From Mesonia sp. K7 (GTDB taxonomy: Bacteria; Bacteroidota; Bacteroidia; Flavobacteriales; Flavobacteriaceae): a stretch of 64,000 nt of DNA. Shown piece after piece: positions 1 through 64,000 of this stretch. Position 1 is the first letter of the stretch, and the number at the start of each line of letters is the position of its first letter. The notes under the pieces are model-generated. The model ran no database searches and was not told where the DNA came from. It was given only the letters and a program-made list of their open reading frames with translations. The translations under genes were made by a program, and so were the position numbers. The stretch is from contig NZ_QKQV01000008.1 of assembly GCF_003233725.1 (NCBI RefSeq), positions 47,384 to 111,383 of the forward strand, given 5' to 3'.

Positions 1-581
1 TCGATTCTAAAGTTTCGCTAAATGCGTATGAAAAATACATGAACGAAACTGATGATAAAGAACGAGAAGGTTTTCTCAAAAGTCATTTGCTGTCGGTTAA
101 AAATCGGGTTGATGAACTCAGCAAAAAAGAGTATCACAAAATCTACCAGATGGAAAGTCCAGATTTTGTCTTGCTGTTCATCCCAATAGAAGCAGCTTTT
201 GCAGTGGCTTCTAATTACAACCCAAATTTGTATAACGAGGCTTTCGATAAAAACATTATCTTAGTAACACCAACCACTTTGCTGGCGGTTTTAAAAACCA
301 TCGACAGTATGTGGCAAAACGAAAAACAAAAACAAAACGCACTCGATATTGCCAATCAAGCCGGAGCTTTGTACGATTCTTTTGTTAACCTTACGGAGGA
401 ATTGATTAAAGTAGGAAAGCAAATTGGCACCGTACAAAATAGTTACGAATCGGCGATGAAAAAACTTACCGGAAAGGGGAATTTAATTCGCCGGGTCGAA
501 AAATTAAAGAAATTAGGAGCCAAAGCGAGCAAGCAAATCAATACGAACTTGTTGGCGAGAGCTCAAGACGAAGAAGAATAA
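1..581 (+). CDS. rmuC: RmuC family DNA recombination protein, 5' end outside window
   Basis: This is the C-terminal part of RmuC, a nuclease-fold family implicated in limiting DNA inversions and recombination. The frame is open from base 3, so the gene begins upstream of the window; the ATG at 39 is internal. The conserved core stretch around residues 40-60 of the visible part (ESPDFVLLFIPIEAAF) is the RmuC signature, followed by a helical tail rich in Lys and Glu. The stop is 4 nt from the next start, so it probably heads or belongs to a three-gene operon with the membrane protein and thioesterase. Family assignment is firm; the N-terminal coiled-coil region cannot be seen. Confidence 0.9.
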   Translation, partial: DSKVSLNAYEKYMNETDDKEREGFLKSHLLSVKNRVDELSKKEYHKIYQMESPDFVLLFIPIEAAFAVASNYNPNLYNEAFDKNIILVTPTTLLAVLKTIDSMWQNEKQKQNALDIANQAGALYDSFVNLTEELIKVGKQIGTVQNSYESAMKKLTGKGNLIRRVEKLKKLGAKASKQINTNLLARAQDEEE

Positions 582-585
582 TCTT

Positions 586-951
586 ATGAAAAAAATCCTT
601 ATTTATATTTTATTGAGCATCACGCTCATTGCCTGCCTGTATTTTGCATTTATTTACTACGTGCCTTACAGTGAAGGAACTCGCGCTGGCGAACTCATCA
701 AATTTAGCAACAAAGGCGTGATTGTAAAAACTTGGGAAGGCGAAATTAGCCAAGGTATTAGCGGGGCTCAGATTTTTAGCTTTTCGGTGTTGGATAAAGA
801 CGAAGAAGTCATTCAAAAACTGCAAGATTACCAAGGCGAATACGTTAAGCTCACTTATAAAGAACGTTTCGGAACTTTTATCATTTGGGGTGACACCAAA
901 TATTTTGTAACCGATGTAGAACTGGCCAACTCACCTCATTTTAGAAGATAA
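586..951 (+). CDS. small membrane-anchored conserved hypothetical protein
   Basis: A 121-residue protein with one N-terminal hydrophobic segment (about residues 4-27) and a soluble, beta-rich domain outside or in the periplasm. I recall homologues next to rmuC in flavobacteria that carry the misleading label 6-phosphogluconate dehydrogenase; nothing here resembles that enzyme, as there is no Rossmann motif and it is far too short. Gaps of 4 nt upstream and 3 nt downstream place it in an operon with rmuC and the thioesterase. Function unknown. Confidence 0.8.
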   Translation: MKKILIYILLSITLIACLYFAFIYYVPYSEGTRAGELIKFSNKGVIVKTWEGEISQGISGAQIFSFSVLDKDEEVIQKLQDYQGEYVKLTYKERFGTFIIWGDTKYFVTDVELANSPHFRR

Positions 952-954
952 TTT

Positions 955-1497
955 ATGGATAATTTTAAAACCGTAAGAGCTTCGCAAGTTGTTATTTCAG
1001 AACTCATGCTTCCTTCCCACTCCAATTTTAACGGGAAAATTCACGGAGGTTATATTTTATCGTTGTTAGACCAAATTGCTTTTGCCTGTGCTTCTAAACA
1101 CAGCAGACAATATTGCGTGACCGCTAGTGTAGATACGGTAGATTTTTTGGCACCTATAGAAATTGGCGAACTGGTAACCATGAAAGCCTCGGTAAATTAT
1201 ACCGGCAACAGCTCAATGGTCATCGGTATACGTGTAGAAGCAGAAAATATACAAACGGGCAAGAAAAAGCATTGCAACTCTTCTTACATTACGATGGTTG
1301 CTGTAGATAATTCTGGTAAACCGATAAAAATACCAGGTCTAATTCTCAAAACCGATGACGATTTAAGACGCTTTCTAAAAAGCTTAACGCGAAAAGAAAT
1401 GAAAAGCGAACGCTACGAAAATTTCAATGAGCTCGATTTCTCGAAAGAAAAACATGAGTTAGAGCTAAAAGACCAAAATATTCGTCTTGAGTTATAA
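955..1497 (+). CDS. acyl-CoA thioesterase, hotdog fold
   Basis: Hydrolyses acyl-CoA to free acid and CoA, most likely in the cytoplasm. The hotdog signature is visible at residues 24-39: Asn24/Asn26-Gly, His30-Gly-Gly and Asp39 on the central helix, as in YciA/BACH-type acyl-CoA hydrolases. At 180 residues it has a single hotdog domain (about 10-130) plus a charged C-terminal tail of about 45 residues, longer than E. coli YciA. It starts 3 nt after the preceding gene. The physiological chain length cannot be told from sequence. Confidence 0.88.
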   Translation: MDNFKTVRASQVVISELMLPSHSNFNGKIHGGYILSLLDQIAFACASKHSRQYCVTASVDTVDFLAPIEIGELVTMKASVNYTGNSSMVIGIRVEAENIQTGKKKHCNSSYITMVAVDNSGKPIKIPGLILKTDDDLRRFLKSLTRKEMKSERYENFNELDFSKEKHELELKDQNIRLEL

Positions 1498-1552
1498 CTT
1501 TCTTTAGCTTTTGTAAAAAAATGTGCATTTCGTCTATATTCCTACTTCTAAG

Positions 1553-1583
1553 TTGATTTCAATTTATTTTTTTCATACTTTAA
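1553..1583 (+). promoter_or_regulatory. candidate promoter of lipoprotein gene
   Basis: TTG at 1553-1555 and TACTTTAA at 1576-1583 are 20 bp apart, close to the Bacteroidota housekeeping pattern (TTG then TAnnTTTG). The site lies 18 bp before the ATG at 1601, which argues against the longer reading frame that begins at 1523. Confidence 0.45.
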
Positions 1584-1600
1584 ATAAAAAATTCAATCGT

Positions 1601-1996
1601 ATGAAAACAAAATTATTACTCATTTTACCCACTCTTTTCTTATTGATAAGTTGCGGTTCTGGTCTTACAGGAACTTGGAATATCGATCGCTACGAAATTG
1701 TTCGTGAAAATGGTCAAAACACTTCTGCCGAAAACATAGGTGTAATTAGCTTTCAGAAAAACGGAAAAGGCACTAAAAACATTCACTACAATATCTTTGA
1801 TAACGAATATGAAGATAAAAGCAGTTTTACCTATGAGGTAAATAAAGAAAAAGCTTCTGTCACTATTAAAGGTGAAAAAGGTGATGAATCTTCCTTTAAC
1901 AAAACTTGGATTATGATAGAAGACAAAGGTAAAAAGCAAATTTGGAAATCTACCGATGGTGCCAATATCGTACAAACCATAGAACTGAGTAAATAA
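1601..1996 (+). CDS. lipocalin-like lipoprotein
   Basis: A 131-residue lipoprotein. The ATG at 1601 is preferred over 1523 because it gives a clean signal peptide, with Lys-Thr-Lys, a hydrophobic core and a lipobox ending LISC at about residue 18, and because a promoter-like pair lies between the two starts. The mature part (SGLTGTWNIDRYEI...) has the look of a small beta-barrel of the lipocalin-like type common in Bacteroidota, with alternating hydrophobic and polar residues and a final TWI..DKGKKQIWKS segment. Ligand and role unknown. Monocistronic by spacing. Confidence 0.7.
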   Translation: MKTKLLLILPTLFLLISCGSGLTGTWNIDRYEIVRENGQNTSAENIGVISFQKNGKGTKNIHYNIFDNEYEDKSSFTYEVNKEKASVTIKGEKGDESSFNKTWIMIEDKGKKQIWKSTDGANIVQTIELSK

Positions 1997-2017
1997 ATTT
2001 ATTTTAGTTTTCCTAAA

Positions 2018-2101
2018 TATCGTCTTATCAAGCGATTTTTAAAATTATCGTTTTTTAAGACGATATTTGTTTTTATCGTTTTTTTAAACGATATTTGAGT
2101 T
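2018..2101 (+). promoter_or_regulatory. three tandem 28-bp operator-like units before satD
   Basis: Three consecutive units begin at 2018, 2046 and 2074, spaced exactly 28 bp, and the last ends one base before the satD ATG. Units two and three each hold tatcgt, 8 bp, acgata (2046-2051/2060-2065 and 2074-2079/2088-2093). Unit one is degenerate (tatcgt 2018-2023, gcgatt 2032-2037). In units two and three the right arm merges into gatatttg (2062-2069, 2090-2097), close to a Bacteroidota -7 element. A bound protein would therefore block transcription or the start codon. The satD product carries a helix-turn-helix, so autoregulation is the natural inference. Confidence 0.75.
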
Positions 2102-2716
2102 ATGATTGGAGTGATTACAGGAGATATTATCAATTCGCGAGCGGCAAAACAACCTTCAGATTATCTAGAAGTGTTGCAAAGCCTTTTGCCCAAAATAAAT
2201 GCTCACCCTAAGAGCTGGGAGATTTATAGGGGTGATAGTTTTCAGGTAGAAATAGAGGATGTTGAAAACGCTTTTTGGTACTGTGTTTACCTCAAGAGTG
2301 CTATAAAATGCATTAAAAATATAGATGTACGCCTAGCAATTGGTTTAGGAAATAAAGATTTTGAAGCCAAAAGTGTTTCTAAATCCAGCGGAAGCGCTTT
2401 TATACGTTCCGGCGAAACTTTAGAGAACCTCAAAAAACAGAAAATACATTTGGGTATTGATACTGGAAAAAAAACTTTAGATCAAGAACTTAATGCTAGT
2501 ATTCAGTTGACACTTATCGCGATGAACCATTGGACCACTAATTCTGCTGAAATTATAAAACTCAGTATCGAAAATCCCGATAAAAGCCAGCAAGAACTAG
2601 GTGAACTTATTGGCATCAAACAAAACACCGTAAGTGAAAGACAGAAACGAGCTTTTTTAGATGAACTAAAAAATTTTAATTTAGTATTTCAGCAAAAAGT
2701 AAAACAACTCCAATAA
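2102..2716 (+). CDS. satD: SatD family protein: cyclase-like N-terminus plus C-terminal HTH
   Basis: A 204-residue member of the SatD family, named after a streptococcal acid-tolerance gene; the biochemical function is not known. Residues 1-13 (MIGVITGDIINSR), the RGDSF hairpin at 43-47, and the later VRLAIGLG and GSAFIRSGETLENL segments follow the order of a class III nucleotidyl cyclase palm domain, with Asp8 and Asp45 at the metal-ligand positions. The usual Asn/Arg catalytic pair is not evident, so activity is doubtful. Residues 161-184 form a helix-turn-helix (SQQELGELIG...NTVSERQKRA). Its stop is 1 nt from the next start, so the two genes are co-translated. It lies directly behind a triple operator. 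Confidence 0.8.
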   Translation: MIGVITGDIINSRAAKQPSDYLEVLQSLLPKINAHPKSWEIYRGDSFQVEIEDVENAFWYCVYLKSAIKCIKNIDVRLAIGLGNKDFEAKSVSKSSGSAFIRSGETLENLKKQKIHLGIDTGKKTLDQELNASIQLTLIAMNHWTTNSAEIIKLSIENPDKSQQELGELIGIKQNTVSERQKRAFLDELKNFNLVFQQKVKQLQ

Positions 2717-2717
2717 A

Positions 2718-3434
2718 ATGGAAATTCTCATCAAACTCATATTGGCACATCTCATTGGCGACTTCATTTTACAGCCGTATGCTTGGGTAAAAGAAAAAGA
2801 GAAGAAAAAACTAAAATCACCTAAACTTTATCTTCATGTTTTAATACATCTCGTTGTGACAGCTCTATTGCTTTGGGATTTGTCGCTTTGGCCAATTATT
2901 TTGATCATTACAGGTTCACACCTTGTTATCGATGCCATAAAAATTTCACTCAAAAAGAAAAAAAACAAGCGTTTACTTTTCTTTATCGATCAATTGCTGC
3001 ATTTGGCTGTTATTTTTTGGGTGAGTTACGCTTTCGCGGATTTGAATGTAGAAACTTCTTTTTTTGATACAAATAAAACACTGCTGGTCATTACTTCGGT
3101 TTTGTTTCTTACTTATCCAGTAGCAACCATGATGAAAGTCATTTTCTCAAAATGGAATGTCAAGCAAATTACGGAAGCCAATAACCAATCGTTAGAAAAT
3201 GCCGGTAAAATCATCGGAATGCTCGAAAGAGTTTTGGTTTTTATTTTTATTATCATGAACCATTGGGAAGCCGTTGGTTTTCTGATTACGGCAAAATCGG
3301 TCTTTCGATTTGGAGACTTAAAAGAAGCCAAGCAACGTAAACTCACCGAATATGTACTCATTGGGACACTTATAAGTTTTGGTGTTACTATACTTACGGC
3401 AATTGCTTGTCAACAATTTTTATATATTTTATAG
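2718..3434 (+). CDS. DUF3307 multi-pass membrane protein
   Basis: A 238-residue inner-membrane protein with five or six hydrophobic segments. The N-terminus (LILAHLIGDFILQPYAWV) and the GSHLVIDAIKI motif near residues 66-76 are the DUF3307 signature: conserved polar residues (HLxGDF.LQ, H..xD) inside membrane helices, as in proteins that bind metal or a small molecule in the bilayer. It starts 1 nt after satD and is probably translationally coupled to it. The SatD/DUF3307 pairing is, to my knowledge, recurrent in Bacteroidota. Function unknown; an effector or transporter controlled by SatD is inference. Confidence 0.8.
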   Translation: MEILIKLILAHLIGDFILQPYAWVKEKEKKKLKSPKLYLHVLIHLVVTALLLWDLSLWPIILIITGSHLVIDAIKISLKKKKNKRLLFFIDQLLHLAVIFWVSYAFADLNVETSFFDTNKTLLVITSVLFLTYPVATMMKVIFSKWNVKQITEANNQSLENAGKIIGMLERVLVFIFIIMNHWEAVGFLITAKSVFRFGDLKEAKQRKLTEYVLIGTLISFGVTILTAIACQQFLYIL

Positions 3435-3466
3435 ACATCTAGACAAAATGAGTTATCTTTAAAATT

Positions 3467-3850
3467 ATGAAAAGCAAATACATCATACTTATAATCATTT
3501 TATTAGCCATAGGTTATTTAGGCTATCAGTACCTATATCAAGACCACAGAGATATAGCAGAAGAAGTCGCAGCATATAGTATTGCTTCAGATCAAGTAAA
3601 CCAAGAATTTGTGACAAATGCAGAAGTAGCAGAAACAAAATACCTCAACAAAACCATCGAAATAACAGGTACTGTTTCTAAAATAGAAGACAATTCGATT
3701 ACGCTAGATGATGTTATTTACTGCCAATTTACAGCGCCTCTAGAAACAGACATACAACAAAATCAAAATGTGACTATAAAAGGACGCTTTATTGGTTATG
3801 ACGATTTGTTAGAGTATGTCAATTTAGATCAATGTTCCATCAAAAATTAG
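3467..3850 (+). CDS. membrane-anchored OB-fold (tRNA_anti-like) protein
   Basis: A 127-residue protein with an N-terminal membrane anchor (residues 5-25), then a short helical segment and an OB-fold domain (about 58-127) with the pattern YLNKTIEITGTV...NVTIKGRF typical of the tRNA_anti-like OB family found in Bacteroidota. Despite the name, this family has no demonstrated tRNA role. It starts 33 nt after the DUF3307 gene and 3 nt before the DUF5777 gene, so it probably leads the redox/envelope group downstream. It may also be cotranscribed with satD, since no terminator was seen between them. Confidence 0.7.
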   Translation: MKSKYIILIIILLAIGYLGYQYLYQDHRDIAEEVAAYSIASDQVNQEFVTNAEVAETKYLNKTIEITGTVSKIEDNSITLDDVIYCQFTAPLETDIQQNQNVTIKGRFIGYDDLLEYVNLDQCSIKN

Positions 3851-3853
3851 CCT

Positions 3854-4702
3854 ATGCGATTATTTTTACTTTTATTTTTAGTTGGTTGTCTCACTGGGTT
3901 TGCCCAACAAGATTTATTAGACGAGATTGATCAAGACACCGTAATCAATAGTTATGCAACTGCAGCTTTTAAAGGCCTTAAAATTGTTAATTTTGAATCG
4001 ACTAAACTCACTGCAAAAAAAGAATTTACCTTTGTGGTAGCACACCGTTTTGGAAGTATAGAAAACGGTTTTGAAACTTTTTTTGGACTCGATGAAGCGG
4101 TTACCAAACTCAATTTTATCTACGGAATTTCTGATGCTGTAAATATTGGTATTTCGAGAAGTTCATACCAAAAAACTTACGAAGGCTCACTAAAATACAG
4201 ATTGGTTCAACAACAAGAAAATGGTTTTCCTTTTACTATTGTGGGCTTTAATGCTATCATGGTTAATTCTGCTCTAGAAGAAGAAAACCTCCCGCTCTTA
4301 GAATTTAAGCATCGTTTAGGATATTTGGCACAAGCACTTGTTTCCCGTAAAGTTTCTGAAAAGCTTTCATTAGAAATAGCTCCAACATTTTTTCATGATA
4401 ATTATGTTTTTTACAACGAACAAGAAAATTCGCAGTATGCTGTTGGTATTGGAGGAAGATATAAGTTAGGAAAAAGATGGTCGCTCAATGCAGACTACGG
4501 TTATCACCTGAACCGTGCTGAAAACTCTCCTTTCAAAAATCCACTTTCTATTGGCATAGATTTAGAAACTGGAGGTCACGTTTTTCAGATGCACTTTACC
4601 AACGCACAACCTATGAATACTAACGGATTTTTAGGACAAGCCACTGGCGATTGGTCTGATGGAGACATTTATTTTGGGTTTAATTTAAGTCGAGTTTTTT
4701 AA
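3854..4702 (+). CDS. DUF5777 family outer-membrane beta-barrel-like protein
   Basis: A 282-residue protein with a signal peptide (residues 1-17, cleaved near GFAQQ). The body has alternating amphipathic strands (AHRFGSIENGFETFFGLDEAVTKLNFIYGISDAVNIGISRSS) and ends in SRVF, a terminal aromatic residue typical of outer-membrane barrels. It matches the DUF5777 family. In flavobacteria this family tends to travel with small c-type cytochrome lipoproteins and YceI, exactly as here (10 nt to the next gene). It may form a pore or anchor for an outer-surface redox complex; that is inference. Confidence 0.75.
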   Translation: MRLFLLLFLVGCLTGFAQQDLLDEIDQDTVINSYATAAFKGLKIVNFESTKLTAKKEFTFVVAHRFGSIENGFETFFGLDEAVTKLNFIYGISDAVNIGISRSSYQKTYEGSLKYRLVQQQENGFPFTIVGFNAIMVNSALEEENLPLLEFKHRLGYLAQALVSRKVSEKLSLEIAPTFFHDNYVFYNEQENSQYAVGIGGRYKLGKRWSLNADYGYHLNRAENSPFKNPLSIGIDLETGGHVFQMHFTNAQPMNTNGFLGQATGDWSDGDIYFGFNLSRVF

Positions 4703-4712
4703 AATAGTAATT

Positions 4713-5072
4713 ATGAGATTTTTTATAAGCTTTTTATTAACGGTATGTTTTTTGTTCAGTTGTACTAACGCAAGTGAAGAAGATTTAATAAATATAGAAA
4801 ACCCAGAGGTCATTACTTACGTGGAACATATAAAACCGATTATAGATAATAATTGTATAATTTGTCACGGAAACCCTCCAGCAAGTGGAGCAAGTATAAG
4901 TTTAACAACTTATGATGAAGTGGTATCTGCAATAAATAGTAATGAACTCATCGATAGGATTTCTAGACAACCTGGTGAAGCTGGCGCAATGCCTTTAGGT
5001 GGCCCGAGGTTACCTCAACACCTAATAGACCTGATGATACAATGGGAAGAAGAAGGCTTTGTAAACGAATAA
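4713..5072 (+). CDS. cytochrome c-like lipoprotein with CxxCH
   Basis: A 119-residue lipoprotein: signal peptide with lipobox LFSC (Cys17) and one haem-binding motif Cys48-Ile-Ile-Cys51-His52, followed by a Met-containing segment (GAMPLGGPRLP) that could give the distal haem ligand. The pattern YVEHIKPIIDNNCIICHG is that of the planctomycete-type or Bacteroidota c-type cytochrome domains. It is likely attached to the outer leaflet and works in electron transfer or sensing. It sits in an operon between DUF5777 and YceI genes (10 and 12 nt gaps). Confidence 0.8.
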   Translation: MRFFISFLLTVCFLFSCTNASEEDLINIENPEVITYVEHIKPIIDNNCIICHGNPPASGASISLTTYDEVVSAINSNELIDRISRQPGEAGAMPLGGPRLPQHLIDLMIQWEEEGFVNE

Positions 5073-5084
5073 ATTTTTTAAAAA

Positions 5085-5621
5085 ATGAAGAAGTTAACTC
5101 TACTATTATCGTTTATCCTAACAACTACATTTCTTCAGGCACAGAAGTATTACACTAAAGAAGGTTTTGTGGGTTTTGAGGCTTCCGTTCCTTCTTTTGA
5201 GGAAGTAAAAGCCAAAAACAATTCCGCGACAGCGATATTAAATACCGAAAATGGAGAGTTTGCAGCTTTAGTGTTTGTAAATGGCTTTCGGTTTAAAAAC
5301 GCCTTGATGGAAGAGCATTTTAATGAAAATTATGCTGAATCCAGCAAATACCCTAAGGCAACTTTTAAAGGCAACATTTCTAACTTTAGTCCAGAAGAAG
5401 ATAAAAACTACAGCCTAAAAGGTAGTTTAACCTTTCATGGGGAAACAAAAGAATTCAACAACGTACCTGTTCAAGTCACTTATCGAGACGGCAAATACTT
5501 TCTAAAAGGAAAATTCATGACCAAAGCTTCAGATTTTAACATTGATATTCCTAGTGTGGTAAAAAGTAAAATTGCAGAAGATATTGAAGTTGGTTTTAGT
5601 TTTGAATTAGAAAAAAAATAA
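5085..5621 (+). CDS. YceI family periplasmic lipid-binding protein
   Basis: A 178-residue protein with a signal peptide (1-19, cut after LQAQ) and a YceI-type lipocalin-like barrel; YceI proteins bind polyisoprenoids such as quinone precursors. Diagnostic stretches are AALVFVNGFRFKNALMEEHFNENY, YPKATFKG and SLKGSLTFHGETKEF. It is the last gene of the 3.5-5.6 kb group and is followed by a hairpin shared with the convergent cupredoxin gene. A role with the neighbouring cytochrome in lipid-linked electron carriers is possible but unproven. Confidence 0.88.
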   Translation: MKKLTLLLSFILTTTFLQAQKYYTKEGFVGFEASVPSFEEVKAKNNSATAILNTENGEFAALVFVNGFRFKNALMEEHFNENYAESSKYPKATFKGNISNFSPEEDKNYSLKGSLTFHGETKEFNNVPVQVTYRDGKYFLKGKFMTKASDFNIDIPSVVKSKIAEDIEVGFSFELEKK

Positions 5622-5644
5622 GAGCCTAAATTTAGACTCTTATT
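5619..5644. terminator. bidirectional hairpin between convergent yceI and cupredoxin genes
   Basis: Near-perfect palindrome aagagcctaaa/tttagactctt with one mismatch, flanked by A on the left and T on the right. It can terminate both converging transcripts. Confidence 0.65.
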
Positions 5645-5670
5645 CATAAAATTTATTTAATATTTTTCTT

Positions 5671-6297
5671 TTATTGCTTGATAAACCTCTTCGTAATAGT
5701 ACTTTCTGAGGAAGAAAGTTTTATAAGGTACATTCCAGCATTCAAATCATTGAGTTCTAATTCTGCACGTTTGATATTTGTGTAAGAATAAGTCTTTATT
5801 CTTTTACCTAATACATTATAAACCTCTACTGTTAACTCACTGTAACTCTGTGGTAATTCTACATTTAAAACAGAAACCACATGGGTAGGATAAATACTCG
5901 TATTAATTAACGAGTTAGCTCCTTCTATACCTAGCGAACCATCTGGCACAACTGTAATCGTTCCAAACATATTGTTTGCGTGAGGATCACATTGGTAAGG
6001 ATTATCACCCACTACTGTAAAAGTGTATGAATAAGTTTGCCCAACGCCTGTCTTAAATCCACTATCAAATGATTCTACAGCTCCTGATTTGTTGTGTACA
6101 TTATGAGTCATCCCGTCTGTCCACGTCCAAATAACCGTATCTCCGTCTTCAATAGTTTTATTGGGATACCTAGGATCACTTTCTGGAAGGCTAGGTGCTG
6201 AACCAATTTCCCAGTCTATATGGACTGTCTCCGTACTTTGTGCTAATAAATTTGCACTACATAAAATGATTGATAATAATAGTAAAGTTTTTTTCAT
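5671..6297 (-). CDS. secreted cupredoxin (plastocyanin-like) with T9SS sorting domain
   Basis: A 208-residue secreted blue-copper-type protein. It has a signal peptide (1-20), a cupredoxin domain (about 22-117) and a type IX secretion sorting domain (about 128-208, with VYNVLGKRIKTYSY and the final YLIKLSSSE...KRFIKQ). Copper ligands are visible: His65 (MTHNV), Cys103 (YQCDPH), His106 and Met110 (NNMFGTI). It is convergent with the cytochrome/YceI group and is probably an extracellular electron carrier linked to it. Monocistronic; carB lies upstream on the same strand after about 80 bp. Confidence 0.87.
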   Translation of the reverse strand: MKKTLLLLSIILCSANLLAQSTETVHIDWEIGSAPSLPESDPRYPNKTIEDGDTVIWTWTDGMTHNVHNKSGAVESFDSGFKTGVGQTYSYTFTVVGDNPYQCDPHANNMFGTITVVPDGSLGIEGANSLINTSIYPTHVVSVLNVELPQSYSELTVEVYNVLGKRIKTYSYTNIKRAELELNDLNAGMYLIKLSSSESTITKRFIKQ

Positions 6298-6379
6298 AAG
6301 GATTATTATTTGATTTACTTATAAAAATAAACCATAACCACCTATATATTAACGAATTAATAATATTTTAACAGTTTTA

Positions 6380-9235
6380 CTATTTGCTTAAATACATTTT
6401 TCTACGCGCATACAACTCATAAAAATCATCGTCTTTTAAGCTATCGATAAACAAGATGCTTTCGCCTGTACTCTTCATTTCTGGTCCTAATTGTTTGTTG
6501 ACATTCGGGAATTTATTGAAAGAGAATACCGGTTGCTTAATCGCATAACCGTCTAATTTAGGGTTAAAATCAAAGTCGGTCACTTTTTTCTCACCCAACA
6601 TGACTTTGGTCGCATAATTTACATAAGGTTCACCATAAGCTTTTGCGATAAATGGTACGGTTCTAGATGCTCTTGGATTCGCCTCAATGATATAAACTTT
6701 TTCATCTTTTATCGCAAACTGAATATTGATTAAGCCTACCGTTTTTAGTGCTAAAGCAATTTTGTGCGTGTGATCTTTTATTTGCTGAAGTACTAAATCT
6801 CCTAAATTAAAAGGAGGAAGCAACGCATTGGAATCTCCAGAATGGATTCCGCAAGGTTCGATATGCTCCATTATTCCAATGATGTAAACATTTTCACCGT
6901 CACAGATTGCATCTGCTTCAGCTTCTATCGCACCGTCTAAATAATGGTCTAACAACAATTTGTTATTCGGAATGTGACGTAATAAATCTACGACGTGCGC
7001 TTCCAAATCTTTTTTGTTGATGACAATTTTCATTCCTTGTCCTCCTAAAACATACGAAGGGCGAACTAAAATTGGGAAATCCAACTGATCTGCCATTTTT
7101 AGAGCTTCATCTGCGTTTTCTGCCGTTCCGAATTCTGGATAAGGAATATTGTTTTCTTGAAGAAGTTTAGAGAAACTGCCACGATCTTCGGCTAAATCTA
7201 AAGCTTCGTAACTGGTTCCCATAATTTTGATACCGTAACGACTCAGTTTTTCTGCCAATTTTAAAGCTGTTTGGCCTCCAAGCTGTACAATAACACCTTC
7301 TGGTTTTTCGTGACGAATAATGTCGTAAATGTGCTCCCAGAAAACAGGCTCAAAATAAAGTTTATCGGCAATATCAAAATCGGTAGAAACAGTTTCCGGA
7401 TTACAGTTGATCATTATTGTCTCGTAACCACATTCCGCGGCAGCGAGCACACCGTGAACACAACAGTAATCAAACTCGATTCCCTGACCTATACGGTTTG
7501 GCCCTGAACCCAGCACAATAATTTTCTTCTTGTCGCCGCTTACTTTACTTTCGTTTTCGGTTGTTAAAGTACCGTCTGCCTTTTCAACTTGATTTTCAAA
7601 AGTTGAGTAATAGTAAGGAGTTTCGGCTTTAAATTCTGCTGCACAAGTATCTACCAATTTATAAACTCTATTGATATTCAACTCATCTCGTTTGTTATAA
7701 ACTTGGCTCTCTAAACACTTGAGCATATGTGCAATCTGTCGGTCACCATAACCTTTTTGCTTGGCTTCCAACAATAAATCTTTCGGTAAAGTATCTATGG
7801 TATAAGTAGAAATTTCCTTTTCTAAGTGGTAAAGTTCTTCATACTGCTTTAAGAACCACATATCAATCTTGGTAATCTCGTGAATTCTACTCAACGGAAT
7901 TCCTAATTGAATGGCATCGTAAATCACAAAGACACGGTCCCAACTCGCATATTTCAATTTTTCGATAATCACATCATAATCGGTATATCCTTTTCCGTCG
8001 GCACCAATTCCGTTGCGTTTTATCTCTAAAGATTGTGTAGCTTTATGTAATGCTTCTTGGAAAGAACGTCCAATTCCCATTACTTCTCCTACCGATTTCA
8101 TCTGCAAACCTAAAGTTCTATCGGCACCTTCAAATTTATCGAAATTCCAACGTGGTATTTTTACAATCACATAATCTAATGTAGGCTCGAATAAAGCTGA
8201 AGTAGACTTCGTAATCTGGTTTTCCAGTTCGTCAAGTGTATAGCCTATCGCTAGTTTAGCAGCAATTTTTGCAATCGGGTAACCTGTTGCTTTAGATGCT
8301 AAAGCAGAAGAACGAGAAACACGTGGATTGATTTCGATGGCAATGATTTCTTCTTCATCATCTGGACTTACCGCAAACTGCACATTACAACCTCCGGCAA
8401 AATCACCAATGCTACGCATCATTTTGATGGCCATATCACGCATTTTCTGGAACGTACGATCGCTTAAAGTCATTGCTGGCGCTACGGTAATCGAATCTCC
8501 TGTATGAATTCCCATCGGATCCATATTTTCGATGGTACAGATAATTACCACGTTGTCATTATCATCACGTAATAATTCCAGTTCATATTCCTTCCAACCG
8601 ATCAAAGCTTTATCGATCATTACTTCGTGAATTGGAGAAATTTCCAATCCATACGTAAGCATCTCGTCAAAATCCTCTTCCTTGTGCACAAAAGACGCTC
8701 CTGCTCCACCCAAGGTAAAAGATGCTCTAATGACCAAAGGAAAACCAAATTCCTGTGCTACTTCTTTCCCTTTGAGGTAAGAAGTAGCCGTAGCTTGAGG
8801 AGCCATCGGAATACCAATCTTAAGCATCAATTCTCTAAACTTCTCTCTGTCTTCGGTAATATTGATAGCATCGATGTCCACTCCAATAATTTCTACATCA
8901 AAATCATCCCAAATACCTTTTTCATCTGCTTCGATACATAAATTTAAAGCGGTCTGCCCACCCATGGTTGGTAAAACAGCATCAATCTGCGGATGTTTTT
9001 TTAAAATTTCTATGATCGATTTGGTGGTCAATGGTCGTAAATAAACGTGATCGGCCATCGACGGATCGGTCATAATTGTGGCTGGATTAGAATTGATCAA
9101 AATAGTTTCTATACCGTCTTCGCGTAACGAACGTAAGGCTTGTGTTCCCGAATAATCAAACTCACATGCTTGACCGATGATAATTGGTCCTGAACCAATG
9201 ATTAAGATACTTTTTAAATCTTTATTTTTAGGCAT
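6380..9235 (-). CDS. carB: carbamoyl-phosphate synthase large subunit
   Basis: Makes carbamoyl phosphate from ammonia (supplied by the CarA glutaminase), bicarbonate and two ATP, for pyrimidine and arginine synthesis. Two ATP-grasp halves are clear, each opening with a GSGPxxIGQ...FDY motif (residues about 13-30 and 577-597), with an oligomerisation region between. At 951 residues it is about 120 shorter than E. coli CarB (1073) and ends right after the second synthetase half (PVFSFNKFPNV...YARRKMYLSK), so the C-terminal MGS-like allosteric domain is absent. carA is not adjacent in this window. Confidence 0.96.
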   Translation of the reverse strand: MPKNKDLKSILIIGSGPIIIGQACEFDYSGTQALRSLREDGIETILINSNPATIMTDPSMADHVYLRPLTTKSIIEILKKHPQIDAVLPTMGGQTALNLCIEADEKGIWDDFDVEIIGVDIDAINITEDREKFRELMLKIGIPMAPQATATSYLKGKEVAQEFGFPLVIRASFTLGGAGASFVHKEEDFDEMLTYGLEISPIHEVMIDKALIGWKEYELELLRDDNDNVVIICTIENMDPMGIHTGDSITVAPAMTLSDRTFQKMRDMAIKMMRSIGDFAGGCNVQFAVSPDDEEEIIAIEINPRVSRSSALASKATGYPIAKIAAKLAIGYTLDELENQITKSTSALFEPTLDYVIVKIPRWNFDKFEGADRTLGLQMKSVGEVMGIGRSFQEALHKATQSLEIKRNGIGADGKGYTDYDVIIEKLKYASWDRVFVIYDAIQLGIPLSRIHEITKIDMWFLKQYEELYHLEKEISTYTIDTLPKDLLLEAKQKGYGDRQIAHMLKCLESQVYNKRDELNINRVYKLVDTCAAEFKAETPYYYSTFENQVEKADGTLTTENESKVSGDKKKIIVLGSGPNRIGQGIEFDYCCVHGVLAAAECGYETIMINCNPETVSTDFDIADKLYFEPVFWEHIYDIIRHEKPEGVIVQLGGQTALKLAEKLSRYGIKIMGTSYEALDLAEDRGSFSKLLQENNIPYPEFGTAENADEALKMADQLDFPILVRPSYVLGGQGMKIVINKKDLEAHVVDLLRHIPNNKLLLDHYLDGAIEAEADAICDGENVYIIGIMEHIEPCGIHSGDSNALLPPFNLGDLVLQQIKDHTHKIALALKTVGLINIQFAIKDEKVYIIEANPRASRTVPFIAKAYGEPYVNYATKVMLGEKKVTDFDFNPKLDGYAIKQPVFSFNKFPNVNKQLGPEMKSTGESILFIDSLKDDDFYELYARRKMYLSK

Positions 9236-9280
9236 TCTCTTGAATAATATTTAGATTGAAAAAATTTGATGAATTGATAT

Positions 9281-9317
9281 AAAAAAAGGCGTTACCCTTA
9301 CAAAGTAACACCTTTTA
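9281..9317 (-). terminator. rho-independent terminator of rpmH
   Basis: On the minus strand aaaggtgttac, a 9-nt loop, then gtaacgccttt (one G-U pair) and a run of T form a strong hairpin about 25 bp after the rpmH stop. Confidence 0.85.
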
Positions 9318-9339
9318 TATTTTTACGACCATAACCGCA

Positions 9340-9498
9340 TTAGTGCTTATGTCTATTTTCCGAAGAAACAGAAAGCTTCTTTCTACCTTTAGCTCTTCTT
9401 CTTGCTAAAACTTTTCTACCATTTACGGTAGCCATTCTTTCTCTAAAACCGTGTTTGTTTTTTCTTTTTCTCTTTGATGGTTGAAACGTTCTTTTCAT
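9340..9498 (-). CDS. rpmH: 50S ribosomal protein L34
   Basis: A 52-residue, highly basic ribosomal protein. The translation opens [20 protein letters not shown] and continues [20 protein letters not shown], the canonical L34 sequence; a C-terminal extension of a few residues ([12 protein letters not shown]) is typical of flavobacteria. The ATG is the complement of 9496-9498. It has its own consensus promoter and terminator, so it is a single-gene unit. dnaA and rnpA, its frequent neighbours elsewhere, are not here. Confidence 0.97.
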
Positions 9499-9569
9499 CG
9501 TAAATATCTTTTTTCTTCTTTTGTATCTTCTTTAGGATGTTTAAAAACGACCTGTTTTTTAAACTGCGT

Positions 9570-9601
9570 GCAAATATACGATATCTTTTTTGTATTACAA
9601 G
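9570..9601 (-). promoter_or_regulatory. promoter of rpmH
   Basis: On the minus strand TTG (complement of 9598-9600) and TATATTTGC (complement of 9570-9578) are separated by 19 bp, an exact match to the Bacteroidota housekeeping consensus. The -7 element is about 72 bp upstream of the rpmH start. Confidence 0.8.
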
Positions 9602-9633
9602 TAAAACATAAATATTTTTTAGTTTGTTTTTTA

Positions 9634-9641
9634 TACCTTTG
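9634..9641 (+). promoter_or_regulatory. -7 element upstream of TPR membrane gene
   Basis: tacctttg matches TAnnTTTG 24 bp before the ATG at 9666. No good TTG lies 19 bp upstream, so this is weaker than the divergent rpmH promoter. Confidence 0.4.
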
Positions 9642-9665
9642 TATCGCTAAAAAATAATACCTCGT

Positions 9666-10181
9666 ATGTTCAACAAAAATATCAAATTAGTTCTCGCTAT
9701 TTTAGTTTTCGCTTTTGCCATATACCAGTTTATCGAAGGAAACATTGGTAATGGTATTGCACTTATTTTCCTTGCGGGAATTTTTATTTTCCTGTATTTC
9801 AAAAACGAAATGATTCTTTTGGCTTTTTTACAGCTGAGAAAACAAAATTTTGATGGTGCTAAAAAATGGTTAGATAAAATTAAAAACCCTGAAACGGCAT
9901 TAGTACAAAAACAACAAGGGTATTATTGGTATTTACACGGTCTGATGAACACACAAACCAACATTACCCAAGCCGAAAAATATTTTAAGAAAGCCGTAAA
10001 ACTTGGTTTGTCGATGAGTCAAGATATGGCGATGGCAAAACTTAACCTTGCGGGTATTGCTATGACCAAAAGACGTAAGCGTGAAGCACAAATGTTACTA
10101 AAAGAAGCGCAACAGCTTGACAAACACAATATGCTAAAAGATCAGATAAAAATGATGAAGCAGCAAATGAAGCGTGTTTAA
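9666..10181 (+). CDS. two-TM membrane protein with TPR-like helical repeats
   Basis: A 171-residue protein. Two hydrophobic segments (about residues 5-22 and 26-45) are followed by a soluble helical region containing TPR-like units (QAEKYFKKAVKLGLSMSQDMAMAKLNLAGIAMTKRRKREAQMLLKEAQQLD, about 105-155) and a very basic, Met-rich tail. It probably acts as a scaffold at the inner membrane; no enzyme motif is present. Related TPR membrane proteins are common in flavobacteria. Divergent from rpmH. Confidence 0.75.
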   Translation: MFNKNIKLVLAILVFAFAIYQFIEGNIGNGIALIFLAGIFIFLYFKNEMILLAFLQLRKQNFDGAKKWLDKIKNPETALVQKQQGYYWYLHGLMNTQTNITQAEKYFKKAVKLGLSMSQDMAMAKLNLAGIAMTKRRKREAQMLLKEAQQLDKHNMLKDQIKMMKQQMKRV

Positions 10182-10199
10182 ATATTAGTTGACAATAAT

Positions 10200-10573
10200 T
10201 TGAAAAAAACACTTTACATACCATTTTCATTGACATTAATTGTGTTTTGCTCTTGTGGACAAAATTCATCTGAAAAAAAAAACTAAATGGCAAATGGTAC
10301 GAAACAGAAAACGATAAAATCGTTTGGGAATTTTACCCAGACAGTCTTGTTTTTATTGACGATGATAACGCAAAAGTTGAATGGACCGCAACTGAATCAA
10401 AAATTAAATTTGATTATCCAACTTTTTATTGGGATTCATTGGGCAGACCTATAGATATTAAAGACAAAATTGTAATTGACTATAAACTAAATGACAATAA
10501 CGACAGCTTAACAGGAACATTAACGAATCGATATGGAAAACATCAGTTTAGTTTAATAAGAATTAAAGAATAA
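10200..10573 (+). pseudogene. lipoprotein gene interrupted by a frameshift at an A10 run
   Basis: From a TTG at 10200 the frame reads a lipoprotein signal peptide (KKTLYIPFSLTLIVFCSCG, lipobox Cys at residue 19) and stops at 10284-10286, just after ten A (10273-10282). One extra A would join it without a stop to the frame at 10283-10570, giving a lipocalin-like domain that opens LNGKWYETENDKIVWEFYPD and ends at TAA 10571-10573. The intact product would be about 125 residues. It could be a true pseudogene, a phase-variable gene, a slippage-translated gene or a sequencing error. Its stop overlaps the next ATG (TAATG). Confidence 0.7.
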
Positions 10574-10935
10574 TGAATGAAGCTCAGTTACTGACTTTTG
10601 AAAAATTATTTGACTTGATCAAAGAAAATCAAATTGTAAACGAAGCTGACAGAAAAATAGTAGAAAAGATACTCGAAGCAGAAAATGATTGGGGAGATTG
10701 GAAAACTTCTGTTAAGGATTTGAATGAGTTTGTTATAGTATTAGAAAAAGAAGTTGGCGGAACTATAACTAAAACAAGTCTGAACAAACTCTTGAAAAGA
10801 TATAATCAAAATATTGCGCAAAATGCTTGGAAAGTAGAAAGTGTTTATTCTCTTTTAGAAATATTTGAATTCACGAAAGAAGTTGACTTGAGAATAATAT
10901 TTAATGAATTAATAAAAAGAATATCAAAGCAGTAG
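10573..10935 (+). CDS. hypothetical protein, small helical
   Basis: A 120-residue, acidic, mostly helical protein without signal peptide or membrane segment, and I do not recognise it. Its ATG overlaps the stop of the frameshifted lipoprotein frame (TAATG), which suggests translational coupling and argues that the upstream frame is, or recently was, translated. No motif or cysteine cluster is visible. The tail (VDLRIIFNELIKRISKQ) is amphipathic. An accessory-type gene pair, judging by the low complexity of its context. Confidence 0.6.
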   Translation: MNEAQLLTFEKLFDLIKENQIVNEADRKIVEKILEAENDWGDWKTSVKDLNEFVIVLEKEVGGTITKTSLNKLLKRYNQNIAQNAWKVESVYSLLEIFEFTKEVDLRIIFNELIKRISKQ

Positions 10936-11121
10936 AAAACTATTCCAACAACTTATATCGCAAATTGCTACGGTTTTTTATCCAGAAAAATCTCGCGTCT
11001 ATGAAATTTTGTAGTTTTTAACTATCTTACGCAACTTGGAGCTGTATACCAAACCGTTCTCGATACAAATTTTACTCGTTGTAACTCGTAAAATCCACTC
11101 GAACTGACTAGCTCTATAACT
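10936..11121. other. intergenic region without gene between convergent genes
   Basis: 186 bp between a plus-strand hypothetical gene and the minus-strand cardiolipin synthase. No ORF, tRNA or clear terminator hairpin was found. It may be a decayed remnant. Confidence 0.5.
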
Positions 11122-12576
11122 TTAGAGTAAAGGAGCCCAAAGCCTACAAAAAGATTCTTTGAGTTTTTTAGACAATGGTCTTTCTATCCATTGTTTATAA
11201 ACTACTTCTTCGCAATCTTTGATGTCATCTTCAAAAATTTGGATCATTTGTTGGCTAACACTTTTGTTATATACCAAAACAATTACTTCAAAATTAATTT
11301 CGAAACTACGGTAATCCATATTTGAGGTTCCTACAATAGACAAATCATTATCGATCACCATGGTTTTTGCGTGTACCATTCCTTTGGTGTAAAAATAAAA
11401 CTGGATACCAGCTTCCAACAAACTTTCAATATAAGAAGTCGAGGCGTATTTTGCCGCCCAAGAGTCATTCTCTTTAGGGATGATAATTTTCACCTCAACC
11501 CCTCTTCTCGCAGCTGTAATGAGCGCTGTATATATTTCTTCGTTAGGAATAAAATAAGGCGTGGTAATCAAAATGCTTTCTTCTGCAGTGGTAATTGCCG
11601 TGAAAATAGCTTGCATAATATGCGGATAGTTAGAATCTGGTCCGCTCACCGCAACCTGAGCGGCAACTTCCCCACAATTTTCCATTTCAGGAAAGAACTC
11701 ATCGATAATTTCTATTTCTTGTTCCGAAACAAAATTCCACATGAGTAAAAAATGTGATTGTAAAGATTTTACGGTATTTCCACGAATGCGTAAATGTGTA
11801 TCTCGCCAAAAATGATTATTGATTGAGTTCACATATTCATCACAAATATTTATACCGCCAACATAACCAATTTCTCCGTCGATAATTACTATTTTTCTAT
11901 GGTCACGGTAATTGAGCTTTCGAGTTAGATTAGGAAACCAAACCTGCATAAACGCATAAATTTCTATACCATGTTGCTCTAATTTCTGTCTCCCTTTTTT
12001 CTTAATTTGACTACCTACATAATCATAAATAATACGAACTTTTACACCTTCCTTTGCTTTTTCGCAAAGTAAATCGATAAGCTTCTCTCCTATTTTTTCA
12101 AACTTTAAAATATAATATTCTAAATGGATATGCTTTTTGGCGTTCTTAATATCTTCAAAAAGAGCTTCAAATTTCTCGTCACCATTCAGTAAAATTTTGA
12201 TGTCGTTACCAAACATCAGCGGCTTTTTCTGATTGTTTTGCAGTATTTTAACCACATTTACATTAGCATCTAGAAAAGCGGCTTCGTATTCGTCTAGCTT
12301 TTCTTCGGGTATCAACAGTTTTCTTTCCCATTTTTTGATGATCTGGCTGTCAAAAACTTTTTTTCGCTGAAACATTTTATCTTTTCGGTACTCCTGACCA
12401 AAAAAGAAATATATCAGTAAACCAACAAATGGCAACAACACCAACGACAAAATATAGGAAAGTGTGGTGGTTGGGTTCCGGTTGTGCAGAATGATAAATA
12501 TGGCTGTTATAAAAGCGATGATGTAATTTAAAATCATCAACGACTGAAACCAGTTTGCCTTGAGGTATTCCAGCAT
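11122..12576 (-). CDS. cls: cardiolipin synthase (PLD family)
   Basis: Condenses phosphatidylglycerol into cardiolipin at the inner membrane. The 484-residue protein has two N-terminal membrane segments (about 10-30 and 38-60) and two phospholipase D HKD motifs: His226-Arg-Lys (HRKIVIIDGEIGYVGG) and His402-Ala-Lys (HAKTMVIDNDLSIVGT), each with the downstream Asp and Gly or Ser/Asn features, so both halves of the active site are intact. Length fits the ClsA/B. subtilis type (about 480). It starts 2 nt after the stop of the transglycosylase gene and belongs to a minus-strand operon with it and the hydrolase. Confidence 0.94.
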   Translation of the reverse strand: MLEYLKANWFQSLMILNYIIAFITAIFIILHNRNPTTTLSYILSLVLLPFVGLLIYFFFGQEYRKDKMFQRKKVFDSQIIKKWERKLLIPEEKLDEYEAAFLDANVNVVKILQNNQKKPLMFGNDIKILLNGDEKFEALFEDIKNAKKHIHLEYYILKFEKIGEKLIDLLCEKAKEGVKVRIIYDYVGSQIKKKGRQKLEQHGIEIYAFMQVWFPNLTRKLNYRDHRKIVIIDGEIGYVGGINICDEYVNSINNHFWRDTHLRIRGNTVKSLQSHFLLMWNFVSEQEIEIIDEFFPEMENCGEVAAQVAVSGPDSNYPHIMQAIFTAITTAEESILITTPYFIPNEEIYTALITAARRGVEVKIIIPKENDSWAAKYASTSYIESLLEAGIQFYFYTKGMVHAKTMVIDNDLSIVGTSNMDYRSFEINFEVIVLVYNKSVSQQMIQIFEDDIKDCEEVVYKQWIERPLSKKLKESFCRLWAPLL

Positions 12577-12578
12577 TT

Positions 12579-13538
12579 TTATGGCTTATATTTATAATAA
12601 CCTGTTTTTGGAATTTTTATTTGGTATTTTTTACCACTTCTATTTTCCAGGTTTTTTTCTCTCAACCAAGGGTTGTGAATCTTGAGTATCTTATAGTTGA
12701 TGCCGTATTCTTTCGCAAATTTAGCAAAATCGGTTACAGCGGTATCTACCTCGACTTCGTAGGTAGGAACCTCGGTATATAAATCGCTTTCGCTAAAGTT
12801 AAAACCATAGTTCAACGGATCGCTTAGAATTGTTTTTAAAGCCAAAATTCTAAAGACATATCTTCCTGTTTCGGCATTCAACAACAAATCGTAATAATCC
12901 GTCACTTCTTGACGGCTTTGTTGATTGGATATACCATAATTACCAGCATTATAAGCAGCAGCAGCCAAGGTCCAACTACCAAATTTTTCTTTAGATTCTA
13001 ATAAATATTTACAAGCAGCCTCGGTAGATTTCTCGATATGGTAACGTTCATCTACATTGTCATTTACCTCCAAACCTTTTTCTTTGGCCGTTGCTTCCAT
13101 GATTTGCCAAAAACCAGTTGCTCCGGCTGGCGATACAATCTGTTGCAAACCACTTTCCGCAATAGCGAGGTATTTAAAATCGTCTGGAACACCGTGCTTT
13201 TTTAAGATGGGTTCTATCATCGGGAAATACTTGTTGGCCCTTTTGATAAGCAACAAACCGTTCGATTGCCAATAGGTATTTACCAGCATTTCACGATCGA
13301 TACGTTCTTTGATATCTGGATCATCAACTGGAACTTTTTCACCAGCAAAATTTAGGTTTTCAGGAACAGGAAGTGCATAAATGTTATAATCTCTTGTAAC
13401 TTTTTGATAAGTATTTGACTCATTTTTCGCTTTAAGCGGATTTTGAACTTGCACCAAAGGCAAATTTACTGCTTGTATCAAAAAACCGGCGATTGCTACT
13501 ATTCCAACTCCTGCCAATATATTTTTAAAAAGTCTCAT
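12579..13538 (-). CDS. membrane-anchored lytic transglycosylase (SLT domain)
   Basis: Cleaves the glycan strands of peptidoglycan with formation of 1,6-anhydromuramic acid. The ATG at 13538 gives 319 residues beginning MRLFKNILAGVG; a TTG at 13571 would add 11 residues but is less likely. After an N-terminal anchor (about 5-25), the SLT domain holds the catalytic Glu128 (AIAESGLQQIVSPAGATGFWQIM) and the AYNAG motif. The C-terminal 60 residues look like a LysM-like or linker segment (KFAKEYGINYKILKIHNPWL). MltD/Slt-like. Operon with cls and a hydrolase. Confidence 0.88.
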   Translation of the reverse strand: MRLFKNILAGVGIVAIAGFLIQAVNLPLVQVQNPLKAKNESNTYQKVTRDYNIYALPVPENLNFAGEKVPVDDPDIKERIDREMLVNTYWQSNGLLLIKRANKYFPMIEPILKKHGVPDDFKYLAIAESGLQQIVSPAGATGFWQIMEATAKEKGLEVNDNVDERYHIEKSTEAACKYLLESKEKFGSWTLAAAAYNAGNYGISNQQSRQEVTDYYDLLLNAETGRYVFRILALKTILSDPLNYGFNFSESDLYTEVPTYEVEVDTAVTDFAKFAKEYGINYKILKIHNPWLREKNLENRSGKKYQIKIPKTGYYKYKP

Positions 13539-13571
13539 CTCAATGTGTTTAGGTTTCTTCAAATTTAGCAA

Positions 13572-14255
13572 TTATTCTGCCAACTTCCCGTGTAAAATTA
13601 AATTAGGTAAATTTTCATTAAACCACTTAAATCTATTGATGATCATCACGTGTGTTCCGCCTTTTACCTCAATACAATCTTCGATATATTTTCGTGGAAA
13701 AACCAAATCGTTGCTTCCGTGAATGTGAATAATACTTTCTATAACATCACTTTGTTGCCACCGTAAAATTTGCAAAATCGCCCAATCTAAATACTCTTTT
13801 TTATTCATATCGAGGTATTGTTGGTACAGTTTTGCTCTTTTTTTTACCAAATTTCCCACAGGTAATTTTTCTATACTAGATACTTTACCCACTAAACTGG
13901 TAGGTAACATTCTGTAAAAACCTGTTTTACGCATAAAGTTCATCCTTCTCGGAAATTCTTTGTTGGTCTTGATACTCGAAATGATAATAAGTCTTTGCAC
14001 GTCTATTTTTTTACTCATTTCCTGTACAATCACACCGCCAAAAGATACCCCAACTAAAACCGGATTTTTATGTTTTACTTCTTTAAGTAACCTATCGACA
14101 TAATCACTTAAACTTTCGTTCTTTGTAGGAATTTTCCAATACAACCAATGAATTTTAAATTGATCTTCAGGTAATTTGATACGCTCAAAGATAGAAGGAT
14201 TAGCAGCCATTCCTGGCATAAAATAAACATGTATTTTTTTTTCTAAATCACTCAT
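13572..14255 (-). CDS. alpha/beta hydrolase
   Basis: A 227-residue cytoplasmic alpha/beta-hydrolase fold protein. It shows the oxyanion-region FMPGMAANPSIF near residue 12, the nucleophile elbow GVSFGG with Ser71, a late acid (GSNDLVFP) and a catalytic His in GGTHVMIINR. No signal peptide. It is the first gene of a minus-strand run with the transglycosylase and cls, so a role in lipid or cell-wall turnover is possible, but the substrate is unknown. Confidence 0.8.
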   Translation of the reverse strand: MSDLEKKIHVYFMPGMAANPSIFERIKLPEDQFKIHWLYWKIPTKNESLSDYVDRLLKEVKHKNPVLVGVSFGGVIVQEMSKKIDVQRLIIISSIKTNKEFPRRMNFMRKTGFYRMLPTSLVGKVSSIEKLPVGNLVKKRAKLYQQYLDMNKKEYLDWAILQILRWQQSDVIESIIHIHGSNDLVFPRKYIEDCIEVKGGTHVMIINRFKWFNENLPNLILHGKLAE

Positions 14256-14360
14256 TTTAACAACGGTATAACAGGAAAAGTCGTTTAAAAGTATTAATTT
14301 TATAGGTATAAATGTAAGGGTATTCGTGTTCGTTACAAAACGGAAAAATAAAATTTGAAT

Positions 14361-14666
14361 ATGAAAAATGAAGAAATTAACATTAAAAACAATGAGTTTT
14401 TAAGGCAGTTTGAGGCAATGGTCGATGACGATTTTATTAAACTAGAATATTCTGAACAAGAAAGAAAAATTTTTTTATCGAAATTTATCATCGATGATAA
14501 AAACACAAAAAATGGTGTTTCTGAAAAATTTTTGACTGCCGTTTTTGACTACGTTTTAGACAAAGGTCGCACACGAATTGTACCCACAAGTAAAGAAGTA
14601 CGTAAGTTTTTTAAAGCCAATAAACACAAATACGAAGAACTTTTACCTATCGGGATGAGTATCTAA
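14361..14666 (+). CDS. YidJ-type GNAT-like N-acetyltransferase
   Basis: A 101-residue protein in the small, compact GNAT family (YjdJ/YidJ-like, GNAT_acetyltr_2). The arrangement FLRQFEAMVDDDFIKLEYSE, then GVSEKFLTAVFDYVLDKG (the acetyl-CoA loop) and TRIVPTSKEVRKFFKANKHKYEELL matches this fold, except that the usual Cys after Pro (PxC) is Thr-Ser here. The ATG at 14361 is preferred over a TTG six bases upstream. Its stop interlocks with the convergent mtaB stop (CTAA at 14663-14666). Acceptor unknown. Confidence 0.7.
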   Translation: MKNEEINIKNNEFLRQFEAMVDDDFIKLEYSEQERKIFLSKFIIDDKNTKNGVSEKFLTAVFDYVLDKGRTRIVPTSKEVRKFFKANKHKYEELLPIGMSI

Positions 14667-16006
14667 GCTTCTACCATTTCATTAACAAAATCAAACCTTA
14701 CCAACCCATCTGTGTCGATTTCTGTTAGTTCAACTTCGTGTAAAGTATTAACCAATTCAGGATTCCAAGGGTATTTTACCTTGATATAATTTTCCGTAAA
14801 ACCGTGAATGTAACCTTCTTTGTTTTCACCTTCAAAAAGCACGGTAAACGTTTCGCCTAAATGTTGTTCATAAAATGCTCGACGTTTTTTTACTGATAAA
14901 GCACGTAACATTTTGCTGCGTTTTTTACGGGTTCTAATCGGCACAACACCATCCATTTCTGCAGCTGGTGTATTGTCTCTTTCAGAATAAGTAAAGACAT
15001 GTAAGTATGAAATATCTAGTTCTTGCAAAAAATGATAGGTGTCGAGAAAACGTTCTTCGGTTTCTCCCGGAAACCCAACAATTACGTCAACCCCAATACA
15101 AGCTTGCGGCATGATCCGCTTGATTTGTTCAACACGATCTACATACAGCTCTCGCATGTAACGTCTTCGCATCAATTTCAGCAAATCATTGCTTCCGCTC
15201 TGTAAGGGAATATGAAAATGCGGCACAAAAGTATCACTTTGCGCTACGAAATTGATAGTTTCGTTTTTCAGCAAATTAGGCTCGATAGACGAAATACGTA
15301 GCCTTTCGATGCCGTCTATTTTATCTAAGGCTTGTACCAATTCTAAAAAAGTATGCTCGTGTTTTTTGTTGCCGAACTCTCCTTTTCCGTAATCACCAAT
15401 ATTTACTCCTGTTAAGACAATTTCTTTGATATCTTGTTCCGAAATTTCCTTGGCATTTGTTAGCACATTTTCTAAAGTATCACTTCTTGAAATACCTCGA
15501 GCTAAAGGAATTGTACAATAAGTACATTTGTAATCGCAACCATCTTGCACTTTTAAGAAAGCACGGGTTCGATCACCAATAGAATATGAACCTACATAAA
15601 AATTGGCTTCATCAATCTCACATGAATGCACTTCACCTAAACCTTTCTTAGTGAGATCGTCGAGATATTCGGTAATATTGAATTTTTCTGTAGCTCCCAA
15701 AACCAAATCAACCCCTAGGGTTTCGGCCAATTCTTCTGGTTTTAGCTGCGCATAACAACCTATTGCTATAATAAATCCGTCTGGGTTTGCTTTTGTGGCT
15801 TGTTTTACAATACTTTTAAAACGTTTGTCGGCGTTCTCTGTTACACTACACGTGTTGATGACATAAACATCAGCTTCTTCGCTGAACTCGACCTTATCAT
15901 AACCTTCATCTCTAAAAGATCGAGCAATTGTCGAAGTTTCCGAAAAATTGAGTTTACACCCTAGAGTGTAAAATGCAACGCTTTTATTGATGTTTTCTAT
16001 TGGCAC
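14663..16006 (-). CDS. mtaB: tRNA t6A37 methylthiotransferase MtaB
   Basis: A radical-SAM enzyme that converts t6A37 to ms2t6A37 in tRNAs reading ANN codons. In its 447 residues the order is: UPF0004 domain with three conserved Cys (YTLGCKLN, INTCSVTENADKR, IAIGCYAQ), radical SAM domain with the CxxxCxxC cluster (DGCDYKCTYCTIPLARG) and a C-terminal TRAM domain (about 380-440). The YTLGCKLN/N form favours MtaB over MiaB. Promoter at 16069-16077. Confidence 0.94.
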   Translation of the reverse strand: MPIENINKSVAFYTLGCKLNFSETSTIARSFRDEGYDKVEFSEEADVYVINTCSVTENADKRFKSIVKQATKANPDGFIIAIGCYAQLKPEELAETLGVDLVLGATEKFNITEYLDDLTKKGLGEVHSCEIDEANFYVGSYSIGDRTRAFLKVQDGCDYKCTYCTIPLARGISRSDTLENVLTNAKEISEQDIKEIVLTGVNIGDYGKGEFGNKKHEHTFLELVQALDKIDGIERLRISSIEPNLLKNETINFVAQSDTFVPHFHIPLQSGSNDLLKLMRRRYMRELYVDRVEQIKRIMPQACIGVDVIVGFPGETEERFLDTYHFLQELDISYLHVFTYSERDNTPAAEMDGVVPIRTRKKRSKMLRALSVKKRRAFYEQHLGETFTVLFEGENKEGYIHGFTENYIKVKYPWNPELVNTLHEVELTEIDTDGLVRFDFVNEMVEA

Positions 16007-16062
16007 AACTAAATTTACTTTCTTTTTAGTATTATTGCTATACGTTTATGATTCCTTAAAAA

Positions 16063-17721
16063 ATGGGTGCAAATATACAACCTATAAATGTTTTTTTAAA
16101 ATTGTCACGCAGTAGTAAATTGATATTCATCAAGATATTTACATTTTCAGGAATGTTTTTCTTCATTTTTGGTTGTCAAAGTTCTTTAGAAGAAAATCGA
16201 AACCATTTAGTTTTTCGTTATAACGAACACGCCAACATCACTTCACTAGATCCCGCTTTCGCGAAAGACCAACGCAACATTTGGCCTTGTAATCAGCTCT
16301 ATAATAGCTTAGTAAGATTAGACGACCAACTTAACATTCAACCAGATTTGGCTAAAAATTGGACCATTAGTGAAGATGCCAAAACCTACGAGTTTATTTT
16401 GCGCAACGATGTGTTATTTCACGAAAGTGAAATTTTCACAAATAAAACACGAAACGTAAATAGCAGCGATGTGGTTTATAGTCTCAATAGGTTGTTAGAT
16501 CCTAAAATTGCTTCGCCCGGAAGTTGGGTGTTACAATCGGTAAAGAATATTATTGCGGTAAACGACACCATCGTAAAAATAGAGCTGGAAAAACCCTTTC
16601 CTGCATTTTTAGGCTTGCTTTCGATGAAATATTGTTCAGTAATCCCAGTAGAAATGGAAAATCACGATTTTAGGGAAAACCCTGTCGGAACTGGGCCTTT
16701 TTATTTTAAACGTTGGGAAGCAAACGAAAAATTGGTTTTTCGTAAGAACAAAAATTATTTTGAAAAAGATAGTTTAGGAAACTCTTTACCGCATTTGGAG
16801 GCTGTGGCTATAACTTTTTTACCCGACAAACAGAGTGAATTTTTACAATTTGCGCAAGGAAAAATAGATTTTATAAGCGGTTTAGACCCTTCTTACAAAG
16901 ACGAATTATTGACTAACAAAGGCGAACTGAGGGAAAAATACTCCTCTTCAGTAAATATGTTTCAGCATCCGTATTTAAACACCGAATATATTGGTATTTA
17001 TTTAGAGCATCCAACTGATGAAGTAAATTCGCTGGCACTTCGCCAGGCCATCAATTACGGTTTTAACCGAAAAGCAATGATCACCTACCTTAGAAACGGA
17101 ATGGGAACCGAAGCAACACACGGTTTTATCCCTAAAGGTTTGCCTGGTTTTTCTGAGAAAGAATATTACCCATACAACCCATCTAAAGCTGAAGAACTCG
17201 TAAATCAGTACAGGCAAGAAACGGGCATTCAAAATCCGGAAATCAACATTAGTACTAATGCTTCATATTTGGATTTGTGTGAATATATGCAACGTGAACT
17301 TTTAAAAATTGGCATTACTGTAAATGTAGATGTGATGCCGCCTTCGACTTTGCGTCAACAACGTTCTGCAGGAAAACTGCAAATGTTTCGCGCCAGTTGG
17401 ATTGCCGATTACCCCGATGCCGAAAATTATTTGTCACTTTTTTACAGTAAGAACTTTGCCCCAAACGGACCGAATTATACGCATTTTAAATCAGAAAAGT
17501 TTGATGAGTTTTACGAAAAAGCGACCAAAACTGCCGGTGTAAACGAGCGACTTCTACTCTACCAACAAATGGATTCGATCATAACTACACAAGCTGCTGT
17601 TGTTCCTTTGTATTATGATAAAGTGGTACGTTTTACACAAAAAAACGTACAAGATTTAGGCATTAACCCAATTAATTTATTGGATTTACGATATGTAAAA
17701 AAGAAGATGCTTAACGATTAA
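16063..17721 (+). CDS. ABC transporter substrate-binding lipoprotein (SBP_bac_5)
   Basis: A peptide/nickel-type (OppA/DppA) solute-binding lipoprotein of up to 552 residues. It has a basic, hydrophobic N-terminus and a lipobox ending IFGC (Cys38 from this ATG). Family marks are SLDPAFAKDQRN, YEFILRNDVLFHES, PVGTGPFYFKRWE and the late ADYPDAENYLSLFYS. The start is uncertain: a TTG at 16102 would give a more normal signal peptide, and the mtaB promoter overlaps the first codons. No permease or ATPase gene is adjacent, so it is an orphan. Its 3' end overlaps convergent mltG by 11 bp. Confidence 0.87.
   Translation: MGANIQPINVFLKLSRSSKLIFIKIFTFSGMFFFIFGCQSSLEENRNHLVFRYNEHANITSLDPAFAKDQRNIWPCNQLYNSLVRLDDQLNIQPDLAKNWTISEDAKTYEFILRNDVLFHESEIFTNKTRNVNSSDVVYSLNRLLDPKIASPGSWVLQSVKNIIAVNDTIVKIELEKPFPAFLGLLSMKYCSVIPVEMENHDFRENPVGTGPFYFKRWEANEKLVFRKNKNYFEKDSLGNSLPHLEAVAITFLPDKQSEFLQFAQGKIDFISGLDPSYKDELLTNKGELREKYSSSVNMFQHPYLNTEYIGIYLEHPTDEVNSLALRQAINYGFNRKAMITYLRNGMGTEATHGFIPKGLPGFSEKEYYPYNPSKAEELVNQYRQETGIQNPEINISTNASYLDLCEYMQRELLKIGITVNVDVMPPSTLRQQRSAGKLQMFRASWIADYPDAENYLSLFYSKNFAPNGPNYTHFKSEKFDEFYEKATKTAGVNERLLLYQQMDSIITTQAAVVPLYYDKVVRFTQKNVQDLGINPINLLDLRYVKKKMLND
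16069..16077 (-). promoter_or_regulatory. -7 element of mtaB promoter
   Basis: The complement reads TATATTTGC, a perfect TAnnTTTG element, about 62 bp before the mtaB start. It overlaps the 5' end of the divergent binding-protein gene. No clear TTG is placed 19 bp further. Confidence 0.5.
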
Positions 17722-18754
17722 TACCCATTTTATTTATCCAAGCTACATATTTCTGTTTGTTGACATTATGTTGTGCTAAAGTATTGGCAAACATATGATA
17801 ACCAGGTTTTTCGGGATTGGCAACAAAATAGAAATAATTATGGTTCTCGTAATCTAAAACCGCGTTTATCGAAGAAATATCAGGCATCGCGATAGGACCT
17901 GGTGGCAAATCTTTATACAAATAAGTATTATAAGGCGAATTAATTGTTAAATCTTTATACAACACTCTTTTAATAATGGTGTCGAAGTTGTTTAGATTTC
18001 GCTTTAAAGCGTAAATTACTGTTGGGTCTGCATCGAGTTTCCAACCATTTTTATAGCGATTCATATACACTCCAGCCACACGTTTACGTTCGTCAACTTT
18101 GGCTGTTTCTTTTTGAACAATCGAAGCCACAACACTTACTTCTTGTGGTGTTAAATTGTGCTTTTTAGCTTTTGCTTTTCTATTTTCTGTCCAGAAGCGC
18201 TGATATTCAGTTAGCATTCGTTCGCGAAACTCTTCTGCAGAAGTATTCCAATAAAACTCATATTGATTGGGGATATACATCGCCAGAGCTGTTTCTTGCT
18301 CAAAACCATTTTCAGCTAAAAAAGCCCCGTCTTTAAACGCCTGTAGTAAGCTTAAACTATCGGCTTCGATTTGTGTAGCAATTCTTCCTGCCAGATTTTC
18401 CAAACGTTCTTGGTTGTTGAAAACTACTTTTACAGGAATATTTTCACTTCGCAAGGTATTGATGATTTCGTTATTGTTCATTCCTTTCTGAAGCACATAA
18501 TGACCTGGTTTGATATAATTGTGGTAGCCTTTTTTCTGAGCAATCATATCAAAATTCTTTAGATCTTTGATATGCGGTTGTAATTCTTTCAGTACGTCGT
18601 TGTATGTACTTTCAGTTTTGATATAAACCGATTGTGTCTCGGCATCAAAACTGGTATTTGGCCCAAAAATAGTATTGTAGATGTAGTATGAGAAAATACC
18701 CAAACCAACAATTCCCAATAAAGAAATGACCAATAAAATCTTCTTAATATACAT
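17711..18754 (-). CDS. mltG: endolytic transglycosylase MltG
   Basis: Cuts nascent glycan strands at the membrane and so sets their length. The 347-residue protein has one N-terminal membrane helix (about 5-27), a LysM-like region (about 45-110) and the YceG catalytic domain with Glu216 in ASIVQKETAK, followed by DPTVIYAL, NSPYNTYLYKDLPPGPI and the closing NHNYFYFVA, all family hallmarks. It overlaps the GNAT gene upstream by 11 bp, so it is part of the dapF-GNAT-mltG operon. The 3' end overlaps a convergent gene. Confidence 0.94.
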   Translation of the reverse strand: MYIKKILLVISLLGIVGLGIFSYYIYNTIFGPNTSFDAETQSVYIKTESTYNDVLKELQPHIKDLKNFDMIAQKKGYHNYIKPGHYVLQKGMNNNEIINTLRSENIPVKVVFNNQERLENLAGRIATQIEADSLSLLQAFKDGAFLAENGFEQETALAMYIPNQYEFYWNTSAEEFRERMLTEYQRFWTENRKAKAKKHNLTPQEVSVVASIVQKETAKVDERKRVAGVYMNRYKNGWKLDADPTVIYALKRNLNNFDTIIKRVLYKDLTINSPYNTYLYKDLPPGPIAMPDISSINAVLDYENHNYFYFVANPEKPGYHMFANTLAQHNVNKQKYVAWINKMGINR

Positions 18755-19271
18755 GATTTATCAACTGATATAATAATTCGTTTTTAAATTTTCCGTCTTC
18801 CAAAACCCAATCTTTTTTGGTAGAATAACAATTAAACCCCGCTTTTTCAAACAATTTTATACTTGCCAAATTATCTTCCAAGACATTGGCATAAACTTGA
18901 TGCAACTTTAAGTGTTTAAAACAATATTTACAGATAAGCTCGATTGATTCTGATGCAAAACCTCGCTTCCGCTGATTTTCTTGAGCGATGAGAATACCGA
19001 TTCCTGCTTTTCTGTGCGACGGGTCAAACTCAAACACATCTATAAAACCCAGCTTTTCTTCACCAGAACATATTACCAAACGCAATTGTTTGGCTTGGTA
19101 AATATCTTGTTGGGCATTTTCGAGGTAGTTTTTTAAAATATAGGTAGAAAACGGAATTTGCGTCTCACTAATCGCCCAAAAATCTTCGTTATTTTCTACT
19201 TCTTGCAAAAAATGAAGGTCTTCTGGCTCAAGTGCTCGCAATTGTATATTTTCTCCTTTTAAAGTTAACAT
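18744..19271 (-). CDS. GNAT family N-acetyltransferase (RimJ-like)
   Basis: A 175-residue acetyltransferase. The start MLTLKGENIQLRALEPEDL at 19271 is typical of RimJ/RimL-type GNATs, and residues beyond this in the open frame are not family-like. The acetyl-CoA loop is visible at GIGILIAQENQRKRGFASESIELI, and the late NLASIKLFEKAGFN is the standard GNAT motif B. Start overlaps the dapF stop by 7 nt and stop overlaps mltG, so the three are co-translated. Substrate unknown. Confidence 0.85.
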   Translation of the reverse strand: MLTLKGENIQLRALEPEDLHFLQEVENNEDFWAISETQIPFSTYILKNYLENAQQDIYQAKQLRLVICSGEEKLGFIDVFEFDPSHRKAGIGILIAQENQRKRGFASESIELICKYCFKHLKLHQVYANVLEDNLASIKLFEKAGFNCYSTKKDWVLEDGKFKNELLYQLINHVY

Positions 19272-20044
19272 GAGATTTCGCCTTGATATACTTGTTTTGC
19301 TGGACCAGTAAGCCAAATATTTTGGTAGCCCGAATCATTTTTTTCAAAAGAAACACTCAAGTTTCCACCTTGAGTAATCACTTCAATAGTTTTTCGATTG
19401 ATTTTCCCTTTTTCATAAGCTGCCAAAGCGGCAGCAGTAACGCCTGTTCCACAAGAGAAAGTTTCATCTTCTACCCCACGTTCAAAAGTTCGCATAACAA
19501 TTTTATCACCTACCATTTCTACAAAGTTTACATTGGTTCCGCCTGGCTGATAAATTTTGTCATGTCTAATTTTTGCGCCTAAAGTTTTAACATCTAAACT
19601 TTCTACATCGCTTTTAAAAGCTATATGGTGTGGCGAACCTGTATTAACAAAAGTACCAATCGCATTGTCACGGACTTCAGTAACATCCTGCATTTTCAGA
19701 CTGACACTTTCGCCATCAATTTTAGCCTCATGAACGCCATCAACTGCTGTAAAAATAGTTTCCTTGCCAAAAATCCCAAGAAATTTAGCAAAACTTACAA
19801 TGCATCTTCCGCCATTTCCGCACATCGAACTTTCTTTACCGTCGGCGTTAAAATAAACCATGGTAAAATCATCTTCTTCTCGTTCTGGCGGATTTAAAAG
19901 TATCAAACCGTCGGCACCAATGCCAAAACGTCGGTCACACAAAAAATTGATGATTTTGGTATCATTTTTGAAAGTCAAATCACGGTTATCGATCATCACA
20001 AAATCGTTGCCCGTGCCTTGATATTTATAAAATTTAAGGTTCAT
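19265..20044 (-). CDS. dapF: diaminopimelate epimerase
   Basis: Interconverts LL- and meso-diaminopimelate for lysine and peptidoglycan synthesis. The start at 20044 (MNLKFYKYQGTGNDFVMID) agrees with the family; ten in-frame upstream residues are not coding. Both catalytic cysteines are present, in MCGNGGRC and in FSCGTGVTAA, along with the FNADGKES and GGTNVNFVE loops. Length (259 residues) is standard. First gene of the dapF-GNAT-mltG operon, which links cell-wall precursor synthesis with glycan cutting. Confidence 0.96.
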   Translation of the reverse strand: MNLKFYKYQGTGNDFVMIDNRDLTFKNDTKIINFLCDRRFGIGADGLILLNPPEREEDDFTMVYFNADGKESSMCGNGGRCIVSFAKFLGIFGKETIFTAVDGVHEAKIDGESVSLKMQDVTEVRDNAIGTFVNTGSPHHIAFKSDVESLDVKTLGAKIRHDKIYQPGGTNVNFVEMVGDKIVMRTFERGVEDETFSCGTGVTAAALAAYEKGKINRKTIEVITQGGNLSVSFEKNDSGYQNIWLTGPAKQVYQGEISC

Positions 20045-20062
20045 TTTTTGTAGAATAAGTGA

Positions 20063-20071
20063 GCAAAGATA
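20063..20071 (-). promoter_or_regulatory. -7 element of dapF promoter
   Basis: The complement reads TATCTTTGC, matching TAnnTTTG, 18 bp before the dapF ATG. The -33 TTG is not at standard spacing, so confidence is moderate. Confidence 0.45.
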
Positions 20072-20139
20072 CAATTTATTCCTACAAAAAGGAGTTATAA
20101 CATCAAGAGGAAAATAATTAAAAAATAAATGCTATTTCT

Positions 20140-21531
20140 ATGAAAAAAATATCAGTTTTATTTTTGGTTGCCCTATTCGGCGGATTTACTTCTCTCGGAA
20201 TCTATAAATACTTTATTGAAGAAAACCAACCTGAATATATCGTCGAAGAAACCGACGAGCAACCGCAACAAAGTAACCATTTTAAAACACAACAAGTATC
20301 TTACGGTACGGCCTTTGCCAATCCAGATTTTACCACAGCAGCCAATAAAACAGTTCACGCTGTAGTTCACGTAAAAAATGTAAGTATTGGCCCACGTTCC
20401 ATACAAGAATATATGCATGGCATTCAAGGTAAAGCCATTCGTGGTGCTGGCTCTGGAGTAATTATCACACAAGACGGTTATATTGTGACTAACAATCATG
20501 TCATACAAGGAGCAAGTGAAATTCAGGTAACTTTAAACAACAACATCACTTATAAAGCAAAAGTAATTGGTACGGCACCAAAAGCCGATATCGCTTTGAT
20601 AAAAATAGACGCTAACGATCTCAATTATTTACCTTTCGGAAATAGCGACCAAGTACAATTGGGCGAATGGGTTTTGGCAGTGGGCAACCCGTTGAACTTA
20701 ACTTCTACCGTTACCGCTGGAATTGTAAGTGCCAAAGGTCGCGACCTAAATGAAGGTGACACTTCTTTGCCTTCTTACATTCAGACAGATGCGGCAATCA
20801 ACCCTGGAAATAGTGGTGGAGCTTTGGTAAACACTAATGGTGAACTTATCGGAATAAACACAGCAATCACATCACAAACAGGAAGTTACATTGGTTATGG
20901 TTTTGCTGTACCAAGCAACAATGCTCGAAAAATTGTGGAAGACTTGTTAGAATATGGTGACATCCAACAAGCGATTATCGGAATTACCGGGGGAACCTTA
21001 AATCCAGAAGCCGCTAAAAAATATGATCTAAGTGTATCGCAAGGAGTTTATGTAAGCTCAGTAAATGATAACGCGGAAAGAAGTGGTCTACGAAAAGGTG
21101 ATTTAATCATCAAAATAGATGGTATTAGGGTAAGAAAAATGTCTGACCTTACCGCATATATCAACACTAAAAGACCAGGTGATGATGTTCAAGTAAATTT
21201 TATTAGAGATGATGAAGAGAAAATCACCAAAGTACGCCTTTCTAAATATGAAACCATTATTATTGAAAAAGCAGGTTTAGAAGTCACCAATGCCGATGAT
21301 GATTATTTAGCTTATTTTGACGCTACTTACGGAGTGAAAATTGTTAAACCTATTTCTGAGCATATCAACATTCCGCAAGACCAGTTTATCATCACCAAAA
21401 TAGACGACATCAAAGTAAATAGTGTAGATGATGTCAAAAGAATTTTGAACAAAACACACAAAAATCAAGCCTTACAAGTTACTTTTAAAAACAGAAGAGG
21501 TTATGAAGACACCTATACGTTTAGGTCCTAA
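20140..21531 (+). CDS. degP: periplasmic serine protease of the HtrA/DegP family
   Basis: Degrades or refolds damaged envelope proteins. The 463-residue protein has an N-terminal signal or anchor (about 3-23), a trypsin-like domain with an intact triad (His120 in VTNNHV, Asp150 in KADIALI, Ser225 in NPGNSGGAL) and two PDZ domains (about 275-360 and 370-460, the second divergent). It is a single-gene unit bounded by a strong terminator. The choice between DegP and DegQ cannot be made from sequence alone. Confidence 0.93.
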   Translation: MKKISVLFLVALFGGFTSLGIYKYFIEENQPEYIVEETDEQPQQSNHFKTQQVSYGTAFANPDFTTAANKTVHAVVHVKNVSIGPRSIQEYMHGIQGKAIRGAGSGVIITQDGYIVTNNHVIQGASEIQVTLNNNITYKAKVIGTAPKADIALIKIDANDLNYLPFGNSDQVQLGEWVLAVGNPLNLTSTVTAGIVSAKGRDLNEGDTSLPSYIQTDAAINPGNSGGALVNTNGELIGINTAITSQTGSYIGYGFAVPSNNARKIVEDLLEYGDIQQAIIGITGGTLNPEAAKKYDLSVSQGVYVSSVNDNAERSGLRKGDLIIKIDGIRVRKMSDLTAYINTKRPGDDVQVNFIRDDEEKITKVRLSKYETIIIEKAGLEVTNADDDYLAYFDATYGVKIVKPISEHINIPQDQFIITKIDDIKVNSVDDVKRILNKTHKNQALQVTFKNRRGYEDTYTFRS

Positions 21532-21550
21532 TTCCCAAGAAACGAAAAAT

Positions 21551-21590
21551 AAAAAATCCTTCATCAAAAAAGTGAAGGATTTTTTATTTT
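21551..21590 (+). terminator. rho-independent terminator after HtrA gene
   Basis: aaaatccttca, an 8-nt loop, then gtgaaggatttttt followed by T-rich sequence: a strong hairpin with a T tail. Confidence 0.85.
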
Positions 21591-21616
21591 CTGCACTTTA
21601 AATAATTTAAAATAAC

Positions 21617-21624
21617 TATTTTTG
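21617..21624 (+). promoter_or_regulatory. -7 element of gap promoter
   Basis: tatttttg matches TAnnTTTG, 32 bp before the gap ATG. No TTG at the standard distance. Confidence 0.5.
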
Positions 21625-21656
21625 CAGCACCTTAAATCCTAACACAATATTTCATC

Positions 21657-23099
21657 ATGAACCAACATGAAAATTACGAGAAAGAACTTGCTTTTCAAGC
21701 AGATAGAAGGAAAGCAACTGTAGAATTTATCAAAACCGCAAACGACCTATGGTATGATAAATCTATCGAATTAGTTCTTTTTAAAAATCAATTAATCGAC
21801 AAAAGCGTAAGCGAAATTTTAAACCTTCACGAATACGCTGGAGAATTTGTAGAGAAGCCTATCTCTATTTTTGATTCGGTAGAAATCGCACAAGCTATCA
21901 AAGCTTTAGATTTGCCGCCTGCAAAATTAGACATCGGTAAACTTACTTACGAATACCACAAAGAAGGTTCTGATAATGTAACTGCTTTTGTAACCAATAA
22001 ATTAAGTGATTCTAAAGATTACCAAGAAATCAAACCAAAAGATGTTGTTTTATATGGTTTTGGTAGAATTGGTAGATTGCTCGCTAGAGAATTGATGGTA
22101 AAAGCCGGAAAAGGAAACCAATTAAGACTTAGAGCGATTGTTGTAAGAGGAACGGTTGACAAAACGGTTTTAGAAAAAAGAGCTTCTTTACTAAAGAGCG
22201 ATTCTGTTCACGGTGATTTTTCAGGTACTGTTGGTATCAATGAAGAGAAAAAAGCTTTAATCATCAACGGCACAACCGTACATATCATCTCGGCAAACCA
22301 ACCAGAAGATATCGATTATACCACTTACGGAATCAATAATGCTTTGATTATTGACAACACGGGAGCTTTTAGAGACGACGAAGCTTTAAAAAGACATTTA
22401 TCTTCTAAAGGAGCAAGCAAAGTTTTATTAACTGCTCCAGGAAAAGGAGTTCCGAATATTGTTCACGGTGTGAACCATACAGAATACAACCCAGAAGAAG
22501 TTTCTATTTTTTCAGCGGCTTCTTGTACCACTAATGCAATTACGCCAGTTTTAAAAGCAATTGAAGATTCTTTAGGAATCAATAACGGGCATTTAGAAAC
22601 CATTCATGCCTACACCAACGACCAAAACTTGGTAGATAACATGCATAAAAAATACCGTCGTGGTCGTGCAGCAGCTTTAAACATGGTTATTACCGAAACT
22701 GGAGCTGGAAGTGCTGTAGCAAAAGCTTTACCTGCATTGGCTGGAAAACTTACGTCAAACGCCATTCGTGTTCCTGTACCAAACGGTTCGTTAGCGATTT
22801 TAAACTTAAACCTTAAAAAAGTGGTAAGTTTAGACGAACTCAATAGTATTTTAAAGAAATATGCTTTAGAAGGAGACTTGGTAGAGCAAATTAAGTATTC
22901 TATCGATAACGAATTGGTGTCTTCAGATATTATTGGTTGTTCTGCACCTTCTATTTATGACAGCAAAGCAACTATAGTTACCGAAGACGGGAATAACATT
23001 GTGCTTTATGTTTGGTACGATAACGAGTATGGTTACAGCCACCAAGTTATTCGTTTAGCAAAATATATCGCCCAAGTAAGACGTTATACTTACTATTAA
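21657..23099 (+). CDS. gap: glyceraldehyde-3-phosphate dehydrogenase with N-terminal extension
   Basis: Oxidises glyceraldehyde 3-phosphate to 1,3-bisphosphoglycerate with NAD(P). The Rossmann motif GFGRIGR lies at 134-140 rather than near residue 10, so there is a helical N-terminal extension of about 128 residues (ELAFQADRRKATVEFIKTANDLWYDKSIEL...). The catalytic Cys290 (SAASCTTNAI) and the C-terminal YDNEYGYSHQVIRLA are intact. Total length 480 against about 335 for the classical enzyme. Similar long forms occur in Bacteroidota; the extension's role is unknown. Own promoter and terminator. Confidence 0.93.
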   Translation: MNQHENYEKELAFQADRRKATVEFIKTANDLWYDKSIELVLFKNQLIDKSVSEILNLHEYAGEFVEKPISIFDSVEIAQAIKALDLPPAKLDIGKLTYEYHKEGSDNVTAFVTNKLSDSKDYQEIKPKDVVLYGFGRIGRLLARELMVKAGKGNQLRLRAIVVRGTVDKTVLEKRASLLKSDSVHGDFSGTVGINEEKKALIINGTTVHIISANQPEDIDYTTYGINNALIIDNTGAFRDDEALKRHLSSKGASKVLLTAPGKGVPNIVHGVNHTEYNPEEVSIFSAASCTTNAITPVLKAIEDSLGINNGHLETIHAYTNDQNLVDNMHKKYRRGRAAALNMVITETGAGSAVAKALPALAGKLTSNAIRVPVPNGSLAILNLNLKKVVSLDELNSILKKYALEGDLVEQIKYSIDNELVSSDIIGCSAPSIYDSKATIVTEDGNNIVLYVWYDNEYGYSHQVIRLAKYIAQVRRYTYY

Positions 23100-23127
23100 T
23101 ATAGTATTCGCTTAAAGCGGAAATATA

Positions 23128-23155
23128 AACCTACCGAAATTCGGTAGGTTTTTTT
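23128..23155 (+). terminator. rho-independent terminator after gap
   Basis: aacctaccga/tcggtaggtt is a perfect 10-bp stem with a very short loop, followed by seven T. Confidence 0.88.
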
Positions 23156-23192
23156 ATAACATAATTTTATAATTTTAGCCATGTTATTCCGT

Positions 23193-23200
23193 TATCTTTG
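23193..23200 (+). promoter_or_regulatory. -7 element upstream of coiled-coil membrane gene
   Basis: tatctttg (TAnnTTTG) lies 34 bp before the ATG at 23235. It sits inside the longer open frame from 23181, which is why the downstream ATG is taken as the start. Confidence 0.5.
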
Positions 23201-23234
23201 CAAAATAAATTTCAAGAGACAAAAAACCCTAAAA

Positions 23235-23825
23235 ATGAGAAAAGTACTATTCTTTTTTTTATTAATCACAACTACTTTTATAACCTACGCTCAAGAAGAA
23301 ATAGAGCTCAACACCCAAAACCAGAGTATAGAATATCAGTTTCATCAACTGATGGAAGATGCTAATAATTATAAAGGCTACGAAGTCATTTCTCGTCAGA
23401 GTATTCTTGAACTAAAAGATAATATTTTAGATAGTGTACAAGATCTAAAAACAAAAATTGCTAAATCCCACGATAGCATCCAAAACCAACAAACGGAAAT
23501 AGCTTCGCTCAACCAAAGTATCGAAAGCTTAAAAACCAATTTAGCTTCTGCGGAAAAAGAAAAACGAACGTATAAATTTTTTGGTTTAGAACTCAACACC
23601 GTTACTTACACCAGAACACTTTGGTTTATCATTCTTATTTTTGCTTTGCTTTTTGGCTATTTCTTATACAAATATAGAAGCAGTAATGAAGTGACAAAAG
23701 AAGCGCAAAAAAACCTTAAAGAAACCGAAGCCGAATTCGAAGAATACCGCAAAACTTCTTTAGAAAACCAACAGAAGTTAGGCCGAATGCTGCAAGACGA
23801 AAGAAATAAAAATGCAAAAAGCTAA
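23235..23825 (+). CDS. coiled-coil membrane protein upstream of trmD
   Basis: A 196-residue protein: signal peptide (1-19, FITYAQ cut), a coiled coil outside the membrane (about 60-125, rich in Gln/Glu/Lys/Ser heptads), one membrane helix (about 133-153, [19 protein letters not shown]) and a second, cytoplasmic coiled coil (about 158-196). Homologues are often mislabelled tRNA (guanine-N1)-methyltransferase because they sit beside trmD; it has no methyltransferase motif. It overlaps the upstream part of the trmD frame, so the genes are cotranscribed. Function unknown. Confidence 0.75.
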
Positions 23826-23832
23826 ACAGCTT

Positions 23833-24510
23833 ATGCGAATTGACATCATTAGTGTAGTTCCCGATTTACTCAGAAGCCCGTTTGAAGCCTCTATCCTTAA
23901 AAGAGCAATCGATAAAGGCTTGGTAGAAATACACATCCACAATCTTCGGGATTATACCAACAGTAGCTACAAACAAGTAGACGATTACCAATTTGGTGGT
24001 GGTTCTGGCATGGTACTGATGGTAGAACCTATCGATAAGTGTATTTCTCAACTTAAAGCGGAAAGAGATTACGACGAAGTGATTTATATGACTCCCGATG
24101 GAAAAACCCTCAACCAACCAACTGCCAACCAGCTTTCGCTAAATAAAAACATCATTATTCTTTGCGGACATTATAAAGGTGTTGATCAACGCGTGAGGGA
24201 TCATTTCATCACCAAAGAAATTTCTATTGGCGATTATGTTTTGTCGGGTGGCGAATTAGGAGCTGCCGTTTTGTGTGATGCTGTTATTCGGTTAATCCCT
24301 GGTGTTCTCGGCAACGAAACTTCCGCTTTGACGGATTCTTTTCAAGACAATTTACTTGCACCACCCATTTATACCAGACCTGCAGATTATAAAGGCTGGA
24401 AAGTTCCAGAAATACTTACCAGCGGCAACACCCCAAAAATTGAAGAGTGGCGTGAGCAAAAAGCCTACGAAAGCACTCAAAAAAGAAGACCTGATCTTCT
24501 AAAAGATTAA
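23833..24510 (+). CDS. trmD: tRNA (guanine-N1)-methyltransferase TrmD
   Basis: Methylates G37 of tRNAs to m1G, preventing frameshifts. The start at 23833 ([13 protein letters not shown]) is the canonical family N-terminus; seven more residues are in frame upstream. The SPOUT knot is clear: [28 protein letters not shown] and [19 protein letters not shown], then [19 protein letters not shown] at the end. 225 residues, standard. rplS follows after a separate promoter, an arrangement (trmD-rplS) widely conserved in bacteria. Confidence 0.96.
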
Positions 24511-24517
24511 TTTTTTA

Positions 24518-24547
24518 TTGCTGGAAACAAAAAAAGTATTAATTTTG
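24518..24547 (+). promoter_or_regulatory. promoter of rplS
   Basis: TTG (24518-24520), 19 bp, then TAATTTTG (24540-24547): a full match to the Bacteroidota housekeeping consensus, immediately after the trmD stop. Confidence 0.8.
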
Positions 24548-24615
24548 CAACCTATTTCAACCTCTGGCGAAAATCGTGAACGTTGTCTTAGTTTTACTTT
24601 TTAATTTTTACAATT
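24548..24615 (+). promoter_or_regulatory. candidate rplS leader
   Basis: About 60 nt of untranslated leader between the promoter and rplS ATG. I recall that L19 leader RNAs have been proposed in flavobacteria, but only a weak possible stem (around 24566-24590) is visible here, so this is a candidate only. Confidence 0.3.
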
Positions 24616-24969
24616 ATGGAATCGTTAGTTAAATTTGTTCAAGACGAATTCGTTACAAAAAAAGACTTCCCAGAATTTAGCGCTGGTGATACAATTACTG
24701 TTTATTACGAGATCAAAGAAGGTCAGAAAACACGTACGCAGTTTTTTAGAGGTGTTGTGATCCAGAAGAAAGGAGCAGGGTCTTCACAAACTTTTACCAT
24801 TAGAAAAATGAGTGGTACGGTTGGTGTAGAGCGTATTTTCCCTGTAAATTTACCTGCTTTACAAAAAATTGAAATCAACAAAAGAGGTAAAGTTCGTAGA
24901 GCTAGAATTTACTACTTTAGAGAACTTACCGGTAAAAAAGCTAGAATTAAAGAAAAAAGAACTAAATAA
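24616..24969 (+). CDS. rplS: 50S ribosomal protein L19
   Basis: A 117-residue ribosomal protein that sits at the 30S-50S interface. Diagnostic stretches are FSAGDTITVYYEIKEG, FRGVVIQKKGAGSSQTFTIRKMS and GVERIFPVNLPALQKIEI...KVRRARIYYFREL. The basic C-terminus (GKKARIKEKRTK) is normal. It is transcribed from its own consensus promoter and ends at a strong terminator. Confidence 0.97.
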   Translation: MESLVKFVQDEFVTKKDFPEFSAGDTITVYYEIKEGQKTRTQFFRGVVIQKKGAGSSQTFTIRKMSGTVGVERIFPVNLPALQKIEINKRGKVRRARIYYFRELTGKKARIKEKRTK

Positions 24970-24991
24970 TTTTAGTGATTTAATAGCATTC

Positions 24992-25028
24992 GAAAAGCCT
25001 TCTATTCCAGAAGGCTTTTTTGTTTTTC
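24992..25028 (+). terminator. rho-independent terminator after rplS
   Basis: aaaagccttct, attcc loop, agaaggctttttt: an 11-bp stem with a T tail. Confidence 0.88.
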
Positions 25029-25078
25029 ATAACCTACAAATCACACAAATCTAACTTTTATCAACCAGTAAAATTCTG

Positions 25079-25086
25079 TATATTTG
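25079..25086 (+). promoter_or_regulatory. -7 element of icd promoter
   Basis: tatatttg matches TAnnTTTG exactly, 34 bp before the icd ATG. The expected TTG is TTT here. Confidence 0.5.
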
Positions 25087-25102
25087 TACGTCAAAAAAAT
25101 AA

Positions 25103-27337
<2,235 letters not shown>

Positions 27338-27342
27338 TCAAT

Positions 27343-27373
27343 TTTTCACATCCACCGAAGCGGAATGTGAAAG
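27343..27373. repeat. imperfect hairpin after icd, REP-like
   Basis: Left arm ttttcacatcc...ccg and right arm cgg...atgtgaaag surround a 3-nt loop. It lacks a T tail and lies just before the true terminator, so it looks more like a dispersed palindromic element than a terminator. Confidence 0.4.
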
Positions 27374-27385
27374 AAGGTAAAAACT

Positions 27386-27418
27386 AAAAAGCCAAGTTGT
27401 TTAACTTGGCTTTTTTAT
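27386..27418 (+). terminator. rho-independent terminator of icd
   Basis: aaaaagccaagtt, gttt loop, aacttggctttttt: a strong 11-13 bp stem with a T tail. Confidence 0.88.
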
Positions 27419-27435
27419 TCACTTAAAAATCAAAA

Positions 27436-27466
27436 TATAAAAAAACCTCATCATACGATGAGGCTT
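27436..27466 (-). terminator. rho-independent terminator of rpmE2
   Basis: On the minus strand gcctcatc, gtat loop, gatgaggttttttt, about 25 bp past the L31 stop. Confidence 0.85.
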
Positions 27467-27489
27467 TATCTCTTATCGTAAATTTAGAA

Positions 27490-27741
27490 TTACTTCTTAA
27501 ACTTAGCGTATTTGTTTTTGAATTTATCGATACGACCAGCAGTATCAACAAGTTTTGTCTTACCAGTGTAAAAAGGGTGTGAAGATCTTGAAATTTCTAA
27601 TTTCACCAACGGATATTCAGTACCTTCAACCTCAATCGTTTCTTTTGTATTTACTGTAGATTTAGTAATAAAAACCTCGTCGTTAGACATGTCTTTAAAA
27701 GCAACTAATCTATAATTTTCTGGGTGTATACCTTGTTTCAT
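27490..27741 (-). CDS. rpmE2: 50S ribosomal protein L31 type B
   Basis: An 83-residue L31 of the type B (zinc-free) class. The sequence [19 protein letters not shown] and the [29 protein letters not shown] end are characteristic. There is no CxxC zinc motif, so this is the C-minus paralogue, often used under zinc limitation when a Zn-binding copy also exists; no second copy is in this window. It has an ideal promoter and its own terminator. Confidence 0.97.
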
Positions 27742-27778
27742 CTTCTTTAAACTTTAAATCTTATGATTTTTTAGAGGT

Positions 27779-27809
27779 GCAAATTTAAGTATTTTTATTT
27801 AAAACACAA
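27779..27809 (-). promoter_or_regulatory. promoter of rpmE2
   Basis: TTG (complement of 27807-27809), 19 bp, then TAAATTTGC (complement of 27779-27787): exact Bacteroidota consensus. No Zur-like palindrome was recognised. Confidence 0.8.
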
Positions 27810-27867
27810 CAACTAAAACCAAAAAATATTGAAATTTAATTTTAGCTAAAATGATGTAACCTTTTTC

Positions 27868-27875
27868 TATATTTG
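27868..27875 (+). promoter_or_regulatory. -7 element of DUF4199 gene
   Basis: tatatttg matches TAnnTTTG, 38 bp before the ATG; no TTG at the standard distance. Confidence 0.45.
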
Positions 27876-27913
27876 TGTACTAACTCTAATAAACCAAAAA
27901 TACACAAAATATC

Positions 27914-28441
27914 ATGGAAAATTCGCCTTCTATTAAACCGATTGCCTATAAGTATGGAATTGGATTAGCTCTATATAGCATATTAGTATTAATCGTTAGT
28001 TATGTTCTAAATCTTTCTCCTGAAAATAAACTGAATTACCTTATTGGAGGTATCAACCTGATTGTGAGCATTGCTGTTTTTACTTATGCTATCAAAGAAT
28101 ATAAAAACCAAAATAGAGGCTACCTTTCTTTATCTGAAGCACTAAAAACTGGTTTAGCTGTTGCTGTTGTTTCTGGTGTAATTACAGCTATTTACTCTTA
28201 TTTTCACTACAGTTATATCTTTCCAGAGTTTATAGAAATGACGATGGAGCAACAAAGAGCTGGAATGCTTGAAGCTGGAATGCCTGAAGAACAAATTGAA
28301 CAATCGATGAACATGATGAGTTTTATGCGCGCTCCCTGGTTTTACGGCACCATTACTTTAATATACTCTTTGTTCTTTGGTTTTATTCTATCTTTGATTA
28401 TTGGTTTAATCATGAAGAAGAAAGATCCAGCTTTAGCATAA
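27914..28441 (+). CDS. DUF4199 family membrane protein
   Basis: A 175-residue inner-membrane protein with four hydrophobic segments (about 14-34, 40-60, 82-104, 140-165). The pattern of N-terminal KYGIGLALYSI, the RGYLSLSEALKTGLAVAVVSGVI loop and the acidic MEQQRAGMLEAGMPEEQIEQSMNMM region is DUF4199. It starts an operon with the glycosyltransferase (10 nt gap). In flavobacteria this pair is conserved, suggesting a joint role in envelope polysaccharide or lipid glycosylation; unproven. Confidence 0.85.
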   Translation: MENSPSIKPIAYKYGIGLALYSILVLIVSYVLNLSPENKLNYLIGGINLIVSIAVFTYAIKEYKNQNRGYLSLSEALKTGLAVAVVSGVITAIYSYFHYSYIFPEFIEMTMEQQRAGMLEAGMPEEQIEQSMNMMSFMRAPWFYGTITLIYSLFFGFILSLIIGLIMKKKDPALA

Positions 28442-28451
28442 ACAAACCCCT

Positions 28452-29405
28452 ATGCAAATTTCCGTTGTCATTCCGTTATTAAACGAAGAACAATCTTTAC
28501 CAGAACTCCACAGATGGATAAAAGAAGTGATGCAAAAACATCACTTTTCTTACGAAATCATCTTTGTGGATGACGGAAGCACAGACAACTCTTGGCAAGA
28601 GATCCAAAAGCTCAAGGCGGAAAATGACGGAGTAAAAGCAATAAAATTTCATAAAAATTACGGAAAATCACAAGCTTTGCATGCGGGTTTTAAAGAAGCG
28701 CAAGGTGAAGTAATTATCACGATGGATGCCGATTTACAAGACAGTCCGGAAGAAATACCAGAATTATACGAACTCATTCAACAACAGAATTTCGATTTGG
28801 TCTCGGGTTGGAAAAAAGTACGTTACGATAACAAAATCACCAAAAATTTACCTTCAAAAATTTTTAATGCTGCAGCAAGAAAAGTTTCCGGTATTCAGTT
28901 ACATGACTTCAATTGCGGTTTGAAAGCTTATAAAAATGAAGTGGTGAAAAACATAGAAGTCAATGGTGAAATGCATCGTTACATTCCGCTTTTAGCCAAA
29001 AATGCAGGATTTTCTAATATTGTTGAAAAAGTAGTGATTCACCAACCTCGAAAATACGGTGAAACCAAATTTGGAGCCAATCGCTTTATTCACGGCTTTT
29101 TAGACTTGATCACACTTTGGTTTTTATCTAAATTTGGAAAAAGACCGATGCACTTTTTTGGAGCACTCGGCGCCTTGATGTTTTTTATTGGTTTTGTAGC
29201 CACTTTATGGATTGGCATAAGCAAACTCATTAAACTCTATCATAACACACCCGATATTCTCATTACCCAAAACCCTTGGTTTTTTATTGCACTTACGGTA
29301 ATGATTCTGGGTACTTTACTTTTTATCGCTGGATTTTTGGGAGAAATTATCTTACGAACCAATAAAAATCAGGAGCGCTATAAAATCAGTAAGAGGATAA
29401 AGTGA
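28452..29405 (+). CDS. polyisoprenyl-phosphate glycosyltransferase, GT2 family
   Basis: A 317-residue membrane enzyme that probably transfers a sugar from a nucleotide sugar to polyprenyl phosphate (GtrB/dolichol-P-mannose synthase type). The GT-A domain (1-220) has VVIPLLNEEQSLPELH, FVDDGSTDNSW and MDADLQDSPEEIP (DxD motif). Two C-terminal membrane helices follow (about 235-258 and 277-303). It follows DUF4199 closely, and its stop codon is part of the palindrome upstream of the phosphosugar mutase. Confidence 0.92.
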   Translation: MQISVVIPLLNEEQSLPELHRWIKEVMQKHHFSYEIIFVDDGSTDNSWQEIQKLKAENDGVKAIKFHKNYGKSQALHAGFKEAQGEVIITMDADLQDSPEEIPELYELIQQQNFDLVSGWKKVRYDNKITKNLPSKIFNAAARKVSGIQLHDFNCGLKAYKNEVVKNIEVNGEMHRYIPLLAKNAGFSNIVEKVVIHQPRKYGETKFGANRFIHGFLDLITLWFLSKFGKRPMHFFGALGALMFFIGFVATLWIGISKLIKLYHNTPDILITQNPWFFIALTVMILGTLLFIAGFLGEIILRTNKNQERYKISKRIK

Positions 29406-29415
29406 TATAAATCAC
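29402..29415. promoter_or_regulatory. CRP/FNR-like palindrome before phosphosugar mutase
   Basis: gtga-N6-tcac (gtgatataaatcac) overlaps the glycosyltransferase stop and lies 10 bp upstream of the -7 element tacttttg (29426-29433). The symmetry resembles CRP-family sites, but one 14-bp palindrome is weak evidence. Confidence 0.35.
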
Positions 29416-29425
29416 CTATTTTCAT

Positions 29426-29433
29426 TACTTTTG
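29426..29433 (+). promoter_or_regulatory. -7 element of phosphosugar mutase gene
   Basis: tacttttg matches TAnnTTTG, 18 bp before the ATG at 29452. Confidence 0.45.
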
Positions 29434-29451
29434 CATGACAATAAAAAAGCA

Positions 29452-31167
29452 ATGACCGACATTTTAGAGAAAGCAAACTATTGGTTGTCTCATCATTTTG
29501 ATGCCCAAACCCAAAAAGAAGTTCAAGCTTTAATCGACCAAAACCCCGAAGAACTCAACGAAAGTTTTTACAAAAACCTTTCTTTCGGAACTGGTGGAAT
29601 GCGAGGGATTATGGGCGTTGGCACCAATCGCATCAATAAATATACTTTAGGAAAAAACACACAAGGTTTATCAAATTACCTCAAAAAAAATTTTTCTAAT
29701 CAACCCATAAAAGTGGCGATTGCTTACGATTGCCGTCACAATAGTAAAGAACTAGCAAAAGTAGTTGCCAATGTTTTTTCGGCTAACGGAATAAAAGTCT
29801 TTCTTTTCTCTGATCTAAGACCTACTCCAGAGCTTTCTTTTGCCGTAAAATACCTCGATTGCCAATGTGGGATTGTGCTTACGGCGAGTCATAATCCACC
29901 AGAGTACAACGGTTACAAAGTATATTGGCAAGATGGCGGTCAGTTGGTTCCGCCGCAAGACAAGGAAATCATCCAAGTGATTGAAAATTTGGAATATAGC
30001 GACATTCATTTCGATGCAAACCCAGATTTAATCGAATTAATTGATGAAAAAATCGATAAAGCTTTTATAGAGGCTTCGGTAAAAAATGGTAGCGGTTTTG
30101 CTTCCGCGGAAGCGAAAAAAGACCTGAAAATCGTTTTTACTTCCCTTCACGGAACATCCATCACGCTCGTACCAAAAGTTTTAGAAAAAGCTGGTTTCAC
30201 ACAATTACAAATCGTTCCTGAACAAAGCGAACCCAATGGAAATTTCCCAACGGTAAAATCACCTAACCCAGAAGAGCCTGAAGCCTTAAAAATGGCATTA
30301 GAGTTGGCAGAAAAAACTACTGCCGATATCGTCATTGGAACAGATCCTGATAGCGATAGATTAGGAATTGCTGTGAGAAATCTCGATGGAAATATGGAAA
30401 TCTTAAACGGCAACCAGACAATGGTCGTGATGACTGAGTTTCTCTTAAAGAATCACCAAGAAAACATTGGTTTTGAGGGAAATGAATTTATTGCTTCCAC
30501 CATTGTTTCTACGCCGATGATGCAAGCCATTGCAGGCCGTTATAATGTAGAGTGTAAATTGGGCTTGACTGGTTTTAAGTGGATTGCTAAAATGATAAAA
30601 GATTTCCCTAATCAGCAATTTATTGGTGGCGGCGAAGAAAGTTTTGGGTTTATGGTAGGCGATTTTGTACGTGATAAAGATGCGGTAACTTCTACCCTAC
30701 TTATCTGTGAAATTGCTGCTTTCTTAAAGTATCAAAACAGTTCGGTTTACGAATACCTCATCGAATTATATCAGAAATATGGTTTGTACCAAGAAAAGTT
30801 GGTTTCGCTTGTTAAAAAAGGGAGGAAAGGTGCAGAAGAAATCAGCCAGATGATGAGCGATTTACGAGCAAATCCCCCAAAGGAAATAAACGGAATAAAA
30901 GTGGTGAAGCAAGAAGATTACCAGACGCTAGAAAGTCACGACTTTGTAAATAATATTAGTTCTAAACTTGATTTTCCAACTTCCAATGTCTTGAAATTTC
31001 ACTTAGAAGACAGAACAGAAATCGCAGCTAGACCTAGCGGTACCGAACCTAAAATAAAGTTTTACATCAGTGTAAATTCTGCTTTAAGCAATAAAGAAAA
31101 TTTCGCCGAAAGGCAAAAAGAATTAGACCAAAAAGCCGAAAGCTATCTGACTTTTTTTCAGAAATAA
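29452..31167 (+). CDS. phosphoglucomutase/phosphomannomutase family enzyme
   Basis: Interconverts hexose 1- and 6-phosphates for sugar-nucleotide or glycogen metabolism. The start at 29452 (MTDILEKANYWL) is preferred to 29431. The 571-residue protein shows FGTGGMRGIMGVGTNRIN, the phosphoserine loop TASHNPPEYNGYK, the metal loop GTDPDSDRLGI, the sugar-specificity loop GGGEESFGFMVGDFVRDKD and the phosphate site RPSGTEPKIKFY. All active-site loops are intact. Length matches the PgcA type. It precedes the ABC exporter by 9 nt. Confidence 0.94.
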   Translation: MTDILEKANYWLSHHFDAQTQKEVQALIDQNPEELNESFYKNLSFGTGGMRGIMGVGTNRINKYTLGKNTQGLSNYLKKNFSNQPIKVAIAYDCRHNSKELAKVVANVFSANGIKVFLFSDLRPTPELSFAVKYLDCQCGIVLTASHNPPEYNGYKVYWQDGGQLVPPQDKEIIQVIENLEYSDIHFDANPDLIELIDEKIDKAFIEASVKNGSGFASAEAKKDLKIVFTSLHGTSITLVPKVLEKAGFTQLQIVPEQSEPNGNFPTVKSPNPEEPEALKMALELAEKTTADIVIGTDPDSDRLGIAVRNLDGNMEILNGNQTMVVMTEFLLKNHQENIGFEGNEFIASTIVSTPMMQAIAGRYNVECKLGLTGFKWIAKMIKDFPNQQFIGGGEESFGFMVGDFVRDKDAVTSTLLICEIAAFLKYQNSSVYEYLIELYQKYGLYQEKLVSLVKKGRKGAEEISQMMSDLRANPPKEINGIKVVKQEDYQTLESHDFVNNISSKLDFPTSNVLKFHLEDRTEIAARPSGTEPKIKFYISVNSALSNKENFAERQKELDQKAESYLTFFQK

Positions 31168-31176
31168 ACCCATAGA

Positions 31177-33003
31177 ATGAAATATATCAAAAAAATATAT
31201 CCTTTTTTACTTCCTTATAAAAAGTACGCTTTTTTAAATATTTTCTTTAATGTTTTCTACGCGCTTTTTAGCACACTTTCTTTTATTTCGCTTGTCCCGA
31301 TGCTGAAGGTAATGTTTGAAGAAACGGAAACCACATACGAAAAACCAGCCTATCAAGGACTCTTGAAAATCGGTGATTTTCTTGAAGCCTACTCAAATTA
31401 CTATATAACCTACCTCAACGAAAGTCAAGGTCCAGTTTATACGCTTACCGTTTTAGTCATTATGATTATCTCACTGTTTTTATTGAAAAACTTATGTGGT
31501 TATCTCGGTTTATACTATATCGCATATCTGAGAAATGGTATTTTAAAAGATCTACGCAACAAACTGTATCACAAAATTGTAGAATTACCACTCTCCTATT
31601 TTTCTGAAAAGAAAAAAGGAGATGTGATTTCCAGAATGACATCAGATATCCAAGAAGTGCAATCGAGTTTTTTATCGGTATTGGAATTGGTCGTAAAAGA
31701 ACCTTTAACCATTATTTTTACAATTGGTGGTATGTTGGTCTTTAGCCCAAAGCTCACTTTATTTGTATTTATTTTTATTCCGATTTCTGGTTATATCATC
31801 TCTATTATTGGTAAAAACTTAAAGCGAAAATCAACACGCGTACAAAATGAACAAGGTCATATTCTTTCTAACCTTGAGGAAACATTAACGGGATTAAAAA
31901 TCATCAAAGCTTTTAACAGCGAAAAGATTTTTGGTAACAAATTCGAAAACTCAACAAGTCGTCATTTTAGATTTGCCAATAGTTTGATGCATCGTCAGAA
32001 TCTTGCTTCTCCCGTAAGTGAATTATTAGGCATCATTGTGATTGCTGTGATTCTTTGGTACGGTGGTAAAATGGTATTGATAGACGGCACTTTAACCGGA
32101 GCAAGCTTTATTGGTTTTATGGGTCTTGCATACCAGATTTTAACCCCTGCAAAAGCAATAAGTAAAGCCTCTTATAGTGTTAAAAAAGGTAATGCAGCCG
32201 CAGAAAGGGTACTCGATATTCTAGAAACCGATAATAACATCAAAGACCAACCTAATGCGATAATTAAAACCGATTTTGATAATCAAATTAACTTTAAAGA
32301 TATCTCTTTTAAGTACGAAGATCAATATGTCGTGAACAATCTAAGTTTTGAGGTACAAAAAGGGCAAACGGTTGCGCTTGTTGGTCAATCTGGTAGCGGA
32401 AAAAGTACAATGGCAAATTTAGCCATTCGCTTTTATGACGTTAACGAAGGTGAAATTTTAATAGACGGTGAAAATATCAAAAACATCAAAAAAAGCTCAT
32501 TGAGAAACCTGATGGGCTTAGTTACCCAAGACTCTATTTTGTTTAATGATACCGTGCGCAATAATGTTGCTTTAGGAAAAATAGACGCTACCGACGAAGA
32601 AATAATTGATGCCTTAAAAGTTGCCAATGCTTGGGAATTTGTCAAAGATTTACCAAAAGGCATCGGAACCAATGTTGGCGATGGTGGCGGAAAGTTAAGT
32701 GGCGGTCAAAAACAACGTATTTCTATTGCGAGAGCCGTTCTCAAAAATCCACCGATTATGATTCTCGACGAGGCGACTTCTGCTTTAGATACCGAAAGCG
32801 AAAAATTGGTGCAAGAAGCTTTAGAAAATATGATGAAAAACAGAACTTCTATTGTCATCGCACATCGACTTTCTACTATACAAAATGCCGATAAAATCAT
32901 TGTAATGCGTAAAGGTGAAATTGTAGAAGAAGGCAAACACCAAGAACTTTTAAACAAAAAAGGTATTTACAAGAATTTAGTAGAAATGCAAACCATACAA
33001 TAA
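31177..33003 (+). CDS. ABC exporter, fused permease and ATPase (MsbA-like)
   Basis: A 608-residue homodimeric-type exporter: six membrane helices in residues 1-330 and a nucleotide-binding domain (370-605) with Walker A (GQSGSGKST), the Q-loop (LVTQDSILFND), signature LSGGQKQR, Walker B (IMILDEATSALD) and H-loop (IAHRLSTI). An unusually long extracellular loop (about 45-80, with FEETETTYEKPAYQGLLKIGDFLEAYS) separates the first two helices. Such proteins flip lipid A or other lipids; substrate not determined. Its stop overlaps or abuts the sigma factor start (1 nt gap). Confidence 0.92.
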   Translation: MKYIKKIYPFLLPYKKYAFLNIFFNVFYALFSTLSFISLVPMLKVMFEETETTYEKPAYQGLLKIGDFLEAYSNYYITYLNESQGPVYTLTVLVIMIISLFLLKNLCGYLGLYYIAYLRNGILKDLRNKLYHKIVELPLSYFSEKKKGDVISRMTSDIQEVQSSFLSVLELVVKEPLTIIFTIGGMLVFSPKLTLFVFIFIPISGYIISIIGKNLKRKSTRVQNEQGHILSNLEETLTGLKIIKAFNSEKIFGNKFENSTSRHFRFANSLMHRQNLASPVSELLGIIVIAVILWYGGKMVLIDGTLTGASFIGFMGLAYQILTPAKAISKASYSVKKGNAAAERVLDILETDNNIKDQPNAIIKTDFDNQINFKDISFKYEDQYVVNNLSFEVQKGQTVALVGQSGSGKSTMANLAIRFYDVNEGEILIDGENIKNIKKSSLRNLMGLVTQDSILFNDTVRNNVALGKIDATDEEIIDALKVANAWEFVKDLPKGIGTNVGDGGGKLSGGQKQRISIARAVLKNPPIMILDEATSALDTESEKLVQEALENMMKNRTSIVIAHRLSTIQNADKIIVMRKGEIVEEGKHQELLNKKGIYKNLVEMQTIQ

Positions 33004-33004
33004 A

Positions 33005-33568
33005 ATGCTTACTCCAGAAGAGGCACATATTGTATCACAACTCAAGCAAGGGAAAAACAAAGAAAAGGCTTTTCAAGAGCTAGTCAATTTATACAAAGAG
33101 CCGCTTTACTGGCATATCAGAAATATTGTAAAAAATCACGACGATACTGATGATGTTTTGCAAAATACGTTTATCAAAGTTTTTCGTTACATCGATAATT
33201 TTAAAGAAGAATCTAAACTTTACAGCTGGCTCTATCGTATTGCTTCCAACGAAAGTTTTACCTTTCTCTCAAAAAAAGCAAAACGCCTAAAAATATCTGA
33301 TGAAGAACTACAAGAAAGTCTTATCGAAAATTTAACTTCAGATACTTATTTTGAAGGAAAAACAATCCAGATTGCTTTACAAAAAGCAATTAACACTTTA
33401 CCAGAAAAGCAAAAAGTAGTTTTTCAGATGAAGTATTTTGAAGATTTAAAATACCAAGAAATTGCTGAGATTTTAGAAGTAACCGAAGGTACTGCAAAAT
33501 CTAACTATCATCACGCAGTACAAAAGATAAAAAATAATTTAGAAGACCATTCAACCTTTGATTTTTAA
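33005..33568 (+). CDS. ECF-type RNA polymerase sigma factor
   Basis: A 187-residue sigma-70 family factor of the ECF class. Region 2 (about 25-95: FQELVNLYKEPLYWHIRNIVKNHDDTDDVLQNTFIKVFRYIDNF, SWLYRIASNES) and region 4 (about 130-180: LPEKQKVVFQMKYFEDLKYQEIAEILEVTEGTAKSNYHHAV) are both complete. It is followed by a one-TM protein and a secreted sensor-like protein, forming a three-gene regulatory set tied closely to the exporter upstream. Confidence 0.94.
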   Translation: MLTPEEAHIVSQLKQGKNKEKAFQELVNLYKEPLYWHIRNIVKNHDDTDDVLQNTFIKVFRYIDNFKEESKLYSWLYRIASNESFTFLSKKAKRLKISDEELQESLIENLTSDTYFEGKTIQIALQKAINTLPEKQKVVFQMKYFEDLKYQEIAEILEVTEGTAKSNYHHAVQKIKNNLEDHSTFDF

Positions 33569-33586
33569 AAAAGTCTAACTATTGAT

Positions 33587-34090
33587 ATGAAAAAGAAAAG
33601 TAACATCCATCAACAACATAGCGGCTTTAAGGTTCCGGAGAACTACTTTGCGAACTTTAAGGTTGCTATAGATGGTGTTATGCAAGAAAAAATCCGCGAA
33701 AACAAAAAACAACAAAAAGCTGGTTTTACAGTACCAGACAACTATTTTGAGAACTTTAGTGTTGAAACTCCTAAAAAGCAACCTAAAGTTGTGCAGTTAT
33801 TTACCAATAAGCATTTCAGGAAAGTAGCAGCTATTGCAGCTATTTTTATAGGAATTTTTGTTGCAGTAAATACTATACATTTCACTTCCATTGAAAATAA
33901 AAGTATAAGCGGACTTGCCATCGAAAATTATTTGAACAAAGACTTGTTGCAAAACGATAGTAACGAATGGGATTTGGATTATCCGATTGATGAAACTTAT
34001 ATTTCTGACGAACTCAACCAAGTAAATGAAGAAGCGATTTTAGAATATTTATCGCAAAATGCCGAACTTACAACCCTTATAAATCCGTAG
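33587..34090 (+). CDS. membrane partner protein of ECF sigma factor, with repeated VPxNYF motif
   Basis: A 167-residue protein with one membrane helix (about 83-101, VAAIAAIFIGIFVAVNTI). The cytoplasmic part carries the same short motif twice: GFKVPENYFANF (about 13-24) and GFTVPDNYFENF (about 46-57). The extracytoplasmic tail is acidic. Position after the ECF factor and single-TM topology suggest an anti-sigma or signal-relay role; it lacks a recognisable zinc-binding anti-sigma domain. The duplicated motif may be the sigma-binding site (inference). Confidence 0.65.
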   Translation: MKKKSNIHQQHSGFKVPENYFANFKVAIDGVMQEKIRENKKQQKAGFTVPDNYFENFSVETPKKQPKVVQLFTNKHFRKVAAIAAIFIGIFVAVNTIHFTSIENKSISGLAIENYLNKDLLQNDSNEWDLDYPIDETYISDELNQVNEEAILEYLSQNAELTTLINP

Positions 34091-34093
34091 AAA

Positions 34094-34540
34094 ATGAAAA
34101 TTGCTGTCTATTTTTCCTTTATATTTTTACTTGCTTTTTCTGCTCAAGCACAAAAAATGCACGATAAAGACGACGAAAAAATAAAATCCTTAAAAGTTGC
34201 TCATATTACCAAATCACTTGATCTCACCGAAAGTGAAGCAGCAAAATTTTGGGTGATTTATAACAAGTATGAGAAAAAAAATGACGAGTTATATTCCAGT
34301 CAATGGTGTGATGTAAAAAACGGTCTCGAAACGGTTGAAAATGTTGATGAAAAAACAGCTAAAACATTGGTAGAGCAATACATCAATATCAAAAAGGAAA
34401 GTGCACAGCTTAAAGCGGAATTTGTCAAAGAATTAGAAAAAGTGATTTCGTACAGAAAGATTTTAGCCTTAAAAAAGGCTGAAAACGATTTCCATCGGAT
34501 TTTAATCAAACAATACAAAGACGACCAAACGAACAATTAA
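34094..34540 (+). CDS. secreted Spy/CpxP-like sensor of ECF system
   Basis: A 148-residue helical secreted protein: signal peptide (1-19, SAQAQ cut) and a mature part with repeated long helices (EKIKSLKVAHITKSLDLTESEAAKFWVIYNKYEKKNDELY...). The LDLT..EA..FW.IY.KY pattern is found in Bacteroidota proteins annotated as sensors of ECF-type sigma factors, and resembles Spy/CpxP chaperones (LTxxQ-like). It starts 3 nt after the membrane partner. Probably senses envelope stress; untested. Its stop interlocks with that of the convergent gene. Confidence 0.72.
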   Translation: MKIAVYFSFIFLLAFSAQAQKMHDKDDEKIKSLKVAHITKSLDLTESEAAKFWVIYNKYEKKNDELYSSQWCDVKNGLETVENVDEKTAKTLVEQYINIKKESAQLKAEFVKELEKVISYRKILALKKAENDFHRILIKQYKDDQTNN

Positions 34541-35619
34541 TCTTCTGAGCTTGTTTCCAGCAAATCTTTTTCGGTAAAGGTAAGTTTAGCAATTCTACCT
34601 TTTCCAGCAGCGTAAGCGGTAAAATCGTTTAAAAATCGAATCGTATAAAAAGCTTCGTCACTTAAAGTTTTCCAGGTTTTTCCGTAATCAGAAGAATAAT
34701 CGATACCTGTAAAACCAACAGCTACGATTTCTCTTCCGTCGCTATTGGGCACAAAACGAATGCTGCTTTTATAGCCTGGCAGTTCACCATTAGCTACCAC
34801 TTGCCACGTCTTACCACCATCGTTAGTAATGGCTTTATTATTGGTTTTTCCGTTTGGGTTGGTATAATCACCACCAATTGCTGCTCCAATTTTATCGTTG
34901 TAAAAGTCGATGCTGTAAATTCCTGTCGAACTTGAATTATGAATAAACGGTGTTTCAAATACTTGCCAATTTTCTCCTCGATCTTCCGAAAAATAAATAC
35001 GAGAAGCCTTACCGCCAGTTGCAAACCAAACTTTATCACCTTTTATGGCAATATTACTATTACTTGCCGCAAAAGCTGCTTCCCCATCCATAATTGGCAC
35101 TAAGTTTTCACAAGGGACTTTTTTCCAAGTTTCTCCACCGTTTTGGGTAATAATCACAGACATACAGTTTTCTGTCGGATCGCCTATTGCTATGCCGTTT
35201 TGGGTATCAAAAAAAGCCATTGCGTCATAAAAAACTTTTTCACCTGCTTCTTGATAAACCAACTTTCGTTTTCCGAAATAATTTACTTTATACAACAAAG
35301 CTGGATTTCCTGCAGAAAGAATAAAATCATCTTCTTTATTTTTTGCTAAAGCCCTAAAATCTATATTATTGGTATTATTATCGATTTCTCCGATGTAAGC
35401 GACAGAATGATCGGCAGTATTTAAATAGCCAAATTCGCTATTGGTTCCACTATAAAAAATATAATCTTTACAAACATGCAAAGCTCTAATGCTTACTGGT
35501 CTTTCTAAAATGGTTTCTACTTTAACAGTGGCAAATTCTTTAATTCTGTTTTCGTTTTGAGCAACGTTGATGCACCCCAACAACACAAAACATAAAGCCG
35601 CTGTAAATAGTCTTTGCAT
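34537..35619 (-). CDS. secreted BNR/Ycf48-like beta-propeller protein
   Basis: A 360-residue lipoprotein (signal with lipobox LLGC at about residue 16) built of BNR-type propeller repeats: Asp/Asn-Gly-Gly-x-Thr-Trp motifs occur as QNGGETWKK, EDRGENWQV, NDGGKTWQV and SDYGKTWKT, which is the Asp-box pattern. Proteins of this kind in flavobacteria are labelled oxidoreductase or Ycf48-like; no cofactor motif is visible. Divergent from the RsmB-like gene; stop codons interlock with the upstream sensor gene (TTAA at 34537-34540). Confidence 0.8.
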   Translation of the reverse strand: MQRLFTAALCFVLLGCINVAQNENRIKEFATVKVETILERPVSIRALHVCKDYIFYSGTNSEFGYLNTADHSVAYIGEIDNNTNNIDFRALAKNKEDDFILSAGNPALLYKVNYFGKRKLVYQEAGEKVFYDAMAFFDTQNGIAIGDPTENCMSVIITQNGGETWKKVPCENLVPIMDGEAAFAASNSNIAIKGDKVWFATGGKASRIYFSEDRGENWQVFETPFIHNSSSTGIYSIDFYNDKIGAAIGGDYTNPNGKTNNKAITNDGGKTWQVVANGELPGYKSSIRFVPNSDGREIVAVGFTGIDYSSDYGKTWKTLSDEAFYTIRFLNDFTAYAAGKGRIAKLTFTEKDLLETSSED

Positions 35620-35634
35620 AAGTTAGTTTTAATT

Positions 35635-35642
35635 CAAATATA
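35635..35642 (-). promoter_or_regulatory. -7 element of BNR-protein gene
   Basis: The complement reads TATATTTG, matching the consensus, 16 bp before the start. No -33 TTG was found. Confidence 0.45.
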
Positions 35643-35665
35643 ACATTATCCCATTTAAAAATGTT

Positions 35666-35673
35666 TAACTTTG
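35666..35673 (+). promoter_or_regulatory. -7 element of rRNA methyltransferase gene
   Basis: taactttg matches TAnnTTTG, 18 bp before the ATG at 35691; the promoter lies back to back with that of the divergent BNR gene. Confidence 0.45.
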
Positions 35674-35690
35674 TAGGCTAATTTTTTACT

Positions 35691-36902
35691 ATGCGATTAC
35701 ACCGAAACCTCGTTTTTGCTTCTATAGATACGTTACATCTCATTTTTAACGAAAATAAATATGCCGATAAAGAGCTGGCAAAAACCTTAAAAAGAGATAA
35801 AAGATGGGGTTCGCGTGACCGCGGATTTATCGCTGAAACAGTTTATGACATCGTACGTTGGAAAAGATTATATGCAAAAATTGCTGATGTAAAATCACCT
35901 TTTTCGAGAGAAGATCTATTCAGGATTTTTGCAGTTTGGGCAACACTCCGAGGTATTCAATTACCCGATTGGAAACAATTAGAAGGAACACCTACACGTA
36001 GAATTAAAGGACGTTTTGATGAACTAAGTAAGATAAGGGTTTACCGAGAATCGATTCCCGATTGGTTAGACGAATTGGGTATAAAAGAACTGAGTGAAAA
36101 AACATGGGAAAAAGAAATAGCTGCACTCAATCAGACAGCTCAGGTAATTTTAAGAGTAAACACTTTAAAAACCAATGTAAAAGACTTGCGAACGGCTTTA
36201 TTGCACGAAGATATTGTGACGCAACCTCATAAAAACTATCCAGACGCTTTGATTTTAGAAGAAAGAACCAATGTTTTTTCTACCAAAGCCTTTAAAGACG
36301 GAATGTTTGAAGTGCAAGATGCTTCTTCACAATTGGTAGCTCCTTTTTTACAAGTAGAACCAGGCATGAAAGTGGTTGACACTTGTGCTGGAGCTGGTGG
36401 AAAGTCACTACACATTGCTGCTTTAATGAAAAACAAAGGGCAGGTTATTTCGCTGGATATCTACGAGAATAAGCTCAAAGAACTCAAACGTAGAGCAAAA
36501 AGAGCTGGTGCTCATAATATCGAAACGCGATTTATCGAAAATAATAAAGTAATTAAAAAGCTTTACGGAAAAGCAGACCGTGTGTTGATAGACGCACCTT
36601 GTTCTGGTCTGGGTGTTTTGAGTAGAAATCCAGACGCTAAATGGAAACTGCAACCAGAATTTATCGAAGAAATCAAGCAAACACAACTAGATATCCTTCA
36701 AAATTATTCTAAAATAGTCAAGTCTACCGGAAAAATGGTTTATGCAACTTGCTCTATTCTACCATCTGAAAACCAAAAACAAGTACAGACTTTTTTAAAT
36801 TCCCCAGAAGGAAAAGAATTTACACTCGAAGAAGAAAAAATAATACTAAGTCATAAATCAGGTTTCGACGGGTTTTATATGGCCCGATTATCAAAAAAAT
36901 AA
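35691..36902 (+). CDS. RsmB/NOP2-type rRNA cytosine-C5 methyltransferase
   Basis: A 403-residue SAM-dependent RNA m5C methyltransferase. The N-terminal NusB-like domain (1-150) precedes the catalytic domain with the SAM motif DTCAGAGGKSLHIA, the DAPCSGLGVLSRNPDAKW loop and the catalytic Cys in YATCSILPSENQ. This domain order is that of RsmB; target position is presumed to be in 16S rRNA, but the family also includes other RNA substrates. The endonuclease gene starts 1 nt later. Confidence 0.9.
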   Translation: MRLHRNLVFASIDTLHLIFNENKYADKELAKTLKRDKRWGSRDRGFIAETVYDIVRWKRLYAKIADVKSPFSREDLFRIFAVWATLRGIQLPDWKQLEGTPTRRIKGRFDELSKIRVYRESIPDWLDELGIKELSEKTWEKEIAALNQTAQVILRVNTLKTNVKDLRTALLHEDIVTQPHKNYPDALILEERTNVFSTKAFKDGMFEVQDASSQLVAPFLQVEPGMKVVDTCAGAGGKSLHIAALMKNKGQVISLDIYENKLKELKRRAKRAGAHNIETRFIENNKVIKKLYGKADRVLIDAPCSGLGVLSRNPDAKWKLQPEFIEEIKQTQLDILQNYSKIVKSTGKMVYATCSILPSENQKQVQTFLNSPEGKEFTLEEEKIILSHKSGFDGFYMARLSKK

Positions 36903-36903
36903 G

Positions 36904-38001
36904 ATGAAATATTTCGCTAGTTTACTATTAGTTTTTACCACTCTGATAGCTTGTGCACAAGCACCAACAGGTTATTACAACTCGGTTCAAGGTAAAACAG
37001 GTTATGCCCTAAAAACCGAATTGAAAAATATTATTACCAATGGACATAACACACAATCATATGGCGATTTATGGAATGCCTATTATACCTCAGATATCGA
37101 TAATTATTACGAAAATGACGGTACCATTCTCGATATCTATTCTGAAAACCCTACAGGAAACGATCCTTATGAATATACACCAGGAAACAACGATCAATGC
37201 GGAAACTACAACAGCGAAGGTGACTGTTACAACCGTGAGCATTTGATGCCGCAAAGTTGGTTCAACGAAAATCTACCAATGAAAACCGATATTCACCATG
37301 TGGTTCCAACAGATGGTTACGTAAATGGTCATCGTGGGCATTTACCTTTTGGGGAAGTAAATAATGCCAGTTATACCTCTAACAACGGTTCAAAAAAAGG
37401 GAATAACGTTTATAATTATCCGACTACTTATAACGGTGAAGTTTTTGAACCGATAGACGAATTTAAAGGCGATATTGCCAGAGCTTATTTTTATATGGCA
37501 ACCCGCTACGAAAACGAGATTGGCAGTTGGGAAGGTGAAAACGATGGAAGCCAAAATACCCTTAACGGAAGTTCTGATCAGGTTTTTGAAGATTGGATGT
37601 TGAGTATGTTGATCGAGTGGCACATTGATGATCCTGTTTCTCAAAAAGAAATCGACCGCAATAACGAAGCTTACCTTTTTCAAGGAAATAGAAATCCGTA
37701 TGTCGATCATCCAGAATGGGTAGAAGATGTTTGGGAAAGCTTTATATCGGTCCCAACAAACAAAAGAGAGCAATTTAGCATTTACCCAAACCCAATCATC
37801 AACAACGAAGTTTTTATCAACACACCATACCAATCTGGTTTTGAGGTGCAGATTTTCGCTTTAAACGGAAAGAAAATGATGCAGAAAAACTTCTCAAAAA
37901 GCAACAATAAAATCAGATTAAACAACTTGAATTCGGGAATATATTTTATTAAAATAAATACTCAAAACCAAAGTTTTATCCAAAAGCTCATCATCCCATA
38001 A
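36904..38001 (+). CDS. secreted endonuclease I with T9SS sorting domain
   Basis: A 365-residue secreted nuclease. It has a signal peptide (about 1-19), the endonuclease I (EndA/Vvn) domain with the beta-beta-alpha-Me signature at NREHLMPQSWF (about 110-120, His as base) and the metal-binding HHVVPTDGYVNGHRGHLPFGEV, then a type IX sorting domain (about 290-365: SIYPNPIINNEV...YFIKINTQNQSFIQKLIIP). Likely degrades extracellular DNA for nutrients. It follows the rRNA methyltransferase after 1 nt and may be cotranscribed despite an unrelated role. Confidence 0.92.
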   Translation: MKYFASLLLVFTTLIACAQAPTGYYNSVQGKTGYALKTELKNIITNGHNTQSYGDLWNAYYTSDIDNYYENDGTILDIYSENPTGNDPYEYTPGNNDQCGNYNSEGDCYNREHLMPQSWFNENLPMKTDIHHVVPTDGYVNGHRGHLPFGEVNNASYTSNNGSKKGNNVYNYPTTYNGEVFEPIDEFKGDIARAYFYMATRYENEIGSWEGENDGSQNTLNGSSDQVFEDWMLSMLIEWHIDDPVSQKEIDRNNEAYLFQGNRNPYVDHPEWVEDVWESFISVPTNKREQFSIYPNPIINNEVFINTPYQSGFEVQIFALNGKKMMQKNFSKSNNKIRLNNLNSGIYFIKINTQNQSFIQKLIIP

Positions 38002-38061
38002 AATCATAAATTCAAGTTGTTTTTGTCACTACTTTTATATGGTAAATTAACCAGAAAGAAG

Positions 38062-38069
38062 TAAATTTG
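38062..38069 (+). promoter_or_regulatory. -7 element of purL promoter
   Basis: taaatttg (TAnnTTTG) lies 34 bp before the purL start. -33 TTG not evident. Confidence 0.5.
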
Positions 38070-38103
38070 CATTTTCAAAAAGCACAATACAAACAACCCA
38101 CTT

Positions 38104-41100
38104 ATGATTCTATTTTTTGGTCATCCTTCACAAAAAATTTATGCTGTTCAAATCAGTAAAAGCTTAGCTCAAGACGAAATTAAAAAACTCAACTGGCTTT
38201 TCGGAAACGCAGAACAGATAGAAAAATCAGAAATTTCAGAGAATTTTGTTGGCCCAAGAGCCGCTATGATTACACCTTGGAGTACCAATGCGGTGGAAAT
38301 CACCCAAAATATGGGTGTCGAAGGCATCATCAGAATAGAAGAATTTACTCCAGAAGACAAACTTGAAGTCGAGTTTGACCCCATGATTTCTCAGAAATAT
38401 CAAGGTTTACATCAAGATATTTTTAAGATTGATATTCAACCGGATACCATCAAAGAAATAGACGATATTCAAGCCTACAACGAACAAGAAGGATTGGCGT
38501 TGAGTACAGAAGAAGTAACCTATCTCGAAAAACTTTCTAAAAAAATAGGTAGAAAACTGACTGATTCTGAAGTTTTCGGTTTTTCGCAAGTCAACTCAGA
38601 GCATTGTCGTCATAAAATTTTCAACGGTACGTTTATCATCGATGGCGAAGAGCAACCCTCTTCCCTATTCAAACTAATCAAGAAAACTTCTCAAGAAAAC
38701 CCAAACACGATTGTTTCGGCATATAAAGATAACGTGGCTTTTGTTAAAGGTCCGCGGGTAGAGCAATTTGCTCCTAAAAGAGCTGATGTTCCAGAGTTTT
38801 ACCAAAATACAGATTTCGATAGTGTGATTTCGCTTAAAGCGGAAACCCATAATTTCCCAACCACCGTAGAACCCTTTAACGGTGCCGCAACTGGAACAGG
38901 CGGAGAAATCAGAGATCGTTTGGCGGGTGGAAAAGGCTCCTTACCGTTAGCAGGAACAGCAGTTTATATGACGGCATATAGTCGTTTGAACGAAGAGAAA
39001 CCTTGGGAGAAAAATATCGAACTAAGAGCGTGGCTTTACCAAACACCATTGGATATTCTTATTAAAGCTTCTAATGGAGCCTCAGATTTCGGAAATAAGT
39101 TTGGGCAACCACTTATTACCGGTTCTGTTTTGACGTTTGAGCACCAAGAGGGCAACAAAAACCTAGGTTATGACAAAGTGATTATGCTCGCTGGTGGTAT
39201 TGGTTACGGAAAAGAAAATCAATCTTTGAAAGACACACCCGAAAAAGATGATAAAATTGTGATTCTAGGAGGTGAGAATTACCGTATCGGAATGGGTGGA
39301 GCAGCCGTTTCTTCTGCCGATACTGGTGAATTTAGCAGCGGAATAGAACTGAACGCCATCCAACGTTCTAACCCAGAAATGCAGAAAAGAGCAGCCAACG
39401 CTATTCGCGGAATGGTAGAAAGTGAAGAAAATACAATTGTTTCTATTCACGATCACGGAGCTGGCGGACATCTTAACTGCCTTAGTGAATTGGTTGAAGA
39501 AACAGGCGGAAATATCGATTTAGATCAACTTCCTGTGGGAGACCCAACTCTCTCGGCAAAAGAAATTATTGGTAACGAATCGCAAGAACGAATGGGATTG
39601 GTGATTGGCAAAAAAGATATTGATACTTTAAAGAAAATTGCAGAACGAGAACGTTCACCCATGTACGAAGTTGGTGAGGTGACCAATGATGAGCGATTTA
39701 CTATTTCAGGTAAGAAATCACAACAAACTCCAATGAATTTAGCTTTAGGCGACATGTTCGGAAGTTCACCAAAAACAGTGATGAACGATGTGACCGTCGA
39801 AGCAAATTATGATGACATTTCTTTTGAAAAAGGAAAAATATACAATTACACCAAGCAAGTTTTACAATTAGAAGCCGTAGCTTGTAAAGACTGGTTGACC
39901 AATAAAGTAGACCGTTGTGTATCGGGTAGAATTGCCAAACAACAATGTGTAGGCGAATTGCAAATTCCTTTAAATAACGTTGGTGTTGCTGCTTTAGACT
40001 ACAACAGCAAACAAGGTGTCGCAACCGCTATTGGTCACGCTCCTATTTCAGCATTGATCGATCCTGTGGCGGGTTCTAAAAACTCAGTGGCAGAATCATT
40101 AACCAACATTATTTGGGCTCCGCTAGAAAACGGATTGAAATCGGTCACGCTTTCTGCCAATTGGATGTGGCCTTGTAACAACAAAGGTGAAGACGCAAGA
40201 TTATATAAAGCTGTAAAAGGACTTTCTGATTTTGCCATCAATTTAGGGATCAATGTTCCAACAGGAAAAGATTCGTTGTCTATGAAACAAAAATACAAAG
40301 ACAAAGAAGTACTTTCCCCAGGAACGGTGATTGTTTCGGCTGCAGGTCATTGTAATGATATCAAAAAAGTAATAGAACCTGTTTTACAGCCTAATGAAGG
40401 TTCTATTTATTACATCAATTTATCACAAGATGATTTCAAATTGGGAGGTTCTTCTTTTGCACAGATTTTAAATAAAATTGGAAAAGAAACACCAAGCATT
40501 CAAGATGATAAGCAGTTTGCCAAGACTTTTGATGTGATTCAGGATTTAATTAAAAACGATCAAATCGTAGCAGGTCACGACATCGGTTCAGGTGGTTTGA
40601 TTACAAACTTACTTGAGATGTGTTTTGCCAATAAAAATCTAGGTGCAAACCTTGATTTATCTTCTATTCAATCTAAAAGTTTAGAGCATTTATTATTTAG
40701 CGAAAATATCGGAATTGTTTTCCAAGCTGCTGATGATAACGCATTAGAATCCGCTTTAAGCGAAAATAACATCAACTTCCATAAAATAGGAAAGGCAAAC
40801 ACTTCAGAAAAATTAACGATTGCTTTTGGCGAAGAAAATCTATCGTTTGATATTCCGGAATACCGTGATGCGTGGTTTGAAACTTCTTATTTGTTAGACC
40901 AGAAACAAAGCGGAAAAGTGAAAGCGAAGGAGCGTTTTGACAATTATAAAAACCAACCGCTTCAATATCAATTTCCTGAGAATTTTACGGGAAAACTTCC
41001 TGTTTACTCGGACGAAAAAATAAAAGTGGCGATTATTCGAGAGAAAGGTTCAAACTCTGAACGTGAAATGGCCCGTGCATTACATCTTGCAGGTTTTGAG

Positions 41101-41769
41101 GTAAAAGACGTGCACATGACCGATTTAATTTCTGGTCGTGAAACTTTAGAAGACATTCGAATGATTGCAGCCGTAGGTGGTTTCTCTAACTCAGATGTTT
41201 TAGGAAGTGCCAAAGGTTGGGCCGGAGCTTTTTTATACAACCAAAAGGCTAACAAAGCCTTGAAAAATTTCTTCGAAAGAAAAGACACACTTTCGCTGGG
41301 CGTTTGTAACGGTTGCCAATTATTTATCGAACTTGGCTTAATCAATCAAGATCACGCTGAAAAGCCAAAAATGTTGCACAACGATTCGCATAAATTTGAA
41401 TGTACTTTCACTTCTGTGGAAATACAACCCAACAACTCGGTAATGCTATCGAGTTTGGCAGGAAGTAAATTAGGAATCTGGTCTGCTCATGGTGAAGGAA
41501 AGTTTAGTTTTCCTTACGGTGAAGAAAAATACAATATCGTTGGTAAATATGGTTATGATACTTATCCTGCCAATCCCAACGGTTCTGATTATAATACTGC
41601 TATCTTGACCGACGACTCGGGAAGACATTTGGTGATGATGCCACACTTAGAGCGTTCTACTTTCCCTTGGAATTGGGCTTATTATCCAAAAGAGAGAAAA
41701 ACAGACGAAGTAAGTCCGTGGATAGAAGCCTGTTTAAATGCTAGAAAATGGTTAGAAAAAAATAGCTAA
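38104..41769 (+). CDS. purL: phosphoribosylformylglycinamidine synthase, large single-chain type
   Basis: Converts FGAR, glutamine and ATP to FGAM in purine synthesis. At 1221 residues it is the fused large PurL (PurL plus PurQ), as in Gammaproteobacteria, not the split PurSLQ system. Marks: linker with SQVNSEHCRHKIFNGTF, LKAETHNFPTTVEPFNGAATGTGGEIRD, two AIRS-like halves and a C-terminal glutamine amidotransferase with nucleophile Cys in LGVCNGCQLFIELGL and the HLERSTFPWNW end. The gene is well conserved and single; a hairpin at its 3' end abuts the next gene. Confidence 0.96.
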   Translation: MILFFGHPSQKIYAVQISKSLAQDEIKKLNWLFGNAEQIEKSEISENFVGPRAAMITPWSTNAVEITQNMGVEGIIRIEEFTPEDKLEVEFDPMISQKYQGLHQDIFKIDIQPDTIKEIDDIQAYNEQEGLALSTEEVTYLEKLSKKIGRKLTDSEVFGFSQVNSEHCRHKIFNGTFIIDGEEQPSSLFKLIKKTSQENPNTIVSAYKDNVAFVKGPRVEQFAPKRADVPEFYQNTDFDSVISLKAETHNFPTTVEPFNGAATGTGGEIRDRLAGGKGSLPLAGTAVYMTAYSRLNEEKPWEKNIELRAWLYQTPLDILIKASNGASDFGNKFGQPLITGSVLTFEHQEGNKNLGYDKVIMLAGGIGYGKENQSLKDTPEKDDKIVILGGENYRIGMGGAAVSSADTGEFSSGIELNAIQRSNPEMQKRAANAIRGMVESEENTIVSIHDHGAGGHLNCLSELVEETGGNIDLDQLPVGDPTLSAKEIIGNESQERMGLVIGKKDIDTLKKIAERERSPMYEVGEVTNDERFTISGKKSQQTPMNLALGDMFGSSPKTVMNDVTVEANYDDISFEKGKIYNYTKQVLQLEAVACKDWLTNKVDRCVSGRIAKQQCVGELQIPLNNVGVAALDYNSKQGVATAIGHAPISALIDPVAGSKNSVAESLTNIIWAPLENGLKSVTLSANWMWPCNNKGEDARLYKAVKGLSDFAINLGINVPTGKDSLSMKQKYKDKEVLSPGTVIVSAAGHCNDIKKVIEPVLQPNEGSIYYINLSQDDFKLGGSSFAQILNKIGKETPSIQDDKQFAKTFDVIQDLIKNDQIVAGHDIGSGGLITNLLEMCFANKNLGANLDLSSIQSKSLEHLLFSENIGIVFQAADDNALESALSENNINFHKIGKANTSEKLTIAFGEENLSFDIPEYRDAWFETSYLLDQKQSGKVKAKERFDNYKNQPLQYQFPENFTGKLPVYSDEKIKVAIIREKGSNSEREMARALHLAGFEVKDVHMTDLISGRETLEDIRMIAAVGGFSNSDVLGSAKGWAGAFLYNQKANKALKNFFERKDTLSLGVCNGCQLFIELGLINQDHAEKPKMLHNDSHKFECTFTSVEIQPNNSVMLSSLAGSKLGIWSAHGEGKFSFPYGEEKYNIVGKYGYDTYPANPNGSDYNTAILTDDSGRHLVMMPHLERSTFPWNWAYYPKERKTDEVSPWIEACLNARKWLEKNS

Positions 41770-41810
41770 TCGGTTATTTTATTTCACGAAAGCAAAAAAA
41801 TTTAGAATTA

Positions 41811-41856
41811 TAAAGGAGTTATTTTTATATTTATCATAATTATAACTCCTTTTTAT
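41811..41856 (+). terminator. hairpin with T tail between purL and acyl-CoA ligase, touching the ligase start
   Basis: aaaggagttat (from 41812) pairs with ataactcctttt (from 41842) across a loop of about 19 nt. It serves as purL terminator, but only two bases separate the T tail from the ligase ATG, so it could also act as an attenuator or a 5' structure of that gene. Confidence 0.6.
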
Positions 41857-41858
41857 TT

Positions 41859-43637
41859 ATGGAACCTGTAAAACGACTCTTCGATATACCCTATCACCAA
41901 TTAGAAAAATTCAACTTAAAGGATGCTTTAGTAACCAAATATGATGGAAATTGGGTAGCTACAAGTACCGAAGAATATATAGACAAAGCTAACAAAATAA
42001 GTAGGGCTTTGGTAAAAATGGGTGTACAGCCCAATGACAAAATTGCTATTATTTCTACCAATAACCGCACCGAATGGAACATTGTAGATATTGGCATTTT
42101 GCAAACTGGAGCTCAAGATGTACCGATTTACCCTTCGATTTCTGAAGAAGAATATGCTTATGTGCTTAACCATAGCGAAGCAAAATATTGCTTTGTTTCC
42201 GACAAGGAGGTTTTAGACAAGGTTAGTCGTATCAAAAACCAAGTTCCGAGCTTACAAGAAGTATATACGTTCGATAAAATTTCTAGAGCAAAAAACTGGG
42301 AAGAACTTTTAGAATCAGGAAAAGATACTGCTAACCAAGATGTGGTTGAAGATCGTAAAAAAAACATCAAAGAAACCGATATCGCAACACTTATTTACAC
42401 CTCTGGAACAACCGGAAAACCAAAAGGAGTGATGCTTTCACACAAAAATATTGTAAGTAATGCAGTCCATAGTTCTTCAAGGTTTCCTGTAGAATATGGC
42501 AATAGTAAGGCGCTGAGTTTTTTACCTGTTTGTCACATTTTTGAGCGCATGCTTTTATATATGTACCAACTCAACGGTATTTCTATCTATTTTGCAGAAT
42601 CGTTAGAAACCATAAGCGATAACCTAAAAGAGGTAAAACCAGAAGTAATGACAGCTGTTCCTAGACTTCTCGAAAAAGTGTATGACAAAATTATTGCCAA
42701 AGGAACAGATTTGACGGGTATTAAGAAAAAGTTATTTTTCTGGGCGGTAGATTTAGGTTTAGAATACGAACCCTACGAACAAAATGGATGGTGGTACGAG
42801 ACCAAACTTAAGTTGGCACGAAAACTTATTTTCAGCAAATGGAAAGAAGCTCTCGGCGGAAATTTAGAAATAATCGCTTCCGGAAGTGCCGCTTTACAAC
42901 CAAGGTTAGCACGTATTTTTAATGCCGCAGGAATCAAAGTGATGGAAGGTTACGGACTTACGGAAACCTCTCCTGTAATTTCGGTAAATGATGTAAGAGA
43001 TAGAGGTTTTAAAATAGGTACGGTTGGTCGTGCTATACCAGAAACTGAAGTGAAAATTGCTGAAGATGGCGAAATACTAATCGCGGGACCACAAGTGATG
43101 CAAGGCTACTACAAAGACGAAGAAAAAACCAAAGAAGTACTTTACGATGGTTATTTTCATACGGGTGATATCGGCGAAGTAGATAACGATGGTTTCTTAA
43201 AAATAACCGATCGTAAAAAAGAAATGTTTAAAACTTCTGGCGGTAAATATATCGCACCTCAAATCATAGAAAATACGTTAAAACAATCACGCTTTATAGA
43301 GCAGGTAATGGTTATTGGTGAAGGCGAGAAAATGCCTGCAGCTATTATTCAACCTAACTTTGAGTTTGTAGAGGATTGGGCTAAACGTAAAAAAATAGAT
43401 ATTGGGAATTCGCCCAGAGATTATGTAAATAATACTTCCGTCAAGGATAGAATTCAGCAAGAGGTTGATTTTTACAACGAGAAATTCGGAAAGTGGGAAA
43501 AAATTAAAAAATTTGAGTTAACTCCTGATGTTTGGTCGGTTGAAGAAGGCCACCTTACACCAACCATGAAAATGAAACGAAAAATCATCCTTGAAAAGTA
43601 CAAAGATATTTATGATAATATCTACAGATTTCAGTAG
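41859..43637 (+). CDS. long-chain acyl-CoA synthetase (AMP-binding)
   Basis: Activates fatty acids to acyl-CoA via an acyl-adenylate. The 592-residue protein has the ANL-family P-loop YTSGTTGKPKGVMLSHKN, the EGYGLTETSPVISVN motif and the late GYFHTGDIGEVDNDGFLKITDRKKEMFKTSGGKYIAPQ, with the conserved KMK-containing C-terminus. It is of the large FadD15/ACSL type (about 600). Single-gene unit ending at a strong terminator; functionally it feeds the fad operon 2 kb downstream. Confidence 0.93.
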   Translation: MEPVKRLFDIPYHQLEKFNLKDALVTKYDGNWVATSTEEYIDKANKISRALVKMGVQPNDKIAIISTNNRTEWNIVDIGILQTGAQDVPIYPSISEEEYAYVLNHSEAKYCFVSDKEVLDKVSRIKNQVPSLQEVYTFDKISRAKNWEELLESGKDTANQDVVEDRKKNIKETDIATLIYTSGTTGKPKGVMLSHKNIVSNAVHSSSRFPVEYGNSKALSFLPVCHIFERMLLYMYQLNGISIYFAESLETISDNLKEVKPEVMTAVPRLLEKVYDKIIAKGTDLTGIKKKLFFWAVDLGLEYEPYEQNGWWYETKLKLARKLIFSKWKEALGGNLEIIASGSAALQPRLARIFNAAGIKVMEGYGLTETSPVISVNDVRDRGFKIGTVGRAIPETEVKIAEDGEILIAGPQVMQGYYKDEEKTKEVLYDGYFHTGDIGEVDNDGFLKITDRKKEMFKTSGGKYIAPQIIENTLKQSRFIEQVMVIGEGEKMPAAIIQPNFEFVEDWAKRKKIDIGNSPRDYVNNTSVKDRIQQEVDFYNEKFGKWEKIKKFELTPDVWSVEEGHLTPTMKMKRKIILEKYKDIYDNIYRFQ

Positions 43638-43654
43638 CGGTAATACTCACTTAT

Positions 43655-43690
43655 AAAAAGAAAGCCTTGTTAAAACAAGGCTTTCTTTTT
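43655..43690 (+). terminator. rho-independent terminator of acyl-CoA ligase gene
   Basis: aaagaaagccttgtt, aa loop, aacaaggctttctttt: a long stem with A and T flanks, likely bidirectional. Confidence 0.88.
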
Positions 43691-43699
43691 ATTAAATAA

Positions 43700-43730
43700 T
43701 TGAAAAACAAAACAATATGATGTATCTTTA
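43700..43730 (+). promoter_or_regulatory. promoter of BspA-like gene
   Basis: TTG (43700-43702), 20 bp, then tatcttta (43723-43730), one base off the TAnnTTTG consensus; 21 bp before the ATG. Confidence 0.55.
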
Positions 43731-43750
43731 GAAAAACTAAAATCCAGCCT

Positions 43751-45187
43751 ATGAAATATCTCTACCTATTTGTTTTATTTTTTTCAGGAATTACGCTTCA
43801 AGCACAAAATGAGTTTATCACCACTTGGCAAGTAACTTCATCAGACCTCAGTATCACTATTCCTACAAATGGCAGTGGTTATAATTATACGGTAAATTTT
43901 GGAGACGGAACAATACTGAACAACCAACAAGGGGATGTTTCACATACCTATAACCAGAATGGAACTTATACCGTAAGCATTTCTGGTAATTTTCCTAGAA
44001 TAAATTTTCAAGGTGTAGCCAACTCAAAAAAAATCATGAGCATTGAACAATGGGGCAATATACAATGGCAGTCTATGCAAGCCGCTTTTAATGGTTGTAT
44101 TAATTTAGTAATAAATGCTACCGATGCTCCAGATTTAAGTCAGGTTACTGATATGTCAGGAATGTTTAGTTTATGCACCAGCTTAAATCAACCTATCAAT
44201 CATTGGGATGTTTCCACAATAACCAATATGAATAGCCTTTTTAATGGTGCAAGCTCCTTCAACCAGCCATTAGATAGTTGGGATGTTTCTAATGTTACAA
44301 AAATGGCTTATACCTTTGCTTCTGCAAATTCTTTTAATCAACCTCTAGGTAGTTGGGATGTTTCCAATGTAAACAATATGAAATGGATGTTTGTAAGCAC
44401 TTTTAGCTTTAATCAACCACTTGATAATTGGGACGTTTCTACTGTTACTACTATGGAAAAAATGTTTGGTTTTTCCAGCTTTAATTCCCCTATTGATAAT
44501 TGGAATGTGTCTAGTGTTACCAATATGGGGTTTATGTTTCAATCATCTGATTTTAATCAATCTCTGAATAGTTGGGATGTCTCTAATGTCTCCGATATGG
44601 ATCTTATGTTTGCTCAAAGTCCTTTTAACCAACCTCTAGATAATTGGGATGTTTCTAATGTTTCAACCATGTTTAGCATATTTTTTAATGCACAAGATTT
44701 CAATCAAGATCTTTCTTCCTGGAACTTCCATCCAAATGTAAATTTCCATGAGATGTTTTACAGCAGCGGTTTAGATGTAGATAATTATGACAAATTATTG
44801 GCTCACCTTACTACATTTGGATATACCAATAAAACAATGATTGCTAAAAATTTGAAATACTGTGATATTACCTCTAGAGACTTTCTCACAAACAACCTCA
44901 ACTGGTCCATTACTAACGATGAACTTGCTCAAAATTGCAATGTTTCTGCCGAGGAAAGTATTTTAGATGCCTTTACCCCTACTCCAAACCCAACCATGGG
45001 AATGATACACCTTGACTTACAAAACATACATATAGAAGAAATTTTGCTTTACAACACCATCGGACAAAGAATAAAAACTTTTCCTTATGTCGATAAAATC
45101 GATATAAGCGAATTTCACAGTGGTCTATACTTTTTACAACTTCGAACACAAGAAACTCAAAAAACCTACCCTATTGTTAAAAATTAA
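43751..45187 (+). CDS. secreted BspA-like (DUF285) repeat protein with PKD-like domain and T9SS tag
   Basis: A 478-residue surface protein: signal peptide (1-18), a PKD-like domain (about 25-85: YNYTVNFGDGTILNNQ...VSHTYNQNGTYTVSISG), a block of about eight DUF285 repeats of 24-25 residues (about 145-340) built on FNQPLDxWDVSxVTxM, and a T9SS sorting domain (about 400-478: TPNPTMGMIHLDL...YFLQLRTQETQKTYPIVKN). Such repeats are found in adhesins of Bacteroidota and mycoplasmas. Single gene with its own promoter. Ligand unknown. Confidence 0.88.
   Translation: MKYLYLFVLFFSGITLQAQNEFITTWQVTSSDLSITIPTNGSGYNYTVNFGDGTILNNQQGDVSHTYNQNGTYTVSISGNFPRINFQGVANSKKIMSIEQWGNIQWQSMQAAFNGCINLVINATDAPDLSQVTDMSGMFSLCTSLNQPINHWDVSTITNMNSLFNGASSFNQPLDSWDVSNVTKMAYTFASANSFNQPLGSWDVSNVNNMKWMFVSTFSFNQPLDNWDVSTVTTMEKMFGFSSFNSPIDNWNVSSVTNMGFMFQSSDFNQSLNSWDVSNVSDMDLMFAQSPFNQPLDNWDVSNVSTMFSIFFNAQDFNQDLSSWNFHPNVNFHEMFYSSGLDVDNYDKLLAHLTTFGYTNKTMIAKNLKYCDITSRDFLTNNLNWSITNDELAQNCNVSAEESILDAFTPTPNPTMGMIHLDLQNIHIEEILLYNTIGQRIKTFPYVDKIDISEFHSGLYFLQLRTQETQKTYPIVKN
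44183..44770 (+). repeat. tandem DUF285 coding repeats, about eight units of 72-75 bp
   Basis: Each unit codes FNQPL(D/N/G)xWDVSxVxxM plus a variable tail. The repeats are diverged enough at DNA level (different codons, NSP and NQS variants) to look old rather than freshly expanded. Confidence 0.75.
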
Positions 45188-45224
45188 GCCTTCTTGGTTT
45201 ATTTATAAATTTTCAATCAATTGC

Positions 45225-45236
45225 TATGCGCGCATA
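45225..45236. promoter_or_regulatory. candidate MarR operator, 12-bp perfect palindrome
   Basis: tatgcgcgcata is a GC-cored perfect palindrome in an AT-rich promoter. It lies between TTG (45221-45223) and the -7 element tatatttg (45249-45256), and an outer inverted repeat gctatg/catagc (45223-45228 / 45259-45264) spans it and the -7. Position and symmetry fit a site for the MarR protein encoded 39 bp downstream. Confidence 0.6.
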
Positions 45237-45248
45237 ATATATTTTTCA

Positions 45249-45256
45249 TATATTTG
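45249..45256 (+). promoter_or_regulatory. -7 element of the marR-fad operon
   Basis: tatatttg is an exact TAnnTTTG match, 18 bp before the MarR-family start codon. The nearest upstream TTG is 25 bp away, longer than usual, with the palindrome in between. Confidence 0.5.
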
Positions 45257-45274
45257 AACATAGCTTAACAATCA

Positions 45275-45712
45275 ATGAAAGAAAAAACTTTAGATTACAT
45301 CTTGAGAGCCACATGGATAGCAGTAGCAAAGATGTATAACGAAGAGGCCAGCAAAAAAGGAAGCACGATGGCAATTGGGTTTGCATTGCTCAATATCGAT
45401 CCAGAAACAGGTACACCATCAACTTCTTTGGGACCAAAAATGGGCATGGAAGCCACAAGTTTGTCACGCACGCTAAAAAACATGGAAGACAAAGGGCTTA
45501 TTTGCCGTAAGCAAAACCCCGAAGATGGTAGAAGTGTTTTGATACAGCTTACTTCCTTTGGGAAAGAAATGCGAGATTTCTCTAAAAACGTAGTCTTAAC
45601 TTTTGATGAAGCCATTCATGATGAAGTGACAAAAGAAGAAATCAAAACTTTTAAAAAAGTGGCCGAAGCCATTTTAGACATTGTAAATAATAAAAAAATA
45701 TTCAAAAAGTAA
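45275..45712 (+). CDS. MarR family transcriptional regulator of the fad operon
   Basis: A 145-residue winged-helix regulator. The recognition segment (about 55-80: GPKMGMEATSLSRTLKNMEDKGLICRK) and the wing with NPEDGRSVLIQLTSFG are standard MarR features. It is the first gene of the operon, 8 nt before fadN, so it most likely represses its own promoter and the beta-oxidation genes and releases DNA on binding an acyl-CoA or fatty acid. That role is inferred from context, by analogy with other fatty-acid-degradation regulators. Confidence 0.87.
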   Translation: MKEKTLDYILRATWIAVAKMYNEEASKKGSTMAIGFALLNIDPETGTPSTSLGPKMGMEATSLSRTLKNMEDKGLICRKQNPEDGRSVLIQLTSFGKEMRDFSKNVVLTFDEAIHDEVTKEEIKTFKKVAEAILDIVNNKKIFKK

Positions 45713-45720
45713 ACAATACA

Positions 45721-48129
45721 ATGAATAGAAAAATAAATAAGGTAGCAGTCATAGGTTCAGGAATAATGGGTAGCGGTATCGCTTGTCATTTTGCAAATGT
45801 TGGCGTAGAAGTTTTATTGCTAGACATAGTTCCTAGAGAACTTAATGAGAAAGAAAAAAACAAAGGGCTTACGCTAGATAACCCGATAGTGAGAAATAGA
45901 ATTGTAAACGATTCACTGCAAAGTGCAATCAAATCTTCACCTTCTCCTATTTACGACAAAAGCTTTGTAAATAGAATCACTACCGGAAATCTTGAAGACG
46001 ATATTGCCAAGGTAAAAGACGTTGACTGGATTATAGAAGTTGTAATCGAACGACTTGATATAAAAAAGCAAGTCTTTGAAAATTTAGAGAAACACAGAAC
46101 ACCTGGCACACTTATCACAACTAATACTTCAGGAATTCCAATAAAGTTTATGAATGAAGGTAGAAGTGAAGATTTCCAACAACACTTCTGTGGAACCCAC
46201 TTTTTTAATCCAGCAAGATATTTACAATTATTCGAAATAATTCCTGGACCAAATACAAAACCAGAAGTAATAGATTTTCTTAAAGAGTATGGTGAAAAAC
46301 ACTTAGGAAAAAAATCTGTCATTGCTAAAGACACACCAGCTTTTATTGGTAACCGAGTTGGTATTTTTAGCATTATGAGCCTATTTCATACCGTAAAAAA
46401 AATGGGACTATCTGTAGAAGAAGTAGACAAACTTACAGGTCCTGTTATAGGTCGTCAAAAATCTGCAACTTTTAGAACAGTAGATGTTGTAGGTTTAGAT
46501 ACATTGGTACACGTTGCTAATGGTTTATATGAAAATGTACCAAAAGATGAAAGGCATGAACTTTTTAAAATTCCAGACTACATCCAAAAAATGATGGATA
46601 ATAAGTGGCTTGGTAGTAAAACAGGTCAAGGTTTTTATAAAAAAGTAAAAGATAAAGAAGGAAACAGCAATATTTTATCATTAGACTTAGAAACATTAGA
46701 ATATAAAAAGCAAGGAAAAACCAACTTCCCTACTTTAGAACTTACAAAAACCATCGATAATGTTGCAGACCGATTTGAAGTACTAATAAATGGGAAAGAC
46801 AAAGCAGGCGAATTTTACCGCAAAAGTTTTGCTGCTCTTTTTGCCTACGCTTCTCACAGAATCCCAGAAATAGCAGACGATTTATATAAGATAGACGATG
46901 CTATGCGAGCTGGTTTTGGTTGGGAACACGGGCCTTTTCAGATATGGGATGCTGTTGGTATAAAAAAAGGAATAGAGCTTGTTGAGCAAGAAAATTTAGC
47001 TGTCGCGGAATGGGTTAATGAAATGATAAATGCAGGGCAAGAATCTTTTTACTCCATCAAAGACGGAAACAAATATTACTATAATCAACAATCTAAAAAA
47101 CACGAAATTATACCTGGTCAAGACGCCTTTATAATTTTAGACAACATACGTAAAAGCAACGAAGTTTTTTCGAATAGTGGTGTAAACGTACAAGATTTAG
47201 GCGACGGCATATTAAATGTAGAATTCACCAGTAAAATGAATTCTATCGGTGGTGATGTTTTAGGAGGTCTCAATAAAGCAATAGACCTTGCAGAAAAAGA
47301 ATATCAAGGCTTAGTAGTTTCAAACAATGGTAAAAACTTTTCTGTAGGAGCAAATATCGGGATGATTTTTATGCTTGCCGTAGAACAAGAATACGACGAA
47401 TTGAATATGGCTATCAAGTATTTTCAAGACACCATGATGCGTATGCGATATTCATCAATACCTACAGTTGCCTGTCCTCATAATATGACTTTAGGTGGTG
47501 GTTGCGAACTTTCGCTTCACGCCGATAAAGTAGTTGCACATGCAGAAAGCTACATAGGTTTAGTTGAGTTTGGAGTCGGAGTAATTCCTGGCGGAGGCGG
47601 CTCAAAAGAAATGACGCTTCGTGCATCAGATACTTATGAAAAAGATGATGTTCAACTCAACCGTCTTAGAGAAAACTTTTTAGCAATAGGAATGGCAAAA
47701 GTATCTACTTCTGCCTATGAAGCCTACCATACAAACATCCTTCAAAAAGGCAAAGATATTGTGGTTATAAACAAAGAGAGACAGCTCACTATTGCACAAA
47801 AACATGCACAACTCATGGCCGAGAACGGCTATACAAAACCTCAGCAAAGACAAGACATAAAAGTTCTTGGTCAACAAGCATTAGGTGCATTTTATGTTGG
47901 AACAGATCAAATGTATGCTGGTAAATACATTAGTGAACACGATAAAAAAATTGCAAACAAACTAGCATATGTTATGGCTGGTGGAGATATCTCTATGCCA
48001 AACACCCTAGTAAGTGAACAATATTTGCTAGACCTAGAAAGAGAAGCGTTTTTATCACTCACAGGCGAAAGAAAAACACTAGAACGCTTACAGCATATGT
48101 TAAAGAAAGGTAAGCCACTTAGAAATTAA
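45721..48129 (+). CDS. fadN: 3-hydroxyacyl-CoA dehydrogenase/enoyl-CoA hydratase, FadN type
   Basis: Bifunctional beta-oxidation enzyme: hydrates enoyl-CoA and oxidises 3-hydroxyacyl-CoA with NAD. Of 802 residues, the N-terminal half is the dehydrogenase (GSGIMGSGIA at 12-21, THFFNPARYLQLFEIIPG, then the C-terminal HCDH domain) and the C-terminal half the crotonase domain (NFSVGANIG at about 538, GGGCELSLHADK at about 593, GVGVIPGGGGSKE at about 620). This dehydrogenase-first order matches Bacillus FadN and is the reverse of E. coli FadB. Followed by the inserted S23 gene, then fadA. Confidence 0.94.
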   Translation: MNRKINKVAVIGSGIMGSGIACHFANVGVEVLLLDIVPRELNEKEKNKGLTLDNPIVRNRIVNDSLQSAIKSSPSPIYDKSFVNRITTGNLEDDIAKVKDVDWIIEVVIERLDIKKQVFENLEKHRTPGTLITTNTSGIPIKFMNEGRSEDFQQHFCGTHFFNPARYLQLFEIIPGPNTKPEVIDFLKEYGEKHLGKKSVIAKDTPAFIGNRVGIFSIMSLFHTVKKMGLSVEEVDKLTGPVIGRQKSATFRTVDVVGLDTLVHVANGLYENVPKDERHELFKIPDYIQKMMDNKWLGSKTGQGFYKKVKDKEGNSNILSLDLETLEYKKQGKTNFPTLELTKTIDNVADRFEVLINGKDKAGEFYRKSFAALFAYASHRIPEIADDLYKIDDAMRAGFGWEHGPFQIWDAVGIKKGIELVEQENLAVAEWVNEMINAGQESFYSIKDGNKYYYNQQSKKHEIIPGQDAFIILDNIRKSNEVFSNSGVNVQDLGDGILNVEFTSKMNSIGGDVLGGLNKAIDLAEKEYQGLVVSNNGKNFSVGANIGMIFMLAVEQEYDELNMAIKYFQDTMMRMRYSSIPTVACPHNMTLGGGCELSLHADKVVAHAESYIGLVEFGVGVIPGGGGSKEMTLRASDTYEKDDVQLNRLRENFLAIGMAKVSTSAYEAYHTNILQKGKDIVVINKERQLTIAQKHAQLMAENGYTKPQQRQDIKVLGQQALGAFYVGTDQMYAGKYISEHDKKIANKLAYVMAGGDISMPNTLVSEQYLLDLEREAFLSLTGERKTLERLQHMLKKGKPLRN

Positions 48130-48171
48130 GAGGTGAAAAATAGAAAGTATCATTAACTGTATAAATGTAGA

Positions 48172-48543
48172 TTGTATAATGAATTATTTTAGAGATTTAA
48201 AGGTGTGGCAAAAATCTATTGCTTTAGCAAATAGCATTTATGATAGTAGCCAACGATTTCCAAAAGAAGAAATCTATACTTTAACTTCACAAATTAGAAG
48301 ATCTGCAGTATCCATCCCTTCAAATATTGCTGAAGGTTGCGGAAGAAATACTAATAAAGATTTTAATAAGTTTTTGGGGATTGCCTTAGGATCTTCCTTT
48401 GAGTTAGAAACTCAATTAATCATTGCTTTACAACAAAGTTATATGGAAGAAGCTCAATTCAAAGACATTGAAAGTGAATTACAGCATATCCAAAATATGA
48501 TTATCAAATTACAATCTACTTTATAACTATATACATTATACAA
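48172..48543. repeat. 9-bp inverted repeats flanking the S23 gene
   Basis: ttgtataat at 48172-48180 and attatacaa at 48535-48543 are exact complements. In RNA they could close a stem around the gene, as in 23S rRNA intervening sequences. AT-rich and short, so chance is possible. Confidence 0.4.
48179..48526 (+). CDS. four-helix bundle protein (S23/23S rRNA intervening sequence family)
   Basis: A 115-residue protein of the family first seen in intervening sequences of 23S rRNA genes, later found free in many genomes. The family pattern is clear: DLKVWQKSIALANSIY, FPKEEIYTLTSQIRRSAVSIPSNIAEG and the ELETQLIIA helix. It stands alone between fadN and fadA, breaking an otherwise tight operon, and is flanked by 9-bp inverted repeats (ttgtataat 48172-48180, attatacaa 48535-48543). 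Function unknown; a small insertion cassette is suggested. Confidence 0.9.
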   Translation: MNYFRDLKVWQKSIALANSIYDSSQRFPKEEIYTLTSQIRRSAVSIPSNIAEGCGRNTNKDFNKFLGIALGSSFELETQLIIALQQSYMEEAQFKDIESELQHIQNMIIKLQSTL

Positions 48544-48567
48544 AAAACAATATACAAACACATAAAA

Positions 48568-49755
48568 ATGAACAAAACAGCATATATCGTAAAAGCATAC
48601 AGAACTGCAGTAGGGAAATCATCACGTGGTGTATTTCGATTCAAACGTCCAGACGATTTAGCAGCAGAAACGATTAATTATATGATGAACGAGTTGCCAG
48701 AATTTGACAAATCTAGAATAGATGATGTCATCGTTGGTAATGCAATGCCAGAAGCAGAACAAGGACTAAATGTTGGGCGGCTTATCTCACTTATGGGTCT
48801 TAACACTGTAGATGTTGCCGGAATGACCGTAAACAGATATTGTGCCTCTGGGTTAGAAACTATTGCTATTGCCAGTGCAAAAATACAAAGCGGAATGGCA
48901 GATTGTATTATTGCTGGCGGTGCAGAAAGTATGAGCTACATCCCAATGGGAGGTTATAAACCAGCACCCAATTATGATTTAGCAAAAGAAGGTAAAGAAG
49001 ATTATTATTGGGGAATGGGTTTAACAGCTGAAGCTGTTGCCAATAAGTATAAAGTTACCCGAGAAGATCAAGACGAGTTTGCATTTCAATCGCATCAAAA
49101 AGCTTTAAAAGCTCAAGCAGAAAATAGATTTAAAGACCAGATTGTCCCTATTGATATAGAAGAAATCTATTTTGAAAATGGTAAAAAGCAAACTAGAAAT
49201 TATACTGTAAACCAAGATGAAGGGCCAAGAGCAGATACATCTCTAGATGCTTTAGCAAGACTAAGACCCGTTTTTGCTCAAGGCGGAAGTGTCACCGCAG
49301 GAAACTCTTCACAAACCAGTGATGGAGCTGCTTTTGTAATGGTAATGAGTGAGAAAATGGTAAAAGAACTAAACTTAGAACCCATCGCACGACTAGTTAG
49401 TTTTACAGCCGTTGGTGTTGAACCTAAAATTATGGGAATTGGACCTGTAAAAGCTATACCAAAAGCTATAAAACAAGCTGGTTTACAACAAAAAGATATT
49501 GAATTGATAGAGCTTAACGAAGCTTTTGCTTCACAATCATTAGCTGTAATTAGAGAATTAGATTTAGACAAAGAAAAACTAAATGTAAATGGTGGTGCAA
49601 TCTCATTAGGGCATCCTTTAGGTTGCACAGGAGCAAAATTATCCGTTCAAATTTTTGATGAAATGAAAAAAAGAAAACTAAATAATAAATATGCTATGGT
49701 AACCATGTGTGTAGGAACAGGACAAGGTGCTGCGGGTGTTTACGAAGTATATTAA
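48568..49755 (+). CDS. fadA: acetyl-CoA C-acyltransferase (3-ketoacyl-CoA thiolase)
   Basis: Cleaves 3-ketoacyl-CoA with CoA to acetyl-CoA and a shortened acyl-CoA. 395 residues with all thiolase catalytic residues: Cys92 (NRYCASGLETI), His349 (NGGAISLGHPLG) and Cys381 (MCVGTGQGAAG). Length and motifs are standard for a FadA-type thiolase. It lies between the S23 insertion and fadE (16 nt gap), and with fadN forms the beta-oxidation core. Confidence 0.96.
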   Translation: MNKTAYIVKAYRTAVGKSSRGVFRFKRPDDLAAETINYMMNELPEFDKSRIDDVIVGNAMPEAEQGLNVGRLISLMGLNTVDVAGMTVNRYCASGLETIAIASAKIQSGMADCIIAGGAESMSYIPMGGYKPAPNYDLAKEGKEDYYWGMGLTAEAVANKYKVTREDQDEFAFQSHQKALKAQAENRFKDQIVPIDIEEIYFENGKKQTRNYTVNQDEGPRADTSLDALARLRPVFAQGGSVTAGNSSQTSDGAAFVMVMSEKMVKELNLEPIARLVSFTAVGVEPKIMGIGPVKAIPKAIKQAGLQQKDIELIELNEAFASQSLAVIRELDLDKEKLNVNGGAISLGHPLGCTGAKLSVQIFDEMKKRKLNNKYAMVTMCVGTGQGAAGVYEVY

Positions 49756-49771
49756 AAAATAAAGTTAAACA

Positions 49772-51583
49772 ATGGAAACTCAAGACAAAGAAAATTTATT
49801 AAGAGGCGGGCAATTTTTAGTCAAAGAAACTGCCTGTGAAGACATTTTTACTCCAGAAGATTTCAATGAAGAGCAAAAAATGATGAAAGAAACGGTACAA
49901 GAATTTGTAGACCGTGAAATATGGCCTCATAAAGAACGTATCGAACATAAAGATTACGAACTCACCGAAGAAATCATGAAAAAAGCTGCAGAGCTTGGCT
50001 TTCTAGGCGTTGCTGTACCAGAAAAATACGAAGGTCTTGGTATGGGCTTTGTCTCTACTATGCTTGTTTGTGATTATATTTCTGGAGCGACAGGCTCTAT
50101 TGCTACTGCTTTTGGAGCCCATACAGGTATCGGAACAATGCCGATTGTACTGTATGGTACTGATGAACAAAAAGCCAAATACGTACCAGATTTAGCTACT
50201 GGAAAAAAATTCGGAGCATATTGCCTTACAGAACCTGGAGCAGGAAGTGATGCCAATTCAGGGAAAACTAAAGCAGTTTTGTCTGACGACGGAAAACATT
50301 ACCATATTTCTGGACAAAAAATGTGGATTTCTAACGCAGGCTTTGCAAGCATATTTATTGTTTTTGCAAGAATTGAAGATGATAAAAACATAACTGGTTT
50401 TATTGTAGAATTTGACAAAGAAAACCCAAATGGTATCACCTTTGGAGAAGAAGAAAAAAAATTAGGTATCCACTCCTCTTCTACTCGACAAGTATTTTTT
50501 AATGAAACAAAAGTACCTGTTGAAAATATGCTCTCTGAAAGAGGAAACGGATTTAAAATTGCTATGAATGCCTTAAACGTAGGTAGAATAAAATTAGCTG
50601 CAGCTTGCTTAGATGCACAACGTAGAGTGATTGACGGTTCTGTAAAATATGCAAACGACAGGGTTCAATTTAAACAACCTATTTCTAGTTTTGGTGCAAT
50701 TAAATCAAAATTAGCCGAAATGGCTACTTCTGCTTATGCAGGAGAGTCAGCTTCGTACAGAGCTGCAAAAAATATTGAAGATCGTATCACAATTCGACTT
50801 GAAGAAGGCAACTCACATGCCGAAGCAGAATTAAAAAGTGTTGAAGAATATGCTATTGAATGTTCGCTTCTTAAAGTAGCTTGTTCAGAAGATATTCAAA
50901 ATTGTAGTGATGAAGGAATACAAATTTTTGGAGGAATGGGTTTCTCTGCAGATACACCTATGGAAGCTGCTTGGAGAGACGCTAGAATTTCTAGAATATA
51001 CGAAGGTACAAACGAAATAAACCGTATGCTTTCTGTAGGAATGCTCGTGAAAAAAGCAATGAAAGGTCATGTAGATTTACTTGGTCCTGCTACAAAAGTA
51101 GCCGATGAACTCACAGGAATTCCTTCATTTGAAACACCAGATTATTCAGAACCACTTTCTGAGGAAAAAGATATGATTAAAAAGCTGAAAAAAGTCTTTT
51201 TGATGGTGGCTGGAAGTGCAGTACAAAAGTATGGTCCTGAGCTAGAAGAACACCAGCAACTCTTATTAGCTGCTGCAGATATTTTACTTGAAATTTATAT
51301 GTCTGAATCGACCATTTTAAGAACAGAAAAAAATGTAAAGCGATTTGGTGAGGAAGCTCAAAAAGAGCAAATCGCTATGGCAAAATTATATTTATACCAC
51401 GCAGTTGACACAATCAACCAGAAAGCAAAAGAAGGTATTGTTTCTTTTGCCAGTGGTGATGAGCAACGTATGATGCTTTTAGGTTTAAAGCGATTTACAA
51501 AATATCAAAATCTTCCTAATGTAGTTGAGCTCAGAAATACAATTGCTAAAAAACTAATCGCCGAAAATGGTTTTGTTTACTAA
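49772..51583 (+). CDS. fadE: acyl-CoA dehydrogenase, FadE type with C-terminal extension
   Basis: FAD-dependent first step of beta-oxidation. The 603-residue protein has the acyl-CoA dehydrogenase domains (N-terminal helices, YCLTEPGAGSDANSGKTKAV, MWISNAGFASIFIVFARI and EGTNEINRMLS) in residues 30-440, then about 150 extra helical residues, as in Bacillus FadE (594 residues) and very-long-chain dehydrogenases. The FGGMGFSADTPMEAAWRDARISRIYEGTNEI stretch carries the usual active-site region. Last gene of the marR-fadN-S23-fadA-fadE operon, ending in a terminator. Confidence 0.94.
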   Translation: METQDKENLLRGGQFLVKETACEDIFTPEDFNEEQKMMKETVQEFVDREIWPHKERIEHKDYELTEEIMKKAAELGFLGVAVPEKYEGLGMGFVSTMLVCDYISGATGSIATAFGAHTGIGTMPIVLYGTDEQKAKYVPDLATGKKFGAYCLTEPGAGSDANSGKTKAVLSDDGKHYHISGQKMWISNAGFASIFIVFARIEDDKNITGFIVEFDKENPNGITFGEEEKKLGIHSSSTRQVFFNETKVPVENMLSERGNGFKIAMNALNVGRIKLAAACLDAQRRVIDGSVKYANDRVQFKQPISSFGAIKSKLAEMATSAYAGESASYRAAKNIEDRITIRLEEGNSHAEAELKSVEEYAIECSLLKVACSEDIQNCSDEGIQIFGGMGFSADTPMEAAWRDARISRIYEGTNEINRMLSVGMLVKKAMKGHVDLLGPATKVADELTGIPSFETPDYSEPLSEEKDMIKKLKKVFLMVAGSAVQKYGPELEEHQQLLLAAADILLEIYMSESTILRTEKNVKRFGEEAQKEQIAMAKLYLYHAVDTINQKAKEGIVSFASGDEQRMMLLGLKRFTKYQNLPNVVELRNTIAKKLIAENGFVY

Positions 51584-51615
51584 GCGACACGTAGTTTGAT
51601 TAAGTTTAGTTGTTT

Positions 51616-51643
51616 GAAGAGCTCCACTTTCGTGGAGCTTTTC
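51616..51643 (+). terminator. rho-independent terminator of fad operon
   Basis: gagctccac, tttc loop, gtggagctttt: a strong 9-bp GC-containing stem followed by T. Confidence 0.8.
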
Positions 51644-51707
51644 ATTTATAGTCTTCAAGTTTTCTAAATTGAAGAGAAAAATGTAATTTAACCTCAAATA
51701 AGCCGTT

Positions 51708-53441
51708 ATGAAAAACCATATTCTTTCAATTCTTCTTTTATGCTTTTTATTTTCAAATTCATACGGATTTCAACAAGATTCTATACCAAAGAAAGAGCAA
51801 AAACTTCCTACAAAGAAAAGAGTGATTGATACGCTAAGCGATGAATTCAAAGAAAATCCTCTTAAAGAATATAACGAGGCATATTACATCGTCAATCGCC
51901 TGAACAAAGCTTTAGGTTTTCCACCAAATCAAATCAATTTACAAACACCACAAGCAACCTTAGAGCATTTTATCATTCAGTCACGGAACAATAATTTTGA
52001 AAATGCAGCCTACGCACTTAATGTTAATTTATTGCCTGATGATATCACAAGTGAAGAAATTTCCACTTTAGCGGAGAAGCTATATTTTGTACTCAACCAA
52101 CGCATTAAAATCGATTGGCATGATATTTCTGATAGACCAGACGGGCAAGTAGATATTACGACAACAACCAACCAAAGTGTCGCCGGAAAACCAAGAAAAA
52201 GCATCACTTTTGGGGTTATTACGGTAGATGGCCGCGATATAGAGTTTCGCTTACAGCGAATTAAGTACCAAAACGAAGGGCCTATTTGGTTGATTTCTTC
52301 AAATACGGTCGAAAATATAGAGGAGCTTTACGAAATCTATGGTCCTCGAAAACTAGACTTAATGATACCCAGTTGGGCAAGTTTTGACATTCTAAATGTA
52401 CCCGCTTGGAAGATTTTTGGTACACTCGTTTTACTTTTTCTAGCATTTGTTATAGGTAGATTGACCAACTTTATCATCAATCGTACAACACGAAATTCAG
52501 AAAAAAAATGGGTGACTAATTTTGCTAAAAAGCTTGCCAAACCTGCAGGAATTGCTATAGGAATATTGTTTTTCTATATTTTACTCAACGAACTTATTTC
52601 CTTTACAGGAAAATTTGCAGTGGCGCTCTACACGACAATTCTTATTGCAGTTATTGCTTCGATCACTTGGTTTGTGATGCGACTTATCGACTATTTACTT
52701 ATTCACACCATCGAAGAAAATATTGGTGATACCAATCCCGAGGGAAACGATGAAGCGAGAATGAAACTCACTTATATTTCTGTCGCTCGAAGAATTACTA
52801 CTTTCATCGTTACTATTATTGGTATTATTGTAATTTTATCACAGTTTGAATCTTTTGAAAAACTAGGTATTTCGCTTTTAGCTTCCGCTGGATTAGCTAC
52901 CGTAATTTTAGGAATCGCGGCTCAAAACACTCTAGGAAATATTATCGCGGGAATACAGATTGCGATGACAAGACCGGCAAAAATTGGAGACACTATTATT
53001 GTAGATGATGATTGGGGTTATGTCGAAGATATTAAGTTTACCTATATGGTTGTGCGAACTTGGGACTTACGTCGATTAGTTGTTCCTCTGCAATATCTAA
53101 TTTCTAATGTTTTTGAAAACTGGTCGATGACAAGTCCACACCAAATACGCTCTATCTTTTTACATGCCGATTATCGCATCGATGTAAAAAAGCTAAGACA
53201 AAAATTTAAAGAGTTAGTAGAGGCTGAAGATCTCTGGGATGGTGAAAACGACCCGATATTACAAGTAGTAGATGTAACCGAAAAAACCATCAAAATCAGA
53301 GCTTTATGTAGCTCAAAAGATGCTACACATACTTGGGATTTACACTGTATCTTACGCGAAAAAATGGTAGCATATATTTGCGAACTTGAGGAAGGAATCC
53401 ATTTACCAACTGTCAGAGCAAAAATTCAGGAAAATAATTAA
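51708..53441 (+). CDS. MscS-family mechanosensitive channel
   Basis: A 577-residue mechanosensitive channel, releasing solutes at hypoosmotic shock. A signal peptide (1-20) and a periplasmic domain (30-210) precede three or four membrane segments (about 232-252, 280-300, 305-330, 365-390) and the MscS pore helix and beta-domain (ASAGLATVILGIAAQNTLGNIIAGIQIAMTRPAKIGDTIIV, a clear MscS signature). C-terminal domain is the usual cytoplasmic cage. The M28 peptidase gene starts 5 nt later, so they are cotranscribed. Confidence 0.92.
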   Translation: MKNHILSILLLCFLFSNSYGFQQDSIPKKEQKLPTKKRVIDTLSDEFKENPLKEYNEAYYIVNRLNKALGFPPNQINLQTPQATLEHFIIQSRNNNFENAAYALNVNLLPDDITSEEISTLAEKLYFVLNQRIKIDWHDISDRPDGQVDITTTTNQSVAGKPRKSITFGVITVDGRDIEFRLQRIKYQNEGPIWLISSNTVENIEELYEIYGPRKLDLMIPSWASFDILNVPAWKIFGTLVLLFLAFVIGRLTNFIINRTTRNSEKKWVTNFAKKLAKPAGIAIGILFFYILLNELISFTGKFAVALYTTILIAVIASITWFVMRLIDYLLIHTIEENIGDTNPEGNDEARMKLTYISVARRITTFIVTIIGIIVILSQFESFEKLGISLLASAGLATVILGIAAQNTLGNIIAGIQIAMTRPAKIGDTIIVDDDWGYVEDIKFTYMVVRTWDLRRLVVPLQYLISNVFENWSMTSPHQIRSIFLHADYRIDVKKLRQKFKELVEAEDLWDGENDPILQVVDVTEKTIKIRALCSSKDATHTWDLHCILREKMVAYICELEEGIHLPTVRAKIQENN

Positions 53442-53446
53442 AAATC

Positions 53447-54793
53447 ATGAAGAATAAATTTTACACTTGTATTGTGGTATTATTCTTTTTGTTAACGAAT
53501 AAGAATTATTCACAACAACAAACAAATCTTTATAAAATTGTTGATGAAGTGTCCAGCAAAAGAATTGAAAGCGATGTTAGGAAACTAGCTGGTTTTGGTA
53601 CTCGAAACACTTTTAGCGACACTACCTCTAGAACTCGAGGGATTGGAGCTGCTCGAAGGTGGATAAAAGCAGAGTTTGAGCAAATTGCTGCAAACTGTAA
53701 CAATTGTCTAGATGTTTTCTATCAATCGATTACAGTTACACCAGAAGACGGAAATAGAATTCCACATAATGCTAAAATTGTAAATGTAGTAGCGATACAG
53801 AAAGGAACTCGCTTCCCAAACAATTATATTATTATGAGTGGTGATATAGATTCTAGAGCAAGTAACACCACAAATTTTACAATCGATGCGCCAGGTGCAA
53901 ACGACAATGCAAGCGGAATGGCTGGAACTATCGAAGCTGCACGAGTTCTTTCTAAGTATGATTTCGAAAATAGCATTGTATATGTTGGTCTTTCAGGGGA
54001 AGAGCAAGGTCTTTTTGGAGGCAAAGGCTTAGCTGAATATGCTCAGAAAAATAATTGGAATATAATTGGTGTCCTCAATAACGATATGATTGGTAATATT
54101 GAAGGTGTGGATGGTGTTATTGATAACAGAAGCTTTAGAATATTTTCTGAACCTGTTCCTCCTACAGAAACTGAAAGAGAAAGAACTATGCGACGATATT
54201 ATGGTGGTGAAGTAGATGGAATTTCTAGACAATTAGCTCGTTATATTTACTCAACTACAAAAAACATTATGCCCGAAATGAACCCGATGATGATATATCG
54301 ATTAGATAGATTTGGTCGCGGTGGGCATCACAAACCTTTTAACGACTTAGGTTTTGCAGGTGTTAGAATTATGGAGGCTCATGAAAACTACAATAGACAA
54401 CATCAAGATGTTAGAACAGAAAACGGAATTAAATATGGCGATGTCATAGAAGGTGTTAATTTTGAATATGCAAAAAAAATCACAGCTGTAAATGCTATAA
54501 CTTTAGCAAGTTTGGCGTGGGCTCCAGAGGCTCCTAAAAATGTTTCTATTGGAGGTGTTGTAGAACCTTCAGCCAAATTAAAATGGGTAAAATCTAAAAA
54601 TCCTAATATTTTGGGTTACAAAATTTATTGGCGTAAAACCACTTCTCCTACTTGGGATTATTCTAGGTATGTTGGAAATGTTTCAGAATTCACTTTAGAT
54701 GGTGTTGTTATCGATAATTTTTACTTTGGTGTGGTTGCTGTCGGAAAAAATGGTTACGAAAGTTTAGTGAGCTTTCCCTCTTCTGTTTTTTAA
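53447..54793 (+). CDS. secreted M28 family metallopeptidase with FN3 domain
   Basis: A 448-residue zinc aminopeptidase-like enzyme. Signal peptide (1-22), M28 domain (about 30-355) with GANDNASGMAGTIEAARVL (bridging Asp of the zinc site), GLSGEEQGLFGGKGLAEYA (Glu/Glu pair) and VLNNDMIGN, then a C-terminal fibronectin type III-like domain (about 365-448: APKNVSIGGVVEPSAKLKWVKS...). It lacks a T9SS tag, so it probably stays in the periplasm or on the outer membrane. Likely degrades peptides after export. Cotranscribed with the MscS channel. Confidence 0.87.
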   Translation: MKNKFYTCIVVLFFLLTNKNYSQQQTNLYKIVDEVSSKRIESDVRKLAGFGTRNTFSDTTSRTRGIGAARRWIKAEFEQIAANCNNCLDVFYQSITVTPEDGNRIPHNAKIVNVVAIQKGTRFPNNYIIMSGDIDSRASNTTNFTIDAPGANDNASGMAGTIEAARVLSKYDFENSIVYVGLSGEEQGLFGGKGLAEYAQKNNWNIIGVLNNDMIGNIEGVDGVIDNRSFRIFSEPVPPTETERERTMRRYYGGEVDGISRQLARYIYSTTKNIMPEMNPMMIYRLDRFGRGGHHKPFNDLGFAGVRIMEAHENYNRQHQDVRTENGIKYGDVIEGVNFEYAKKITAVNAITLASLAWAPEAPKNVSIGGVVEPSAKLKWVKSKNPNILGYKIYWRKTTSPTWDYSRYVGNVSEFTLDGVVIDNFYFGVVAVGKNGYESLVSFPSSVF

Positions 54794-54905
54794 CTGTTAA
54801 AACCTTAAGAATTCAGCTGTAAAATTTAAATCAAGATTAACGTTAGCAGCTTTATAATCACTAACTTATTGTTTATTTTTATTGAAAATTAATACTAAAA
54901 AAACA

Positions 54906-55196
54906 ATGAAAATGAAAAAAGGAAATTTATTAGCAGGAATCGCTTCAGGAGCAGTTCTAGGAGCAATCGCAGGAATTTTATTCGCACCAAAAAAAGGGGC
55001 TGATACCAGAAAGCAAATTGTAGATACCACTAACGATTATGCCGACAACGCAAAAGAAAGAATAAATCGTGCGAAAAGTTCTATCGAAAACAAAATTGAA
55101 GCTTTAAAAGCAAAAAAAGATGCAGCTATGGCTGACACAAAAATTGAAGAGCTTGCTCACAATGGCAAAGCAAAATTACACGACGAGTTAGCTTAA
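54906..55196 (+). CDS. YtxH domain-containing small protein
   Basis: A 96-residue protein beginning MKMKKGNLLAGIASGAVLGAIAGILFAPKKG, the YtxH signature: a glycine-rich membrane segment followed by an amphipathic, Lys/Ala/Asp-rich helical tail (DTRKQIVDTTNDYADNAKERI...). The ATG at 54906 is preferred to the upstream TTG. Homologues are general-stress proteins. Single gene with its own terminator. Confidence 0.87.
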   Translation: MKMKKGNLLAGIASGAVLGAIAGILFAPKKGADTRKQIVDTTNDYADNAKERINRAKSSIENKIEALKAKKDAAMADTKIEELAHNGKAKLHDELA

Positions 55197-55216
55197 TCTT
55201 AAGCACCAAATAATTA

Positions 55217-55241
55217 GCCGCTATTTATAGCGGTTTTTTTT
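55217..55241 (+). terminator. rho-independent terminator of ytxH gene
   Basis: ccgct, atttat loop, agcgg then eight T; it also covers the 3' end of the convergent phosphatase gene. Confidence 0.75.
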
Positions 55242-56205
55242 ATCCCAAATTTTCTCTAGAGTGCTTAATGGCTTCTTCACTATTTCTAAAATAGCAAGTT
55301 TTTACGCCTAAACCATCAAGGTTTTTAATAATTTGATTTACTTTTTTTAATGGGTGTTTTCTGGTTTGTCTGATATAAACCGTACTGATATTATTCGGAA
55401 AAATTATAGAAATATCTTGATATATGTAAGGATCCTGTTGTGAGTCGTCACCCAAAAGCACAAATCTAAGCTCTGGATAAAATTCGACAATATGTCTTAT
55501 CTTATAATATTTATGTTGGTGATCACCTCGACCAGTGGCAATAAAATCTCGAAGTCCCGATTTGATGGTTTTTAGTTGTAAAACAGCTTTAGGAAAATTA
55601 TGAATTTTAGTAAACTCCACAATAAAATTATACAAATTCCACTCACTGCTACTTACATAGAAAAAAGCATTATTGGTATCATTATCTTTTCTGCCTAAGC
55701 TATTTAGAAATCGGTAATGCTCCACCACATTTTCAAAAACCTTTCGCTTATTAACATTTCGCGTAAGCATTACATAAAGTTTTTTAAAAAAACTTTTTGA
55801 ATGTGACACTAAAAAAGTATCGTCTATATCAGAAATAATACCGTATTCTCCAGGATAGGGTTTTACAAATTCTCCTGTTTCTGTTTTTATTTCACCATCT
55901 AATTTTACTTCTATTTCAAATTGATGCCAACCCGCATCAATGTCTATATTTTTATAAGGAATCATCAATCTAAAATGCCCATCATCCAAGGTTTTACTTT
56001 GCACTTCCAGATCTTTATACCGAAAAACAATCACTGCTTTATTTTCGGTTTTTATCCGAAACATCCTAATGACTTGCCAGATGTGCTTGTACCAGGGTTT
56101 GTCTAACTTAAAAACATCGGGGGCATTCTTTTTAAATACATGACCGAGAATTAGTATTTTTCGTTCATTGGCATAACCTCGGTAAATCTTGATATCGAAA
56201 CTCAT
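55240..56205 (-). CDS. App1-like phosphatase domain protein
   Basis: A 321-residue protein of the App1 (DUF2183) phosphatidate phosphatase-like family of the HAD superfamily. Key motifs: SDIDDTFLVSHS (nucleophile DxDxT) and the late LLGDDSQQDPYIYQDI. The N-terminal 120 residues look like a beta-rich extra domain. It may dephosphorylate phosphatidic acid, so its divergent neighbour, a diacylglycerol-kinase-like enzyme, would act in the opposite direction. No signal peptide. Confidence 0.82.
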   Translation of the reverse strand: MSFDIKIYRGYANERKILILGHVFKKNAPDVFKLDKPWYKHIWQVIRMFRIKTENKAVIVFRYKDLEVQSKTLDDGHFRLMIPYKNIDIDAGWHQFEIEVKLDGEIKTETGEFVKPYPGEYGIISDIDDTFLVSHSKSFFKKLYVMLTRNVNKRKVFENVVEHYRFLNSLGRKDNDTNNAFFYVSSSEWNLYNFIVEFTKIHNFPKAVLQLKTIKSGLRDFIATGRGDHQHKYYKIRHIVEFYPELRFVLLGDDSQQDPYIYQDISIIFPNNISTVYIRQTRKHPLKKVNQIIKNLDGLGVKTCYFRNSEEAIKHSRENLG

Positions 56206-56274
56206 TTTTTATAAAAAGTATAACACTCAAATTCGTCAAAAAAAGATAATTTTCAAAACAAATAAGCTATTCTT

Positions 56275-57126
56275 ATGAAAATTTTAATGGTAATCAACCC
56301 TATTAGTGGTGACGAAGATAAAGATCACCTCATCGATTTGGTAAAATCTAAAACCGATAAAGAAATAGATATTTTTAAAACTTCTGGTGAAGAAGACTGT
56401 AAAAAAATTAGTCAACAGCTAGAACAAAACGATTACGAAAGAATTTTGGTGGCTGGTGGTGACGGAACTATAAAATTGGTTGCCGAATCGATGGATTCCC
56501 ATCAAATTCCTATTGGCATTATTCCTTTAGGTTCTGCCAACGGTTTAGCTACCGATCTCAATATTCCGCTAGAAGAAGAAGCATACATCAATATCGCTCT
56601 TGGCGAAAACAAACGAACAATTGATGCAATCAACATCAACGATGAGCTTTGCCTACACATTAGTGATTTAGGCTTGAATGCCGAATTGATAAAAGAATAC
56701 CAAAACGGAAAAGTTAGAGGAAAATTAGGTTATGCCCTAAAAACCATTCCAACGTTATTTAAAAATCAAGGGGCTTTTAATTTTACAATCATCACAGACG
56801 AGAAAGAAATTCACCGTTACGGAATTATGTTGGCGATTGCTAACAGTAGAAAATTTGGTACCGGAGCCATCGTTAATAAAAACGGAAAAATAGACGATGG
56901 TATTTTTGAACTACTCATTTTCAAGAGCTTAGACGTTATTGAGATTTTAAAAACATTAGACGAAGAAGCAGAAATCTCTCCCGAATTTCTTGAGATTATT
57001 CCTTCAAAAAAAGTAAAAATCAAGACAGTAAAAAAAATTGATTTTCAGATAGATGGCGAATATTTAGAGAGCACTAACGAAATTAATGCCGAGATTTTAC
57101 CAAATCGTCTCACCGTTTTTTGTTAA
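56275..57126 (+). CDS. diacylglycerol kinase-like lipid kinase (YegS/BmrU family)
   Basis: A 283-residue lipid kinase that probably phosphorylates diacylglycerol or a related lipid. The nucleotide-binding motif GGDGTIKLVAE and the N-terminal NPISGDEDKD are family hallmarks; the C-terminal beta-sandwich (VKIKTVKKIDFQIDGEYLESTNEINAEIL) is present. Length is standard. Divergent from the App1-like phosphatase, 69 bp apart, which hints at a linked lipid-phosphate cycle (inference). Confidence 0.88.
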   Translation: MKILMVINPISGDEDKDHLIDLVKSKTDKEIDIFKTSGEEDCKKISQQLEQNDYERILVAGGDGTIKLVAESMDSHQIPIGIIPLGSANGLATDLNIPLEEEAYINIALGENKRTIDAININDELCLHISDLGLNAELIKEYQNGKVRGKLGYALKTIPTLFKNQGAFNFTIITDEKEIHRYGIMLAIANSRKFGTGAIVNKNGKIDDGIFELLIFKSLDVIEILKTLDEEAEISPEFLEIIPSKKVKIKTVKKIDFQIDGEYLESTNEINAEILPNRLTVFC

Positions 57127-57193
57127 GGTTTTATAAAAACAATTCACTAAGACTAAATAACTTTTTACTTTTATCGAAAAGAAAAACAACTTT

Positions 57194-58012
57194 ATGAAAA
57201 GAATCAATTTAATTCTGGTTTTATCGATTTTATTTGCCTTCACAGCGTGTAAAAACGACACTAAAAAAGACGAAAACATCGACGAAGCCGAACAAACAGA
57301 CAGCCTTCTACAAGAAGAAGTAAAAGAAGAAAAAATCGTTTTGACTAAACTTTCTGGTTCTCCAGCATACGCAGAAGCAAGTTTAGCGATGAACATGCCC
57401 AAAGACAAAGTTAAGGCAGGCGAAGTAGATTTCGATTTTGCGGTCAACAATTATGAACTTGGTGCACAAACACAACCTAAATCTCCAAATGGCTTAGCAG
57501 CTTCAGATAAAGGGCAACATATTCATCTAATTATAGACAACGAACCTTACTCTGCTCATTATGACCCAAAATTTAAAAAAGAAATGAGCGAAGGTGATCA
57601 CGTTGTTTTAGCCTTCTTATCTAGATCTTATCACGAAGCCGTAAAAAACGCCAATTCTTATGTAGTTAAAAAGATTTCGGTAGGAAATGTTACTGATGCT
57701 AATAAAATGGATTTCGATCCAAAAGGCGAGCACTTATTTTACAGCAGACCAAAAGGAAGCTATAAAGGAAAAGATACCGAAAAAGTATTATTGGATTTCT
57801 TCTTGGTAAATTCAAATTTAGCTGTAGATGGCAACAAAGTTAGAGCTCACATAAACGGACAAGAGTTCATTTTAGACAGCTGGGAACCTTATGTGATGGA
57901 AAATTTACCTATGGGTGAAAATACCGTTAGATTAGAACTTTTAGACAAAGATGGAAATCTAGTTAAAGGACCTTTTAACGCTGTTACAAGAACATTTATG
58001 TTAGAAGAGTAA
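57194..58012 (+). CDS. hypothetical lipoprotein of 272 residues
   Basis: A lipoprotein (lipobox FTAC at about residue 18) whose mature part opens with a long acidic linker, followed by a beta-rich domain with HIHLIIDNEPYSAHYD and GDHVVLAFLSRSYHE. Homologues in flavobacteria carry the label phosphopeptide-binding protein, and the core is reminiscent of DUF4399, but I see no FHA-like motif, so I keep the call neutral. Single gene ending in a strong terminator. Confidence 0.65.
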   Translation: MKRINLILVLSILFAFTACKNDTKKDENIDEAEQTDSLLQEEVKEEKIVLTKLSGSPAYAEASLAMNMPKDKVKAGEVDFDFAVNNYELGAQTQPKSPNGLAASDKGQHIHLIIDNEPYSAHYDPKFKKEMSEGDHVVLAFLSRSYHEAVKNANSYVVKKISVGNVTDANKMDFDPKGEHLFYSRPKGSYKGKDTEKVLLDFFLVNSNLAVDGNKVRAHINGQEFILDSWEPYVMENLPMGENTVRLELLDKDGNLVKGPFNAVTRTFMLEE

Positions 58013-58033
58013 TTTCTTAAAGCAAAAAAAGAT

Positions 58034-58063
58034 AAAAGCTTCTCGCTTTGAGAAGCTTTTTTT
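58034..58063 (+). terminator. rho-independent terminator after lipoprotein gene
   Basis: aaaagcttctc, gcttt loop, gagaagcttttttt: an 11-bp stem with a T tail. Confidence 0.87.
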
Positions 58064-58105
58064 GTACAAAATATTTTACTACCTTAGAAAAACTTTTTTT
58101 CCTAT

Positions 58106-58642
58106 ATGAAACAACCCGACTTGCTCATTTCAAAACTTCAAGAGAAAGACCCTCAGGCTTTCACAAAGATTTACGAACGTTATTCTGAAAGTACTTATGG
58201 CATCATCTACAGTATTGTGAGAGATAAAGAAATTGCCGAAGAAGTTTTGCAAGATGTTTTTATTAAAGTGTGGGAAAATATAGAAAGCTACAATCCTTCA
58301 AAAGGTAGGTTTTTTACCTGGCTTCTAAATATCGCTCGAAATACTGCAATCGACAAGACCCGTTCTAAAAGTTTTAAAAACCAAAAGAAAAACTTAAATG
58401 CCGATTATTTCGTAAGTATTATTGAACAAAAAACCAGTTTTTCTACAGCTGTAAACGCTATTGGCATCAAGAAATATATAAAAATGGTAGAACCTTACTG
58501 TAAAGATATTATCAACTTATTATTCTTTCAAGGCTATACTCAAAAAGAAACCGCAGAAGAACTGCAAACACCTATAGGAACCATTAAAACAAGAAGTAGA
58601 AATTGTATAAAATCTTTAAGAAAACTTCTGATTAACGAATGA
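58106..58642 (+). CDS. ECF sigma factor, SigK-like
   Basis: A 178-residue ECF sigma factor: region 2 (about 10-90: FTKIYERYSESTYGIIYSIVRDKEIAEEVLQDVFIKVWENIESY) and region 4 (about 125-175: PYCKDIINLLFFQGYTQKETAEELQTPIGTIKTRSRNCIKSL). The ATGA overlap with the anti-sigma start makes the two genes translationally coupled. Distinct from the ECF factor at 33 kb: its partner is of the RskA class. Confidence 0.92.
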   Translation: MKQPDLLISKLQEKDPQAFTKIYERYSESTYGIIYSIVRDKEIAEEVLQDVFIKVWENIESYNPSKGRFFTWLLNIARNTAIDKTRSKSFKNQKKNLNADYFVSIIEQKTSFSTAVNAIGIKKYIKMVEPYCKDIINLLFFQGYTQKETAEELQTPIGTIKTRSRNCIKSLRKLLINE

Positions 58643-59442
58643 GTGAAATAAATGATATCATAGAATCTGGCAGTTTAGAACTGTATGTAGTTGGTGCGCT
58701 CTCCGAAAAACAAAACGCAGAGATTACTGCTGTTTTAAAACAATACCCTGAAATCGAACAGGAAGTTAACGAGATAGAAAATGCTTTGCTACAACTTTCA
58801 GCAGCAGCTTCACCCTATAACCCAGAACAACTTCTTGATCGAATAAAAGCAAAGTTAAACATTGGTGATTCCACGAAAGTGATACCTATACAAAAAGAAG
58901 ACAACAAGACAAAAGTATTGATGTGGTTAGGTTGGGTTGCTTCTATTGCTTTACTAATAGGTATTTTCTCTTTATGGAACAAAAACAAAGAATTAGAACA
59001 ACAAATTGAAGTAGTAGCTACCGAAAATAAAGATTTAGAAACCCAAATCTCAGAAAGTAGAGCTTCGGAAGAAAAAACAAAAGAGTTATTGGCTGTCTTA
59101 AGAGACAGAAATATACAAACGGTAGAATTACAAGGGCAACAAATTGCTCCAGAAGCTTTTGCCGCAGTACATTGGGATAAAGAAAACAACAGAGTCTATA
59201 TAGATGCCAAGCATTTACCAACACCTCCTGAAGGTAAAGAATACCAAGTTTGGTCGTTAACACTAGAACCGCTAACACCTACGAGCATTGGTCTTTTATC
59301 TAACTTTGAAAGTGATGAAAACAAAATATTTATTTTAGAAAACATCAATTTATCTGAAGGTTTTGGAATCACATTAGAACCTAAAGGCGGAAGCGCAACA
59401 CCTACTTTAGAGCAACTATATACTTTAGGGACAGTAGGCTAA
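58639..59442 (+). CDS. RskA-like anti-sigma factor
   Basis: A 267-residue single-pass membrane anti-sigma factor. The N-terminal cytoplasmic anti-sigma domain (about 1-80, SGSLELYVVGALSEKQNAEI) binds the sigma factor; a membrane helix follows (about 93-112, VLMWLGWVASIALLIGIFSLW), then a coiled coil (about 113-160) and an extracytoplasmic RskA domain (about 165-267: FAAVHWDKENNRVYIDAKHLPTPPEGKEYQVWSL...). Release of the sigma factor probably follows proteolysis after an envelope signal. Confidence 0.9.
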   Translation: MSEINDIIESGSLELYVVGALSEKQNAEITAVLKQYPEIEQEVNEIENALLQLSAAASPYNPEQLLDRIKAKLNIGDSTKVIPIQKEDNKTKVLMWLGWVASIALLIGIFSLWNKNKELEQQIEVVATENKDLETQISESRASEEKTKELLAVLRDRNIQTVELQGQQIAPEAFAAVHWDKENNRVYIDAKHLPTPPEGKEYQVWSLTLEPLTPTSIGLLSNFESDENKIFILENINLSEGFGITLEPKGGSATPTLEQLYTLGTVG

Positions 59443-59462
59443 AAAAATAAGGTATAAAAAAG

Positions 59463-59495
59463 AAAAAGGGTTGTTTATAATAAACAGCCCTTTTT
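59463..59495 (+). terminator. rho-independent terminator after anti-sigma gene
   Basis: aaaaagggttgttta, taa loop, taaacagccctttttc: a long stem with one G-U pair and a T tail. Confidence 0.85.
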
Positions 59496-59609
59496 CATAC
59501 TAACAAAAAAACAAAAACCAAAATTGCATTTGTGAAAAGTAATTACCTTACTTTCTAATACATACGAAAATATAAGTGGTTTGGTTTTTTAAAATTTCGA
59601 TATTAAAAA

Positions 59610-60788
59610 ATGAATCCTTCAGCTACAGGTTGGCTTAAAAAACATCTTCACCAATTAGAAAAAGATCATGCTATATTTTTTCAGCAACCACAGGCTTTTT
59701 ACACCTATTTATTAGATTCGGGCTTTATCTATGCCAACAGTATTTCTAGCTTTACCCATCAAAAAAACAGTCGCTGGACAATAGAGGAACTTACCAAAGT
59801 AAATCTAATCGATGCACTTATCTATATTGCTCTTCGACGGAATAACACTTTTGAAGTTACTGCAATCGTCACGGATATTTTAGACTTTTATCAGCAAGTA
59901 GAGAAAAAAAGCCCCTGGAGTTTTAACTTTCTGCATTTTAAAACCGCGCCTACCGAGAAGTTAGAAAGCATTATTCACCAGCGTATCCAGACCAATGTCA
60001 CTAAAGTGAAAAAACAATTTAGTCATATCGTAACCAATGCGCTTATTTTTGTAGATGTTTTAGCTTTCGAAAATTACTTGGAAACTAAAGAAAATCCTGC
60101 AAAAGCTATTAAAAGACTCGAAGCTGATATCTCGACCTTAGTTTTACAATCGTTAGAATCACGGGCAAAACAAGGCAAATATGATGTTTTGGTAGAAAAC
60201 CTATTAAAAAATTCACTTCGCTACGACTCGCTGGAAAAGCAACCTAAAGAGGATTTTTTCGAAAAAGAACTTTCTTATTTTACCAAGAGGTACTTTCTCG
60301 ATTTGGCTTGTGTAACTTTATATAACGACCAAAAAATAGACAGTAAAGAGTTGAAGTTTCTGTTTACTTTCGGAAAAAAATTAGGCTTTGACGGCCAAAT
60401 CGTCAAGCAGTCTTTGTCTAGAATGCTTTCTTTTTTCGAAAAAAATCAACAAAACATTGCTTATTTTAAGTACAGTAATGCTCTGGGACATTTTTACAAC
60501 AATACTCAAAGAATGGTCAAGCTTCTGATTATCCGTAACAAAACACGTTTGTTGCAAGAGTTATCAGAAAGTAAAGAACTTGTGGTGTTGCTCACCAAAT
60601 CTACACACCAAAACCTCAGCAAAGAAGAAAGAAAAAAAGTAAAAAGTCAGTTGTTGGATATTTGTAAATCAATTCCATCTTTAGGAATTTTTATTTTACC
60701 AGGCGGAAGTATTTTGTTGCCAATTCTCATTAAATTTATTCCACAGCTTTTGCCTTCTGCCTTTGATGAAAACAAATTAGAAGAATAA
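59610..60788 (+). CDS. LETM1-related protein
   Basis: A 392-residue, mostly helical cytoplasmic or membrane-associated protein of the group annotated LETM1-related biofilm-associated protein in Bacteroidota. Support is the overall pattern (SATGWLKKHLHQLEKDHAIF at the start; LLDICKSIPSLGIFILPGGSILLPILIKFIPQLLPSAF at the end, the LETM1-like stretch). It has one hydrophobic segment near the C-terminus (about 358-384). Function unproven. Its stop is one base from the convergent response-regulator stop. Confidence 0.8.
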   Translation: MNPSATGWLKKHLHQLEKDHAIFFQQPQAFYTYLLDSGFIYANSISSFTHQKNSRWTIEELTKVNLIDALIYIALRRNNTFEVTAIVTDILDFYQQVEKKSPWSFNFLHFKTAPTEKLESIIHQRIQTNVTKVKKQFSHIVTNALIFVDVLAFENYLETKENPAKAIKRLEADISTLVLQSLESRAKQGKYDVLVENLLKNSLRYDSLEKQPKEDFFEKELSYFTKRYFLDLACVTLYNDQKIDSKELKFLFTFGKKLGFDGQIVKQSLSRMLSFFEKNQQNIAYFKYSNALGHFYNNTQRMVKLLIIRNKTRLLQELSESKELVVLLTKSTHQNLSKEERKKVKSQLLDICKSIPSLGIFILPGGSILLPILIKFIPQLLPSAFDENKLEE

Positions 60789-60789
60789 A

Positions 60790-61533
60790 TTATTGCGCCA
60801 ACCAGTCTTTAAAGTCTTTAACACGTTCTCTGCTTACAATTACCTCATTATCTTTTAAGTTGGTTATTTTTAACTGCAAACGACTATTGGAATAGTTTAT
60901 CATATCTTCGATGGCCTTGATCTGTATAATATATTTTCTACTAATTCTAAAAAAAATATTGGGGTTAAGTTCTCCTTCCAATTTTTCTAACGGCTGATCC
61001 AGTAAATAATTCCTACCCTCAAAAGTGTGTAGGTAAGTTCCTTTATTTTCACTATAAAAACATGAGATTTCCTCTATCGGAAACATTTTTAAATGCTGTC
61101 CAACTTTTGTCACAAAACGTTTTTTATAACTTTTTTGTTGATGAACCAACATGTTTTTTAACTCTGTTATGGGCAAATCGGCTAAGCGTTGTTGTTTAAA
61201 CTTAGATAAGGCCTGAGATAACTCATCTTCATCGATAGGTTTTAAAAGATAGTCAACACTATTAAGTTTAAAAGCCTTTAAAGCATACTGATCGTAAGCC
61301 GTTGTAAAAATAATGGCGCTTTTTAGCGGAACCTCTTCAAAAATCTCAAAGGAAATACCGTCACTCAACTGAATATCCAAAAAAATCAAATCTGGATGAG
61401 GATGCTCCAGCAGCCAAGCAATCGATTCGTTTACAGAATGTAACACAGTACCTACTTCTACTCCTATTTCGCTTAGCATTCGCTGCAGTCTTCTCGCCGA
61501 AGGCTTTTCGTCCTCAATAATAATTGCTTTCAT
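60790..61533 (-). CDS. LytTR-type response regulator
   Basis: A 247-residue response regulator: receiver domain (about 1-115) with phosphoacceptor Asp53 (LIFLDIQLSDG) and the conserved Lys (YLLKPID), then a LytTR DNA-binding domain (about 140-245: RFVTKVGQHLKMFPIEEISCFYSENKGTYLHTFEGRNYLLDQPLEKLEGEL). It is the last gene of a minus-strand set with a small 2TM protein and a LytS-like histidine kinase, so its partner is clear. Confidence 0.94.
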   Translation of the reverse strand: MKAIIIEDEKPSARRLQRMLSEIGVEVGTVLHSVNESIAWLLEHPHPDLIFLDIQLSDGISFEIFEEVPLKSAIIFTTAYDQYALKAFKLNSVDYLLKPIDEDELSQALSKFKQQRLADLPITELKNMLVHQQKSYKKRFVTKVGQHLKMFPIEEISCFYSENKGTYLHTFEGRNYLLDQPLEKLEGELNPNIFFRISRKYIIQIKAIEDMINYSNSRLQLKITNLKDNEVIVSRERVKDFKDWLAQ

Positions 61534-61543
61534 ACACTTGATA

Positions 61544-61849
61544 TTACTCCCATCGTTGTTGAGCCATTTCCTCTTCCTCTTTCATATACTTTTCTATTTT
61601 CTTTTTTTCCCAATTTTTATCAAAAAAAGGATTGATTCTAAATGCACTAGCCGCATTAAAAGCTATACCTATTCCCCAACCCAATGCTGGCCAAAGTACC
61701 CACGGATAGGTATCAAAACCGTGTTTAAAATTTAAAAATGCCAAAAAACCGATGACTAAGCCGTAAGCAATAAAATGCATATAAAAGTCTTTGATGTCTT
61801 TTACCCGTTGTTTTGCTTCTAAGTAGCGTCTTTCTTGATTAGTGTCCAT
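61544..61849 (-). CDS. 2TM domain protein
   Basis: A 101-residue protein consisting almost only of the 2TM domain: a charged N-terminal helix (EAKQRVKDIKDFY), two membrane helices (about 26-42 and 50-67) with the WPALGWGIGIAFNA motif, and a charged tail (NWEKKKIEKYMKEEEE). The same domain is fused to the kinase directly upstream. Such proteins accompany LytTR systems in Bacteroidota, where a regulatory membrane role is presumed but unproven. 2 nt gap to the kinase and 10 nt to the regulator. Confidence 0.88.
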   Translation of the reverse strand: MDTNQERRYLEAKQRVKDIKDFYMHFIAYGLVIGFLAFLNFKHGFDTYPWVLWPALGWGIGIAFNAASAFRINPFFDKNWEKKKIEKYMKEEEEMAQQRWE

Positions 61850-61851
61850 AA

Positions 61852-63204
61852 TTATTCGTTTTTAAAGTTATTATCTTCCATAAATTGTTTCATCTTTCTT
61901 TTTTCCCATTCTTTTCCAAAGAGAAAATTACGATCAAAAGCTTCCATATAATGAAAAAACAAGCCTATTCCCCAACCACCGGCAGCAAATAAAAACCAAG
62001 GAATACCAAAACCAGTGCTCAACCAATTGATGAAAAACAAAAACGGGATGACGATACAATAGGCTGTTAAATTTCCGTAAAAGGCTTTTTCTTCTTTTAC
62101 ACGTTCTTGAGCTCGTTCTAATTTTTCTTTTGTGGTCATATCTAACTCATTTATAGAATTTTTAATGTAATGTACTTGCTTTGTTAGAATGGGTAGTTTT
62201 ACCAAAAAAGCATCTTTGGATTTTTCAATAATCATTTTTCGTGACGTAAGTAAATGGTAGCGTTGCTGGATGTTCTGCAATCCAAAACCCGCACTTTTAC
62301 CTATAATATTTTTCTGCTGAAGATTGTTTTTGACCACTAGAAATCCTTTTTCTTCGTAGATGGAGATACTGAGTGGTTGCTCAGGAGAGACCGTGTTGTG
62401 CTTGACGGCATTTTCTAAAAGTAATTGTAAGGATAGGGGAACTATCTTAGCTTCTGTATTCGAAATTTTGTTTGGCATAGAAAACCGAATGCTGTTTTCA
62501 AATCGCATTTCCAACAAACCAATATACCTTTTGGCAAACTGTAATTCCTCTTCTACTTCGACCAATTCTTTATTTTTTTGTTCTAAAACATAACGGTAGA
62601 CTTTAGATAAAGAAGTGGTAAATCGTTGGGCAGCATCAGGATTTTCTTCAATCAATGAAGTAAGTACATTGAGGCTGTTAAATAAAAAATGCGGATCTAA
62701 TTGATTTTTAAGCGCATCAAATTTTGCCGAAGCTGTTCCTGCAATAAGTTTTTGTTCGGTTACTTTTTCTTCCTGAATTGCTTTGTAAAAGTAAAATGCA
62801 TGTAAAAATAAGCTTACAACCAAAGCAATTAAAAAAGGAAATAAATAATAACGTATGCTCTCTTCTCCGTAAAACTGCTCTAGGCTTTTCGACTGCTCTA
62901 TCACCACCAAATGAAAAAAGCGACAGACATGAAAAGCTAATAAAGTAACAATCGTCGAACCTATTACCCCTATTGTAAATCGCTTTCTACTTTCGGTCTG
63001 CCAATCGTATTTTTTTTCTAACCATACGAAATAGACAAAATTGAATAAGGTAATGGTAAAACAATAGGAGAACTGAATCAATAACATTTTACCATCCAAT
63101 AAAAGCTTCCAATTAAAATTATTAAAAATAACCTCTAAGCCTACGATAAGCAAAGTGACTGCTATCGATATTTTAAATAATAATATGAAATGTTGTGCTT
63201 TCAT
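61852..63204 (-). CDS. LytS-like histidine kinase with fused C-terminal 2TM domain
   Basis: A 450-residue sensor kinase: four membrane segments (about 8-26, 40-60, 78-100, 120-142), a His_kinase domain with phospho-acceptor His172 (NQLDPHFLFNSLNVL), an ATPase domain (about 230-335: LQLLLENAVKHN; GFGLQNIQQRYHLL), then from residue 356 (62139) a second, complete 2TM domain, MTTKEKLERAQERVKEEKAF..., homologous to the free 2TM gene downstream. The fusion is in frame without a stop. An internal start at 62139 could also yield a separate 2TM protein. Confidence 0.9.
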   Translation of the reverse strand: MKAQHFILLFKISIAVTLLIVGLEVIFNNFNWKLLLDGKMLLIQFSYCFTITLFNFVYFVWLEKKYDWQTESRKRFTIGVIGSTIVTLLAFHVCRFFHLVVIEQSKSLEQFYGEESIRYYLFPFLIALVVSLFLHAFYFYKAIQEEKVTEQKLIAGTASAKFDALKNQLDPHFLFNSLNVLTSLIEENPDAAQRFTTSLSKVYRYVLEQKNKELVEVEEELQFAKRYIGLLEMRFENSIRFSMPNKISNTEAKIVPLSLQLLLENAVKHNTVSPEQPLSISIYEEKGFLVVKNNLQQKNIIGKSAGFGLQNIQQRYHLLTSRKMIIEKSKDAFLVKLPILTKQVHYIKNSINELDMTTKEKLERAQERVKEEKAFYGNLTAYCIVIPFLFFINWLSTGFGIPWFLFAAGGWGIGLFFHYMEAFDRNFLFGKEWEKRKMKQFMEDNNFKNE

Positions 63205-63505
63205 GAGTTCGTAATTTCAGAACAAATATCTTCTAAGTTTAGATTACTCCAAAATAGAGATGACCCAATTGTAGAATTTAAGGTACGAAATGTAAATTAT
63301 TCAGAAGTTAATGTTTATGAGCCTTAAAAATCATTTTATACTTTGATGTGTTAATTTAAAGAAAATTTTAGGTTTTTCTTTTGTAACAAACACCATAATT
63401 AGCCTTCCTTCTTGAGATATTGTAATTTTTAGATAACCTTAATTTGAACTTCACTTTAGGCTTAAAAACTAATTTTGCTGCAAACTAAAAATACACATTA
63501 TACTT
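63205..63505. other. intergenic region with divergent promoters
   Basis: 301 bp between the kinase gene and the secreted lamin-tail-like gene. No ORF. It holds the candidate promoter for the latter at 63444-63477 and a weak gatatttg-like element for the kinase near 63223-63230 (complement). No repeat was found. Confidence 0.5.
63444..63477 (+). promoter_or_regulatory. candidate promoter of truncated secreted gene
   Basis: TTG (63444-63446), 23 bp, then taattttg (63470-63477), within the range of Bacteroidota promoters; 29 bp before the ATG. Confidence 0.55.
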
Positions 63506-63928
63506 ATGAAAAAAACTTACTTCAGTATTTTAATAGCTTTAGTCTCAATGACAACTTTTGCACAACAAGCTTTAATTACAGGTTATGTAGATTCGCCTTG
63601 TAGCGGAGCTGCAGGAAGAGTATTAGAAATTTATGCAGACGGAACCATCGATTTTACAGGCTGGAATATACAAAGACAAGCCAATGGTGGTGGTTATACT
63701 ACCACAATCGATTTATCTTCACTTGGTACAATCACCGATGATTTTATTTATATTACCAACGACCAAACCACTTTTGAAGCTGAGTTTGGTGTACAGACAA
63801 ACCTTATAGAAAACTCGGTGATCAGTTCAAACGGTGACGATGCTTTTCAAATCATAGATCAAAACACAACGGTTATCGATAGGTTTGGTGTAGATATGCA
63901 AGACGGTTCTGGAGAAGCTTGGGAATGA
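63506..63928 (+). pseudogene. secreted lamin-tail-like protein truncated by an insertion sequence
   Basis: The 140-residue reading frame has a signal peptide (1-19, TTFAQ) and the opening of a lamin-tail-like domain: ALITGYVDSPCSGAAGRVLEIY, GGYTTTIDLSSLG, DDFIYITNDQTTFEAEF, ISSNGDDAFQII and VIDRFGVDMQDGSGEAWE. Relatives continue after this Trp-Glu with a Tyr-rich stretch and more domain; here the frame hits a TGA at 63926-63928, the first bases of an IS-like terminus. So the gene is interrupted, and its missing 3' part should lie beyond the element. Confidence 0.75.
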
Positions 63929-64000
63929 ACTTTCCTGAAATAGGTTGACTAAAAATTAGACCATTAATTATAGTCACTTATGAAAACAAAAAATGAACAC
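63926..64000 (+). mobile_element. left end of an insertion sequence, probably IS3-like, cut by window edge
   Basis: The sequence tgaactttcctgaaatagg at 63926 has the form of an IS3-family terminus (TGA.CT.CC...), is followed by about 50 bp of non-coding sequence and then a new frame from ATG at 63980 (MKTKNEH...). It interrupts a secreted protein gene at exactly this point. The transposase and the right end are outside the window, so family assignment is tentative. Confidence 0.6.
63980..64000 (+). CDS. first codons of putative transposase orfA
   Basis: Seven codons (MKTKNEH) run to the window end, 54 bp inside the IS-like terminus, the usual place for the first transposase frame. Too short for a family call. 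Confidence 0.35.

Follow-up and report, generated by a model that had tools for sequence, protein, structure and literature searches.

Lambda-type repressors, with their tripartite operators, and the controller proteins of restriction–modification systems are autoregulators that use several phased operators, and their specificity diverges between relatives. SatD differs from both in adding a predicted palm-fold domain and a DUF3307 gene partner. It is the product of a gene found here downstream of a phased palindrome array in the window, that is, in the whole 64,000-nucleotide stretch of DNA that was analysed.

Another comparable system is RptR, an autorepressor whose gene comes first in its operon; it has three tandem promoter sites over the −10 box and controls a phage-defence island (PMC12255303). 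Its sites are 6-bp TAGCTA palindromes arranged in 9-bp direct repeats, and they are reported to be highly conserved across homologues (PMC12255303). Set against the features given in that account, the satD locus is similar in that a predicted autorepressor is gene 1 of the predicted operon and three tandem sites lie over its own predicted promoter elements. Unlike the RptR sites, the SatD arrays consist of 20-bp palindromes at 28 or 29 bp, and their letters are strongly variable. The SatD array does not fit a repressor of the RptR type as it is portrayed there, since these palindromes and this period stand instead of the TAGCTA motif and the 9-bp repeat layout.

The Panoptes system combines mCpol (OptS) with 2TM-beta (OptE), in other words a stand-alone palm-fold nucleotide enzyme with a membrane protein (PMC12657218, PMC12657230). 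Judged by the outline given in those papers, satD–DUF3307 is likewise a two-gene pair of a predicted palm-fold protein and a membrane-like protein, and OptS occurs, weakly, in the Foldseek list of SatD (rank 50, E 0.07). Unlike Panoptes as outlined there, SatD carries a C-terminal helix-turn-helix (HTH) and a predicted self-read operator array, and its partner is DUF3307 rather than 2TM-beta. Neither SatD nor DUF3307 is mentioned in the main text of either paper. Identity with Panoptes was rejected on account of the DUF3307 partner and the lack of a match in PADLOC (2023 database).

The same gene name is borne by a streptococcal protein. Streptococcus SatD is reported to be essential in transposon screens, yet only 178 of 249 S. 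pyogenes genomes have it (PMC11323703), and SatD has been linked to acid stress tolerance in S. mutans, as cited in the same paper. The role in secretion and acid tolerance named for S. mutans reaches the SatD of the window by family name only. As far as that account describes it, this essential-yet-patchy pattern would fit a protein that keeps a harmful partner in check.

The palindrome array and the predicted satD–DUF3307 operon

Direct reading of the sequence between 2018 and 2101 reveals three palindromes of 20 bp. Their starts at 2018, 2046 and 2074 are exactly 28 bp apart, as the first-pass annotation of this DNA had claimed. The gap is 8 bp within each palindrome and again 8 bp between palindromes, and the direction of the half-site therefore flips every 14 bp. 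The features of the locus are as follows.

2018..2037, no strand: SatD-type palindrome 1, imperfect, TATCGTcttatcaaGCGATT (TATCGT-N8-GCGATT; 4/6 arm pairs complementary)
2046..2065, no strand: SatD-type palindrome 2, perfect arms, TATCGTtttttaagACGATA (TATCGT-N8-ACGATA; 6/6 arm pairs)
2062..2069, plus strand: −7-like element GATATTTG, overlapping palindrome 2 (7/8 to TAnnTTTG)
2074..2093, no strand: SatD-type palindrome 3, perfect arms, TATCGTttttttaaACGATA (TATCGT-N8-ACGATA; 6/6 arm pairs)
2090..2097, plus strand: −7-like element GATATTTG, which overlaps palindrome 3 and ends 4 nt short of the ATG
2102..2716, plus strand: satD, predicted palm-fold domain and C-terminal HTH (Pfam PF16264, 36.4 bits, cut-off 29; model pLDDT 97.1)
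2102..2521, plus strand: SatD N-terminal domain, modelled with a nucleotide-cyclase/GGDEF/Cas10-palm-like fold; Asp8 and Asp45 are invariant
2624..2638, plus strand: codons for residues 175–179 of the predicted recognition helix (Asn175, Thr176 and Glu179 co-vary with operator letters)
2718..3434, plus strand: gene of a DUF3307 multi-helix membrane-like protein, gene 2 of the predicted operon (Pfam PF11750, 100.9 bits, cut-off 23; model pLDDT 92.8)

A palindrome had been described in each unit. This holds for units 2 and 3, while unit 1 is imperfect, its degraded arm being the right one (GCGATT). The array had also been said to end one base before the ATG; it does adjoin the satD start, but unit 3 (2074–2101) abuts the ATG at 2102 directly, and palindrome 3 itself stops at 2093. 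The gatatttg elements noted in units two and three are present at the positions listed.

The array stands out within the window and within its genome. Both 0-mismatch matches of a pattern scan of the window fall in it, and half-site agreement over three units reaches 34 of 36 letters, compared with 28 at the next best non-overlapping site of the window and a best value of 28 in 30 Markov-simulated windows. In the genome of the window, the two-palindrome pattern (up to 3 mismatches) occurs solely at satD.

The profile scores of both gene products exceed the curated cut-offs, placing the first in the SatD family (PF16264) and the second in DUF3307 (PF11750). In the predicted SatD model, helices 163–170 and 174–183 form the HTH, in agreement with the one proposed in the first-pass annotation. 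The N-terminal domain has, on the predicted model, the fold of the nucleotidyl cyclase/GGDEF/Cas10-palm superfamily. Asp8 and Asp45, at strand 1 and the beta2–beta3 turn, are invariant in 76 of 76 SatDs; as candidate metal-binding residues, they are matched to the catalytic Asp by position, not by residue-level superposition. The GGDEF/GGEEF signature of diguanylate cyclases is absent from SatD, which has RGDSF at residues 43–47 instead.

The DUF3307 protein is all-helical in its predicted model, with invariant His/Asp residues, and a downstream DUF3307 match on the same strand accompanies satD in 143 of 143 loci. Taken as models, the predicted fusion of palm fold and HTH and its pairing with a membrane-like protein suggest a nucleotide-signalling or defence-like module. 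The array makes a testable regulatory circuit of this uncharacterised pair of proteins. Two further observations concern this part of the window. The DUF3307 protein (2718–3434) matches PHROG 2470 (E 3.3e-15), whose members are phage-encoded membrane proteins in the moron/host takeover class, and a small ORF with a tRNA_anti-like domain (PF12869) lies downstream of its gene on the same strand (3467–3850).

Fixed geometry, changing letters and the predicted SatD recognition helix

The satD gene is present in 34 of 60 near relatives (E 1e-3), in 137 of the 249 family genomes sampled (E 1e-8) and in 79 of 296 genomes sampled from the phylum (E 1e-10); Hyunsoonleella, Mangrovimonas, Parapedobacter and similar organisms hold relatives of the SatD of the window, and on this ground the phylum was taken to be Bacteroidota. 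A set of 202 distinct satD loci was assembled after 7 duplicates had been taken out; it leaves aside 17 of the 137 family matches, for the most part the remotest ones, and 9 of the 82 places from the phylum sample.

Several measures show that the array geometry is conserved over this set. The autocorrelation of the 170 bp upstream of satD in 143 loci is 0.475 at lag 28 and 0.412 at lag 56, against 0.321 in shuffled sequences, and no comparable peak occurs elsewhere between lags 8 and 61. Each locus was also shuffled once, and with an alternating half-site model 163 of 202 loci outscore every one of these 202 controls; of 202 further control stretches taken from inside genes, none exceeds the 99th percentile. 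The first-pass annotation had put forward, as a check, an alignment of such upstream regions in Flavobacteriaceae; over the present set, the phasing proved to be kept, and the letters vary by lineage.

The geometry was also left free in a scan (gap 4–12, period 22–36), in which 167 of 202 upstream regions lie above 22 bits, a threshold without a shuffled control of its own. The period found was 28 in 144 of them and 29 in 23, with no other value. The 35 regions below the threshold belong mostly to distant SatDs, and the distant homologues L200, L201 and L203–L208 have no array upstream of satD. In 19 of the 23 arrays of period 29, the best axis keeps an even gap inside TAT...ATA, with a linker of 9. 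Because this even gap is kept, the convergent TAT...ATA palindrome is the likely dimer site. The geometry TATNNN-N8-N'N'N'ATA with a period of 28 or 29 is conserved over the phylum; it is only this geometry that is conserved between lineages, and the inner triplet differs.

As many as 27 different inner triplets occur in 173 loci. TATCGT half-sites are found in most close relatives of the window, and elsewhere the half-sites are TATTCC, TATCAC, TATCTG, TATTAG, TATAAG, TATTAC, TATCGG, TATATG, TGTTAC, TATAGC, ATCAAC and others. On a quick tree of the SatD N-terminal domain, the triplet changes at least 69 times and residue 179 at least 45 times. Hybrid arrays with TATTCC and TATCAC units together lie upstream of satD in two loci (L018 and L060), and these are possible intermediates of an operator switch.

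The changing letters were compared with the protein by mutual information between SatD residues (columns with more than 20% gaps skipped) and eight operator positions. This comparison covered 173 of the 202 loci, those with a register score above 18, the other 29 being weak or without an array. The register gave TAT a bonus, so that conservation of the TAT prefix (distances 8–10) is partly by construction. All of the top five residue–base couplings fall on SatD residues 179, 176 and 175, which sit in the second HTH helix of the predicted model. At distance 7 from the axis, 49 of 51 loci with Glu179 have a C, and at distance 6, 48 of 50 loci with Gln179 have an A. A C (G opposite) at distance 5 accompanies Lys179 in 26 of 29 loci and Arg179 in 11 of 11 (37/40 together). 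Glutamate with cytosine, glutamine with adenine, and lysine or arginine with guanine are chemically ordinary pairings.

The relation was also examined by level of divergence. Among pairs of SatDs below 30% identity in the N-domain, the triplet is shared in 9 of 17 with the same residue triad versus 36 of 1517 with a different one. The corresponding counts are 20/29 versus 77/1920 at 30–40% identity, 190/352 versus 57/536 at 60–75%, and 81/116 versus 5/16 above 75%, pairs with too few shared positions being left out of this comparison. Among 65 representatives with less than 60% N-domain identity, Glu179 is accompanied by its C in 21 of 22 (7/43 without Glu179), Gln179 by its A in 11 of 13 (12/52 without Gln179) and Lys/Arg179 by its C in 14 of 17 (1/48 without Lys/Arg179). 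When the triplet was predicted from distant SatDs, those with the same triad were right in 41 of 63 cases; choosing the distant SatD with the closest N-domain was right in 6 of 63. By these comparisons, relatedness does not account for the match between triad and triplet. A phylogenetic independent-pairs test was too small for a significant outcome, as well-supported branches supplied three to four usable pairs. Over random pairings, a mean of 1.5, 1.0, 3.5 and 1.7 pairs went with the four rules and 0.0, 0.3, 0.0 and 0.0 against them, with no difference otherwise; for Gln179, some pairings were opposite to the rule.

Since the operator letters co-vary with residues of its predicted recognition helix, SatD is the predicted reader of the array, and it very probably reads the phased array upstream of its own gene. 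That the array is an operator for SatD itself was the proposal of the first-pass annotation, and the kept phasing and the letter covariation argue in its favour. A different protein, such as a global regulator or a nucleoid protein, might bind the array instead, with satD merely the gene downstream. Many regulators of the phylum are still uncharacterised, and TATCG doublets occur in viral contigs that hold no detectable SatD. Nevertheless, the triplet tracks residues of the predicted SatD recognition helix more strongly than the other residues of SatD that were compared, distant relatives included, and the doublet in the genome of the window is confined to satD, which makes such a binder very unlikely.

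The array is, therefore, phylum-wide and apparently self-read, with a fixed geometry and with letters that appear to co-evolve with their reader. This amounts to an amino-acid-to-base code in which three residues of the predicted recognition helix largely predict the operator letters across the phylum. The loci also form a natural set of specificity switches in which the DNA scaffold stays the same, which bears on how autoregulators can switch specificity without losing control.

Promoter elements and the proposed autorepression

Promoters of Bacteroidota carry TTTG or TAnnTTTG, with 4–5 nt from the −7 element to the transcription start, in the data presented in PMC6847099 and PMC9723704; in both, leaderless mRNAs are a minority. 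In the window, each of the two perfect palindromes is overlapped by a −7-like element, the promoter so marked is predicted rather than mapped, and both copies of GATATTTG are without the near-invariant first T of TAnnTTTG. The copy at 2090–2097 stands 4 nt before the ATG, so a leaderless satD mRNA is predicted if this element is used.

Similar elements recur at the other loci. TAHHTTTG is present in 105 of 202 satD upstream regions, compared with 23.6 after shuffling, and TTTG begins 0–2 nt past the right arm in 149 of 560 palindromes. Of the 202 loci, 33 have a NAHHTTTG that ends 3–6 nt ahead of the ATG, compared with a mean of 2.9 after shuffling (2–8 nt), and 16 have the strict form TAHHTTTG there (0.9 shuffled). 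The frequent coincidence of unit ends with −7-like elements gives a second possible reason for the 28-bp step, which can serve both the stacking of dimers and the repetition of promoter elements. In four loci (L156, L157, L162 and L165), TATATTTG lies beyond the array and ends 3–4 nt short of the ATG, and this position suggests a leaderless satD mRNA there.

The three palindromes are predicted SatD sites, and SatD likely represses satD–DUF3307 by covering the −7-like elements; the rough probability assigned to this reading is 0.85. Repression is the likely outcome because SatD on palindromes 2 and 3 would cover these elements, and the preference for repression over activation is drawn from position only. 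Mechanistically, SatD dimers would bind the palindromes, as the covariation between triplet and residues indicates, and three neighbouring dimers, perhaps cooperatively, would block the −7 element. More speculatively, the palm-fold domain may bind or make a nucleotide signal that relieves repression, controls the DUF3307 protein, or both. The sequence by itself gives strong support to binding by SatD. Beyond binding, we infer repression, cooperativity, the nucleotide signal and the phage link, with certainty decreasing in that order.

Activation by SatD, or a dual activator–repressor role like that of restriction–modification controller proteins, is unlikely. Several phased sites would fit distal activation combined with proximal repression, and the weaker site in the window is the distal one; against this, the two perfect sites bear the −7-like elements, and the last site lies 8 nt before the start codon, a usual position for repression. 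It is very improbable that the repeats act as RNA, with leader hairpins controlling transcription termination or translation. The stretch does fold well (−29.7 kcal/mol, z −7.1), as any palindrome array must, but a fixed period of 28/29 bp with varying N8 cores would not be expected of hairpins, nor would a half-site that recurs in both orientations or a covariation with protein residues. Moreover, the array would be untranscribed from the element at 2090–2097, if that element is used.

Paired sites in viral contigs and satD on plasmids

The exact TATCG doublet with a period of 28 was found in 119 stretches of viral contigs (L233–L351), which hold 83 distinct 48-mers. A period of 29 occurs in 22 stretches and a period of 30 in none of the viral contigs searched. 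The control doublet TATGC, in place of TATCG, gave 3 stretches, and doublets of other words under stricter patterns gave 4 (TATTCC) and 2 (TATCTG). In 50 of the 119 cases, the doublet adjoins an ORF with a RuvC-like motif, so that these 50 are in part one family; two of these ORFs match PHROG 159 (RuvC-like resolvase).

As to placement, 59 viral doublets lie between convergent genes, 19 between codirectional and 15 between divergent genes, and 8 lie within an ORF, one side being undefined for the remaining 18. A tRNA lies within 60 nt of 29 of the 119, and 26 are directly 5' of tRNA-Met. In 460 of 476 viral half-sites (related copies counted), the sixth base, which the pattern does not specify, is T or G, and host arrays of the Glu179 type have T or G there in 49 of 51, like the viral half-sites. 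Since the viral doublets share the 28/29 rule, the comparison suggests that the same protein family reads viral and host sites. A hairpin-type function of the viral doublets is possible as well. SatD is not encoded in any of the first 80 viral stretches, and a search of 41 whole viral records for SatD gave one weak HTH match (E 0.005).

One tentative and rather doubtful extension is that SatD–DUF3307 forms a phage-facing guard module, in which SatD would restrain its own operon and the DUF3307 protein, and the paired sites of phages would be decoys or bait that capture SatD. An arms race of this kind would drive the fast turnover of the operator letters and of the recognition helix. The idea draws on the period, sixth base and convergent placement of the viral doublets, and on the gene pair's occurrence on plasmids, in one case next to a gene annotated as Pycsar effector. 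The viral-contig sites offer a direct route to testing the idea of a nucleotide-signalling or defence-like module.

In genomes of the genus, two-palindrome SatD-type sites (2 mismatches) lie over two start codons (L229 at about 1952 and L228 at about 2131), one belonging to a terminase small subunit gene (PHROG 51) and the other to a short ORF that matches nothing in PHROGs. These sites may be due to chance, because 2 of 16 genomes also matched a reversed control pattern.

Plasmids also carry the gene pair. In the mobilizable E. coli plasmid pEC34A (NC_019077, 3.77 kb), a satD-like gene followed by DUF3307 (L224, 1792–3481) makes up the main non-plasmid genes, and six Klebsiella plasmid records hold a similar satD. 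On a plasmid of Sphingomonas insulae (L227, 3983–8434), satD–DUF3307 has neighbours annotated as Pycsar system effector and cyclase, and a TIR-domain gene is close by; by these annotations, the neighbourhood is defence-like.
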